Shown here: piece after piece, positions 1-45,239 of the stretch
Numbering within the stretch: the stretch's first letter is position 1
How the letters are laid out: each line of letters starts with the position of its first letter
Source: an uncultured Bacteroidota bacterium
GTDB taxonomy: Bacteria > Bacteroidota > Bacteroidia > Bacteroidales > WCHB1-69
Assembly: GCA_902774175.1 (NCBI GenBank)
Contig: CACYHG010000011.1
Coordinates: 1 to 45,239, forward strand
Length of the DNA stretch: 45,239 bases
Reading direction: 5' to 3'
Position numbers and translations under genes: made by a program
The notes under the pieces: model-generated
What the model saw: the letters and a program-made list of their open reading frames with translations, nothing else
Told to the model about the DNA's origin: nothing
The model's database searches: none

Positions 1-24
1 AGTAAAAGCATTTTTTTTATTCAT
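1..24 (-). CDS. Start of a gene running off the left edge
   Basis: An ATG at 24 opens a minus-strand frame that stays open to the edge and reads MNKKNAFT. It lies about 75 bases downstream of a good -7 box (TACTTTTG, 100-107) with an operator-like palindrome, so a real gene probably starts here. An in-frame ATG at 45 is an alternative start. Only eight codons are visible and no function can be assigned. Confidence 0.4.
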
Positions 25-99
25 AACCTTTGAACGCCATAACATGCTAATTGTTACATGTGTTACAAAGATTTCAGCCTAATTTTTGTCCATTACGTC

Positions 100-140
100 C
101 AAAAGTACTATGAGGTTATGCCAAACCGCAGCATAACTTC
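100..140 (-). promoter_or_regulatory. Promoter with overlapping palindromic operator, copy 1
   Basis: On the minus strand a -7 box TACTTTTG lies at 100-107. Nine bases upstream is the inverted repeat TATGC-N9-GCATA (117-121 and 131-135), extendable to a 10-bp hairpin with one G-U pair (112-121 and 131-140). The spacer begins CAAAC. The same arrangement with identical spacings occurs at 2426-2462, suggesting one regulator controls both promoters. The transcript would run towards the left edge. Confidence 0.5.
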
Positions 141-199
141 ATTTCTTTTTTGCAGAAAGCATATTATTATTTAAAATATGTAGAATAGTGGAATGTGCT

Positions 200-754
200 T
201 CACAATGTGAACAGCCGTGGCGTGGAGCCGGGATGTGCCATGGAGGCATTTGAGAAGCAGGTTGATGCGGAGCGATATTCCCCATTCCTGGCATGGACGT
301 GACCGAAAAGGTGCAGTTTGAGGCGGCACTCACCAACCATGCCCAGCAGGGTTGCGGAGCCCCAGTGACGGTTATCTGAAAAATCGAGGATGCCCAAGGG
401 CGGCTCGTGCGAAACCAGCACGTCCACCGGAAGCGTTTCATCAATTTGGGGGTTGTTGTATTCCACGCCGTAAAAGCGGGTACCTGCGATTGTGACCCCG
501 CTGTTGTGCAGGAAGTGGATGTTTTCCGGCAAATCTTCAATCGCCGTTGCGTCAAGCAGGCAGAAGTCGTGGTTGCCGGCGAGGAAGATTTTGTGGCTGT
601 ATGGCAAAGGTATCAGCCAGTTGAGAAAGTCCAGAACCTCCGCTTCGGTGCCATTTTCGGTGATGTCACCGGTATGTACCAGCAGCTCCGCTTCCGGAAG
701 CGGAGCAAGCTGGTGATGCATGCCGTGCGTATCGGAGATGTGAAGGATTGTCAT
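200..754 (-). CDS. Calcineurin-like metallophosphoesterase
   Basis: A 184-residue cytoplasmic protein with the five signature blocks of the metallophosphoesterase superfamily: D-x-H near the start (SDTHG, residues 7-11), GD (HTGDI), GNHD (AGNHDF), an isolated His (SHEPP) and GHVH (FGHVHARN). These residues coordinate a di-metal centre. The size and the DTHG start resemble small MPPED-like metallophosphatases, whose substrates are mostly unknown. There is no signal peptide. It lies 91 bases downstream of the nuclease-like gene on the same strand and may be the last gene of that unit, although the gap could hold its own promoter. The fold is sure; the substrate is unknown. Confidence 0.9.
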   Translation of the reverse strand: MTILHISDTHGMHHQLAPLPEAELLVHTGDITENGTEAEVLDFLNWLIPLPYSHKIFLAGNHDFCLLDATAIEDLPENIHFLHNSGVTIAGTRFYGVEYNNPQIDETLPVDVLVSHEPPLGILDFSDNRHWGSATLLGMVGECRLKLHLFGHVHARNGEYRSASTCFSNASMAHPGSTPRLFTL

Positions 755-845
755 TTTACAGGTATCTGTCCAAGGTGTAGTTCAGGAATCCACTATTTCG
801 TTCCGGTGAGTTGCACCATCTATCCCAAAGGCATAAAAGTAAAGG

Positions 846-1529
846 TTATTTCTCAAATATTTTTTTTTCAATACGTTCTCCTTTATCTTTTTTATCTTTA
901 TTTAAGGAATAGCATATGAAAATAGTATTATTTCCTTTGCTTTCTTTTATTTTATTTTGAAGACTTGATATGGTTCCTTTATTGTACGAACCAAGAATCT
1001 CAATAAAATAACGAAACATTACATCCTTTTCCCCGTCTGAATTTTCACACTCCTTAGGTGTATTCAATTTGACGAAATCTTTTTTATGTTCCAATTCACT
1101 TGCATTATTCGCTTTGAACTCAATCAGACATCTGCGTTTTAAAATATTGTCTTCAAGTTCAAAAATGACCATGTCAAACTCCGCACTACGTCCGTTATCA
1201 TCTTGTCTAGGATCCGATTGACTATCTTTTGTTTTTGAAAAACCCGAATATTTATCCCGAGTGGGTGTTTCCACAGAATAAAATAAAGGGAGTTTTTTTT
1301 CTTTACAATATTCATTGAATGCCTCAACAAAGACGAAACGAAGTTCCTGTTCGCTAATTCTCGTTTTATCCTCATTCGCATAGGAGGGAAACACCAGTCT
1401 CGTAAGACATTCCTGTGCACTACCAGAAGGTTTCACATTCTCTTTTTGGTAATCAAATGAATACTGAACCTTTTTAAACGTAAGGTCAATGATTTCTTCG
1501 ATGTGTTTTTTTAACTCTTGTGTTTCCAT
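846..1529 (-). CDS. Putative PD-(D/E)XK-type nuclease-like protein
   Basis: A 227-residue soluble, highly charged protein that I cannot place in a named family. It carries a plausible PD-(D/E)XK core: a helix with Glu (SEQEL, residues 59-63), Asp119 in a hydrophobic strand (EFDMVIFE), then E-x-K at 137-139 (LIEFKA). A downstream HKKDFVKL segment resembles the helix after the core in restriction-like nucleases. The C-terminal half is rich in Lys, Asp and Asn. The gene is visibly more AT-rich than the flanking housekeeping genes, which suggests transfer. It follows the DUF3293-like gene after 30 bases with no promoter box between, so it is probably cotranscribed. Existence of the gene is well supported; nuclease activity is inference. 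Confidence 0.7.
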   Translation of the reverse strand: METQELKKHIEEIIDLTFKKVQYSFDYQKENVKPSGSAQECLTRLVFPSYANEDKTRISEQELRFVFVEAFNEYCKEKKLPLFYSVETPTRDKYSGFSKTKDSQSDPRQDDNGRSAEFDMVIFELEDNILKRRCLIEFKANNASELEHKKDFVKLNTPKECENSDGEKDVMFRYFIEILGSYNKGTISSLQNKIKESKGNNTIFICYSLNKDKKDKGERIEKKIFEK

Positions 1530-1559
1530 AAATTAAATATTTTTAACACCATACAAATC

Positions 1560-2183
1560 CTACCTTTGCGGACGAGCAATATTCAAACGTTCAGAAACTA
1601 TTTTTATTGCTTCCCTGTTGGAAGAAACCCTTTGGGCAAAACCTCCCAGACCGACGCCGTCAGTAAGGATTTGCCATGATTTTGGCACTTTTATCGCATC
1701 GCACACGGATTCAAACAGTTTTTCATCAAATTGGACATTCAATTTCTGAAAAATCCGCGCGAAAGCCTGGCCGTCATTATCTGCCTCAGCATACTCAAAA
1801 ACTTGGTTCTTCAAACAATACGGATTCCTCACCTCATGGTAACGCAATGTCACATCCTGCCTGACCCAAAACTGGGCTTCAACTCCCGTTGCGGTCGGAA
1901 TAAGGTAGAGAAAGGAGCTCTGCCCCAAATAACCTGCGATTCTCTGCACAGAGTCTTTCCCCACATTAAAAACCATATAGGAATCCCCACCGTTTCCCCT
2001 GAAACAGGCCTTTACAGGAACAAAAGCTATGTAATTCTCAATAAGGAACCTCACCAAGTCCCGCCGCCTGTTCATTTTCTCCTTACTGTCAAGCCCCTCA
2101 GCATCCGGATTTTCCGTAGTGAAAATGACGGCGGAGGTCAGTTTGCCGCCCGCATCCAAAAAAAGGGGAACGCTATTCCACAT
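1560..2183 (-). CDS. Uncharacterised protein resembling DUF3293
   Basis: A 207-residue soluble protein. The order of blocks, SAVIFTTENP followed by NRRRDL, then a conserved aromatic VPV strand and YLGQSSFLYL, is reminiscent of DUF3293 proteins, which have no known function. I chose the ATG at 2183, which overlaps the end of the upstream gene by 11 bases; a GTG at 2195 is an alternative. The overlap implies translational coupling with the 74-residue protein. There is no signal peptide or membrane segment. The family assignment comes from memory of the pattern and is tentative. Confidence 0.65.
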   Translation of the reverse strand: MWNSVPLFLDAGGKLTSAVIFTTENPDAEGLDSKEKMNRRRDLVRFLIENYIAFVPVKACFRGNGGDSYMVFNVGKDSVQRIAGYLGQSSFLYLIPTATGVEAQFWVRQDVTLRYHEVRNPYCLKNQVFEYAEADNDGQAFARIFQKLNVQFDEKLFESVCDAIKVPKSWQILTDGVGLGGFAQRVSSNREAIKIVSERLNIARPQR

Positions 2184-2397
2184 AGTACAACTCACGCGCT
2201 TTTGCTGCTATTTCAGGATCAGGGTCATCACAAAGCTTATCAAGACCGTAACCTAATTGAAGAGCCTGCTTGCGATCCTCTACATCTTCAGAATCAACCA
2301 ACACGTCAAGAATTTCATTTGTACCATAATCATTATCCATTGATTTAACGTGGATAAGTTCAACCTCTTTACCAAAAAAAATAACCTTTTTACCCAT
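2173..2397 (-). CDS. Small hypothetical protein, first gene of the accessory operon
   Basis: A 74-residue acidic protein with no recognised domain. Its C-terminal half (residues 42-70, with GYGLDKL, CDDPDPEIAAKARE) looks like a single HEAT-like helical pair. It starts about 29 bases downstream of a good -7 box (2426-2433) and overlaps the next gene, so it is the promoter-proximal gene of a unit that includes the DUF3293-like and nuclease-like genes. Short size, a clear promoter and the overlap argue it is real. No function can be proposed from sequence alone. Confidence 0.6.
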   Translation of the reverse strand: MGKKVIFFGKEVELIHVKSMDNDYGTNEILDVLVDSEDVEDRKQALQLGYGLDKLCDDPDPEIAAKARELYYVE

Positions 2398-2425
2398 AAT
2401 TGAATCTAATAGTTTAAAAACGGTG

Positions 2426-2462
2426 CAAAAGTACAGTCACACTATGCCAAACTACCGCATAG
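2426..2462 (-). promoter_or_regulatory. Promoter with overlapping palindromic operator, copy 2
   Basis: The -7 box TACTTTTG lies at 2426-2433 on the minus strand, with the predicted start of transcription about 20 bases before the 74-residue gene. The palindrome CTATGC-N9-GCATAG occupies 2442-2447 and 2457-2462. Its core TATGC-CAAAC-N4-GCATA and its 9-base distance from the -7 box are exactly those of the site at 100-140. It probably binds a dimeric regulator. Confidence 0.55.
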
Positions 2463-2478
2463 GTATGGAAATAATTAT

Positions 2479-3843
2479 CTATTCCCTATACCGCACCCAC
2501 TTCCACAGCTCCTTGTAGGAGATTTTCTTGCCGTACATGAGGATGCCGGTGCGGTAGATTTTGGCCGCAATCCAAATGGTGGCCATGCAGCCTAAAAGCA
2601 TCAGCGAGGCGGAGAGCAGAAGCTCCCACGAGGCCACCGCCGAGGCGCCGAACGGAATCCTTATAAGCATGGCAATCGGCGAGGTGAACGGTATGACGGA
2701 GAGCCAGAATGCCAGCGGACCGTCAGGATGTTCCGCAATGCCTGCGGAGAGCACAATCGAAAGCAGCAAAGGTATTGTCAGCGGAAGCAGGAACTGCTGC
2801 GTGTCGGCATCGTTGTCGACCGCCGCGCCAACCGCCGCATAGAGCGATGCATACAGGAAATATCCGGTGATGAAAAAGAAGACGAACCAGAGCAGCAGCT
2901 GCCGGAAATCAATGGTCTGCAGCGATTTCACAAACTCGTTCTCCGGAGCCTCATCCTGCACCTGCTGCAGGCTAATCAGGAACTGGTCGTAGTTGGCGGG
3001 CGCCTGCTGCCGGACCTCCACCCCATGCTGCTGCACGGTGAAAACCTCCGGAAAGGCCACCCTGAAAACGCCAAGGATGCCTGCCAGCAGCACCACCCAT
3101 ATTGCCAGCTGGGTAAGCCCTATCAGCGCGATGCCGACAATCTTGCCGATCATCAGCTGGATGGGACGCACCGAGGAGACAATCAGCTCAACCACACGGT
3201 TGCTCTTCTCCTCCTGCACGCCACGCAGCACCATCGAGCAGTACATGAAAATGAAGAAATAGATGACAAGCCCGACCACCAGCCCAAGCACCTTCTGCAC
3301 ATCCTTTGTGTAGGAGGCCTGCCGGGTCTCACTGCCGTCCTCGTTCACGAACATCTGCCCAAGCATTATCCGGTCGGTATGCTGCGACAGGTATGTCCGG
3401 AGCGAATCCTGGTCCAGACCGAACTCGTCCACAAGAATCTCCGCGCTCAGGTTCTGCTTCATGGAGGAGAGGATGTTTGACATCACGCCGGACTCCAGCG
3501 TGTTTGCCGTGTATACCACACCTCCGAGGATGGTGCTGTTGTACGGCACGTAAAGCACGGCGTCGTACTTTTTCTCCAGCAGCTGCATCTTCAGCAGCGG
3601 CAGCGGTTCATTAACGTATTCATAGAACATCTCCTTGTCGTTGGCGCTGTTAAGCCTGCCGAAAAGGTTGGTCTCGTCAAGGACGGCGATATGCACCGAA
3701 CGGTCGCCCCTCATGGCAAGGAAGGCTGGGGTGATAATCAGCGCGGCCATCAGGATGGGGCCGAGAATTGTAAGTATCAGGAACGACTTTTTCCGCACCG
3801 CCTGGCGGTATTCACGCCGCATGACAGTCCATATCTTATTCAT
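2479..3843 (-). CDS. ABC-2 type transporter permease, NatB-like
   Basis: A 454-residue inner-membrane protein of the ABC-2 permease class. It opens with a cytoplasmic RREY motif followed by one membrane segment, has a long extracytoplasmic region (roughly residues 45-200), then about five further membrane segments in the C-terminal half. This one-plus-five layout is that of NatB/YhaP-type permeases linked to sodium or drug export. I chose the ATG at 3843, which overlaps the ATPase gene by 8 bases; a GTG lies two codons earlier. It forms an exporter with the ATPase encoded immediately upstream. The exported substrate is not evident. Confidence 0.85.
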   Translation of the reverse strand: MNKIWTVMRREYRQAVRKKSFLILTILGPILMAALIITPAFLAMRGDRSVHIAVLDETNLFGRLNSANDKEMFYEYVNEPLPLLKMQLLEKKYDAVLYVPYNSTILGGVVYTANTLESGVMSNILSSMKQNLSAEILVDEFGLDQDSLRTYLSQHTDRIMLGQMFVNEDGSETRQASYTKDVQKVLGLVVGLVIYFFIFMYCSMVLRGVQEEKSNRVVELIVSSVRPIQLMIGKIVGIALIGLTQLAIWVVLLAGILGVFRVAFPEVFTVQQHGVEVRQQAPANYDQFLISLQQVQDEAPENEFVKSLQTIDFRQLLLWFVFFFITGYFLYASLYAAVGAAVDNDADTQQFLLPLTIPLLLSIVLSAGIAEHPDGPLAFWLSVIPFTSPIAMLIRIPFGASAVASWELLLSASLMLLGCMATIWIAAKIYRTGILMYGKKISYKELWKWVRYRE

Positions 3844-4777
3844 CTCCACCTCCTTTCTGCATCTGTTTGACCTGTGCTATAAAAATGTCGCTGACCGAAG
3901 GCAGCAGTTCCCTGAAGGAGACCACCTGCACCACCGGCAGCAGCACCGAGAGCAGCTGGTTGGGCGTGGCCTCCGGATCCAGCCTGAGCTGCACCGCGCA
4001 ACGTTCAGGCGATTCCAGGACCTGCACCGTCGTGAAGAGTTCCGGCTGCAGGCTGTTCCAGTCCACAGGGGAGCCGCCAGGCCGGTACTCCACCTCAAAC
4101 AGGTGCTGCCTGAAACGCCGCCGCACCTCCTGCACCGTACCCTCAAGGATTTTTTTGGAGCGGTTTATCAGCACAATGTCGTCGCACAGCTCCTCAACCG
4201 AGGCCATGTTGTGGGTGGAGAAGATGATGCTGGCGCCATTTTCGCGCAGCCGGAGCATCTCCTCCTTCAGCAGCCCAGCGTTGATTGGGTCGAAGCCGCT
4301 GAAGGGCTCATCGAAGATGAAGAAGGGAGGCTCGTGGATGACCGTGGAGATGAACTGCAGCTTCTGCTGCATCCCCTTTGAAAGCTCCTCGACCGGACGG
4401 TTCCACCAGGAGCCGATTTCAAACTTGTCAAGCCAATGCCGCGCACGCCGCTCCGCATCCCGTTTCGGGACCCCCTTAAGCTGCGCCAGGTACACCAGTT
4501 GCTCCCCCACCTTCATTTTGCGGTACAGCCCGCGCTCCTCCGGCAGGTATCCGATTTGGGCGATGTGCCTCTGCGAAAGGCGCTCGCCACGGAAGAGCAC
4601 CTCCCCCTCATCGGGCGCGGTTATCTGGTTTATGATGCGGATAAGAGTGGTTTTGCCGGCACCGTTCGGCCCAAGCAGCCCCACAATCCGGTGTTCCCCA
4701 ACAGCCATACTTACGTCATCCAATGCGGTAAGGGTGGCGAACCGCTTGGAGACATGGCGTACCTCAAGCATCTCCAT
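3836..4777 (-). CDS. ABC transporter ATP-binding protein, NatA-like
   Basis: A 313-residue ATPase that powers the adjacent permease. It has Walker A GPNGAGKT (residues 36-43), the signature LSKGMQQK, Walker B FFIFDEP with the D-loop SGFDP, and the H-loop His in FSTHNM. The roughly 80-residue C-terminal extension matches the DUF4162 region common in NatA-type exporter ATPases. The ATG lies 3 bases past the hpf stop codon, and the 3' end overlaps the permease gene, so all are probably on one transcript. Assignment to the exporter class is firm; sodium as substrate is only by analogy. Confidence 0.9.
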   Translation of the reverse strand: MEMLEVRHVSKRFATLTALDDVSMAVGEHRIVGLLGPNGAGKTTLIRIINQITAPDEGEVLFRGERLSQRHIAQIGYLPEERGLYRKMKVGEQLVYLAQLKGVPKRDAERRARHWLDKFEIGSWWNRPVEELSKGMQQKLQFISTVIHEPPFFIFDEPFSGFDPINAGLLKEEMLRLRENGASIIFSTHNMASVEELCDDIVLINRSKKILEGTVQEVRRRFRQHLFEVEYRPGGSPVDWNSLQPELFTTVQVLESPERCAVQLRLDPEATPNQLLSVLLPVVQVVSFRELLPSVSDIFIAQVKQMQKGGGDE

Positions 4778-4780
4778 AGG

Positions 4781-5101
4781 CTATGCCTCAGTCAGTTTAC
4801 CCTTGTCGGGCTTCGGGAAATCCTTTGATTTGCCGATTTGCCTCTTCAGCGCGTCTATCGCCTGGTCGGTCGCCTCCTCGAAGGTTTTGCACTGTTTGCT
4901 GGCCAGCAAATCGTTCCCCTTCAGTTTGAGCCTGATTTCGGCAATCTTGTTTTCAGGCTTGTCGGTGTTGTCCAGCTTGAGCGTCACCTCGCTGCCGAAA
5001 ATCCCCTCGTGCAGCTTGCCGATGCGTTCGATCTTCTTGACGATGAACTGTTCCAGATCCTTGTCCGCTTTGAAATGCACTGAATTGATGTTGATGTTCA
5101 T
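4781..5101 (-). CDS. hpf: Ribosome hibernation-promoting factor, short form
   Basis: A 106-residue protein of the HPF/RaiA family, which binds the decoding centre of the 30S subunit and inactivates ribosomes in stationary phase. The beta-alpha-beta-beta-beta-alpha pattern is visible: a strand at the start (NININSVHF), a helix ending in KIERIGKL, then strands around EVTLKLD and AEIRLKLKG, and a final helix DQAIDALKRQI. It lacks the long C-terminal dimerisation domain, so it is the short type. It lies 15 bases downstream of xerC, the usual neighbour in Bacteroidota. Confidence 0.93.
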   Translation of the reverse strand: MNININSVHFKADKDLEQFIVKKIERIGKLHEGIFGSEVTLKLDNTDKPENKIAEIRLKLKGNDLLASKQCKTFEEATDQAIDALKRQIGKSKDFPKPDKGKLTEA

Positions 5102-5116
5102 AAGGCAAATGTTTTT

Positions 5117-5995
5117 TTATTCCCTTGGATGGGATTGTTGATAAATCTTTTTAAGTTTCGCGATGGATGTATGGGTATAGATTTGCGTGGCGGAGAGGTT
5201 GGCATGCCCCAGCAGCTCCTTGATGGCGTCAAGCTCCGCGCCGCCGTCTAACAGATGGGTGGCGAAGGTGTGACGCAGCACGTGCGGACTTTTCTTCCGC
5301 GCGGAGGTCGTCTCCAAAGCCTCATGCACGACACGGTAGATGAGCATCGGGTAGACCGGCCTCCCCTTGGCGGTCACAAACAGTGGCGACTCCGGCTTCA
5401 CCGGGCCGAGCGAAGCCTCCCTTACAGCGACATAGGCCAGCAGACGGTCGCGGAAATCCGGCATGAAGGGGAGCATCCGCTCCTTGTTGCCCTTGCCGAG
5501 CACCCTCACCTGCAGCCGTCCGAAATCGAAATCGCCCAGACGGAGCGCGGCCAGTTCGCTCTGCCGCAGCCCCAAGGCGTAGAAGGTCTCCACCATCATG
5601 GCGTTGCGCACCGTTTCAAAGGAATCCTCCTCCGACTCCATGCGCTCCATAATACGCTCCATCTGCGGCTCCGTCACGAACGAGGGGAGCCGCTCCGACA
5701 TTTTCGGGGCGATGATTTTCTCCATCGGGTTGGCCGTCAGGCAGCCCTCCCTCTGCAAAAAACGGTAGAACGATTTGAGGGATGATATTTTGCGCCGTAT
5801 GCTGCGGGCGGTGTCCCCATGCTCCGCGCGGCTGCCGAGCCAGGCGCGGATTTCGGCGGCATCCGCCTTTTCCGGCTCCTTCGGGGAGATATGAAGGGCG
5901 AATTGCTCCAGGTCGGTCCTGTATGCGGTCACCGTGTGCGGGGAATTTCTCCGCTCGGTTTCCAGATACTCCAAAAAATCAGCAACTTTACCCAT
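5117..5995 (-). CDS. xerC: Tyrosine recombinase XerC/XerD family
   Basis: A 292-residue tyrosine recombinase of the Xer type, which resolves chromosome dimers at dif. The N-terminal SAM-like DNA-binding domain covers about residues 1-90. The catalytic set is complete: Arg144 (GLRQSE), Lys168, His238 and Arg241 (HVLRH), His264 (LLGH) and the nucleophile Tyr273. The length is typical of XerC/D, and the neighbour hpf is the standard partner of the housekeeping copy in Bacteroidota. That argues against a mobile-element integrase, so I call it chromosomal. XerC versus XerD cannot be separated from sequence alone. Confidence 0.92.
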   Translation of the reverse strand: MGKVADFLEYLETERRNSPHTVTAYRTDLEQFALHISPKEPEKADAAEIRAWLGSRAEHGDTARSIRRKISSLKSFYRFLQREGCLTANPMEKIIAPKMSERLPSFVTEPQMERIMERMESEEDSFETVRNAMMVETFYALGLRQSELAALRLGDFDFGRLQVRVLGKGNKERMLPFMPDFRDRLLAYVAVREASLGPVKPESPLFVTAKGRPVYPMLIYRVVHEALETTSARKKSPHVLRHTFATHLLDGGAELDAIKELLGHANLSATQIYTHTSIAKLKKIYQQSHPRE

Positions 5996-6020
5996 ATCTC
6001 AAAAATCATCTTTGCATTTG

Positions 6021-6028
6021 CAAAAATA
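6021..6028 (-). promoter_or_regulatory. -7 promoter box for xerC-hpf-natAB
   Basis: TATTTTTG on the minus strand, 26 bases before the xerC start codon, with a TTG at 6050-6052 at an acceptable -33 distance. No other box was seen inside the four-gene unit. Confidence 0.55.
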
Positions 6029-6161
6029 GCATTTTTATAATATGAAACGCAATTTCCGGAAAATTATTGCACGGGGGCGGCGGAATTGCAGTTCGCCCGC
6101 GACACCATGACCATCGGGGAATGGGTGGTGGAATAGGCGGAATTGGGACGGAATTTTTTTT

Positions 6162-8543
6162 CTAATACCGCAGCTGCAGCCCGATACTCAGCCGGATCCG
6201 GTTGGTGGCGTCCCACAAGGGACTTCCGTCCCCCATACGGTCGGTGAAGAGATATTGCCCATAAATGGAAAAAAACCTGTAGTTCAGCCGCAACAGCGCG
6301 GAGAAGGCAAATGGTTCCGCATTTTCCGCCCCCGTCTTGACCACAAGCCAATTCCTGCTTACCTCTTTCCCCTCCAAATCGGTTATGACCATTTCTTTTG
6401 TTTTCGATATCCAGCTGTTGCTGAAATTCCACGCCCCGATGACACCCGCATCCAAACTGATATTGGGATATAGCCGGAACCGCTGGAAATACTCCACATC
6501 CAAATGAAAACTCTGAAGCCCGGCGCAGTTCACCTTATTTCCGTCCGGATACAGCATGGCCTTCGAACCGCCAACGCCCAATCCAAGTCCGGATGCACAG
6601 AACTTGCTGATATTGTACTGGTAAAACAACCCGGCCTGCCAGTTTGGCGAGAAGCGGTATTCCCCCCTCGGCAGCGTTCCCACCGGCAGGGTCACGCCAC
6701 AACCGGCATACACGCCGACATATTGCCTGCACTTCCTCCCCCAAGCGGTGAAACGGCCCGAAGAATCCTTCATGTGATAATCGGCAATGGATTTATACCG
6801 GCTTTTCGCCACATTGGGGAAATGAACTTTCACACCTGCAAAAGTCACATCCCGATTTCTATGCGATTCACCCTCCATGGCACGGATAAGCCCCAAATTC
6901 GCCGTATCCAACGGTTCCAAAGGAAGATCCTTCGGAGCAACACTGACCGTATACCCCTTATAATGGACACATAAGGTGTCACACTGCATGGCATCGCTAT
7001 AATTGACAAAGTAATATCCCGGAAAGGCGAAATCAAGGCAGATTTGGCGGTAATAAACAATCCGTCCATCCGCACGCCGGAAGTGGTAATAGACCACATC
7101 GCCATTTTCATAGGCGGACAGGGAAAGGAAAATCCCCTTTTCATTCCTCAGGATACGGAAAGTCGGCTGCACCGCAACCTTGCCGCCGCCAACAAAAAAG
7201 GCAGCCTGCGGCACACCATAGCCCACCGCATAATCATAATAGGGATAGAGGTTCGCAGAATGTTCAATAGCCTCCTTCAACTGCATGGCGCCATATTCAG
7301 GATGGCTCTGCCATGCGCAGGCGGCGAATCCTGCCACCAGGGGAGATGAGAAAGAGGTGCCATCCGAATAGGTATATTTCTGCGGCGATGCACAGCTGGC
7401 CACACGGCAATTGCTTGCATAAGCGCACACATTGGGTTTCAGCCTCCCGTCCGCCGTAGGGCCGCAAGAGCTGAAATCGGCGTGCCAGTTGTTCTCCGGA
7501 TTGATTCCGCCCACGGTCAGCACGCTGTCGGCATCCGCAGGCAAAATTATGCCCGGCCATCTTATTTTTCCATTATCGTTTCCCGCCGAATTGCATACAA
7601 GAATCCCTTTGGCAGCCGCCATATTGGCCGCCCTGCTCATGGGGGATGTGCCGTCGGCCTCAGTCGGCCAGTGGTTGGTTTCATTCCACCCCAATGAACT
7701 GTTTACGATATTCGCACCGTTCCTTTCCGCCCATTCCAATCCCATGACCCACCAAACCTCCTCTTTTTTAGGTTCCGGCCCCACTTCGGTGCGTGCCAAC
7801 AGGAACTCGGCCTCTGTTGCCAGCCCTATGGCACAGCGGTTGGTCGCGTCCCAGCCGCCGATGCAGCCCAGTGTCATGGTGCCGTGCGAGCCCCATCCAT
7901 ACACATTCTCGCATTTTTCAGGAAAATTGTAGGTTTTGACAATTCGCCCGCTCTCCCTCAAATGACGGAACGCCTCATGCCGGTCCACCATTATAAAACC
8001 GGTTTCCAGCACTGCAATCCGCATGCCCTTGCCGCGCATGCCCGCCCTGACAAAAAGATCACCGCCCATATATTTCAGCTGCTGATGAATCTCCCCGCTG
8101 CCTTCCGGACCGACAGGCATGACAAACTCCGCCTCAGGTCCATCCATTGCACAAGGCTGCATTTCACGCTGTATTGGAACAACCCGCGACACAAAAGAGA
8201 AATGGCGTATGGCTTCAAGCGACTCAGCATCGGCCACCACGGCCAATGCATTGAGCCAGCGGCTCTCTCCAACCACCTCCAACGAAATCCGGCCCACCGC
8301 CTCCGCATAAGCGGCATTCAGCGGGTAGTCCGTGCTGTCGCATAACGGGATTCCCTGGCTGATACGTCTTTCTATAGCCTTGGCGTCAAAATAGGCATAC
8401 GGGTCAAAACTGCACCCCGACTTGTCCCTGAAAAAGACCCAACATACCTCTTGGGAAAAGAGCGGAACCGCCAGACAACAGCATACTGAAACGGCAAACA
8501 GCCGCCTTATCGCAAAAAACATCCTTACATCTTTAGTTTTCAT
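6162..8543 (-). CDS. S8 subtilase fused to a C-terminal outer-membrane beta-barrel
   Basis: A 793-residue exported protein. A signal peptide spans residues 1-30 (hydrophobic core with CCC, cleavage near FSQ). The subtilase domain covers about 170-450, with His220 (SHGT), the oxyanion Asn322 (SAGND) and Ser397 (DGTSFSSP). The position of the catalytic Asp carries Glu180 (VLETGF, codon GAA at 8004-8006). After a linker domain (450-600), residues 605-793 show about eight amphipathic strands rich in Gly and aromatics, ending in LRY, as in outer-membrane barrels. There is no T9SS sorting domain. The barrel would anchor the protein, perhaps like an autotransporter. M1 or M8 could be the start. Confidence 0.85.
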   Translation of the reverse strand: MKTKDVRMFFAIRRLFAVSVCCCLAVPLFSQEVCWVFFRDKSGCSFDPYAYFDAKAIERRISQGIPLCDSTDYPLNAAYAEAVGRISLEVVGESRWLNALAVVADAESLEAIRHFSFVSRVVPIQREMQPCAMDGPEAEFVMPVGPEGSGEIHQQLKYMGGDLFVRAGMRGKGMRIAVLETGFIMVDRHEAFRHLRESGRIVKTYNFPEKCENVYGWGSHGTMTLGCIGGWDATNRCAIGLATEAEFLLARTEVGPEPKKEEVWWVMGLEWAERNGANIVNSSLGWNETNHWPTEADGTSPMSRAANMAAAKGILVCNSAGNDNGKIRWPGIILPADADSVLTVGGINPENNWHADFSSCGPTADGRLKPNVCAYASNCRVASCASPQKYTYSDGTSFSSPLVAGFAACAWQSHPEYGAMQLKEAIEHSANLYPYYDYAVGYGVPQAAFFVGGGKVAVQPTFRILRNEKGIFLSLSAYENGDVVYYHFRRADGRIVYYRQICLDFAFPGYYFVNYSDAMQCDTLCVHYKGYTVSVAPKDLPLEPLDTANLGLIRAMEGESHRNRDVTFAGVKVHFPNVAKSRYKSIADYHMKDSSGRFTAWGRKCRQYVGVYAGCGVTLPVGTLPRGEYRFSPNWQAGLFYQYNISKFCASGLGLGVGGSKAMLYPDGNKVNCAGLQSFHLDVEYFQRFRLYPNISLDAGVIGAWNFSNSWISKTKEMVITDLEGKEVSRNWLVVKTGAENAEPFAFSALLRLNYRFFSIYGQYLFTDRMGDGSPLWDATNRIRLSIGLQLRY

Positions 8544-8635
8544 ATATATATAAGGGATTCAATTAATAATTGTTCAATGGGTGTTTGATTTTGCAAATAA
8601 CTAAAAAAAACTAATACAAATCTTACAGCGAACAC

Positions 8636-8670
8636 AAAAAAAAATCGGAAAAGCTGCTGCCTTTCCGATT
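8636..8670 (-). terminator. Intrinsic terminator after rpsU
   Basis: Inverted repeat AATCGGAAA (8643-8651) and TTTCCGATT (8662-8670), followed on the minus strand by nine T residues (8644 down to 8636). It separates rpsU from the subtilase gene, which must therefore start from its own promoter in 8544-8635. Confidence 0.8.
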
Positions 8671-8693
8671 CATACGGTGGAAAAAGAAAAAAA

Positions 8694-8888
8694 CTATTCC
8701 TCTTCCTTATCGCGCAGGTGCTGCACATAGATGGCCTTGCGGAGCTGTTCCCGACGGATAACCGACTTTTTCGTGAACTTCTGCCGTTCGCGCAACTCTT
8801 TGATGACACCCGTTTTCTCAAACTTACGTTTGAACTTTTTCAACGCTTTCTCAACGTTTTCACCCTCTTTAACCGGGACAATGATCAT
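8694..8888 (-). CDS. rpsU: 30S ribosomal protein S21
   Basis: A 64-residue very basic protein matching bS21: an N-terminal VPVKEGE segment followed by a long helix in which Lys and Arg alternate (KFKRKFEK), and the motif RREQLRKA towards the end. S21 sits on the 30S platform near the anti-Shine-Dalgarno region. In many Bacteroidota rpsU is directly next to xerC and hpf; here the subtilase gene has come between. It has its own promoter (8938-8945) and a terminator. Confidence 0.96.
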   Translation of the reverse strand: MIIVPVKEGENVEKALKKFKRKFEKTGVIKELRERQKFTKKSVIRREQLRKAIYVQHLRDKEEE

Positions 8889-8937
8889 AAATTATACCTC
8901 TTTTCTTTGTTAATACTCTGATAAATTTTCAGGAATG

Positions 8938-8945
8938 CAAAAGTA
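8938..8945 (-). promoter_or_regulatory. -7 promoter box for rpsU
   Basis: TACTTTTG on the minus strand, 50 bases upstream of the start codon, immediately preceded by TTTTTTGTC. The same T-run plus TTG arrangement precedes several other promoters in the window. Confidence 0.6.
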
Positions 8946-8976
8946 GACAAAAAACCAATACAAAACGCAATTTTAC

Positions 8977-9008
8977 AAAAAAAAAGGCACCGGATGCGCC
9001 GGTGCCTT
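8977..9008 (-). terminator. Intrinsic terminator of the methylmalonyl-CoA decarboxylase operon
   Basis: A 10-bp perfect stem AAGGCACCGG (8984-8993) and CCGGTGCCTT (8999-9008) with a 5-base loop, followed on the minus strand by an uninterrupted T-run. It lies 22 bases after the carboxyltransferase stop codon. Confidence 0.9.
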
Positions 9009-9030
9009 GTCCTTGACGGGAAAATCCGCG

Positions 9031-10590
9031 TTACAACGGCAGGTTGTCGTGCTTCTTCGCGGGATTCTCCAGCCGCTTGGTGGAGACAGTCTGCAACGCC
9101 TTGATGACACGGTAGCGCGTGTTGCGCGGCTCGATGACATCGTCGATGTATCCGTAGCGGGCGGCATTGTACGGGTTGCAGAATAGCTTGTTGTATTCGT
9201 CCTTGCGGGCGGTGATGGCCTCAATCTGCTTCTGCGGGTCGGTCTCAGCCTTGATCTCCTTGGCATAAAGAACCTCCACCGCACCGTCAGCACCCATCAC
9301 AGCGATTTCAGCGGTCGGCCAGGCGTAGTTCATGTCACCGCGCAGCTGCTTGCAGCTCATCACGATGTGCGAACCGCCGTAGGATTTGCGCAGCGTCACC
9401 GTCACTTTCGGCACCGTAGCCTCGCCATAGGCGTACAGCAGCTTCGCGCCGTGGGTGATCACGCCGCCATACTCCTGCACCGTACCGGGCAGGAAGCCGG
9501 GCACATCCACTAACGTCACCAACGGAATGTTGAAGGCGTCGCAGAAGCGGACGAACCGGGCACCCTTGCGGGAAGCGTTGATATCGAGCACACCGGCCAT
9601 GTAGGTGGGCTGGTTGGCCACCACACCGACCGACATGCCGCCCATCCGGGCGAAACCGGTGATGATGTTCTTGGCATATTGCGGCAGAATTTCCAGGAAC
9701 TCCCCGTTGTCGACCACGGAGGAGATGACCTCCTTCATGTCGTATGCCTTGTTGGGATTATCCGGGATGATGCTGTTGAGGTAATCCTCCACCCTTTCAA
9801 TCGGATCGTTGCACTCAACCTCAGGTGCAGTCTCCATGTTGTTGGAGGGAAGGTAGCTCAACAGCTTGCGGATCATCTGCAGACCCTCTTCCTCCGAATC
9901 GACCACCAGCTGCGCAACACCCGACTTGGTGGCATGCACGCTGGCACCGCCAAGTTCCTCGGTGGTGACATTCTCGCCGATAACAGTCTTCACAACCTTC
10001 GGGCCGGTCAGGAACATGTAGCTGTTGCCTTTGACCATCATCACGAAGTCCGTCAGTGCGGGGGAATAGACCGCGCCGCCCGCGCAGGGGCCGAAAATGG
10101 CGGAAATCTGGGGCACCACGCCCGATGCCAGAATGTTGCGCTGGAAAATTTCGGAATAGCCCGCAAGGCTGTTCACACCCTCCTGGATACGCGCCCCGCC
10201 GGAGTCGTTGATTCCGATGACCGGTGCACCCATCTTCATGGCCGCATCCAGCACCTTGCATATTTTCTGGGACTGTGTTTCGGACAGGGAGCCGCCATAG
10301 ACGGTGAAATCCTGTGCGAACACGTAGATGAGACGCCCGTCGATGGTGCCGTAGCCGGTCACCACGCCGTCGGAGAGGTAATGCTCCTTGTCCATGCCGA
10401 AATTGGCGCAGCGGTGGGTGACGAACATGTCCATCTCCTCAAAACTGCCCTCGTCTAGCAGCGCCTGAATCCGCTCACGGGCGGTCATCTTGCCCTGGCT
10501 GTGCTGTTTTTCAATTCGTTTTTCACCGCCTCCGAGCCGTGCCTTGGCACGCAGCTCCAGCAGTTCCTTCACTTTATCCTGCATTGTCAT
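9031..10590 (-). CDS. mmdA: Methylmalonyl-CoA decarboxylase, carboxyltransferase (alpha) subunit
   Basis: A 519-residue acyl-CoA carboxyltransferase that moves the carboxyl group of methylmalonyl-CoA to the biotin carrier. The N-terminal part has [13 protein letters not shown] and [15 protein letters not shown], and the C-terminal part [12 protein letters not shown] and the [11 protein letters not shown] block, the usual oxyanion-hole regions of both crotonase-like halves. Family length is about 515. It ends the operon, with a strong terminator just after. An alternative start lies two codons in. Carboxyltransferases of propionyl-CoA carboxylase look alike, but the adjacent OadB and OadG-like genes favour the sodium-pump enzyme. 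Confidence 0.95.
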
Positions 10591-10616
10591 ATTCTCGAGA
10601 TTTTTTTATTGGGTTC

Positions 10617-11030
10617 TTACTTCTTTTTCGGGTCTTCACAGAACTCGGTCAGCACACCGCCGGTCGATTTGGGGTGCAGAAAGCCTATCTTCAGCCCTTC
10701 GGCACCGTTGCGGCCCTGCTTGTCAATGAGGCGGACATCCTTTTCCTCCGCATCGTGCAGCGCCTGGTTCACATCATCCATGGCAAAGGCGATATGGTGC
10801 ACACCGGGCCCCTTCTTTTCCAGGAAGGAGGCGATGGTGCTCTCCTCGCAGGTCGGTTCGAGCAGTTCTATTTTTGTCTGTCCCACTTTGAAGAAAGCGG
10901 TCTTAACCTTCTGGTCAGCCACCTCCTCAACGGCGTAGCACTCCAGCCCGAGGACCTTTTCATAATATGGAATGGCCTCTTCCAAACTTTTTACGGCAAT
11001 GCCGATATGTTCAATATGTGTCGGTTTCAT
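10617..11030 (-). CDS. mce: Methylmalonyl-CoA epimerase
   Basis: A 137-residue vicinal-oxygen-chelate protein that interconverts the (S) and (R) forms of methylmalonyl-CoA, linking methylmalonyl-CoA mutase to the decarboxylase. The metal ligands are visible at the expected places: His8 (EHIGIAV), the QTKIELLEP segment, the GVHHIAF His and the Glu in GVLTEFCE. Length matches the family. It lies between the OadB and carboxyltransferase genes with gaps of 23 and 26 bases. Confidence 0.96.
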   Translation of the reverse strand: MKPTHIEHIGIAVKSLEEAIPYYEKVLGLECYAVEEVADQKVKTAFFKVGQTKIELLEPTCEESTIASFLEKKGPGVHHIAFAMDDVNQALHDAEEKDVRLIDKQGRNGAEGLKIGFLHPKSTGGVLTEFCEDPKKK

Positions 11031-11053
11031 GATACATTAATATTATATTGTTA

Positions 11054-12205
11054 CTAACCTAAGAATCCTAACAGCAGACCGGCAGCCACAGCACTGCCGA
11101 TCACACCGGAGACGTTCGGCCCCATGGCATGCATCAGCAGGTAGTTGCTCTTGTCATAGTGCAGCCCCACATCCTGCGACACACGGGCCGCGTCCGGAAC
11201 TGCGGAGACACCGGCGTTGCCGATCAGCGGGTTGATCTTGTTGCCCTCCTTCAGGAAGAGGTTGAAGAACTTCACAAACAGCACGCCTGAGAAGGTGGCA
11301 ATCACAAACGAAAGGGCTCCGATGCCGAAAATCATCACCGACTTCGGGGTCAGGAAGGTGGTGGCCTGCGTGGAGGCACCGACCGTCAGACCGAGCAGGA
11401 TGGTGACAATGTCCATCAAAGCGTTGGAGGCGGTATTGGCCAGACGGCGCGTCACACCGCTTTCCTTCAGCAGATTGCCGAAGAAGAGCATACCCAGCAG
11501 CGGCAGGCCGGACGGCACAAGGAATGTGGTCAACAGCAGACCCACAATCGGGAAGATGATCTTCTCAGTCTGGGAGACCTGGCGCGGCGGCTTCATACGG
11601 ATGAGCCGCTCCTTCTTGGTGGTCAGCAGCTTCATGATCGGCGGCTGGATCACCGGCACAAGTGCCATGTAGGAGTAGGCCGAAACCGCGATGGCACCCA
11701 TCAGGTCGGGAGCCAGCTTGGAGGAGAGGAAGATTGCCGTAGGACCGTCCGCACCGCCGATGATACCGATGGCACCGGCCTCGGAGGCGTTGAACCCCAA
11801 AGCGGTGGCGGTAAGGTACGCACCGAAGATACCGAACTGGGCGGCTGCCCCGATCAGCACCATTTTCGGATTGGATATCAGGGCGGAAAAATCGGTCATG
11901 GCACCGATGCCCAGGAAAATCAACGGCGGATAAAAGCCCTTTACAACACCGAGGTAGAGGTAGCTCAGCACGGAGCCGTCCTCATAGATTCCGATCTGGA
12001 ACCCCGGCTGGAACGGGATATTGCCGACTAAGATACCGAATCCAATCGGCACCAGCAGCATCGGCTCCCATTTTTTCGCAATGCCGAGATAAAGGAAGAT
12101 CAAACCGATCAGGATCATGATCAGATGACCGGAGGTGGCATTGGCAAATCCCGTGAACGACAGGAATGTCGAAATGTTTTCTGATATTGTCTCTGCAAAA
12201 CTCAT
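11054..12205 (-). CDS. mmdB: Sodium-translocating decarboxylase, beta subunit
   Basis: A 383-residue polytopic inner-membrane protein of the OadB/MmdB/GcdB family, which decarboxylates carboxybiotin and couples it to sodium export. About nine hydrophobic segments are visible. Family hallmarks include PLIFLGIGAMTDF, the re-entrant region GIIGGADGPTAIF with the conserved Asp, VPVIQPPIMKLLT, and near the end NPLIGNAGVSAVPDAAR. Family length is 370-435. It follows the biotin carrier gene after 11 bases. Confidence 0.96.
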   Translation of the reverse strand: MSFAETISENISTFLSFTGFANATSGHLIMILIGLIFLYLGIAKKWEPMLLVPIGFGILVGNIPFQPGFQIGIYEDGSVLSYLYLGVVKGFYPPLIFLGIGAMTDFSALISNPKMVLIGAAAQFGIFGAYLTATALGFNASEAGAIGIIGGADGPTAIFLSSKLAPDLMGAIAVSAYSYMALVPVIQPPIMKLLTTKKERLIRMKPPRQVSQTEKIIFPIVGLLLTTFLVPSGLPLLGMLFFGNLLKESGVTRRLANTASNALMDIVTILLGLTVGASTQATTFLTPKSVMIFGIGALSFVIATFSGVLFVKFFNLFLKEGNKINPLIGNAGVSAVPDAARVSQDVGLHYDKSNYLLMHAMGPNVSGVIGSAVAAGLLLGFLG

Positions 12206-12216
12206 TTTTCAGAACC

Positions 12217-12663
12217 TTATGCGATTAACATTAAAATGTCCCCCTCCTGCACACTGTCGCCCTTCTTGACGCGGACCGACTTGACAACGCCGTCCTTGTC
12301 CGACTCGATGTTGTTCTCCATCTTCATGGCCTCAAGCAGCAGGATCTTCTGTCCGGCCTTGACCGCATCGCCCTCTTTGACGAAAACGTCCAGCACAACG
12401 CCGGGCAGCGGGGTCTTGATGGGCTTTTCGGCACCGCCGGCGGCGGCATCCACATTGGCTGTGCTTCCGGATGCGACCGGCGCCTCCGCCTGCATGATGG
12501 CCTTCGGACGTGGGCGGGCGACCGGAGCGCGCTTCACGGCGACATCCTCGGCCTCCACACGGTAATCCACTCCGTTAACCTTTACATTCAACATGTTGTT
12601 GTCCGATTCCTCTACGGAAACCTGGTAATCATTACCGTTGATCTTGAACTTATAGTCTTTCAT
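12217..12663 (-). CDS. mmdC: Biotin carboxyl carrier subunit of the decarboxylase
   Basis: A 148-residue protein. Residues 1-45 form a small beta-rich domain, about 45-75 an Ala/Pro-rich flexible linker, and 78-148 a biotinyl domain with the biotinylated Lys in LLEAMKMENN. It carries the carboxyl group from the carboxyltransferase to the membrane beta subunit. It starts 7 bases after the lamin-tail/OadG-like gene. Confidence 0.95.
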   Translation of the reverse strand: MKDYKFKINGNDYQVSVEESDNNMLNVKVNGVDYRVEAEDVAVKRAPVARPRPKAIMQAEAPVASGSTANVDAAAGGAEKPIKTPLPGVVLDVFVKEGDAVKAGQKILLLEAMKMENNIESDKDGVVKSVRVKKGDSVQEGDILMLIA

Positions 12664-12670
12664 CTTACGT

Positions 12671-13588
12671 TTATTTTCTGATTGGGTTACGTTTGAAATT
12701 CAATGATTTGTTGGCCCATGGCGAGGGCTGGTTGAAGGTGCGGTGCAGGTAGAAGCCGTTGTCCTCCACCTCATGGCAGTCATCCGCATAGAGGTGCAGC
12801 GCGGCGGCGATGGCTGCGGCGACCTCATCCTCAGGAGTTCCGGACGGAGCATCCGAAACGGCGGCCTGCTTGGGCGCATCGGCAGCCTGCTGCTTCAACG
12901 CCTGCTTTTTGAAATAGGAGCCGGTACCCTTGAACACCAGCGCGATGATAATCAGCAACAGGAACACCACCAGCATGGAGGTGATGGTGATAAGCCAGCC
13001 GTGCGGATCCTTCTGCTGGTAGATTTCAGCCCGCGACATGTCGTTGGAGATATGGTTCAGCGCCATTGGAGTGGGATTTCCGGCCAGCTCCCATTCAGGA
13101 TTCTTCACCTCCTCGGACTTGCCGAACGAACGGTTGGGAACCTGCGCGGAGACCAAATAGGAGACGCTGTCGATCAGCTCCTTTCCGCTCTGGTCATAAA
13201 TGGCGAGGAAAGCCCTTCCGCCCCCGATGAAACCGGTGTCCGCCAAATCGAAATTGACATGGAAGGCACTGCGCGAAGGCTCGTTGTACGCGAAGAAGAG
13301 CGCGTAAGTCTTGGGCGGCAGCGTGGCGTTCTGCGCCGCCTTGGGGATACGGTATTTCTTGGGAGTGTTCGGATCGTTGGTGATGTAGCAGCCTCCCAAC
13401 GAGAGGGTCCTCACACCAGTGTTGTAGATTTCGAACCAACTGCCGCACACACCGTAGTTGTCGCGGTAGCCGCTGTCGTTGAAGACCAGCACCTCATTGA
13501 TGCGTATGGCCTTGATGCCCTGCGCCCGGAGCGTTCCGGTGGCACCGATGCAGGCCACAGCGAAAAAAAGCAATAATTTCCTTTTCAT
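12671..13588 (-). CDS. Lamin-tail domain protein fused to OadG-like (delta/gamma) subunit
   Basis: A 305-residue protein, first gene of the operon. A signal peptide (KLLLFFAVACIG, cleaved near RAQ) is followed by a lamin-tail-like Ig-fold domain (roughly residues 25-165; INEVLVFND, SWFEIYNTG, LGGCYITND are typical). One membrane segment (WLITITSMLVVFLLLIIIAL) and a cytoplasmic Ala/Pro/Gln-rich tail ending in an ALHLYADD helix resemble OadG/MmdD, the small subunit that assembles sodium-pump decarboxylases. I chose the ATG at 13588. Such fusions occur in other Bacteroidota from memory. The role of the periplasmic lamin-tail domain is unknown. Confidence 0.85.
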   Translation of the reverse strand: MKRKLLLFFAVACIGATGTLRAQGIKAIRINEVLVFNDSGYRDNYGVCGSWFEIYNTGVRTLSLGGCYITNDPNTPKKYRIPKAAQNATLPPKTYALFFAYNEPSRSAFHVNFDLADTGFIGGGRAFLAIYDQSGKELIDSVSYLVSAQVPNRSFGKSEEVKNPEWELAGNPTPMALNHISNDMSRAEIYQQKDPHGWLITITSMLVVFLLLIIIALVFKGTGSYFKKQALKQQAADAPKQAAVSDAPSGTPEDEVAAAIAAALHLYADDCHEVEDNGFYLHRTFNQPSPWANKSLNFKRNPIRK

Positions 13589-13654
13589 TATAAAATGCAA
13601 TTTTCTCTTTATTAATTCTTTAAAATAAACCTACAGGGTCAGCGGCCAAAGTTG

Positions 13655-13662
13655 CAAAGGTA
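13655..13662 (-). promoter_or_regulatory. -7 promoter box for the decarboxylase operon
   Basis: TACCTTTG on the minus strand, 67 bases upstream of the lamin-tail/OadG gene, preceded by a T8-GG tract. No box was seen between the five genes downstream. Confidence 0.55.
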
Positions 13663-13725
13663 ACCAAAAAAAAGATATGCCGGCCGGTTTAAGGCGGACT
13701 TTGGCTCTTTTATTGCCTTTGCCTG

Positions 13726-14613
13726 TCATCGTGAGGGGTATATCTCCCCCTTGAAGGCTGATAACGTGTTGCGCAGCAGCCCGACAATGGTCATGGGGCC
13801 GACTCCGCCCGGCACCGGTGTGATGAATTCACAGCGGCCAGCCACATCGTCATATTTCACATCGCCCTTCAGCGCATAACCCGACTTTTTCGTGGCATCC
13901 GGCACGCGGTGGATTCCCACGTCAATTACAGTGGCACCCTCCTTCACATATTCGCCTGTTATCATCTCACACTTTCCGATGGCGACAATGAGTATGTCGG
14001 CGGTACGGCATACGGCCGCAAGGTTCTGCGTCCTGCTGTGGCAGAGCGTCACGGTGCAGTTGGCGTTCTTGAGGTTACGCGAGAGCAGTATGGAGACCGG
14101 TGTCCCGACAATGTTGCTCCTTCCCACAACCACGCAGCGTGTGCCCTCCGTCGGAATGCCGGAACGCTCCAGCAGCAGCATGATTCCCATGGGGGTTGCA
14201 GGCAGGTATGAGGGCTGGCCGAGCACCATGCGCCCGACATTTATGGGATGGAACCCGTCCACATCCTTTTCGGGGGCGATGCGGGAGACAACCTTGTCCG
14301 CATCCAGCCCCTTCGGCAGCGGAAGCTGGACAATAAGCCCGTCTATCTCATCGTCATTGTTGATGAAATCGATCGCCTCCAGCAGCTGCTCCTCGGTGGT
14401 GTTTTCCGGCATCCGGTACACCGACGAGGAGATGCCCACCTCGTGGCAGGATTTCTCCTTGTTCTTCACATAGGTTTCACTGGCAGGGTCGTTGCCCACC
14501 AGAATCGCAGCCAGATGAGGCGCCCTGCCCCTCTCCGACCGCAGCCGCTCCACTTCAGCCGCCATTTCGTTCTTCAGCTGGTCGGCTATCTCCTTTCCGT
14601 TGATTATTCGCAT
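13726..14613 (-). CDS. folD: Methylenetetrahydrofolate dehydrogenase / methenyltetrahydrofolate cyclohydrolase
   Basis: A 295-residue bifunctional enzyme of one-carbon metabolism: it oxidises 5,10-methylene-THF with NADP and hydrolyses the product to 10-formyl-THF. Signatures seen are YVKNKEKSCHEVGI with the catalytic Lys, GLIVQLPLPKGLD, the nucleotide-binding VVVGRSNIVGTPVS and the C-terminal ITPVPGGVGPMTI. Length is as usual. It lies 21 bases after ffh and is probably cotranscribed. Confidence 0.97.
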   Translation of the reverse strand: MRIINGKEIADQLKNEMAAEVERLRSERGRAPHLAAILVGNDPASETYVKNKEKSCHEVGISSSVYRMPENTTEEQLLEAIDFINNDDEIDGLIVQLPLPKGLDADKVVSRIAPEKDVDGFHPINVGRMVLGQPSYLPATPMGIMLLLERSGIPTEGTRCVVVGRSNIVGTPVSILLSRNLKNANCTVTLCHSRTQNLAAVCRTADILIVAIGKCEMITGEYVKEGATVIDVGIHRVPDATKKSGYALKGDVKYDDVAGRCEFITPVPGGVGPMTIVGLLRNTLSAFKGEIYPSR

Positions 14614-14634
14614 TGTATTTTCTGTTTTTCAAAA

Positions 14635-15969
14635 TTAACGGCGCATCATGCGTCCCATGTTCCCCAACGCGCCGCGCGGACCGCCGCCCGACACCGACTT
14701 CATAAGCCTGCATGTTTCGCTGAACTGCTTCAGCAGCTTGTTGACCTCCGGCACGGAGGTGCCGCTGCCCTTGGCGATACGGTTGCGCCTGCTTCCGTTC
14801 ATTATCGATGGGTCCTCACGCTCCTCCGGGGTCATCGACTGAATTATGGCCTCGATTGACTTGAAGGCGTTCTCGTCAATGTCCATGTTCTTCACAGCCT
14901 TGCCCATGCCGGGGATCATCCCTATCAGATCCTTGACATTGCCCATCTTCTTGATTTGCTGTATCTGGGCCATGAAGTCGTTGAAGTTGTACTGGTTCTT
15001 GGCGAACTTTTTCTGGATTTTCCTCGCCTCCTCCTCATCGAACTGCTCCTGCGCCTTCTCCACAAACGACACGATGTCGCCCATGCCGAGTATGCGGTCG
15101 GCCATACGGGAGGGATAGAAGACATCCAGCGCATCCATCTTCTCGCCAACGCCCACAAACTTGATGGGCTTTTTCACCACGGAACGGATGGTCAGCGCGG
15201 CACCGCCACGGGTGTCACCGTCCAGCTTGGTCAGAATCACACCGTCGAAATCGAGCTTGTCGTTGAATGCCTTGGCGGTATTCACCGCATCCTGGCCGGT
15301 CATGGCATCCACCACAAACAGTATCTCCTGCGGATGCACCGCCTCCTTGATGTTGCCGATCTCGTCCATCATCTCCTGATCAATTGAGAGACGTCCGGCG
15401 GTATCGACAATCACCACCTGGTAGCCGTACTCCTTCGCGTGGGCCACAGCCTTTTTGGCAATGTCGACCGGATTGGTGTTGCCCTCCTCGGTGAAGACAT
15501 CCACCTCAATCTGGCCGCCCAGCACCTTCAGCTGGTCGATGGCTGCGGGACGGTAGACGTCACCGGCGACAAGCAGCACCTTTTTACCCCTCTTGTGCTT
15601 CAGGAAATGTGCCAGCTTGGCTGAATGGGTCGTCTTACCGGAACCTTGGAGTCCCGCCATCAGTATGACGGTGGGGCTGGACTTCAGGTTAAGGTCGGCA
15701 TGCTCCACACCCATAAGGTCCACCATCTCGTCATGGACAATCTTCACCAAGAGCTGGCCCGGCGAAACCGAGGTCATCACATTCTGGCCGATGGCCTTTT
15801 TCTTCACATTGTCCGTAAGTTCCTTGGCGATTTTATAGCTGACGTCGGCCTCCAGCAATGCCTTGCGGATCTCCTTGACAGTTTCCGCGACATTAATTTC
15901 AGTAATGTGCCCCTGTCCCTTCAGCACCTTGAAGGCGCGGTCAAGCTTGGTCGTAAGTGATTGAAACAT
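14635..15969 (-). CDS. ffh: Signal recognition particle protein Ffh
   Basis: A 444-residue SRP54 GTPase that targets membrane proteins cotranslationally through FtsY and SecYEG. The N domain covers about 1-90, and the G domain has GLQGSGKTTHSAKLA (P-loop), DTAGRLSID and TKLDGDTRGG. The Met-rich M domain (about 300-444) contains the RNA-binding NGSRRNRIAKGSGTSV and ends in GNMGRMMRR. Family length is 435-455. The promoter at 15999-16006 is divergent from that of dtd. Confidence 0.97.
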   Translation of the reverse strand: MFQSLTTKLDRAFKVLKGQGHITEINVAETVKEIRKALLEADVSYKIAKELTDNVKKKAIGQNVMTSVSPGQLLVKIVHDEMVDLMGVEHADLNLKSSPTVILMAGLQGSGKTTHSAKLAHFLKHKRGKKVLLVAGDVYRPAAIDQLKVLGGQIEVDVFTEEGNTNPVDIAKKAVAHAKEYGYQVVIVDTAGRLSIDQEMMDEIGNIKEAVHPQEILFVVDAMTGQDAVNTAKAFNDKLDFDGVILTKLDGDTRGGAALTIRSVVKKPIKFVGVGEKMDALDVFYPSRMADRILGMGDIVSFVEKAQEQFDEEEARKIQKKFAKNQYNFNDFMAQIQQIKKMGNVKDLIGMIPGMGKAVKNMDIDENAFKSIEAIIQSMTPEEREDPSIMNGSRRNRIAKGSGTSVPEVNKLLKQFSETCRLMKSVSGGGPRGALGNMGRMMRR

Positions 15970-15998
15970 CGTATGCGTTTTTTTATCAAGTCAAACTG

Positions 15999-16006
15999 CA
16001 AAAGTA
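15999..16006 (-). promoter_or_regulatory. -7 promoter box for ffh-folD
   Basis: TACTTTTG on the minus strand, 30 bases upstream of the ffh start codon, in the 108-base divergent gap with dtd. A T-run precedes it. Confidence 0.6.
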
Positions 16007-16051
16007 ATAAAAAAAACAACATGATTCCCCTGCCCGCATCCGATATTTTAT

Positions 16052-16059
16052 TACCTTTG
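16052..16059 (+). promoter_or_regulatory. -7 promoter box for dtd
   Basis: TACCTTTG followed by C, 18 bases upstream of the dtd start codon, giving a very short leader. No good -33 element was seen. Confidence 0.5.
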
Positions 16060-16077
16060 CAAAACAGACAACCGTTT

Positions 16078-16527
16078 ATGAGAGCTTTGATACAACGTGT
16101 GAAAAAGGCCGCCGTGCATATCGGCGGGGAGAAAAGGGCTGAAATAGGGCCGGGAATGCTGGTGCTGCTCGGCGTCTCCCGCGAGGACGCCGCGGCTGAT
16201 GCGGAATACCTCTGCCGGAAAATCGCGAACCTGCGCATCTTTGACGATGAGCAGGGCGTGATGAACCTGAACATTGCCGCAGCAAATGGGGAGTGCTTAG
16301 TGGTGAGCCAGTTCACCCTTTACGCGGACACAAGGAAGGGGAACCGCCCCTCCTACATCAACGCAGCACCGCCGGAGACGGCACGTCCGGTGTACGAGGA
16401 TTTTGTAATCCGGCTGGAAAAGGAGCTGCAGAGGCCGGTGCTTACAGGAGTGTTCGGAGCCAACATGCAGGTGGAGCTCTGCAACGACGGCCCCGTCACG
16501 ATAATGATCGATTCAAGGCAGCGGTGA
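16078..16527 (+). CDS. dtd: D-aminoacyl-tRNA deacylase
   Basis: A 149-residue enzyme that hydrolyses D-amino acids, and Gly mischarged on tRNA-Ala, from tRNA. Both active-site motifs are present: SQFTLYAD and NDGPVT near the end (the Gly-cisPro family motif). I start at the ATG at 16078 (MRALIQRV), the standard start of the family; the frame is open further upstream but would include the promoter. It is convergent with the WbqC-like gene, 15 bases apart, with no obvious terminator. Confidence 0.96.
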   Translation: MRALIQRVKKAAVHIGGEKRAEIGPGMLVLLGVSREDAAADAEYLCRKIANLRIFDDEQGVMNLNIAAANGECLVVSQFTLYADTRKGNRPSYINAAPPETARPVYEDFVIRLEKELQRPVLTGVFGANMQVELCNDGPVTIMIDSRQR

Positions 16528-16542
16528 ACGGCCACAGAAGCG

Positions 16543-17187
16543 TCACGGCGCAACTGCGGGCAGCGGCTGTCGTTTAAGATATTCCGCGCTCTCCGGCCCG
16601 AGGTTGCACAGCAGGTCAAGCACGCTCAAGTTTGGAGTGAAGGGCTGCCGGTCAGAAAACACCTGCCGGTACGGCTCCATATTGCGGAAGGGATAGTCCG
16701 GCGCAGTCCTCCGCTTCGGATGGATTATGGCACGAAAATCGGCCACGCCCTCCGGATGCGCCTCATACGCCGCCGTCAGCCGGTGCTTTTCGGGCAGACG
16801 CAGCAACCGAAGCATCACCGACAGCATTTCCAGGTTGAAATCCCACAACCAGTCATACCTCCGCTGGTAAAACGGCTCCAGATAGTCGCGGTAATATAGG
16901 AAATAGGGGCTTGTGCAGTAGGAGGTCTCCAGCGATTTCCAATGGTTTCGCGGCCAGTTCTCCGCGTAGGAGATCCGCATCTCCCGGACGGGACAATGGT
17001 TGGGCACCGTCTTGGAGACTGGAATGCTCAATTCAACGGAACCGCTGACATTCAGAAGTATGCAGCGGTTCCGATAGGTCTGTTTCAGATAATGCTCCTC
17101 CGCCTCAAGCCAAACAGTCTCCGCCTGCGCATAGGCGGACATCCATTCCACCGGAGGCAGATAGGCCGTTGAAAGCAGTGCCTCCAT
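16543..17187 (-). CDS. WbqC-like family protein
   Basis: A 214-residue soluble protein of the WbqC family. It has the typical opening LLSTAYLPPVEW, the block LSIPVSKT and the NWPRNHWKSLETSY region. The biochemical function is poorly known; some members lie in O-antigen or glycolipid loci. The start codon overlaps the hydG stop codon as TGATG, so translation is probably coupled to hydG. No other surface-polysaccharide gene is nearby. The family call is firm, the role open. Confidence 0.85.
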   Translation of the reverse strand: MEALLSTAYLPPVEWMSAYAQAETVWLEAEEHYLKQTYRNRCILLNVSGSVELSIPVSKTVPNHCPVREMRISYAENWPRNHWKSLETSYCTSPYFLYYRDYLEPFYQRRYDWLWDFNLEMLSVMLRLLRLPEKHRLTAAYEAHPEGVADFRAIIHPKRRTAPDYPFRNMEPYRQVFSDRQPFTPNLSVLDLLCNLGPESAEYLKRQPLPAVAP

Positions 17188-18641
17188 CAGAAATAGAGGT
17201 CGCGTTCGCCCGCCTTGATGCGTTCAATTCTGGAGAGAAGCTCGTCGCGGAACTTCTCGTCCACGTTGCACAGGTTGTTCTCTATCACCTTCCAGCCCTT
17301 GGCGGCCACCTCCGGAGTGGCGTAGTCGACTAAATACTCGCTCAGGGTGAGGATGGCGTTGGGGGTGCAGTAGCGTTTGATGAAGCCCGGCACGCTGAAC
17401 TCCATGAAATGTTCGCCGGTGCGGCCAAGCCGGTAGCAGGCGGTGCAGAAACTCGGAATGTAGTTACCGTCCAGCAGCTCCTCGATAATGTCGCCGAGGC
17501 TGCGGTCGTCCCCGATCTTGAACTGTTCGCGGTCCAGGTTCTGGTTTTCCTGCTTGTCGCTGTTCTTTTCTGTCTCCTCGTGATGGTACCTGTAGTCTCC
17601 AATCTGCAGGTTGGTGCCGCCGTCTATCTGCGAAATGCCGTAGGCGATTGCCTTGGCGCGGAACTCCGCCGTCTCGCGGGCTGTGAGGATCATGCCGGTA
17701 TATGGCACCGCAAGCCGGAAGATGGCAATAATCTTCTCAAAAGTGTCGTCGTCCACGAAATATTTGGTGTCGATGTCCAGCCCCGATGCATCCTTGATGC
17801 GCGGGAAGGAGATGGTGTGCGGTCCCACGTTGAAGCAGGCCTCCAGATGGTTGGTGTGCCGGATCATGGCCAGCACCTCGTAGCGCCAGTCGTACAGGCC
17901 GAAGAGAATGCCGAGGCCGTTGTCGTCGATGCCGGCCTGCTGGGCACGGTCCATGGCGGTCAGCCGCCAGTTGTAGTCTCCCTTTTTCGTATTGGCGGGA
18001 TGGTATTCGTTGTATATTTCAGGGCAATAGGTCTCCTGGAAAATCTGATAGGTGCCGATCCCTGCCTCCTTCACCACGCGGAAGCCCTCCACATCGAGCG
18101 GGGCAGCGTTGATGTTGACACGGCGGATGCTGCCGTTGCCCTTCTTGGTGGCGTAGGTCACCCTCACGGTGTGGGCAATGAACTCCGGCGAGTATTTCGG
18201 AGACTCACCGTAGACAAGTATCAGCCGCTTCTGGCCGTCCTCCTCCAGGGCCTCGACGTTGCGGACCAGCTCCTCGTCGGTCAGAGTGGTGCGAACCTGC
18301 TCCCTGTTGGATGAGCGGAACCCGCAGTACTTGCAGTTGTTGACACAATAGTTGCCCACGTAGAGCGGCGCGAAAAGCACGATGCGGTTGCCATAAACGC
18401 GGCGTTTCAGTTCACGGGCACCTTCCTTTATCTCCTCCACCAATGCCGGGTCGGTGGTATTGACCAGAACTGCGGTCTCCTCCATGGTCAGCCGCTGCTT
18501 GTCCAACGACTTCCGTATGATGGAACGCACACGTTCGGGGGTGCTCACCGTCTGGTTGATGTAGTCCCATATCTCCTGGGAATCGATGAAGGGTTTCCCG
18601 ACCTCGTCGGGGATGCGGCATTTTTCCGGATTGAATTTCAT
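17187..18641 (-). CDS. hydG: [FeFe]-hydrogenase H-cluster maturase HydG (radical SAM)
   Basis: A 484-residue radical SAM enzyme that cleaves tyrosine to p-cresol, CO and cyanide and builds the Fe(CO)2(CN) synthon of the H-cluster. The SAM-binding cluster motif CX3CX2C is at Cys99, Cys103 and Cys106. The C-terminal auxiliary cluster motif CX2CX22C is intact (CTACYRLG through KRYC), which separates HydG from ThiH. The usual partners HydE and HydF are not in this window. A TM1266-type gene lies 30 bases upstream. Confidence 0.97.
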   Translation of the reverse strand: MKFNPEKCRIPDEVGKPFIDSQEIWDYINQTVSTPERVRSIIRKSLDKQRLTMEETAVLVNTTDPALVEEIKEGARELKRRVYGNRIVLFAPLYVGNYCVNNCKYCGFRSSNREQVRTTLTDEELVRNVEALEEDGQKRLILVYGESPKYSPEFIAHTVRVTYATKKGNGSIRRVNINAAPLDVEGFRVVKEAGIGTYQIFQETYCPEIYNEYHPANTKKGDYNWRLTAMDRAQQAGIDDNGLGILFGLYDWRYEVLAMIRHTNHLEACFNVGPHTISFPRIKDASGLDIDTKYFVDDDTFEKIIAIFRLAVPYTGMILTARETAEFRAKAIAYGISQIDGGTNLQIGDYRYHHEETEKNSDKQENQNLDREQFKIGDDRSLGDIIEELLDGNYIPSFCTACYRLGRTGEHFMEFSVPGFIKRYCTPNAILTLSEYLVDYATPEVAAKGWKVIENNLCNVDEKFRDELLSRIERIKAGERDLYF

Positions 18642-18671
18642 GTCTCTTGTTTTTTAACGGTTTCAGAATAA

Positions 18672-18920
18672 TCACAATGTTTTCGACACGGCCGTCTTCA
18701 CCTCGACACCGCCGATTCTGCCCAATTTTCCGGAAAGCGAGTTGATTTGGTCCATATCTCCCTCCACAATCAGGGAGATCACCGCCACAGGACGGTCACG
18801 GAACGGCAGCCCCTGCCGCGCCGCCACCACCTCCGCATAGCTCGAAATTATTTCGTTAATCTGCGGGGTTACAGAGCGGTCTGTCACCAATACCGTTATG
18901 GTTCCTATTCGCTTTTCCAT
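18672..18920 (-). CDS. TM1266-type iron-only hydrogenase system putative regulator
   Basis: An 82-residue ACT-like protein: strand IGTITVLVTDRS, helix QINEIISSYAEVV, strand VAVISLIVEGD, helix and final strand VEVKTAVSKTL. Proteins of this kind recur in [FeFe]-hydrogenase maturation loci and are annotated as putative regulators, without a proven mechanism. It is the first gene of the unit with hydG and the WbqC-like gene, with a promoter at 18960-18967. Confidence 0.88.
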   Translation of the reverse strand: MEKRIGTITVLVTDRSVTPQINEIISSYAEVVAARQGLPFRDRPVAVISLIVEGDMDQINSLSGKLGRIGGVEVKTAVSKTL

Positions 18921-18959
18921 CAGTTGCGCTTTTGGATCAGGTCATGTTGAAAAACGGTG

Positions 18960-18967
18960 CAAAAGTA
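18960..18967 (-). promoter_or_regulatory. -7 promoter box for the hydrogenase maturation unit
   Basis: TACTTTTG on the minus strand, 39 bases before the TM1266-type gene, preceded by TTTTTTGAC. The box and the following 10 bases (18950-18967) are identical to those at 2416-2433. One copy of the 17-bp repeat that brackets the toxin-antitoxin pair begins right beside it. Confidence 0.6.
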
Positions 18968-18984
18968 GTCAAAAAAGGGACATC
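18968..18984 (+). repeat. 17-bp direct repeat, left copy
   Basis: GTCAAAAAAGGGACATC, identical to 20763-20779. The two copies bracket the AbiE-like pair (about 1.8 kb). This copy abuts the hydrogenase promoter. It may be a target-site duplication or attachment site. Part of it (TTTTTTGAC read on the minus strand) is also a recurring promoter-flanking sequence. Confidence 0.6.
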
Positions 18985-19041
18985 CCGGCTATATGAACAA
19001 CTTTTTTCTTGAAAAAAGCTCTGTTGAATCAGAAAAAGTTG

Positions 19042-19079
19042 TACTTTTGCAGTCGGAAATATTTGCAATTATTCCGACT
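19042..19079 (+). promoter_or_regulatory. Promoter and candidate operator of the toxin-antitoxin operon
   Basis: The -7 box TACTTTTG at 19042-19049 is followed at once by the inverted repeat AGTCGGAA (19051-19058) and TTCCGACT (19072-19079) around the expected transcription start. AbiEi-type antitoxins are known to repress their own promoter by binding inverted repeats, so this is a good candidate for that site. Confidence 0.6.
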
Positions 19080-19099
19080 AAAAAACAAGTGAAAAATAT

Positions 19100-19693
19100 A
19101 TGGAATATAAAGTAATACAACGTATTAAACGAAAGATAACGCGCGCAAAATGTGGCGAAGTGTTCTTTGTGTCTTCGTTCCCGAATGAGAACGAGGAATA
19201 TGTGACCAAGCTGCTGGCGCAGTTTGAGAAGGAAGGATTGATAACCCGTATCGCCAAAGGCATTTACTGCAAGCCGATAATGACGCGGTTTGGGCCGCTG
19301 TATCCGGATGTGAGAAAAATAGTGCAGTTGGTGGCAGAACGTGATCATGCTCAAGTGCTGCCTTCTGGAGCAACAGCGGCGAATATGCTGGGACTGAGCG
19401 AGCAGGTACCCATGAAGTTTCTGTTCATCACCTCGGGGTCTTCGAGGGTGTTGAAGGTTAACGGACGTGAGATAAAGTTGAAGCGTGCCGTTCCCCACAA
19501 TTTTGCCTATAAGACGTATTTGGCAGCACTGGTTGTGCAAGCGTTGAAAGACATCGGAGAGCGGAATATGGGTGAGGAAGAGATTAGTGCGCTGAAAATT
19601 GCTATTGACAGGAATGAGGAGAAAGAGGCGTTCAAAGCGGATGTGCAGATGATGCCAGCCTGGATGAAAAAACTGATAATACCATTGTTATAG
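19100..19693 (+). CDS. AbiEi-like antitoxin, DUF6088 family
   Basis: A 197-residue protein resembling DUF6088/AbiEi antitoxins of type IV toxin-antitoxin systems. The N-terminal 70 residues form a winged helix (FFVSSFPNEN, a helix, then GLITRIAKGIYCKP as the wing), and the rest matches the AbiEi C-terminal domain (LPSGATAANMLGLSEQ, FITSGSSRVLKVNGREI, LKRAVP). Such proteins repress their operon and counteract the nucleotidyltransferase toxin without direct binding in known cases. It ends 2 bases before the toxin gene. It is clearly an accessory gene between unrelated housekeeping units. Confidence 0.88.
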   Translation: MEYKVIQRIKRKITRAKCGEVFFVSSFPNENEEYVTKLLAQFEKEGLITRIAKGIYCKPIMTRFGPLYPDVRKIVQLVAERDHAQVLPSGATAANMLGLSEQVPMKFLFITSGSSRVLKVNGREIKLKRAVPHNFAYKTYLAALVVQALKDIGERNMGEEEISALKIAIDRNEEKEAFKADVQMMPAWMKKLIIPLL

Positions 19694-19695
19694 AG

Positions 19696-20730
19696 ATGAG
19701 CAAGTGGATTGAATTGGATGAAGCTGAGCGTGAGGTTACTGCGCAGGCCATAGCGAAAGGCAAGGGTATCGACCCTGAATCGGTGGAAAAGGATTGGTGG
19801 GTGACCACGGTTCTGAAGACACTGTTCGGGCTTGCCATCGGCAAATATGCTTATTTCAAAGGCGGAACGAGCCTGAGCAAGGGATGGAACCTGATAAACC
19901 GGTTTTCGGAAGACATTGACATTGCGCTGTACAGAGATTTTTTTCTGAAGGAAAAAGGGGTGGCTTGCGCCCGCTGCGAAAACAATAATCAGATTAAGCT
20001 GTTGCGAAAGGCATCACGTGACTATGTGCTGGGCGAGCTGAGGTTCTTGTTGGAAGAGGCGCTGGTGGCTGCTGGATTGGATGTAAAGGTGGATGGGGTG
20101 AACACGCACATGACGGTTAGGGGCGAGACACCCATTGACCACGATGCAGATCCGACGGTACTACTGGTGCGCTATCCGAGCATATTCGCAAACAACCACA
20201 CCTATGTGAAGCCGGTGGTGAAGGTGGAAATCAGCTGTCTGTCGATGAAGGAGCCGTTTGAGGTGAGGCATATTGCGTCGCTGATTTCGGAAGAGTTTGC
20301 AGACGAGGACAACGAGACGGTTTGTGACATTGCCACCATTTCGCCTGCGAGAACGTTTTTGGAGAAAGCGTTCCTGCTGAACGAAGAGTTTCAGCGCAGG
20401 AGCCCCAGGACAATGCGTATGAGTAGGCATCTGTATGACTTGGAGAAGTTGATGGATTCATCGTATGGAAAGGAGGCACTGGCGGACGGTGCATTGTATC
20501 GGACCATTGTGGAGCACCGTAGGAAATTTTATCATGTGAGTGGTGTGGACTATGATATGGATATGCCGGAGCAGATTGCGTTCTGTCCGCAGGGAGATTT
20601 GCTGGAGCGGTTTCGTGTGGATTATGATAACATGAAGTCAAGCTTTATCTATGGAAATTCGTTGGATTTCGAGACGCTGATAAAGCGACTGGAGGAGCTG
20701 CAGGGACGGTTCAGGGCTGTTGGGGTGTAG
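19696..20730 (+). CDS. AbiEii/AbiGii-like nucleotidyltransferase toxin
   Basis: A 344-residue protein of the AbiEii family. The nucleotidyltransferase core is intact: KGGTSLSKGW (residues 55-64) and SEDIDIAL with Asp73 and Asp75 as metal ligands, plus a later VKVEISC strand carrying the third acidic residue. Relatives transfer nucleotides to tRNA or other targets, stopping growth and giving phage abortive infection. The motifs show no sign of inactivation. Immediate coupling to the antitoxin gene (2-base gap) is typical. Confidence 0.9.
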   Translation: MSKWIELDEAEREVTAQAIAKGKGIDPESVEKDWWVTTVLKTLFGLAIGKYAYFKGGTSLSKGWNLINRFSEDIDIALYRDFFLKEKGVACARCENNNQIKLLRKASRDYVLGELRFLLEEALVAAGLDVKVDGVNTHMTVRGETPIDHDADPTVLLVRYPSIFANNHTYVKPVVKVEISCLSMKEPFEVRHIASLISEEFADEDNETVCDIATISPARTFLEKAFLLNEEFQRRSPRTMRMSRHLYDLEKLMDSSYGKEALADGALYRTIVEHRRKFYHVSGVDYDMDMPEQIAFCPQGDLLERFRVDYDNMKSSFIYGNSLDFETLIKRLEELQGRFRAVGV

Positions 20731-20759
20731 GATTATGAGAGGTCTTTCTGCGAGGCTCC

Positions 20760-20806
20760 AATGTCAAAAAAGGGACATCTTTCCATCTTGACATTAATTT
20801 TTTATC
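20760..20806 (+). terminator. Possible terminator of the toxin-antitoxin operon
   Basis: Inverted repeat AATGTCAA (20760-20767) and TTGACATT (20788-20795) with a 20-base loop, followed by a T-rich run. It includes the right direct repeat. The stem is AT-rich and the loop long, so this is a weak call. Confidence 0.35.
20763..20779 (+). repeat. 17-bp direct repeat, right copy
   Basis: Identical to 18968-18984, 33 bases after the toxin stop codon. Unlike the left copy it has no -7 box beside it, which fits a duplicated sequence left by insertion. Confidence 0.6.
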
Positions 20807-20854
20807 GGATTAAATTTTTATCGGAAGGCGTGGAATCCGTATTCCGATTTCATG

Positions 20855-20862
20855 TATATTTG
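20855..20862 (+). promoter_or_regulatory. -7 promoter box for the WG-repeat / cell-wall gene unit
   Basis: TATATTTG followed by C, 34 bases upstream of the WG-repeat gene. No further box was seen before the ends of the six following genes, which are packed with overlaps or short gaps. Confidence 0.6.
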
Positions 20863-20896
20863 CATTTTGTTACCGAAGTATAATTAAATCTGTCTT

Positions 20897-22039
20897 ATGA
20901 AGAAAATTTATATCATTACTGTACTGATACTCTTATCCGGCAGCCTGCTGGCACAGGCACCGAAAAAACCGGAGAAACAACCGAAAGCGCCTAAGGAGGC
21001 TGTTGAAAAGCCGAAAAAGGAAACTGCGGCAAAACCGAAAAAGGAGACCGCCGAAAAGCCAAAGAAGGAGACGGCTGAAAAAACAAAGAAGGAAACGGCT
21101 GAAAAACCGGCCGCCGAAAACAAAAAGGAGTTTGTCCTGCCCACCGGATATGACTATGTGGGCACGCCGCACGCCTTCAAAAAGGGCTGGTGCGAGGTGC
21201 AGCGTAACCACAAGACCGGCTTCACAAACGAAAGCGGGCAGGAGGTTGTCCCCACCCGCTACGACATGGTCGATCCCTTCAACGCCTACAGAAAAGGCTG
21301 GGCCATGGTTCACCTGAACAAAAAAATCGGCTTCATCAACGAGGATGGGAAAGAGATAACCCCGCCAATGTATGACGAGGTCAAGCCATTCGGGCAGTAC
21401 CGCAAGGAATGGGCCATGGTTGTGATGAACAACCGTTTCGGATTCATCGACAAATCGGGTAAGGAAATCACACCGCCCATCTACGATGAAGTCAAGCCGT
21501 TCGGCCAGTACAAGTCGGGCTGGGGCATGGTGGTGCGCAAGGACAAGACCGGCTTTATCGATGCGGCAGGCAAGGAGATTGTCGCCCCGAAATATGATGC
21601 CGTGGATCCGTTCGGAGGCATCCGCAAGGATTGGGCGATGGTGCATCTTAACGAAAAAATCGGCTTCATCGATGCCACAGGAAAGGAGATCATACCTCCG
21701 CTGTATGACGAGGTGGAGCCATTCGGCCCGTACCGCACCGACTGGGCGGTCGTCTATCTGAACAAGAAAATCGGTTTCATCAACACGAAGGGGGTTGTCG
21801 TCAACCCGCAATACGATGAGGTGGAGTTTTTCGGAGTGTACAAGGAGGACTGGGCCTTAGTGACCAAAAATGGGAAATACGGCTTCATCAACGCCCAGGG
21901 GATTGAGGTGGTCAAGGCGGTCTACGACGAAATCGGCTTTTTTGACGCGGAGAAGCCCGACCTGGCCCGCGTGGTTGAGAACGGACAGGAATACTTCATA
22001 AACAAGCACGGGAAAAAAGCGAAACTTAAAGATGAATAA
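20897..22039 (+). CDS. Secreted WG-repeat protein
   Basis: A 380-residue exported protein. A signal peptide covers residues 1-20 (IITVLILLSGSLLAQ). Residues 35-72 are a charged low-complexity stalk made of KPKKETAE units. From about residue 76 to the end there are eight WG-type repeats of about 37 residues, each with a GW or DW pair, KIGFI and a YDEV-PFG turn. WG repeats form beta-rich scaffolds; no catalytic function is known. The stop overlaps the dipeptidase start by 8 bases, so both are coupled. It probably binds a surface or periplasmic partner, but which is not visible. Confidence 0.88.
   Translation: MKKIYIITVLILLSGSLLAQAPKKPEKQPKAPKEAVEKPKKETAAKPKKETAEKPKKETAEKTKKETAEKPAAENKKEFVLPTGYDYVGTPHAFKKGWCEVQRNHKTGFTNESGQEVVPTRYDMVDPFNAYRKGWAMVHLNKKIGFINEDGKEITPPMYDEVKPFGQYRKEWAMVVMNNRFGFIDKSGKEITPPIYDEVKPFGQYKSGWGMVVRKDKTGFIDAAGKEIVAPKYDAVDPFGGIRKDWAMVHLNEKIGFIDATGKEIIPPLYDEVEPFGPYRTDWAVVYLNKKIGFINTKGVVVNPQYDEVEFFGVYKEDWALVTKNGKYGFINAQGIEVVKAVYDEIGFFDAEKPDLARVVENGQEYFINKHGKKAKLKDE
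21008..21103 (+). repeat. Four 24-bp tandem repeats in the WG-protein stalk
   Basis: Four in-frame 24-base units, each encoding [KPT]-rich KPKKETAE or a one-residue variant. They differ mainly at third codon positions, so the peptide rather than the DNA appears conserved. Slippage here would change stalk length in steps of eight residues. Confidence 0.85.
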
Positions 22040-23621
22040 CATACGACTGCTGCTGCTTGGCGCGGCATACATTTTCGCCTTCGGCACCCTGCCGGCGCAG
22101 ACCGACATCCCGTTCAATGACGAATGCACCACCATAACCGTAGGCAAAAAAGCCTCCGACGACGGTTCGGTGCGCACCTCCCACACGGACGACAGCCACC
22201 GTTCCCGCACCGACATCAGTGTGGTGCCGGCCCAAGACCATCCGAAGGGGGCGACCGTCACCATGATGTGGCGGCGTTGGGCCAAGGCGGGTTCCACACC
22301 CATGCCCTCCTACCAGGATGTCCCCATCGGGACGATTCCGCAGGTGCCGCACACCTTCAAATACTTCAACACAGCCTACCCCTGCCTGAACGAGCACCAG
22401 TTAGCCATCGGCGAATCAACCATCGGCGGGCGGGCAAGCCTGAAGTCGGACAGCGGCCTCATCGAATGCCAGACGCTCTGCATGCTGCTGATGCAGCGTT
22501 GCAGCACCGCCCGCGACGCCATCCGCACTGCTGACACCCTAACAAAAAAATATGGTTGGCGCGATGCAGGCGAATGCCTCACCATTGCCGACCGCAACGA
22601 GGTGTGGCATCTTGAAATCTACGGCCCGGGCAAGGGCAGGCGTGGTGCGCTCTGGGTGGCGCAGCGGGTGCCTGACGACCACATCGCCGTCAATGCCAAC
22701 GCCAGCACCATCAAGGAGATCGACCCAAAGAACAGCGACTATTTCCTCTGCTCCGACAACATCTACCAATTGGCTTTGGACAGCGGCTGGTGGAAAGAGG
22801 GCGAACCCTTCCGCTTCTGCTACGTGTATGCGCCGGAGTCGCGCCAGCTGATTGCCGCCCGCCGACGCGAATGGCGGGTGTTCGACCTGCTGGCCCCCTC
22901 GCTTAAGCTGGACCCCAATATGGAAAACTACCCCTTCTCCGTCAGACCGGACACTCTGGTCACCATGGAAGCTATGATGCGCGTGTTCCGCGATTTCTAT
23001 GAAGGCACCCCTTACGACCTGCGAAAGAACATCACCGTGACCGGAAAGGAGGGCAAGACAGTGATTTCTCCCATGGCCAACCCCTTCATGGGTGTGGACG
23101 AGCTGCGGCTGCACAAGGTCAACGGCGGCTGGAACGAGTACGGAGAACGCTGCATTGCGGTCCGCTTCACCGTATATGGCACAATAATCCAATGCCGCGA
23201 CTGGCTTCCGGATGAGATCGGCGGCCTGCTCTGGTTCGCGTTGGACAATGTTGCCTCATCGGTGTACGTCCCGATTTACGCGGGCGTGACCGACCTGCCT
23301 TCAACATACAAGACCGATGCGCGTCTCACAGGCTTCAGCAAGGAGGCGGCATGGTGGGGGTTCAACCGCGTGGGAACCCTGGCGATGCAGCGTTGGGGCG
23401 ACATGCGCAGGGACATTGAGGCGGTGTGGAAACCGTTTGAGAAGAACCTGCTGCAGCAGCAACCCTCCATTGAGGCGGAGGCTCTGCAGCTCTACCGGAA
23501 AAACCCGAAAAAATGCGCCGCCTTCCTGACAGGCTACACCAACGAATGGTGCGACAAGGCCGTTGAGGCGGCCTGGAAGCTGGGCGACGACATCTGGACA
23601 CGTTACGATGAACTCTGGTAA
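22032..23621 (+). CDS. Secreted C69 family dipeptidase
   Basis: A 529-residue member of peptidase family C69 (PepD-like, N-terminal nucleophile hydrolases). A signal peptide ends near PAQ (residue 23). The nucleophile is probably Cys32, exposed after removal of a short propeptide, in ECTTITVGKKASDDGS; the second block NEHQLAIGEST and the later WHLEIYGPGKG and VNANASTI segments match the family. It likely cleaves dipeptides in the periplasm. Coupled to the WG-repeat gene by an 8-base overlap and followed by purN after 10 bases. Confidence 0.93.
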   Translation: MNNIRLLLLGAAYIFAFGTLPAQTDIPFNDECTTITVGKKASDDGSVRTSHTDDSHRSRTDISVVPAQDHPKGATVTMMWRRWAKAGSTPMPSYQDVPIGTIPQVPHTFKYFNTAYPCLNEHQLAIGESTIGGRASLKSDSGLIECQTLCMLLMQRCSTARDAIRTADTLTKKYGWRDAGECLTIADRNEVWHLEIYGPGKGRRGALWVAQRVPDDHIAVNANASTIKEIDPKNSDYFLCSDNIYQLALDSGWWKEGEPFRFCYVYAPESRQLIAARRREWRVFDLLAPSLKLDPNMENYPFSVRPDTLVTMEAMMRVFRDFYEGTPYDLRKNITVTGKEGKTVISPMANPFMGVDELRLHKVNGGWNEYGERCIAVRFTVYGTIIQCRDWLPDEIGGLLWFALDNVASSVYVPIYAGVTDLPSTYKTDARLTGFSKEAAWWGFNRVGTLAMQRWGDMRRDIEAVWKPFEKNLLQQQPSIEAEALQLYRKNPKKCAAFLTGYTNEWCDKAVEAAWKLGDDIWTRYDELW

Positions 23622-23631
23622 AAAAATTGAA

Positions 23632-24198
23632 ATGAAAAACATAGTTATATTTGCCTCCGGCAACGGCACCAACGCGCAATGCATAGCCGAATATTTCAAA
23701 GACCGGAACGACGTGCGCATCCCGCTGCTGCTATGCAACAAAAAGAATGCCTATGTGTTCGAGAGGGCCAGGAATCTGGGCATACCCTCCCGGCTGGTCA
23801 CGCGGGAGGAATTCCATTCCGACAGCCTGACTGAGGAGCTGCTGCGGATACCCGCCGACCTGATTGTGCTGGCCGGTTTCCTGTGGCTTGTTCCGGAAAA
23901 GATGGTCAGGGCGTTCCCGAAACGCATCGTCAACATACACCCAGCACTGCTGCCAAAATACGGCGGCAAAGGGATGTACGGCGACCGTGTGCATGAGGCG
24001 GTGATTGAAGCGAAAGAGAAACAGTCCGGCATCACCATTCATCTGATTGACGAGGAATACGACAAGGGGACGACCCTGTTCCAGGCCACCTGCCCTGTGG
24101 AGGTTTCGGACACTCCCGACAGCCTTGCGCAAAAAATCCACCAACTGGAACACCGCCATTTCCCCGAAGTGATTGACCGTTATCTGAACACGCTATGA
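23632..24198 (+). CDS. purN: Phosphoribosylglycinamide formyltransferase
   Basis: A 188-residue GAR transformylase of purine synthesis, using 10-formyl-THF. Key motifs are ASGNGTN at the start (phosphate binding), LAGFLWLVP, the catalytic NIHPALLPKYGGKGMYG with Asn and His, and SGITIHLIDEEYDKG with the catalytic Asp. I begin at 23632 (MKNIVIF), the family start; the frame is open upstream inside the dipeptidase gene. Its stop overlaps the next start as ATGA. It is a metabolic gene inside an envelope-related unit. Confidence 0.96.
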   Translation: MKNIVIFASGNGTNAQCIAEYFKDRNDVRIPLLLCNKKNAYVFERARNLGIPSRLVTREEFHSDSLTEELLRIPADLIVLAGFLWLVPEKMVRAFPKRIVNIHPALLPKYGGKGMYGDRVHEAVIEAKEKQSGITIHLIDEEYDKGTTLFQATCPVEVSDTPDSLAQKIHQLEHRHFPEVIDRYLNTL

Positions 24199-25430
24199 TC
24201 CGGCACAACCTTCTGCTGATATTGGTCCCACTGCTGCTTTGCGGATGCACGCACGCGCAACCGACCGAACCGCCGGTCATGGGCAAATACCGCATCCTCC
24301 TCCGCGACGTGACCGACAAGGATATCAGGGTCGGGGCGGCACGCACCCAAATTTACCTTCCATACCTGCAAGGGAAAAAGGTGGCCGTATGCGCCAACCA
24401 CACAGCCATGGTGGGCGGGACGCACCTTGTGGACACGCTGCACAGCCTTGGGGTTGACATTGTGAGGATTTTCGCTCCGGAGCACGGTTTCCGCGGTGAG
24501 GCGGAGGCGGGGAAAAGCATTGCCGACGGCAAGGACACCCGCACTGGCATCCCGATTGTATCACTTTACGGAAAGCACAAGAAACCAACACCGGAGGACA
24601 TGAAGGGCATACAGGTGGTGATTTTCGACATCCAGGATGTCGGGGCTCGTTTCTACACATATATCTCCACCCTGCACTACCTGATGGAGGCGGCCGCCGA
24701 AAACAACGTGAAGGTGCTGGTGCTTGACCGTCCCAACCCGAACGGCTTCTGGGTGGACGGGCCGGTGCTGGACCGCAAATACGCCTCCTTTGTCGGGATG
24801 GACCCAATTCCGGTCGTGCACGGCATGACCGTCGGGGAATATGCCCTGATGCTCAACGGGGAAAAGTGGCTTTCAAACGGTGTGCAGTGCGACTTGAAGA
24901 TTGTGAATGTGGAGCGGTACGACCACGCTCTGCGCTACCAGCTGCCAATCGCACCTTCGCCAAACCTGCCATCAATGGAAGCGGTATACCTCTACCCCAC
25001 ACTCTGCCTGTTTGAAGGCACGCCGCTGAGCGTCGGTCGCGGCACGGACAAGCCATTCCGGCTGCTCGGCTATCCGGGATGTCCGGACGGCACCACCCGG
25101 TTCACTCCCGTAAGCAAACCGGGAATCGCGGCGCACCCTCCGTTTGAGAACCGCGCCTGCGACGGCTTCGACTTGAGCGACTTCTCACTCAAGGTAATGA
25201 AGAACAAACCGTTCATACATATTGACCTACTGATTGAAATGTACCGCAGCTATCCTGACAAGCAGAAATTTTTCCTGCCGGTCTTCACAAAACTTGCAGG
25301 AAGCCCGCAACTTCAGAAACAGATTGAAGCCGGACTTACCGCCGGAGAGATAAGGGAATCATGGCAGGAAGATCTGGAGGCCTTCAAGAAGATACGGAAA
25401 AAATACCTTTTATACCCCGATTTTGAATAG
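24195..25430 (+). CDS. Exo-beta-N-acetylmuramidase NamZ-like lipoprotein (DUF1343)
   Basis: A 411-residue DUF1343 protein. Characterised members (NamZ) release N-acetylmuramic acid from the non-reducing end of peptidoglycan fragments. The blocks VCANHTAMV, FAPEHGFRGEAEAG, SLYGKHKKPT, FDIQDVGARFYTY and LDRPNPNG are the family signature. The N-terminus is lipoprotein-like: a hydrophobic stretch with Cys18 in LLCGC. It would act in the periplasm or at the outer membrane. The ATG overlaps the purN stop by 4 bases. Confidence 0.92.
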   Translation: MIRHNLLLILVPLLLCGCTHAQPTEPPVMGKYRILLRDVTDKDIRVGAARTQIYLPYLQGKKVAVCANHTAMVGGTHLVDTLHSLGVDIVRIFAPEHGFRGEAEAGKSIADGKDTRTGIPIVSLYGKHKKPTPEDMKGIQVVIFDIQDVGARFYTYISTLHYLMEAAAENNVKVLVLDRPNPNGFWVDGPVLDRKYASFVGMDPIPVVHGMTVGEYALMLNGEKWLSNGVQCDLKIVNVERYDHALRYQLPIAPSPNLPSMEAVYLYPTLCLFEGTPLSVGRGTDKPFRLLGYPGCPDGTTRFTPVSKPGIAAHPPFENRACDGFDLSDFSLKVMKNKPFIHIDLLIEMYRSYPDKQKFFLPVFTKLAGSPQLQKQIEAGLTAGEIRESWQEDLEAFKKIRKKYLLYPDFE

Positions 25431-25431
25431 C

Positions 25432-26025
25432 ATGGAGGCATTGAGGAGCATCGATCTTGACATTTTCTTCTGGATAAACGGACACCACACCCCGTTTCTG
25501 GATGCGGTTATGTATCCGCTGACACACATCGGATATTGGCTGCCACTTATCCTCCTCGCGCTCTTTTTCCTTTTCAGGCACTACAGGAAAAAAACATGGG
25601 TGCCACTGTTCCTTTTCGCGCTCTGCATACTCTGCACCGACCGCACTTCGGTGATGATAAAGAATCAGGTACAGCGTCCCCGCCCCACACACAATACGGA
25701 AATAATGGAGATGGTGCATGTGCACACATACCCCGATGGCAGCGAGTACCGCGGAGGGCATTACAGCTTCCCCTCCTCCCACGCTGCCAACAGTTTCGGC
25801 CTGACGGTGCTGCTTATCGCCTTTTTCCTCCCCATCACACGCCACGCATGGTGGATTTTCCCCTTGTGGGCGCTTATCTTCTGCTATACGCGCATGTACC
25901 TGGGCGTGCACTACCCTTCCGACATCTTTTGCGGAGCGGTGCTCGGACTGGTTTGCGGCAGCATGGTGCTGCTGCTGTACCGCCTTGGCATTCACATAAG
26001 GAAACGACAAACTGACAATCAATAA
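25432..26025 (+). CDS. PAP2 family membrane phosphatase
   Basis: A 197-residue protein with about five membrane segments and the complete three-part acid phosphatase signature: KNQVQRPRP, YSFPSSHAAN with the catalytic His, and RMYLGVHYPSDI. Relatives dephosphorylate undecaprenyl diphosphate or lipid phosphates on the outer face of the inner membrane. I begin at the ATG at 25432, one base after the NamZ stop; the TTG three codons earlier is less likely. Next to a muramidase it may serve undecaprenyl phosphate recycling, but PgpB-like roles cannot be excluded. Confidence 0.92.
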   Translation: MEALRSIDLDIFFWINGHHTPFLDAVMYPLTHIGYWLPLILLALFFLFRHYRKKTWVPLFLFALCILCTDRTSVMIKNQVQRPRPTHNTEIMEMVHVHTYPDGSEYRGGHYSFPSSHAANSFGLTVLLIAFFLPITRHAWWIFPLWALIFCYTRMYLGVHYPSDIFCGAVLGLVCGSMVLLLYRLGIHIRKRQTDNQ

Positions 26026-26049
26026 ATAATCACTTAAATATTTTATAAG

Positions 26050-26958
26050 ATGAGCATTACGAAATTGGACCAAATGGTCGAGTTAGTGAAATCAAAACCG
26101 AGAAAACGTCTGGTCGCCGCCTACGCGAATGACGCGCACACCATTGAAGCCGTATACAATGCGGTAAGCCAGGGGATTGTGGATGCAACGCTGGTGGGTG
26201 ACGAGGAGACCATCAAAAAGGTCTGCAAGGAGCACAACTTTGATGTGACAAAATTCGAGATTGTGCAGGAGGCCGACGAGAACAAGGCCGGCGGAAAAGC
26301 GGTTGCCCTCATCAACGAAGGCAAGGGCGATGTGCTGATGAAAGGTCTGCTGAGCACCGACAAGTACATGCGCGCCATCCTCAACAAGGAGAAAGGTCTG
26401 ATGCCCGGACCCAAGGCTGTGCTGTCGCATGTGACCATCATTGAGACCCCGAAATATGACAAGCTGATCATCTGCGGAGACGTGGCCGTGATTCCGGCTC
26501 CGGATCTGAACCAGAAGATTGCCATCACCAACAACATGATCAACACCGCACATGCGTTGGGCATCGAAACACCGAAAGTGGCCATACTGGCCGCCACCGA
26601 GCAGATGCTTCCCGGCATGCAGGCCTGCGTGGATGCCGCCATCATCGCAAAGAAAGGCGACAGGGGTGAATTCAAGAACGCCTGTGTGGACGGTCCTTTG
26701 GCCTTGGATGTGGCTTTGGACAAGGAGAGTGCCGGTATCAAGAAGCTGAAGGGCGAAGTGGCCGGACAGGCCGACTGCCTCGTGTTCCCGAACATCGAGT
26801 CCGGAAATGTCTTCTACAAGAGCAACACCAAGCTGGCCGGTGCCGAGTTGGCGGCAATGGTCTGCGGCGCACGGGTCCCCTGCGTGCTGACCTCCCGCGG
26901 CGACACCGCCAAGACAAAGAGCTATTCCATCGCCTTGGCCGCACTGATGGCAAAATAA
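26050..26958 (+). CDS. ptb: Phosphate butyryltransferase / phosphate acetyltransferase family
   Basis: A 302-residue acyl-CoA:phosphate acyltransferase that forms acyl phosphate. The motifs LMKGLLSTDKYMRAILN, GDVAVIPAPDLNQK, AILAATEQMLPGM and DGPLALDVALD match Ptb rather than the longer Pta. Ptb normally works with butyrate kinase (buk), often the next gene; here no kinase follows, and a terminator comes 16 bases later. It is 24 bases after the PAP2 gene with no promoter box between. Substrate (butyryl, branched or acetyl) is not decided by sequence. Confidence 0.9.
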   Translation: MSITKLDQMVELVKSKPRKRLVAAYANDAHTIEAVYNAVSQGIVDATLVGDEETIKKVCKEHNFDVTKFEIVQEADENKAGGKAVALINEGKGDVLMKGLLSTDKYMRAILNKEKGLMPGPKAVLSHVTIIETPKYDKLIICGDVAVIPAPDLNQKIAITNNMINTAHALGIETPKVAILAATEQMLPGMQACVDAAIIAKKGDRGEFKNACVDGPLALDVALDKESAGIKKLKGEVAGQADCLVFPNIESGNVFYKSNTKLAGAELAAMVCGARVPCVLTSRGDTAKTKSYSIALAALMAK

Positions 26959-26974
26959 ACAGAATAGCCCCCAC

Positions 26975-27006
26975 AAAAAAGGCGGATTTTCATCCGCCTT
27001 TTTTTC
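26975..27006. terminator. Bidirectional intrinsic terminator between convergent units
   Basis: A 13-bp perfect stem AAAAAAGGCGGAT (26975-26987) and ATCCGCCTTTTTT with a TTTC loop. It has T-runs on both sides, so it can stop the ptb transcript on the plus strand and that of the T9SS cargo gene on the minus strand, whose stop codon is only 2 bases beyond. Confidence 0.92.
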
Positions 27007-27007
27007 T

Positions 27008-27268
27008 TCACTCCACTTTCACAAACTTCAATACCTGCACGCCGTTTTTGGAGCGGTAGCGGACAAAGTAGGTGCCGCTGCTGTAGCGGCTGGTGTTGAT
27101 ACTCATCTCCGCATCTTCCATGGTGCGGTGCAGCAACACCCGCCCTATGGCATCCGTGATAATAATTTCACCGCCCAAATCCGAGGCATCTTCATTGCGC
27201 AGCAGAATGTAATCCTGCGCCGGATTGGGCTGCAACGTAAGCGTGGTGCGTTTCGGTTCCTTGACAGC
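27008..27268 (-). repeat. Duplicated T9SS sorting-domain segment (pair of 28171-28431)
   Basis: 261 bases including the stop codon that are closely similar, without gaps, to 28171-28431. Most differences are silent third positions. It encodes the T9SS sorting domain and the VKEPKRTTLTL lead-in. Confidence 0.85.
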
Positions 27269-28021
27269 CGCTCCTGTTTGATGACATCCGGTCGGTTTGT
27301 GAAGCATGAATTCGACGGTGTCGTCCTTATGCAGACAAAGCATGAGGGGTAAATATGAATCACCAGCCAACTTTGTATATCCTATTCCATAGGAAGGGCC
27401 AACTCCTTCTATAAAGGATAGTGGCAGACCATATCTCTTGCATACCCCATCGTTATCCTCGTAAAAAATAGATTTTCTATTTAAATATTGGAAATGTATA
27501 TGTTTGACCCCATTGGCATTAAACACCGTGTCCACTATAAGGGGATATCCCCACTCATAATAATAATAATCCAGCCAATTAGGCAAAAAGTAAGATTTCG
27601 GCAAAAACGGCAACCGGAAGGTGTCTCCATTATGCAATGACATGTCGCACAGCAGCACTTCGGTGTCCAGTTCAGGATAGTACCGGTAGAGTCGTCCTAA
27701 AACGGTGTCCTCCCTCAATATCCTTGTACCCCTAATGTCAAGTTTGTAGACCTTACCATTGTATTCCTTCTCTTTTCCATTAAACTCAAATTCATGGGTA
27801 CTGGATGGTCCGATATCTATTGGTTCCCCTTCGGGGTCAAAACTTACATCCACCACATATATTGCATACACCGTTCTGTTTTTCCCAAAGAATGACATAT
27901 ACGAAGTCCGATGCGGCAGGGTGTCGGACAGACTGTCGTTGTCGGAAGCTATTGTTGTCTTTGGCGTCTGTGCCTGCAAGCAGAATGGCAGGAAGCAAAG
28001 TAAATAAAGAAGTTTTTTCAT
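27008..28021 (-). CDS. Secreted T9SS cargo protein, copy A
   Basis: A 337-residue secreted protein. A signal peptide covers residues 1-18 (LLYLLCFLPFCLQAQ). Residues 19-50 (SDNDSLSDTLPHRTSY) and the C-terminal 80 match the neighbouring copy B. The C-terminus is a type A T9SS sorting domain (LQPNPAQDYILL, then DAIGRVL, then SSGTYFVRY), which sends the protein across the outer membrane. The middle contains a DMSLHNGDTFRLP and IEGVGPSYG block but no enzyme motif. I begin at the ATG at 28021. The function is unknown. Confidence 0.85.
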   Translation of the reverse strand: MKKLLYLLCFLPFCLQAQTPKTTIASDNDSLSDTLPHRTSYMSFFGKNRTVYAIYVVDVSFDPEGEPIDIGPSSTHEFEFNGKEKEYNGKVYKLDIRGTRILREDTVLGRLYRYYPELDTEVLLCDMSLHNGDTFRLPFLPKSYFLPNWLDYYYYEWGYPLIVDTVFNANGVKHIHFQYLNRKSIFYEDNDGVCKRYGLPLSFIEGVGPSYGIGYTKLAGDSYLPLMLCLHKDDTVEFMLHKPTGCHQTGAAVKEPKRTTLTLQPNPAQDYILLRNEDASDLGGEIIITDAIGRVLLHRTMEDAEMSINTSRYSSGTYFVRYRSKNGVQVLKFVKVE

Positions 28022-28124
28022 GGCTTGAACAATTAATATACGGCACCACAGCAAACAATCTATGGCTTGCCTGTTGGTTCCGGCGGTGCCGCACAACCGG
28101 AAACGCAGGAGGAAAATGCCGCTG

Positions 28125-28132
28125 CAAAGTTA
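28125..28132 (-). promoter_or_regulatory. -7 promoter box for T9SS cargo copy A
   Basis: TAACTTTG on the minus strand, 103 bases upstream of the start codon, preceded by TTTTTTGCC. The promoter of copy B (29313-29320) has the same box and flank. Confidence 0.55.
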
Positions 28133-28170
28133 GGCAAAAAACCGATAGGAAATGCAGGTTGTGAAAAAAA

Positions 28171-28431
28171 TCACTCCACCTTCACGAACTTCAATATCTG
28201 CACACCGTTTTTGGAACGGTAGCGGACAAAGTAGGTGCCGCTGCTGTAGCGGCTGGTGTTTATCCGCATCTCAGCCTGCTCCATGGTGCGGTGCAGCAGC
28301 ACCCGCCCGATGGCATCCGTAATGATTATTTCACCGCCCAAGTCGGAAGCATCCTCATTGCGCAGCAGAATGTAATCCTGCGCAGGATTGGGCTGCAATG
28401 TGAGCGTGGTGCGCTTCGGTTCCTTGACAGC
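28171..28431 (-). repeat. Duplicated T9SS sorting-domain segment (pair of 27008-27268)
   Basis: The second copy of the 261-base segment. A shorter similar pair also exists at the 5' ends of the two genes (about 27887-28021 and 29150-29286). Confidence 0.85.
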
Positions 28432-29286
28432 ATTATAAAACCAACCAGGACCTCCCCCTTTTCTACACCCCCATGCTGAGCTGGTCATAAAATCCAATGT
28501 GTCATCCTTATAGACACAAAGCAAAAATGGAAGTTCATCATATACGGTCGATACCCTACCTAATGGTCCACAAGTAGGACCTATTCCCTCGATGAAATAG
28601 AGTGTAAGATTATCATGCCACCAAGGTTCTGTAGCATATATGCTATTACTTTTTATCAATTCAAACCGGATTATTTTCCTGTTGTCCAAATAATATACGG
28701 AATCCACTATCCAACGACGTCCCTTTCCATTATAATTCTCAATATCAGGGAGCCGGAAAGTGTCTCCCATCATCAGCGACATATCACACCAGAGCGCTTC
28801 TATGGAATCGTTATATAGTCTGTATAACCTACCGTTAACAGTGTCCTCTCCAATAACACTCCTGTATGCATGTCCATTATATGTAAAAGTATCAGAAGCG
28901 TATTTCAAATAATATGAATTAACATACAACCAATATGACAATTTTCCATGGATTTTATTAGTTAGAATGGTATAATTAATGGTATCATCATCTAACAAAC
29001 ACGATTTTTGCTGTCTTTTGACAGCAGAAACAAATGAGCTGCTTTCCATATCGTCCAACAGTCCGGATAATTGATCCAGACTGTCCGAAACAGATGGACA
29101 AAAATTAAATTGAACCCATGAGGCCAATGTCCATACTGTCTTGTTTTTTCCGAAAAAAGACTGATACGAAGTCCGGTGCGGCAGGGTGTCGGACAGACTG
29201 TCGTTGTCGGAAACTATTGTGGTCTTTGGTGTCTGTGCCTGTAAACAAAGCGGCAGACAGAGCAATGTGAAAAGAAGTTTCTTCAT
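28171..29286 (-). CDS. Secreted T9SS cargo protein, copy B
   Basis: A 371-residue paralogue of copy A, with signal peptide (LLFTLLCLPLCLQAQ), the same N-terminal segment and almost the same type A sorting domain. The middle (about residues 60-285) is related but strongly diverged: it keeps CDMSLMMGDTFRLP, an FIEGIGPTCG block and LCVYKDDTLDFM, and has extra Cys, Trp and Gly near the sorting domain. No catalytic motif was seen. I begin at the ATG at 29286; the upstream TTG is unlikely. Perhaps a surface adhesin or binding protein. Confidence 0.85.
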   Translation of the reverse strand: MKKLLFTLLCLPLCLQAQTPKTTIVSDNDSLSDTLPHRTSYQSFFGKNKTVWTLASWVQFNFCPSVSDSLDQLSGLLDDMESSSFVSAVKRQQKSCLLDDDTINYTILTNKIHGKLSYWLYVNSYYLKYASDTFTYNGHAYRSVIGEDTVNGRLYRLYNDSIEALWCDMSLMMGDTFRLPDIENYNGKGRRWIVDSVYYLDNRKIIRFELIKSNSIYATEPWWHDNLTLYFIEGIGPTCGPLGRVSTVYDELPFLLCVYKDDTLDFMTSSAWGCRKGGGPGWFYNAVKEPKRTTLTLQPNPAQDYILLRNEDASDLGGEIIITDAIGRVLLHRTMEQAEMRINTSRYSSGTYFVRYRSKNGVQILKFVKVE

Positions 29287-29312
29287 GATAAACAATGTCA
29301 GATTTTAGTTTG

Positions 29313-29320
29313 CAAAGTTA
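29313..29320 (-). promoter_or_regulatory. -7 promoter box for T9SS cargo copy B
   Basis: TAACTTTG on the minus strand, 26 bases before the start codon, preceded by TTTTTTGAC. Confidence 0.55.
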
Positions 29321-29354
29321 GTCAAAAAAGGGATAGGAAAAGCGTACTGCAAAC

Positions 29355-29386
29355 AAAAAAGAGGATGCCGGATGGCATCCTCTTTT
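29355..29386 (-). terminator. Intrinsic terminator of the rpoBC operon
   Basis: A 13-bp perfect stem AAAAGAGGATGCC (29357-29369) and GGCATCCTCTTTT (29374-29386) with a GGAT loop, ending on the minus strand in a T-run. It lies 11 bases after the DUF3467 stop codon. Confidence 0.92.
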
Positions 29387-29397
29387 GCTTCAGTTGT

Positions 29398-29718
29398 TCA
29401 GGCCTGACCCTGGTTCCCGCCGAAATTCAGCGGCGGAAGCGCCGGCCCGGAATCCACCCGGATTTCCCCGTTGTAGGATTCGAACCGCTGGATATTGTCC
29501 TGCAGTGCCAGCAGCAGCCGCTTGGCATGCTGCGGCGTAAGAATGATTCGTGATTTCACATTCCCCTTGGTCATACCCGGCATGATGTTCACAAAATCCA
29601 GGATGAACTCGGAATTGGAATGGGTGATGATGGCCAGATTGGCGTAGGTGCCTTCAGCCACAGCATCGCTTACACCGATGTCGATCTTCTGTTCGGTATG
29701 GTTGTTGAACTCCTCCAT
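29398..29718 (-). CDS. DUF3467 protein
   Basis: A 106-residue acidic soluble protein of DUF3467, a small beta-rich family of unknown function common after rpoC in Bacteroidota. Visible blocks are EGTYANLAIITHSNSEFILDF, which gives the family start, and SRIILTPQHAKRLLLALQDNI. It starts 2 bases after the rpoC stop and precedes the terminator, so it is made at the level of RNA polymerase. A role linked to transcription is plausible but unproven. Confidence 0.9.
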   Translation of the reverse strand: MEEFNNHTEQKIDIGVSDAVAEGTYANLAIITHSNSEFILDFVNIMPGMTKGNVKSRIILTPQHAKRLLLALQDNIQRFESYNGEIRVDSGPALPPLNFGGNQGQA

Positions 29719-29720
29719 GA

Positions 29721-32700
29721 CTATTCCTCCTTGGATGCCATTAATGACTCATACTCGGACTTGGAGCCGACAATGATGTTCTCGTACTCGCGGAGACCGG
29801 TGCCGCCAGGAATCAGGTGGCCGATGATAACGTTCTCCTTCAAGCCTTCCAGATAGTCGGTGCGGGCATTGACCGCCGCTTCGGTGAGCACCTTGGTCGT
29901 CTCCTGGAAGGAGGCGGCTGCGATAAAGCTCTTGTTCTGCAGCGAAGCCCTCGTAATACCTTGGAGAATCTGCTTTGCAGTTGCCGGTTGCGCGTCACGC
30001 ACAGTCATCTCAGTCTTGTCCTGACGTTTCAGCAGGGAATTCTCATCCCGAAGCTCACGGACGGAGATAATCTGACCCTCCTGATATTTTGCGGAATCCC
30101 CACTGGAGGCGACCACCTTCTTGTCCCAGATGTTGTCGTTCTCCTCCTGGAAATCCAGCTTGTTCACCAGTTCCCCTTCGAGGAAGCGGGTATCGCCCGG
30201 ATCGATAATCTCAACCTTACGCATCATCTGGCGGACAATCACCTCAAAATGTTTGTCGTCAATCTTCACACCCTGTCCGCGGTAAACGCTCTGCACCTCG
30301 TTGACAATGTATTCCTGAACCTGTTTCGGTCCCTTGATGGCCAGAATGTCAGCAGGGGTCAGCGCACCTTCGGAAAGCGGCGTGCCTGCACGGACAAAGT
30401 CGTTCTCCTGCGCAAGAATCTGCTTGGAAGTGGGGATCAGATAACGCTTCTCCTCACCTGTCCTTGAAGTGATGATAACCTCACGGTTGTTACGTTTCAG
30501 CTTTTTGCTGAACGAAACCACACCGTCGATTTCAGCCACTGTTGCGGGATCGGAGGGGTTACGGGCCTCGAACAGCTCGGTCACACGCGGCAGACCGCCG
30601 GTAATGTCACCGGCCTTGCCGAACACACGCGGAATCTTCACCAGAATGTCACCGGCCTTCAGTTTCTGACCCTCCTTGACCTCAATACGGGCACCGACCG
30701 GAAGGTCGTATTCCTTGATAACCTCATCCGCCTCATCCAAAATACGGATGGAGGGATTCTTGGTCTTCTGGCGGGTTTCGATGATAACCTTGGAGGTCAT
30801 ACCTGTCTGCTCCTCGGTTTCAGCCCTGTAGGTGACACCTTCAATAATGTTCTCATACTGGACTTTACCAGCGACCTCGGAGATAATCAACGCGTTAAAG
30901 GCATCCCACTCGGCAATCAGGTCACCCTTTTCAACCATGTCGCCGGATTTCTTATACAGGAAGGAACCGTATGAGATATTAGTGGTTGTCAATACAATAT
31001 GGGTTTCCGGATCGATAATGTGCATTTCGGCGGAACGGCCTATCACACGCTGGCAGCGCACAGGTTTACCGGAGGCATCCTCCTTTTCCACATCGACAGC
31101 GCGAAGCTCATCGATTTGCAGTATACCGTTATATTTGGCCTTGATATCAGCCTCAGTACGTGATGCTCCCGCAACACCACCGACGTGGAATGTACGCAGT
31201 GTCAGCTGGGTACCAGGCTCACCAATGGACTGGGCGGCAATGACACCAACCGTTTCACCGCGCTGCACCATCTTGGAGGTGGCAAGGTTACGGCCATAAC
31301 ACTTGGCACAAACGCCACGCTTGGATTCGCAGGTCAGCACGGAACGGATTTCAACCTCCTCGATGCCTGCCTCCTCAATGCGTTTGCCCAGAGTTTCGTT
31401 TATCTCATCACCGGCATGCACAATCACCTCATTGGTTTGGGGATCGTAGATGTCGTGCAGGCTGGTACGTCCCAGAATACGCTCATATAACGAAGCCACA
31501 ACGGCATCGTTCTGTTTGAAGGCACTTACTGTCAGACCGCGCAATGTACCGCAATCCTCCTCGGAAATAATCACATCGTGCGCCACATCCACCAGACGGC
31601 GGGTCAGATAACCTGCGTCAGCGGTTTTAAGGGCGGTATCGGCCAAACCCTTACGGGCACCGTGAGTGGAGATGAAGTACTCCAGAACGGACAGACCCTC
31701 CTTGAAGTTGGAGAGAATCGGGTTCTCAACAATCTCGCCTCCGACGGCACCGGCCTTGGTCGGCTTGGCCATCAGACCACGCATACCGGAAAGCTGGGTA
31801 ATCTGCGCATCGGAACCACGGGCTCCGGAATCCAGCATCATGTACACGGAATTGAAGCCCTGCTTGTCAGCCTTAAGCTGCTTGAGCAGGATGTCCTTGA
31901 TCTGGATGTTCACGCTCGACCAGACATCAATCACCTGGTTGTAACGCTCAGTACCGGTAATCCATCCGTTATAGAACTGGTCCATGATGTCCTCAACCTG
32001 CTTGTTGGCTTCGGCAATGATTTCAGCCTTCTCCTTCGGGATGATCACATCACCAAGGTTGAAGGACAATCCGCCGCGGAATGCCATCTTGTATCCCATA
32101 TCCTTGATATCGTCAAGGAACTTGGCGGTCTTGGCGGTACCGGTTTTCTTCAGCACGTCGCCGATGATGTCACGCAGTGACTTCTTGGTCAACAATTTGT
32201 TGATATATCCGTATTCTGCGGGAACGACCTGGTTGAAAAGCACACGGCCGACAGTTGTGTCTATCAGCTGCATCTTTCCGTCACCGTTCAGATTGACACG
32301 GCACTTGATGCAGGCGTTGGTGTGCACCTTGCCCTCATTATGCGCCATAATCACCTCTTCGGCACCGTAGAACACCTTGCCCTCACCCTTTACAGGATTT
32401 TCAGGCGTGGAATGCAGTTCCTTGGTGATATAGTAAAGTCCGAGCACCATGTCCTGTGACGGAACGGTGATAGGGCTTCCGTTGGCAGGGTTCAGGATGT
32501 TGTGGGAGCAGAGCATCAGCAGCTGGGCCTCCAATATGGCGGCGTTGCCCAGCGGCACATGCACAGCCATCTGGTCACCGTCGAAGTCGGCGTTGAAGGC
32601 AGTACATGCCAGCGGGTGCAGCCGGATAGCCTTGCCCTCCACCAGCTTCGGCTGGAAAGCCTGGATACCCAAACGGTGCAGCGTAGGGGCACGGTTCAGC

Positions 32701-34007
32701 AGAACGGGGTGACCCTTCAGAATATTTTCCAGAATGTCCCAAATGACGGCATCCTTACGGTCAACGATTTTTTTCGCGGATTTGACAGTCTTGACAATGC
32801 CGCGCTCCAGCAGCTGTCGGATGATGAACGGCTTGAAAAGTTCAGCCGCCATATCCTTCGGCAGTCCGCACTCGTTCAGATGCAGCTCCGGCCCGACAAT
32901 GATGACGGAACGGCCCGAATAGTCAACACGCTTACCCAACAGGTTCTGACGGAAACGTCCCTGCTTTCCCTTCAGGTTGTCGGAAAGGGATTTCAACGCT
33001 CTTGAATCCGACTTGAAGGCATTGGCTTTGCGGGAATTGTCGAACAGGGAATCCACAGCCTCCTGCAGCATACGCTTTTCGTTACGCATGATCACATCCG
33101 GCGCCTTGATGTCCATAAGGCGTTTCAGACGGTTGTTCCGGATGATGACACGGCGGTACAGCTCGTTCAGGTCGGAGGTTGCGAAGCGTCCTCCATCCAG
33201 AGGCACCAACGGACGCAACTCAGGCGGAATCACAGGGATAATCTTCATGATCATCCATTCCGGACGGTTTTCAATCCTCTTGCGGCTGTCACGGAACGCC
33301 TCGAACACGTTCAGGCGTTTCAGCAGTTCCTGCTTCCTCTGCTGTGAGGACTCCTTGTCGGCACGGCTGCGCAGCTCGTAGGATTCCTTGTCAATGTCAA
33401 TGCTGACAATCACGTCATACAACGCCTCGGCACCCATCTTGGCAATGAACTTGTCCGGATCGCTGTCATCAAGCGTGCTGTTGTTCGGGAGCCGGTCAAG
33501 GATGGCCGAATACTCCTCTTCCGAAAGCAGATCCATCCTGCTGACAGGATCCTCCAGCTTGGCGGCGTTACCCGGCTGTATCACCAGATACTTCTCATAG
33601 TAGACAACAGCCTCCACCTCCTTGGCGCGCAGACCGACGAAAGCGGCCAGCTTGTTCGGGGTGGACTTGAAAAACCAGATGTGGGCGACCGGGATAACCA
33701 GCTGGATGTGCCCCATCCATTCGCGCCGCACCTTGCGTTCGGTCACCACGACACCGCAATGGTCGCAGACCACTCCCTTGTAGCGGATGCGCTTGTATTT
33801 GCCGCAATGACACTCCCAATCCTTGGTGGGACCGAAAATGCGTTCGCAGAACAAGCCGTCACGCTCCGCCTTATAGGTGCGGTAGTTGATTGTTTCCGGC
33901 TTGGTCACCTCGCCGTGGGACTGGTCAAAGATGGATTTCGGGGAAGCGAGGCTGATGGTTATCTTTGAAAAATCCTTTCTCGAATTATTGTCTTTCTTTA
34001 CAATCAT
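29721..34007 (-). CDS. rpoC: RNA polymerase beta-prime subunit
   Basis: A 1428-residue subunit with the catalytic Mg site [12 protein letters not shown], the N-terminal zinc ribbon [20 protein letters not shown] and the second zinc site with [13 protein letters not shown]. Length matches Bacteroidota RpoC. I begin at the ATG at 34007 (MIVKKDNN) rather than an earlier in-frame codon, as the family starts here. It lies 34 bases after rpoB. Confidence 0.98.
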
Positions 34008-34041
34008 TATTTTTACTCTCAATAATTATAAATTGGGTTGG

Positions 34042-37000
34042 CTATTCAAAGGTGATTTCAAGACCCAGACCGCGCAACTCGTTCACCAATACATTAAATG
34101 ATTCGGGCAGGCCCGGCGTAGGCATGTTCTCACCCTTCACAATGGCTTCGTATGCCTTTGCACGTCCGGTGACATCGTCCGACTTCACCGTAAGGATTTC
34201 GCGCAGCACATTTGAAGCGCCGAAGGCCTCCAACGCCCAAACCTCCATCTCACCAAAACGCTGGCCACCGAACTGGGCCTTACCGCCCAACGGCTGCTGG
34301 GTGATCAGTGAGTACGGTCCGATGGAACGGGCATGCATCTTGTCGTCCACCAGATGGTGCAGTTTCAGCATGTAGATGTAACCCACCGTAACCTTCTGCT
34401 CAAAGCGTTCGCCTGTCTCACCGTTGTAGAGGTAGACGCTTCCGTTCTCCGGCAGACCGGCTTTGGCAAGATACCCGTTGACATCGTCCGCGGTGGCACC
34501 GTCGAAGATCGGGGTGGCGAATTTCAGGCCAAGCTCCTTACCGGCCCATCCCAAAATGGTTTCGTAAATCTGCCCGATGTTCATACGGGAAGGCACACCC
34601 AGAGGATTAAGCACAATGTCGACAGGAGTACCGTCTTCCATGAACGGCATATCCTCCTCCTTGACGATTTTGGCCACAATACCCTTGTTACCGTGACGAC
34701 CGGCCATCTTGTCACCGATTTTAAGCTTACGCTTGTCGGCAATATAGACCTTGGCCATCTGCACGATGCCGGTGGGCAGCTCGTCGCCCACAGTGACGGC
34801 GAACTTCTCACGGGTGTATCTGGCGTTCAGTATGCGCAGCTTCTCGTTGTAGTTGCGCACCACCTGTACCACCAGCGCGTTGATCTTACGGTCGGTGGTC
34901 CAGCCTTCCAGATTGACTATGCTGAAATCAATGGTCGCCAGCGACTTCTGCGAGAACTTCGGTCCCTTGGGAATCAGCACGTTCTTGTTGTTGTCGGTCA
35001 CACCGTGCGACAATTTGCCTTCGAGGATACGGTACAATTTCACTATCAGCGTCTCGCGCAAAGCGGAGGCCTCCTTTTCAAATTGCACGTCAATATCCTT
35101 AAGAGTGTCCTTCTCCTTCAGCTTGCCCTTGCGGGACTTCATCATACGGGAGAAGAGGTGGTTCTCAAGCACAATACCCTCCATCGAAGGTGGCGCCTTA
35201 AGGGAGGCGTCCTTGACATCGCCGGCCTTGTCGCCGAAAATGGCACGGAGCAGCTTCTCCTCCGGCGTGGGATAGGATTCGCCCTTCGGAGTAATCTTTC
35301 CGATCAGGATGTCCCCTTCGCGGACATGGGCGCCCACACGAACCAGGCCGTTGGCATCCAAATCCTTGGTAGCCTCCGCGCTGACATTTGGGATATCGTT
35401 GGTAAGCTCCTCGATGCCGCGCTTGGTGTCACGGACCTCCAGAGTGAACTCCTCAATATGTATGGAGGTGAAGATGTCCTCCTTGATGACACGCTCGGAA
35501 ATCACGATGGCATCCTCGAAGTTGTAACCCTTCCAAGGCATGAAGGCCACCTTAAGGTTGCGGCCCAAAGCCAGCTCACCGTTCTGGGTGCCGTATCCCT
35601 CTGTCAGGATCTGACCCTTGACCACCTTCTGTCCCTTGCGGACAATCGGATAGATGTTAATGCAGGTGCTCTGGTTGGTACGCTGGTATTTGACCATGTC
35701 ATATATCTTGACCTTCGGGTCGAAACTGACAAGCTCCTCAGTCTCGGTACGGTCATATTTGATCCGGATCTGTGTGTTGTCCACATATTCCACCACACCG
35801 TTACCCTCGGCATAAATCTGGGAACGTGAGGAGCGGCAGACGCACTCTTCGATACCGGTACCCACGATGGGCGCCTCCGGCTTCAGCAGCGGCACCGCCT
35901 GACGCATCATGTTCGATCCCATCAGCGCACGGTTGGCGTCGTCGTGTTCAAGGAACGGGATCAGGGATGCGGCGATTGATGCAATCTGGTTCGGAGCGAC
36001 ATCCATCAGGTCGATTTCGTCCGGACTGGCAATCGGGTAGTCAACGCTCCGTCTCGCCTTGATGCGCTTGTTCTGCAGACGTCCCTCGGCATCCATAGGC
36101 TCCACAGCCTGCGCGATAGTGAGGTTCTCCTCCTCCTCAGCGGTCAGGTAAATCAGCGGTTCCTTCATCTGCACCTGTCCGTCAACCACTTTCCGGTACG
36201 GGGTCTCAATGAATCCGAGACGGTTGATCTTGGCGAAGACGCAGAGGGAAGAAATCAGACCGATATTGGGGCCTTCAGGAGTCTCGATGGTGCAGAGACG
36301 TCCATAATGGGTGTAGTGCACGTCACGGACCTCAAAACCGGCACGGTCGCGGGAGATACCACCCTGTCCCAACGCGGAAATCCTGCGCTTGTGGGTGATT
36401 TCGGCCAGCGAGTTGGTCTGGTCCATAAACTGCGACAGCTGGTTGGTGCCGAAGAAGGAGTTGATGACGGAAGACAATGCCTTCGCGTTAATCAGGTCGA
36501 TCGGCGTGAACAGCTCATTGTCGCGCACGTTCATCCTGTCGCGGATGGTGCGGGCCATACGGTTCAACCCGACGCCGAAATGGTTTGAGAACTGCTCGCC
36601 GACAGTGCGGATACGGCGGTTGCTCAAGTGGTCGATGTCGTCCACCTCCTCCTTGGAGTTGATCAGCTTAATCAGATGCTTGATGATGCTGACAATATCC
36701 TCATTTGTCAGAACACGGGTCTTGGGGTCGATGTTAAGGTTCAGCTTCCGGTTGATGCGGTAGCGTCCCATCTCACCCAAATCATACCGCTTGTCAGAAA
36801 AGAAGAGCTTCTCCAAAGTGCTGCGGGCCGTCTCCTCATCTGGAGGGGCGGTGTTGCGCAGCTGCAGGTAGATGTAGTCGATGGCCTCCTTTTCCGAATT
36901 GGTCGGGTCCTTCTGCAGCGTGTTGAAAATGATGGAATAATCCGACGATGTCTCATCATCCTTATGGATCAGGATGGTCTTGACATCGGCATTGGCAATC

Positions 37001-37842
37001 ATATTTATATGAGCCTCTTCCAGAACAGTCTCGCGGGGAACGATGATTTCCGCACGGGAATAGGTGACCACCTCACCCGTCTCCTCATCGGCCAGATCCT
37101 CGTTGCGGAACTTCACAACGTTGGCGGCCAGTTTGCTGCCCAGAAGTTTCTTCAGATTTGTCTTGGTCGCCTTCTCCTCACGCGCCATGTCGAAAATGGT
37201 AAGGATGTCCTTGTCCGACTCATATCCGATGGCCCGGAGCAGAGTGGTGACCGGCAATTTCTTCTTGCGGTCAATATAGGCATACATCACGTTGGAGATG
37301 TCGGTGGTGAATTCAATCCACGATCCGCGGAAGGGGATGATACGGGCCGAATAGAGCTGGGTCCCGTTCGTATGGAAAGAGGTGCCGAAAAAGACACCGG
37401 GGGAACGGTGCAGCTGAGAGACGATGACACGCTCCGCGCCGTTGATGACAAAGGTACCCTTTTCGGTCATATAAGGAATCAGACCAAGATAGACATCCTG
37501 TGTCTTGGTCTCGAAATCCTCATTGTCCGCATCGTTACAATAGAGTTTTAACTTTGCCTTCAACGGGACGCTGTACGTAAGCCCCCTTTCGATGCACTCC
37601 TTTACAGAATAGCGGGGCGCATCAAAAAAATAATCCACAAAATCCAACACATAGCAGTTCCGTGTGTCGGTAATGGGGAAATTCTCTGCAAAAACCTTAT
37701 ACAAACCTTCCTTACATCTCAATTCGGGATTCGTGTCAATCTGAAAGAAATCCTTGAAAGACTGTACCTGAATATCCAGAAAATCCGGATACGCTGTTTG
37801 CACCGCAGAGGCGAAATTGATTCTTTCTGTTTTATTTACCAA
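34042..37842 (-). CDS. rpoB: RNA polymerase beta subunit
   Basis: A 1266-residue subunit with the rifampicin region ([25 protein letters not shown]), [10 protein letters not shown] and [13 protein letters not shown]. The residues of the rifampicin pocket look wild-type ([20 protein letters not shown]). The start needs a choice: no ATG exists before the conserved [10 protein letters not shown], so I use TTG at 37842 (LVNKTE). An upstream TTG at 37911 would put the rplL-rpoB hairpin inside the gene and is rejected. Confidence 0.97.
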
Positions 37843-37881
37843 GGCTTTAGCTTTTAAAAGTTTTAAATATAAGAACGTATG

Positions 37882-37926
37882 ACAAAAAAGAACATATAAG
37901 ACCCCACGCAAGAGGTCTTATATGTT
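37882..37926 (-). terminator. Hairpin with T-run between rplL and rpoB, probable attenuator
   Basis: A 13-bp perfect stem AACATATAAGACC (37891-37903) and GGTCTTATATGTT (37914-37926) with a 10-base loop, followed on the minus strand by C and six T. It has the form of an intrinsic terminator inside an operon. Partial read-through would lower RNA polymerase subunits relative to L7/L12, as the rplL-rpoB attenuator does in Escherichia coli. Confidence 0.75.
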
Positions 37927-37940
37927 GGAAAGGTCGTAAA

Positions 37941-38321
37941 TTATTTAATTTCGACTTCAGCGCCGGCTTCTTCCAGCACTTTCTTCAAGGCCTCGGCTTC
38001 CGCTTTGGAAACACCCTCCTTGATGGCTTTGGGAGCACCGTCAACCAACTCCTTGGCCTCTTTCAGTCCGAGGCTGGTCTGCTCTTTGACCAGTTTCACA
38101 ACTGCCAGCTTCTGGGCACCGGCGGCTTTCAGAATCACGTCGAAAGCAGTCTTTTCCTCTTCAGCGGCGGCGGCACCACCAGCGGCGGGACCGGCGGCAA
38201 CTGCGACAGCAGCGGCGGCGGGTTCAATGCCATATTCCTCTTTCAGGATCTGGGCCAATTCGTTAACTTCCTTAACGGTTAAATTTACTAATTGTTCAGC
38301 AAATGCTTTTAAGTCTGCCAT
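37941..38321 (-). CDS. rplL: 50S ribosomal protein L7/L12
   Basis: A 126-residue acidic stalk protein that recruits translation GTPases. N-terminal dimerisation helix pair (1-35), an Ala/Gly-rich hinge (36-52) and the globular domain with [18 protein letters not shown]-like [10 protein letters not shown] and [14 protein letters not shown]. Normal length. 51 bases after rplJ. Confidence 0.98.
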
Positions 38322-38372
38322 TTTACTATTAATTTTTTGTGTTTTTTACTTTGTTTAACTTTACTTGGAGGT

Positions 38373-38891
38373 TTATTCTCTCTCCGAGAGGGTCTTGACG
38401 ATGCCGGCCAGTTTGCCGCCACCGGATTGCAACGCAGAAATGACATTGCGCGCCGGGGACTGCAGCAGTCCGACAATCTCGCCGATGAGTTCTTCGCGGG
38501 ACTTCAGGTTGGCTAACAGCTCAATCTGGTCATCCCCCACATACACTGACTGGTCAATGTAGGCTGCCTTGACAGCAGGAATGGTTGCCTTGCCACGGAA
38601 TTCCTTGATGATGCGGGCCGGAAGGTTACCTGTTTCGGAAACCATTATGGCCGAATTGCCATGCAATGCCTCATACATTTCGGAATAGTCCGTATCCAGC
38701 CGCTCCATGGCCTTTTTCAGCAAGGTGTTTTTCACCATCCTTACCTTCACGCCTTTGCGGAAGCAAACCCGCCGCAGACTGTTGGTCTTTTCGACGGTCA
38801 TGCCGGTCAGATCAGCTACATAAACCGTGTTGTACTGGGAAAGAATCTCAGCGATCTCATTAATTTCCTGTGCTTTTTGTTCTTTACGCAT
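38373..38891 (-). CDS. rplJ: 50S ribosomal protein L10
   Basis: A 172-residue protein that anchors the L7/L12 stalk to 23S rRNA. The N-terminal block VYVADLTGMTVEKTNSLRR, then VRMVKNTLLKKAMER, and the C-terminal helix SALQSGGGKLAGIVKTLSE match uL10. Only 6 bases after rplA, so there is no long rplJ leader of the kind that binds the L10-L12 complex in Escherichia coli. Confidence 0.97.
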   Translation of the reverse strand: MRKEQKAQEINEIAEILSQYNTVYVADLTGMTVEKTNSLRRVCFRKGVKVRMVKNTLLKKAMERLDTDYSEMYEALHGNSAIMVSETGNLPARIIKEFRGKATIPAVKAAYIDQSVYVGDDQIELLANLKSREELIGEIVGLLQSPARNVISALQSGGGKLAGIVKTLSERE

Positions 38892-38897
38892 GATAAA

Positions 38898-39596
38898 TTA
38901 ATTTAATGTAACTGATTTCAAATCCACCTGCACACCGGGACTCATGGTGCTGGACAAATAGACGCTCTTGACATAGGTTCCCTTGGCGGCGGCCGGTTTC
39001 AGCTTGATGATGGTGGCGAGCATCTCCTTGACGTTGTCGTAGATTTTCTCCGGAGTGAAGGAAACCTTGGCGACACCGGCATGAATGATACCGAATTTGT
39101 CCACCTTGAAATCAATTTTACCGGCTTTCACCTCGGAGATGGCCTTGCCGACCTCCATGGTCACCGTTCCGGTCTTCGGGTTCGGCATCAGGCCTCTCGG
39201 ACCCAGGATACGTCCCAGGGCACCGATTTTCGGCATGACGCTCGGCATGGTGATGATAACATCAACATCCGTCCAACCTTCCTTGATTTTCTGCACATAT
39301 TCATCCAAACCAACATAATCGGCTCCCGCAGCCTTGGCCTCATCCTCCTTTTCAGGGGTGACAAGGGCAAGAACACGAACCACTTTTCCGGTTCCATGCG
39401 GTAATGTGACAACTCCACGCACCATCTGGTTGGCCTTACGGGGGTCAACGCCCAAACGGACGTCCAGATCCACGGAGGCATCGAATTTGGTGTAGGTGAT
39501 GTCCTTCACTACTTGAACGGCTTCCGTCAGGCTGTAGACCTTGGAGAGGTCGTATTTCGCCATGACTTCCTTACGTTTTTTCGATACTTTTGCCAT
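38898..39596 (-). CDS. rplA: 50S ribosomal protein L1
   Basis: A 232-residue uL1 protein of the 50S L1 stalk. Signatures are [46 protein letters not shown] and [10 protein letters not shown]. Typical length. It lies 25 bases after rplK. Confidence 0.98.
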
Positions 39597-39621
39597 TGCT
39601 TGATTCTTAAAATGTTAATGA

Positions 39622-40068
39622 CTAACTTTCAAAAGGGCTTGTGCCTCCCTTGACGGTCACGCCCATACTGCGGGCAGTACCTGCCACCATCTTCATGGCG
39701 GATTCAACTGTGAAGCAGTTCAAATCCGGCATCTTCTCTTCCGCGATGGCACGCACCTGATCCCAAGTAAGGCTGGCGACTTTGGTACGGTTGGGTTCGC
39801 CAGAACCTTTGGCAGCCTTGGTGGCTTCCAGGATCATGACGGCAACCGGAGAGACCTTGAGTATGAAATCAAAAGATTTGTCCTTGTAAACAGTGATGAT
39901 GACCGGGATGATTTTTCCGGCCTTGTCCTGCGTACGCGCATTGAACTGTTTGCAGAACTCCATGATGTTCACACCCTTGGAACCCAAAGCGGGGCCTACA
40001 GGAGGCGAAGGATTCGCAGCACCACCTTTGATTTGCAGTTTAATGAACCCTGCTACTTCTTTTGCCAT
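39622..40068 (-). CDS. rplK: 50S ribosomal protein L11
   Basis: A 148-residue uL11 protein binding the GTPase-associated region of 23S rRNA. The N-terminal [23 protein letters not shown], then [15 protein letters not shown], and the C-terminal RNA-binding domain ending in [10 protein letters not shown] are typical. It lies 47 bases after nusG. Confidence 0.98.
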
Positions 40069-40115
40069 TTTTTACTTGAACTTTTGAATTGATTGAACAC
40101 TTGTTTACCTTCCAA

Positions 40116-40664
40116 CTAAGCCTCTTTCACTACCTGAGAGAAGTTCAGTTCCACCGGGGTTTTTCTGCCGAAGATTTTCACCGTAACCTTCAGCTTCTTC
40201 TTCTCCTGATTCACTTCCTCCACCACTCCGCTGAAATTGTTGAAAGGCCCGTCAATCACGGTAATGGACTCTCCCTCAATGAAGGAATATACCATTTCCT
40301 CCTCGTTTTCGATCAGTTCATCCACCTTGCCGAGCAAACGCTTCACCTCGCTTTCACGCAAAGGCTCCGGTTCGTTGCCGGTACCGAGAAAACCAAGCAC
40401 GCTCGGCGTCTGCCGGAGAAGATGCTTGATTTCGCCCTGGGACAAATCGGCCTCAACGAAGATATAGCCCGGGTAGAAATTCTTCTCTTTCGAGATTTTC
40501 TTTCCGTTCCGGACCTGATACACCTTTTCAATCGGGATCAGCACCTGCGAAACATAGTCCTGAAAATTCCGGGCAGCAACCTCTGTCTCGATGTGCTGCT
40601 TGACCTTCTTCTCATGACCAGTAATGGTTCGTAACACATACCACTTTAAATTCGTCTCGCTCAT
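40116..40664 (-). CDS. nusG: Transcription termination/antitermination factor NusG
   Basis: A 182-residue protein with an NGN domain ([16 protein letters not shown] through [13 protein letters not shown]) and a C-terminal KOW domain ([20 protein letters not shown]). It binds RNA polymerase and couples it to Rho or the ribosome. The ATG at 40664 (MSETNL) fits family alignments; ATG at 40673 is an alternative. Normal length, not a long specialised NusG-like paralogue (UpxY/LoaP). Confidence 0.96.
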
Positions 40665-40763
40665 AGCCTGCATCCGTTAACGTTGATTAAACAGAATTAT
40701 AAATCGTGACAGGCGCCTCAATGTACTTGGGAAGCAAGGCACCCGGACACTTTCGTATTATTA

Positions 40764-40988
40764 TTATGCACCGTAGAAAAATCCCAACAAACCTTTCCAC
40801 ACAAAGGAACCGAATCCGATGTGCTGGATTCCGAAAACAAAATCCATAAGAAACACCACCAATGCAATGACCAAAGCGGCCACACTGACCACGATCGCAC
40901 TGCTCTGCAATTCTTCCCAGGAGGGCCAAGTCACCTTATGAACCAACTCATTGTAGGATTCCTTGCAATAATTAACTATCTTCTTCAT
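40764..40988 (-). CDS. secE: Protein translocase subunit SecE
   Basis: A 74-residue protein with one membrane segment (SAIVVSVAALVIALVVFLMD), preceded by the conserved amphipathic region ELVHKVTWPSWEE, with the Bacteroidota-type short form. It clamps SecY in the translocon. The 99 bases between its stop codon and nusG show no clear signal. Confidence 0.95.
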   Translation of the reverse strand: MKKIVNYCKESYNELVHKVTWPSWEELQSSAIVVSVAALVIALVVFLMDFVFGIQHIGFGSFVWKGLLGFFYGA

Positions 40989-41019
40989 CTGTGTACCTGT
41001 TTTCTTAGAAGTTTCTACT

Positions 41020-41093
41020 TGGCAGGAGAAGAAAGATTCGAACTCTCATCAACGGTTTTGGAGACCGCTATTCTACCCTTGAACTATTCTCCT
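41020..41093 (-). tRNA. tRNA-Trp (CCA anticodon)
   Basis: A 74-base gene with acceptor stem AGGAGAA/TTCTCCT, TTC-containing T-arm, anticodon loop with CCA, discriminator G and an encoded CCA end (41020-41022). It sits between tuf and secE, the usual place in Bacteroidota. Confidence 0.95.
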
Positions 41094-41096
41094 GAA

Positions 41097-41130
41097 TAGG
41101 AAAGGGCACATTGTGAAGAGCCCTTTCCTA
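41097..41130 (-). other. Hairpin between tuf and tRNA-Trp, possible processing signal
   Basis: An 11-bp perfect stem TAGGAAAGGGC (41097-41107) and GCCCTTTCCTA (41120-41130) with a 12-base loop. No T-run follows and the tRNA starts 4 bases later, so an RNA processing site fits better than a terminator. Confidence 0.55.
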
Positions 41131-41147
41131 CATTTAATTAATATATC

Positions 41148-42335
41148 TTAGTCTAAGATTTCGATAATCTGACCGGAGGCCACCGTACGTCCGCCTTCAC
41201 GCATGGCGAAACGGAGGTTCATGTTCAGAGCGATTTCAGAAATCAGGTTGACTTCGATAGTCACGTTGTCGCCCGGCAACACCATCTCCACGCCTTCCGG
41301 AAGAGTGATTTCACCCGTCACGTCAGTGGTGCGGAAATAGAACTGGGGACGATACCTGTTGTGGAACGGGGTGTGACGGCCACCTTCCTCTTTCTTCAAA
41401 ACATAGATGCTGGCTTTGAAGTGTTTGTGAGGTTTGATGGAACCCGGCTTGGCAATAACCATACCACGGCGGATTTCGTCCTTGTCGATACCACGGAGAA
41501 GCAGACCTGCGTTGTCACCGGCTTCACCTTCGTCCAAAATCTTGCGGAACATCTCAACACCGGTAACGGTGGATTTCAGCTTCTCGGCACCCATACCGAT
41601 AATGTCGACGGGGTCACCAACCTTGATGACGCCGGACTCGATACGGCCGGTAGCAACGGTACCACGACCTGTGATGGAGAAGACGTCCTCGATAGGCATC
41701 AGGAAGTCCTTGTCGCGGTCACGGACAGGCAGCGGAATGTAGCTGTCGACAGTGTCCATGAGCTCCATGATCTTTTCAACCCACTTCGGCTCGCCGTTCA
41801 GGCCACCAAGAGCGGAACCACGGATAATCGGGGTGTTGTCGCCGTCATAGCCGTAGAAGGAGAGAAGGTCGCGGATTTCCATTTCAACGAGATCCAGCAG
41901 CTCCTCATCGTCGACCATGTCGACCTTGTTCATGAAAACAACCATCTTGGGCACACCGACCTGCTTGGCCAACAGGATGTGCTCACGGGTCTGAGGCATG
42001 GGACCGTCAGTGGCGGCAACCACCAGGATAGCACCGTCCATCTGGGCGGCACCGGTAACCATGTTCTTAATGTAGTCGGCGTGACCCGGGCAGTCCACGT
42101 GTGCATAGTGGCGGTTCTTGGTCTGGTACTCGACGTGGGCCGTATTGATGGTGATACCACGTTCTTTCTCTTCGGGAGCGTTGTCGATAGAATCGAAGCT
42201 TCTGAACTCGGACAAACCGGCTTCAGCCAGCACTTTCGTGATAGCGGCGGTCAAGGTTGTCTTACCATGGTCGATATGACCAATCGTTCCAATATTCACA
42301 TGTTCTTTGGAACGTTCGAATTTTTCTTTTGCCAT
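41148..42335 (-). CDS. tuf: Elongation factor Tu
   Basis: A 395-residue GTPase that delivers aminoacyl-tRNA to the ribosome. It has GHIDHGKTT (P-loop, with Ile where Val is common), [16 protein letters not shown] and SALGG, and the domain 3 end [15 protein letters not shown]. Typical length. It is preceded by four tRNA genes and followed by tRNA-Trp and secE. Confidence 0.98.
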
Positions 42336-42441
42336 GTTGTAACTGTTTTAAAGGGTGTTATTACTTTCTAATTCTTACTTTATTAAACACAATTATATCT
42401 TTATGCTCTCACTTTCGCTCGCGCATGAAGACAAAAATTTG

Positions 42442-42513
42442 AGCCGTTGACGAGAGTTGAACTCGTGACCCCATCCTTACCAAGGATGTACTCTACCACT
42501 GAGCTACAACGGC
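42442..42513 (-). tRNA. tRNA-Thr (GGT anticodon)
   Basis: A 72-base gene with acceptor stem GCCGTTG/CAACGGC, D-arm AGCTCAGTGGTAGAG and anticodon stem CATCC/GGATG around TTGGTAA. CCA is not encoded. Fourth of the tRNA genes before tuf. Confidence 0.95.
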
Positions 42514-42521
42514 ACTCTTGG

Positions 42522-42594
42522 AGCGGAAGACGGGGCTCGAACCCGCCACCTAAAGCTTGGAAGGCTTTCGCTCTACCAAATGAGCTACTTCCGC
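42522..42594 (-). tRNA. tRNA-Gly (TCC anticodon)
   Basis: A 73-base gene with acceptor stem GCGGAAG/CTTCCGC, anticodon stem AAAGC/GCTTT around CTTCCAA and T-arm GCGGGTTCGAGCCCCGT. CCA is not encoded. Confidence 0.95.
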
Positions 42595-42633
42595 AGATAC
42601 CACAAGAGAGGCTTTCACCTCTCCGACAGTGCT

Positions 42634-42718
42634 TGGTGGGGGAAGGTGGACTCGAACCACCGAACTCATCCGAGGACAGATTTACAGTCTGTTGCAATTG
42701 CCACTATGCGATTCCCCC
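42634..42718 (-). tRNA. tRNA-Tyr (GTA anticodon)
   Basis: An 85-base class II tRNA with acceptor stem GGGGGAA/TTCCCCC, anticodon stem CAGAC/..TCTG around TGTAAA, a long variable arm (CCTCGGATGAGTTCGG region) and an encoded ACCA end. Confidence 0.95.
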
Positions 42719-42768
42719 GTTTATACCATTATATATAATGGTGACAAACCTTCAAAGAACTTTTTTGA

Positions 42769-42841
42769 GCCACTAGAGGGATTCGAACCCACGACCCGCT
42801 GATTACAAATCAGCTGCTCTGGCCAACTGAGCTACAGTGGC
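42769..42841 (-). tRNA. tRNA-Thr (TGT anticodon)
   Basis: A 73-base gene with acceptor stem GCCACTG/TAGTGGC (last pair G-U), D-arm AGCTCAGTTGGCCAGAG and anticodon stem CTGAT/ATCAG around TTGTA. CCA is not encoded. It is the first gene of the tRNA-tuf-secE-nusG-ribosomal protein-rpoBC locus. Confidence 0.95.
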
Positions 42842-42879
42842 ATCGTTTTCAACCCCAAGGAGCCCTTGAAATCGGACTG

Positions 42880-42887
42880 CAAATGTA
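42880..42887 (-). promoter_or_regulatory. -7 promoter box for the tRNA-tuf operon
   Basis: TACATTTG followed by C on the minus strand, 39 bases before the first tRNA-Thr. It lies in the gap behind the truncated ispG. No convincing -33 element was seen. Confidence 0.6.
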
Positions 42888-42949
42888 CAACACTTTCAAA
42901 TACGGCGGCACCTTTTTTTCAAATATTTTTTTCTAACAGAATTTATCTG

Positions 42950-43228
42950 TTACTCAGAGAAATGCACATCGGCAACTATCGGAACGGCAACCCCTTTCGC
43001 ACGGATAAGCGACTGAATCTCACGGAGTTTCGGGACCTGTTTCATCGAAGGCACGGTGATACGAACAAGTTCGGAGCCCGCCGCGGCCAACCGCAGGCAC
43101 TGGCTCACGGTCGCCGCCACATCGTCGGTATCGGTATTTGTCATCGACTGAAGCCGAATCGGAGCACCGCCGCCGATAGCAACGCCACCCGCAAAGACTT
43201 TCACACTGTTTATTCTCTCGTGAAACAT
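42950..43228 (-). pseudogene. ispG: Truncated ispG (N-terminal fragment)
   Basis: A 92-codon frame matching the N-terminus of IspG/GcpE, the 4Fe-4S enzyme of the methylerythritol phosphate pathway: [22 protein letters not shown], then [15 protein letters not shown] and PIVADVHF. It stops two codons later, while IspG needs 350-600 residues including the C-terminal Fe-S cysteines. The next gene is tRNA-Thr, 108 bases on, with no further ispG sequence seen. Promoter (43268-43275) and start (MFHERINSV) look intact, so it may still be transcribed. A full-length copy should exist elsewhere. Confidence 0.75.
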
Positions 43229-43267
43229 AGCAATATTTTTCTTCTGAAAAGCAAGTATTTGCAGCCG

Positions 43268-43275
43268 CAAAAATA
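43268..43275 (-). promoter_or_regulatory. -7 promoter box for the ispG fragment
   Basis: TATTTTTG on the minus strand, 39 bases upstream of the ATG at 43228. Its position rules out an earlier start codon at 43270. Confidence 0.5.
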
Positions 43276-43290
43276 CTCAAAATATTGGAA

Positions 43291-43313
43291 TGGAAATTTC
43301 TAATAGAAATCCA
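43291..43313. promoter_or_regulatory. Palindrome between ispG fragment and azlC
   Basis: ATTTCTA-A-TAGAAAT (43296-43310), flanked by TGGA and TCCA-like ends, lies between the divergent promoters, over the -33 region of the ispG fragment. It could be an operator for azlCD; the regulator is unknown. Confidence 0.35.
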
Positions 43314-43358
43314 TGCGAAAATCAAAAAGTGTGTTTCGTTTTTTCAAAATAGTTTATG

Positions 43359-43366
43359 TATTTTTG
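43359..43366 (+). promoter_or_regulatory. -7 promoter box for azlCD
   Basis: TATTTTTG followed by CACC, 51 bases before the GTG start of azlC. Confidence 0.55.
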
Positions 43367-43417
43367 CACCCGCAAAAAAAATCTAAAGCAGAACAATCTC
43401 ATCGAAAATAAAACACT

Positions 43418-44149
43418 GTGAAAGAATACGTTAGGGGGGTTATGACGAGCAAGTCCATCGGATTGGGTTACATTCCGGTGTCATTTACTTTCGGACTTGT
43501 CGCAGTGCAGATGGGATTTTCCCCGTGGCTTGCGGTCTTCATCTCCCTCACCAACCTTGCTTCGGCGGGACAGTTTGCTGGCATACGCCTCATTGAGGGC
43601 GGTGCTTCAGTTATAGAACTATGCATGACAACTCTGGTGATAAACCTTCGTTATTTTCTTATGAGTCTGACACTTACACAGAAAATAGCCCCCAAAATGG
43701 CTTTATGGAAACGCTGTATCATTGCTTTCGGCGTCACCGATGAGATTTTTGTTCTTGCCTCAATTCAAAAAAAGGATGTCCAATTTCCATTTTACGCGGG
43801 TTTGATGACACTGCCAATCGTGGGTTGGACCCTGGGAACATTTCTCGGTGCATTTGCTGCTGAATTGCTGCCGCCCATAATACAGGCTTGTATGGGTATT
43901 GCCCTCTATTGCATGTTCATCGCACTTATCGTGCCTCCTGCCACCGATGACAGATTTGTGCTTGTCGCAGTTCTCATCTCCATAGCCATGTCGTGTATGT
44001 TCAAATATGTCCCCGGGATAAATGTCATATCGCAAAACGGCGGCGGCTGGTCAATGATAATCTCGGCTGTGGCTGCGGCTGCCATCTGCGCGACTTTCTT
44101 GAAACGGAAAAACACTGTCACTGATCAAGGAAAGGAGGCCGAAGCATGA
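43418..44149 (+). CDS. azlC: AzlC family branched-chain amino acid exporter, large subunit
   Basis: A 243-residue inner-membrane protein with about seven hydrophobic segments. The family blocks GYIPVSFTFGLVA, SLTNLASAGQFAGI, LVINLRYFLMSLTL and GVTDEIFVL are clear. With AzlD it exports branched-chain amino acids or analogues. The start is GTG at 43418; ATG at 43442 is an alternative. It overlaps azlD by 4 bases. Confidence 0.92.
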   Translation: MKEYVRGVMTSKSIGLGYIPVSFTFGLVAVQMGFSPWLAVFISLTNLASAGQFAGIRLIEGGASVIELCMTTLVINLRYFLMSLTLTQKIAPKMALWKRCIIAFGVTDEIFVLASIQKKDVQFPFYAGLMTLPIVGWTLGTFLGAFAAELLPPIIQACMGIALYCMFIALIVPPATDDRFVLVAVLISIAMSCMFKYVPGINVISQNGGGWSMIISAVAAAAICATFLKRKNTVTDQGKEAEA

Positions 44150-44481
44150 GTACGATAACTTTCAGCACAGGCGGAATGATGGTTGCGGTGATGGCTCTCA
44201 CCACATATTTTATCAGAGTAACACCTTTGGCTTTGTTTAATAAAAAACTTGAAAGCCAATGGATTAAGGATTTTATGTACTATATTCCTTTCTGTGTTTT
44301 GTCCGCAATGACATTCCCTGATGTCCTGTTCTCAACCAAAAGTCTCACTTCAGGAATAATCGCCACCGTAGTGGCTCTACTGCTGTCGTGGCGCAAACAT
44401 TCGCTTGTGACAGTTGCCCTCGCGGCTGTCATAGCAGCTGTAATTGTGGAACTTGCGATGCCGTATATTTTGGCGTGGTAA
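44146..44481 (+). CDS. azlD: AzlD family branched-chain amino acid exporter, small subunit
   Basis: A 111-residue membrane protein with four hydrophobic segments and the family block TYFIRVTPLALF plus WIKDFMYYIPFCVLSAM. It pairs with AzlC. The stop codon is 6 bases from the stop of the convergent gene, with no terminator between. Confidence 0.92.
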   Translation: MSTITFSTGGMMVAVMALTTYFIRVTPLALFNKKLESQWIKDFMYYIPFCVLSAMTFPDVLFSTKSLTSGIIATVVALLLSWRKHSLVTVALAAVIAAVIVELAMPYILAW

Positions 44482-44487
44482 GATAAT

Positions 44488-45239
44488 TTACTGCTCCCAT
44501 GCGATTTTGTCCAAATTCTTGAACAACCTGTCGCGTATATTTATGATCTTCTGAACTTTACTGTAGTTCGTACGCTTCACCCATTTGTATTTCAAAATGC
44601 GGTGCAACGATTTGAGCCCCTTTACATAATGCACTGCGAAGATTCCAAGAAACGGCATCAGCACAAGGTGAACCACCCCTACAATCCATGACAGGAATAT
44701 GCACTCAAGAGCGACGGTGAGGGCGTAAAAAAGCGGCATAGCGTACAGCGACATCATCACAAAACGCACCCCACTGGCAAGTAAGCTCAATTTTCCCCCA
44801 ATGTTCTTGAACTTGTTTACAATCGGCTCAACAGAATAATAAACTATCGCATTGGGTATAAGTCCGATAACAAAAATTGGGAAGAGCAGTATAAATGAGA
44901 TACACATCATAAAAATCATGAAGTTGGATCCTTTGTAGAAAAGAAGACTTTCTGAGAAATTGCTCTGTCCCACCTCTTTTTTCAGCAACAGCGCATCAGA
45001 GAAAATCTGCTCTGCCATCTCTTTGTCGTTGTCTTTCAGGTTGTTAAGAATCTCAACCAACATTTGGTCTGCCTTGAGCTTCTGCGGCAAGTCTGACGGA
45101 TTAAGTTGGTTGCGCTCGGCAAACGGCACCCCATAAGTGTTGCGTATGTAATCTATCGCTTCGTAGTTGTCGAGGTCCGTAATATTGAGCATCATCGCTT
45201 CTATCTGGCGGCGCACCTCCTTTGGGATCCGGGGGATGA
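44488..45239 (-). CDS. Membrane protein cut by the right edge, possibly acyltransferase C-terminus
   Basis: The C-terminal 250 residues of a larger protein; the frame stays open to the edge (IPRIPKEVRRQIEAMML before the first internal GTG). It has a soluble part with an LDNYEAIDYIRNTYG block, then three or four membrane segments (about residues 95-200 of the visible part) and a basic C-terminus. The IPKEVRRQIE junction reminds me of Bacteroidota glycerol-phosphate acyltransferase-like proteins with C-terminal membrane regions, but the acyltransferase HX4D motif would be outside the window. Function therefore remains open. Confidence 0.6.
   Translation of the reverse strand, partial: IPRIPKEVRRQIEAMMLNITDLDNYEAIDYIRNTYGVPFAERNQLNPSDLPQKLKADQMLVEILNNLKDNDKEMAEQIFSDALLLKKEVGQSNFSESLLFYKGSNFMIFMMCISFILLFPIFVIGLIPNAIVYYSVEPIVNKFKNIGGKLSLLASGVRFVMMSLYAMPLFYALTVALECIFLSWIVGVVHLVLMPFLGIFAVHYVKGLKSLHRILKYKWVKRTNYSKVQKIINIRDRLFKNLDKIAWEQ

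Follow-up and report, generated by a model that had tools for sequence, protein, structure and literature searches.

A subtilase and a C-terminal barrel in one open frame

The window, i.e., the whole stretch of 45,239 nucleotides analysed here, carries on its minus strand (the strand of every window feature given below) a single open reading frame without internal stop that encodes a 793-aa fusion of a subtilase and an outer-membrane barrel (6162..8543), and the same fusion is found in relatives. The chain begins with a signal peptide of approximately residues 1–31 (8451..8543), placed from the sequence and a modelled helix at residues 3–28 and ending in AVPLFSQ before EVCW; sequence comparison shows AQ or SQ closing the signal peptide at the equivalent point in relatives. 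Residues 32–124 (8172..8450) form a putative inhibitor I9-like prodomain, assigned from the modelled order of its strands and helices; this segment returned no family match, and the prodomain-containing pro-subtilisins 3afg and 3whi are among the top fold matches of the chain. A disordered segment (residues 127–149) lies between the prodomain and the S8 peptidase domain at residues 171–443 (7215..8033), where an initial annotation of the locus had placed it at about 170–450. The domain matches PF00082 at E 1.1e-41 (143.5 bits, cut-off 21.8), which assigns the protein to peptidase family S8, and Foldseek aligns it to subtilisins with TM-scores of 0.84–0.89 normalized to the target. It is followed by a small beta domain, recognized from strands in the model (residues 462–535, 6939..7160), which has a 'YYHI..G.L..Y' region in common with the domain that also ends the proteases of relatives with a split gene pair. 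A flexible tether (residues 558–606, 6726..6872), with pLDDT below 50 at residues 558–582 and 592–599 and with length and sequence that vary greatly among relatives, leads to the predicted eight-stranded outer-membrane barrel at residues 607–792 (6168..6725).

Evidence for the barrel comes from AlphaFold2, from profile comparison with hhalign and from Foldseek searches with a homologous barrel encoded by a separate gene. The whole-chain model (36-row alignment, mean pLDDT 82) predicts strands at residues 607–620, 633–644, 649–666, 671–692, 695–721, 727–755 (interrupted), 758–765 and 783–792, mostly at pLDDT 80–95, and these eight long amphipathic strands agree with the eight-stranded outer-membrane barrel that the strand pattern of residues 605–793 had initially suggested. 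The model of a split barrel (L031; mean pLDDT 92.6) has the same strand order, and Foldseek ranks the eight-stranded OmpA, Ail and OmpX as its best matches, with OmpW and PagP further down. TM-scores against eight-stranded barrels in the PDB are modest (0.26–0.40 by query length, 0.29–0.49 by target length), owing to differences in the loops and in strand length, and they therefore support the fold class and not close kinship. All five of these proteins share the small eight-stranded outer-membrane fold, but they have no protease attached and no close sequence relation to the window barrel. Structure prediction had been proposed as a check on the C-terminal region and the whole chain, and a soluble beta-sandwich at residues 605–793 is ruled out by the AlphaFold2 models and the Foldseek matches.

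The PF13568 (OMP_b-brl_2) barrels of Bacteroidota are among the closest described families and have the barrel fold and weak profile matches in common with the present set. The window barrel itself lies below detection in a Pfam search, PF13568 included, whereas a fused C-terminus (L020) and one split barrel reach 26.6 and 26.4 bits against a gathering cut-off of 27; of the 40 split barrels, 12 match PF13568 at E <0.01, the best at 8e-10, and weak matches occur in 4 of the 36 fused proteins. What sets the present subset apart from PF13568 barrels in general is its tie to one protease. An identity with the known T9SS barrels (PorV/PorQ and others) is not supported, with only 1 of 75 barrels matching the NCBIfam models, at E 0.002. 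Single fused proteins among the 36 also match PF13620 (carboxypeptidase-regulatory-like) and SdrD_B.

Fused and split forms of a protease-barrel pair

In many relatives the two parts are encoded by two genes. The protease of the split form is about 530 aa long, with a stop after the small beta domain, and is followed on the same strand by a separate barrel gene of about 240 aa (230–250) with its own signal peptide, usually less than 100 nt downstream and sometimes overlapping. An adjacent downstream barrel gene is present at 41 split loci (median gap 10 nt). When built solely from fused C-termini, a profile picks up the downstream barrel genes with E-values of 1e-10 to 1e-39. The profiles of fused and split barrels align to each other over 197 columns with an hhalign probability of 100 (E 5.9e-39); on profile comparison, the fused and split barrels are homologous. 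The fusion of passenger and barrel, initially deduced from strand pattern, is borne out by a continuous frame, by fused relatives and by the recognition of split barrel genes from fused C-termini, and the search for homologues of the same architecture that had been suggested as a check returned fused relatives. Both parts lie in one open frame in 41 frames of the sampled loci; together with agreeing open-frame lengths across the family, this rules out an assembly artefact as the origin of the fusion. A strong match is present in 66 of 104 genomes of the window's family, and most of the corresponding open frames are long enough for the fusion, the fused state having been checked directly for a sample of loci and taken from open-frame length for the rest. 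The architecture is typical of the window's family and not unique to the species.

Several individual loci deviate in detail. One fused gene (L018:1342-3747, genome G008) has an in-frame TAA near the protease end, before the barrel, with its close relative L020 intact, and at another locus (L097 / L034, genome G028) the protease-barrel gene occupies two overlapping frames, possibly through a frameshift or an assembly error. In each of the genomes G080 and G081, a stretch of about 8.5 kb contains two fused copies, and relatives there (L094:8140-10527 and L095:2065-4440) have open frames about 900 aa long.

Protease and barrel also occur together across genomes. The protease subfamily, called at E ≤1e-70 and ≥260 bits, is present in 57 of 247 genomes of the order, and the barrel in 56, with an overlap of 52; barrels were called at >90 bits, a cut set after inspection of the list, in which a gap separates scores of about 92 or more from those of ≤77. 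Expressed by genome, the barrel accompanies the protease in 52 of 57 cases and is found in 4 of 190 genomes without it, which leaves five protease-only and four barrel-only genomes (Fisher p 1.4e-42 over the 247 genomes, a value inflated by shared ancestry). In two of the five protease-only genomes (G261, G262) the protease is located at a contig end. The pairing extends to two families elsewhere in the class, where it was found at 4 of 4 loci. For seven split proteases, no barrel lies adjacent although the downstream sequence is long enough to show one; their genomes encode a barrel elsewhere in four cases (152–244 bits), weak matches in two (68–77 bits) and none convincing in one. Members of the barrel family in genomes without a detected protease (L118–L121) have no protease beside them, and neither does an extra barrel copy (L122) in a genome with a fused gene.

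In the protease-domain tree, all fused proteins form one clade (SH-aLRT 89) that is nested among split ones and has as its sister split members of the window's own family (L023, L024). The simplest tree would invoke a single fusion event from split ancestors, one change explaining the fused versus the split state. Fused members of three other families (f3, f81, f101) fall inside the fused clade, a placement that suggests transfer or close kinship. Around the examined loci there were no conserved neighbour genes hinting at a substrate; a neighbourhood with genes resembling a GGGP synthase and a phosphatase, judged by eye from sequence, recurs in six or seven loci and is not informative.

Catalytic residues and paralogues of the window copy

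The window copy differs from its relatives at the catalytic site, a feature that the initial annotation had missed. In the alignment, the catalytic Asp position is occupied by Glu180 (GAA, 8004..8006) in the window copy alone, and all 92 aligned relatives having a residue there carry Asp. The catalytic His220 (7884..7886) and Ser397 (7353..7355) are invariant in the aligned set and the oxyanion residue Asn322 is kept, so that the window copy reads Glu180-His220-Ser397 in place of the Asp-His-Ser triad of family S8. Its activity is doubtful, and the Asp180Glu exchange may have reduced or changed it. The genome also holds three further fused paralogues, likewise overlooked at first, giving four fused barrels and no free barrel. 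The paralogue on contig C7 of this genome (G000:C7) has an intact triad and 58% identity to the window copy over residues 13–538. The other two stand in tandem (L003 and L004, G000:C41:6101-10811) and have more diverged barrels, with 15% identity to that of the window copy.

One reading of these observations makes the window copy a pseudo-enzyme, decaying or repurposed, which no longer cuts and either serves as a binder or is being lost. The restriction of Glu at this position to the window copy, the intact paralogue in the same genome and the copy's branch in the protease tree, at 0.51 the longest of a small clade whose other five members have branches of 0.014–0.25, would all fit such a fate. 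Yet His, Ser, the oxyanion Asn, the open frame and the barrel are all retained, and sedolisins use Glu in their catalytic triad, where it works. We treat the loss of cleavage as a tentative possibility that we would not favour; it is limited to the window copy and is compatible with the explanation preferred for the family, a subtilase anchored at the outer membrane. In that framework, the window gene may encode a member that has been weakened or altered, in a family that is otherwise intact.

Sorting, membrane side and proposed working

The outer membrane of Bacteroidota is unusual, and many proteases leave these bacteria via T9SS. The genome of the window encodes 74 T9SS sorting domains, in agreement with the initial description of a T9SS-positive bacterium. 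The sorting domain was correctly noted as missing from the protease: TIGR04183 has no match in the window protein, which rules out a hidden sorting domain, or in any of the 77 barrel-linked proteases scanned, of which 36 are fused and 41 split. By contrast, TIGR04183 is present in eight of ten sister subtilases, and no barrel gene lies beside those examined. Barrel and sorting domain are mutually exclusive among these subtilases; the T9SS-sorted Bacteroidales subtilases (S8 plus TIGR04183), which form the sister clade of the barrel-linked protease, have the sorting domain where the present family has the barrel.

As a usual rule, both ends of an even-stranded outer-membrane barrel lie in the periplasm. 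The protease precedes strand 1 of such a barrel and would therefore start in the periplasm. Among split barrels, the most conserved parts are the turns predicted to face the periplasm and the inner halves of the strands (1.7–2.25 bits, with the GKRGN turn at 2.25 bits); loops 2 and 4, predicted to be extracellular, are intermediate (1.4 bits), and the least conserved are loops 1 and 3 together with the outward halves of strands 5 and 6 (0.8–1.1 bits). This gradient is weak and only suggestive because outer loops of outer-membrane proteins are usually variable and loops 2 and 4 are moderately conserved. Judged from the predicted topology, the subtilase most likely sits at the periplasmic face of the outer membrane; the even-strand rule and the position of the conserved residues both argue against the surface location that had been proposed initially.

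That proposal drew on the order of an autotransporter, whose barrel would carry the subtilase to the cell surface and hold it there. The order of passenger and barrel indeed resembles that of the subtilase autotransporters of Proteobacteria (type Va; Ssp, SphB1, NalP; PF00082 plus PF03797), in which an S8 passenger precedes a C-terminal barrel in one chain. Two further points could be taken in favour of the proposal: the protein lacks a T9SS sorting domain, and its sister subtilases are T9SS cargo and hence extracellular. Eight-stranded barrels such as OmpA and OmpX are, however, too narrow for a folded or looped passenger. PF03797 was detected in 0 of the 36 fused proteins (E 0.01), and no confident lumen helix precedes strand 1, where the linker is mostly of low confidence. 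Most relatives, moreover, encode protease and barrel in two genes, as separate polypeptides with separate signal peptides, and self-transport in cis is therefore impossible for them. Type V translocators have twelve strands (PMC3297439), against eight predicted here. A classical autotransporter is rejected on the missing PF03797 and the strand count, and we regard autotransporter-like delivery in any form as unlikely. Equally improbable is a barrel that helps other machinery (BAM threading or a T9SS route independent of the sorting domain) to secrete or display the enzyme outside. In its favour, the pair takes the sorting domain's place one for one, the pattern expected of an alternative exit route; against it, the pair has no transport component linked to it, and barrel conservation lies mainly on the periplasmic face.

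In the fused protein, a narrow eight-stranded barrel quite probably serves as a covalent tether between the subtilase and the outer membrane; the gene would derive from the fusion of two adjacent genes. The ancestral parts would have been an exported subtilase and a PF13568-like barrel acting as its dedicated outer-membrane partner. A Sec signal peptide would export the chain, and BAM would insert the C-terminal barrel with its N-terminal end toward the periplasm, so that a flexible linker, about 50 residues long, would keep the protease at the inner face of the outer membrane. Once its I9-like prodomain is removed, the protease would become active and could then cut envelope or incoming proteins close to the outer membrane. 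In the split relatives, the free barrel would recruit the free protease to the same inner face, probably via its conserved periplasmic face; we infer such a physical association from the pairing. The favoured role, suggested by place and chemistry, would be to process envelope proteins near the outer membrane or to control their quality. More broadly, we lean towards a two-part envelope protease of Bacteroidota, i.e., a periplasmic subtilase with its own eight-stranded anchor, encoded by a widespread gene pair that was fused once and that replaces the T9SS sorting domain of the sister lineage, possibly for quality control or processing at the outer membrane.

Since subtilases usually count as secreted enzymes, a membrane-tethered periplasmic branch would be unexpected. 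If the account is true, holding a protease at the outer membrane by its own small barrel would be another means of positioning it in the envelope, and the coexistence of fused and split forms offers a natural test of whether both parts cooperate. The parts are known and the arrangement is new: this looks like an apparently undescribed conserved protease-barrel pair, and no description of such a pair was found in the open-licence literature, which is weak evidence of absence. For annotation, the pair is a warning that passenger-plus-barrel order alone is insufficient to call an autotransporter.

Two adjacent ORFs of the window (27011-28096 and 28174-29295, both minus) carry TIGR04183, as had been reported for two neighbours of the protease; at about 19 kb from the protease gene, they are neighbours only in a loose sense. 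Among the sister subtilases, most of them T9SS-sorted, those at L104 and L106–L109, from several families of the order, are directly followed by a gene that by eye resembles the exodeoxyribonuclease VII large subunit.
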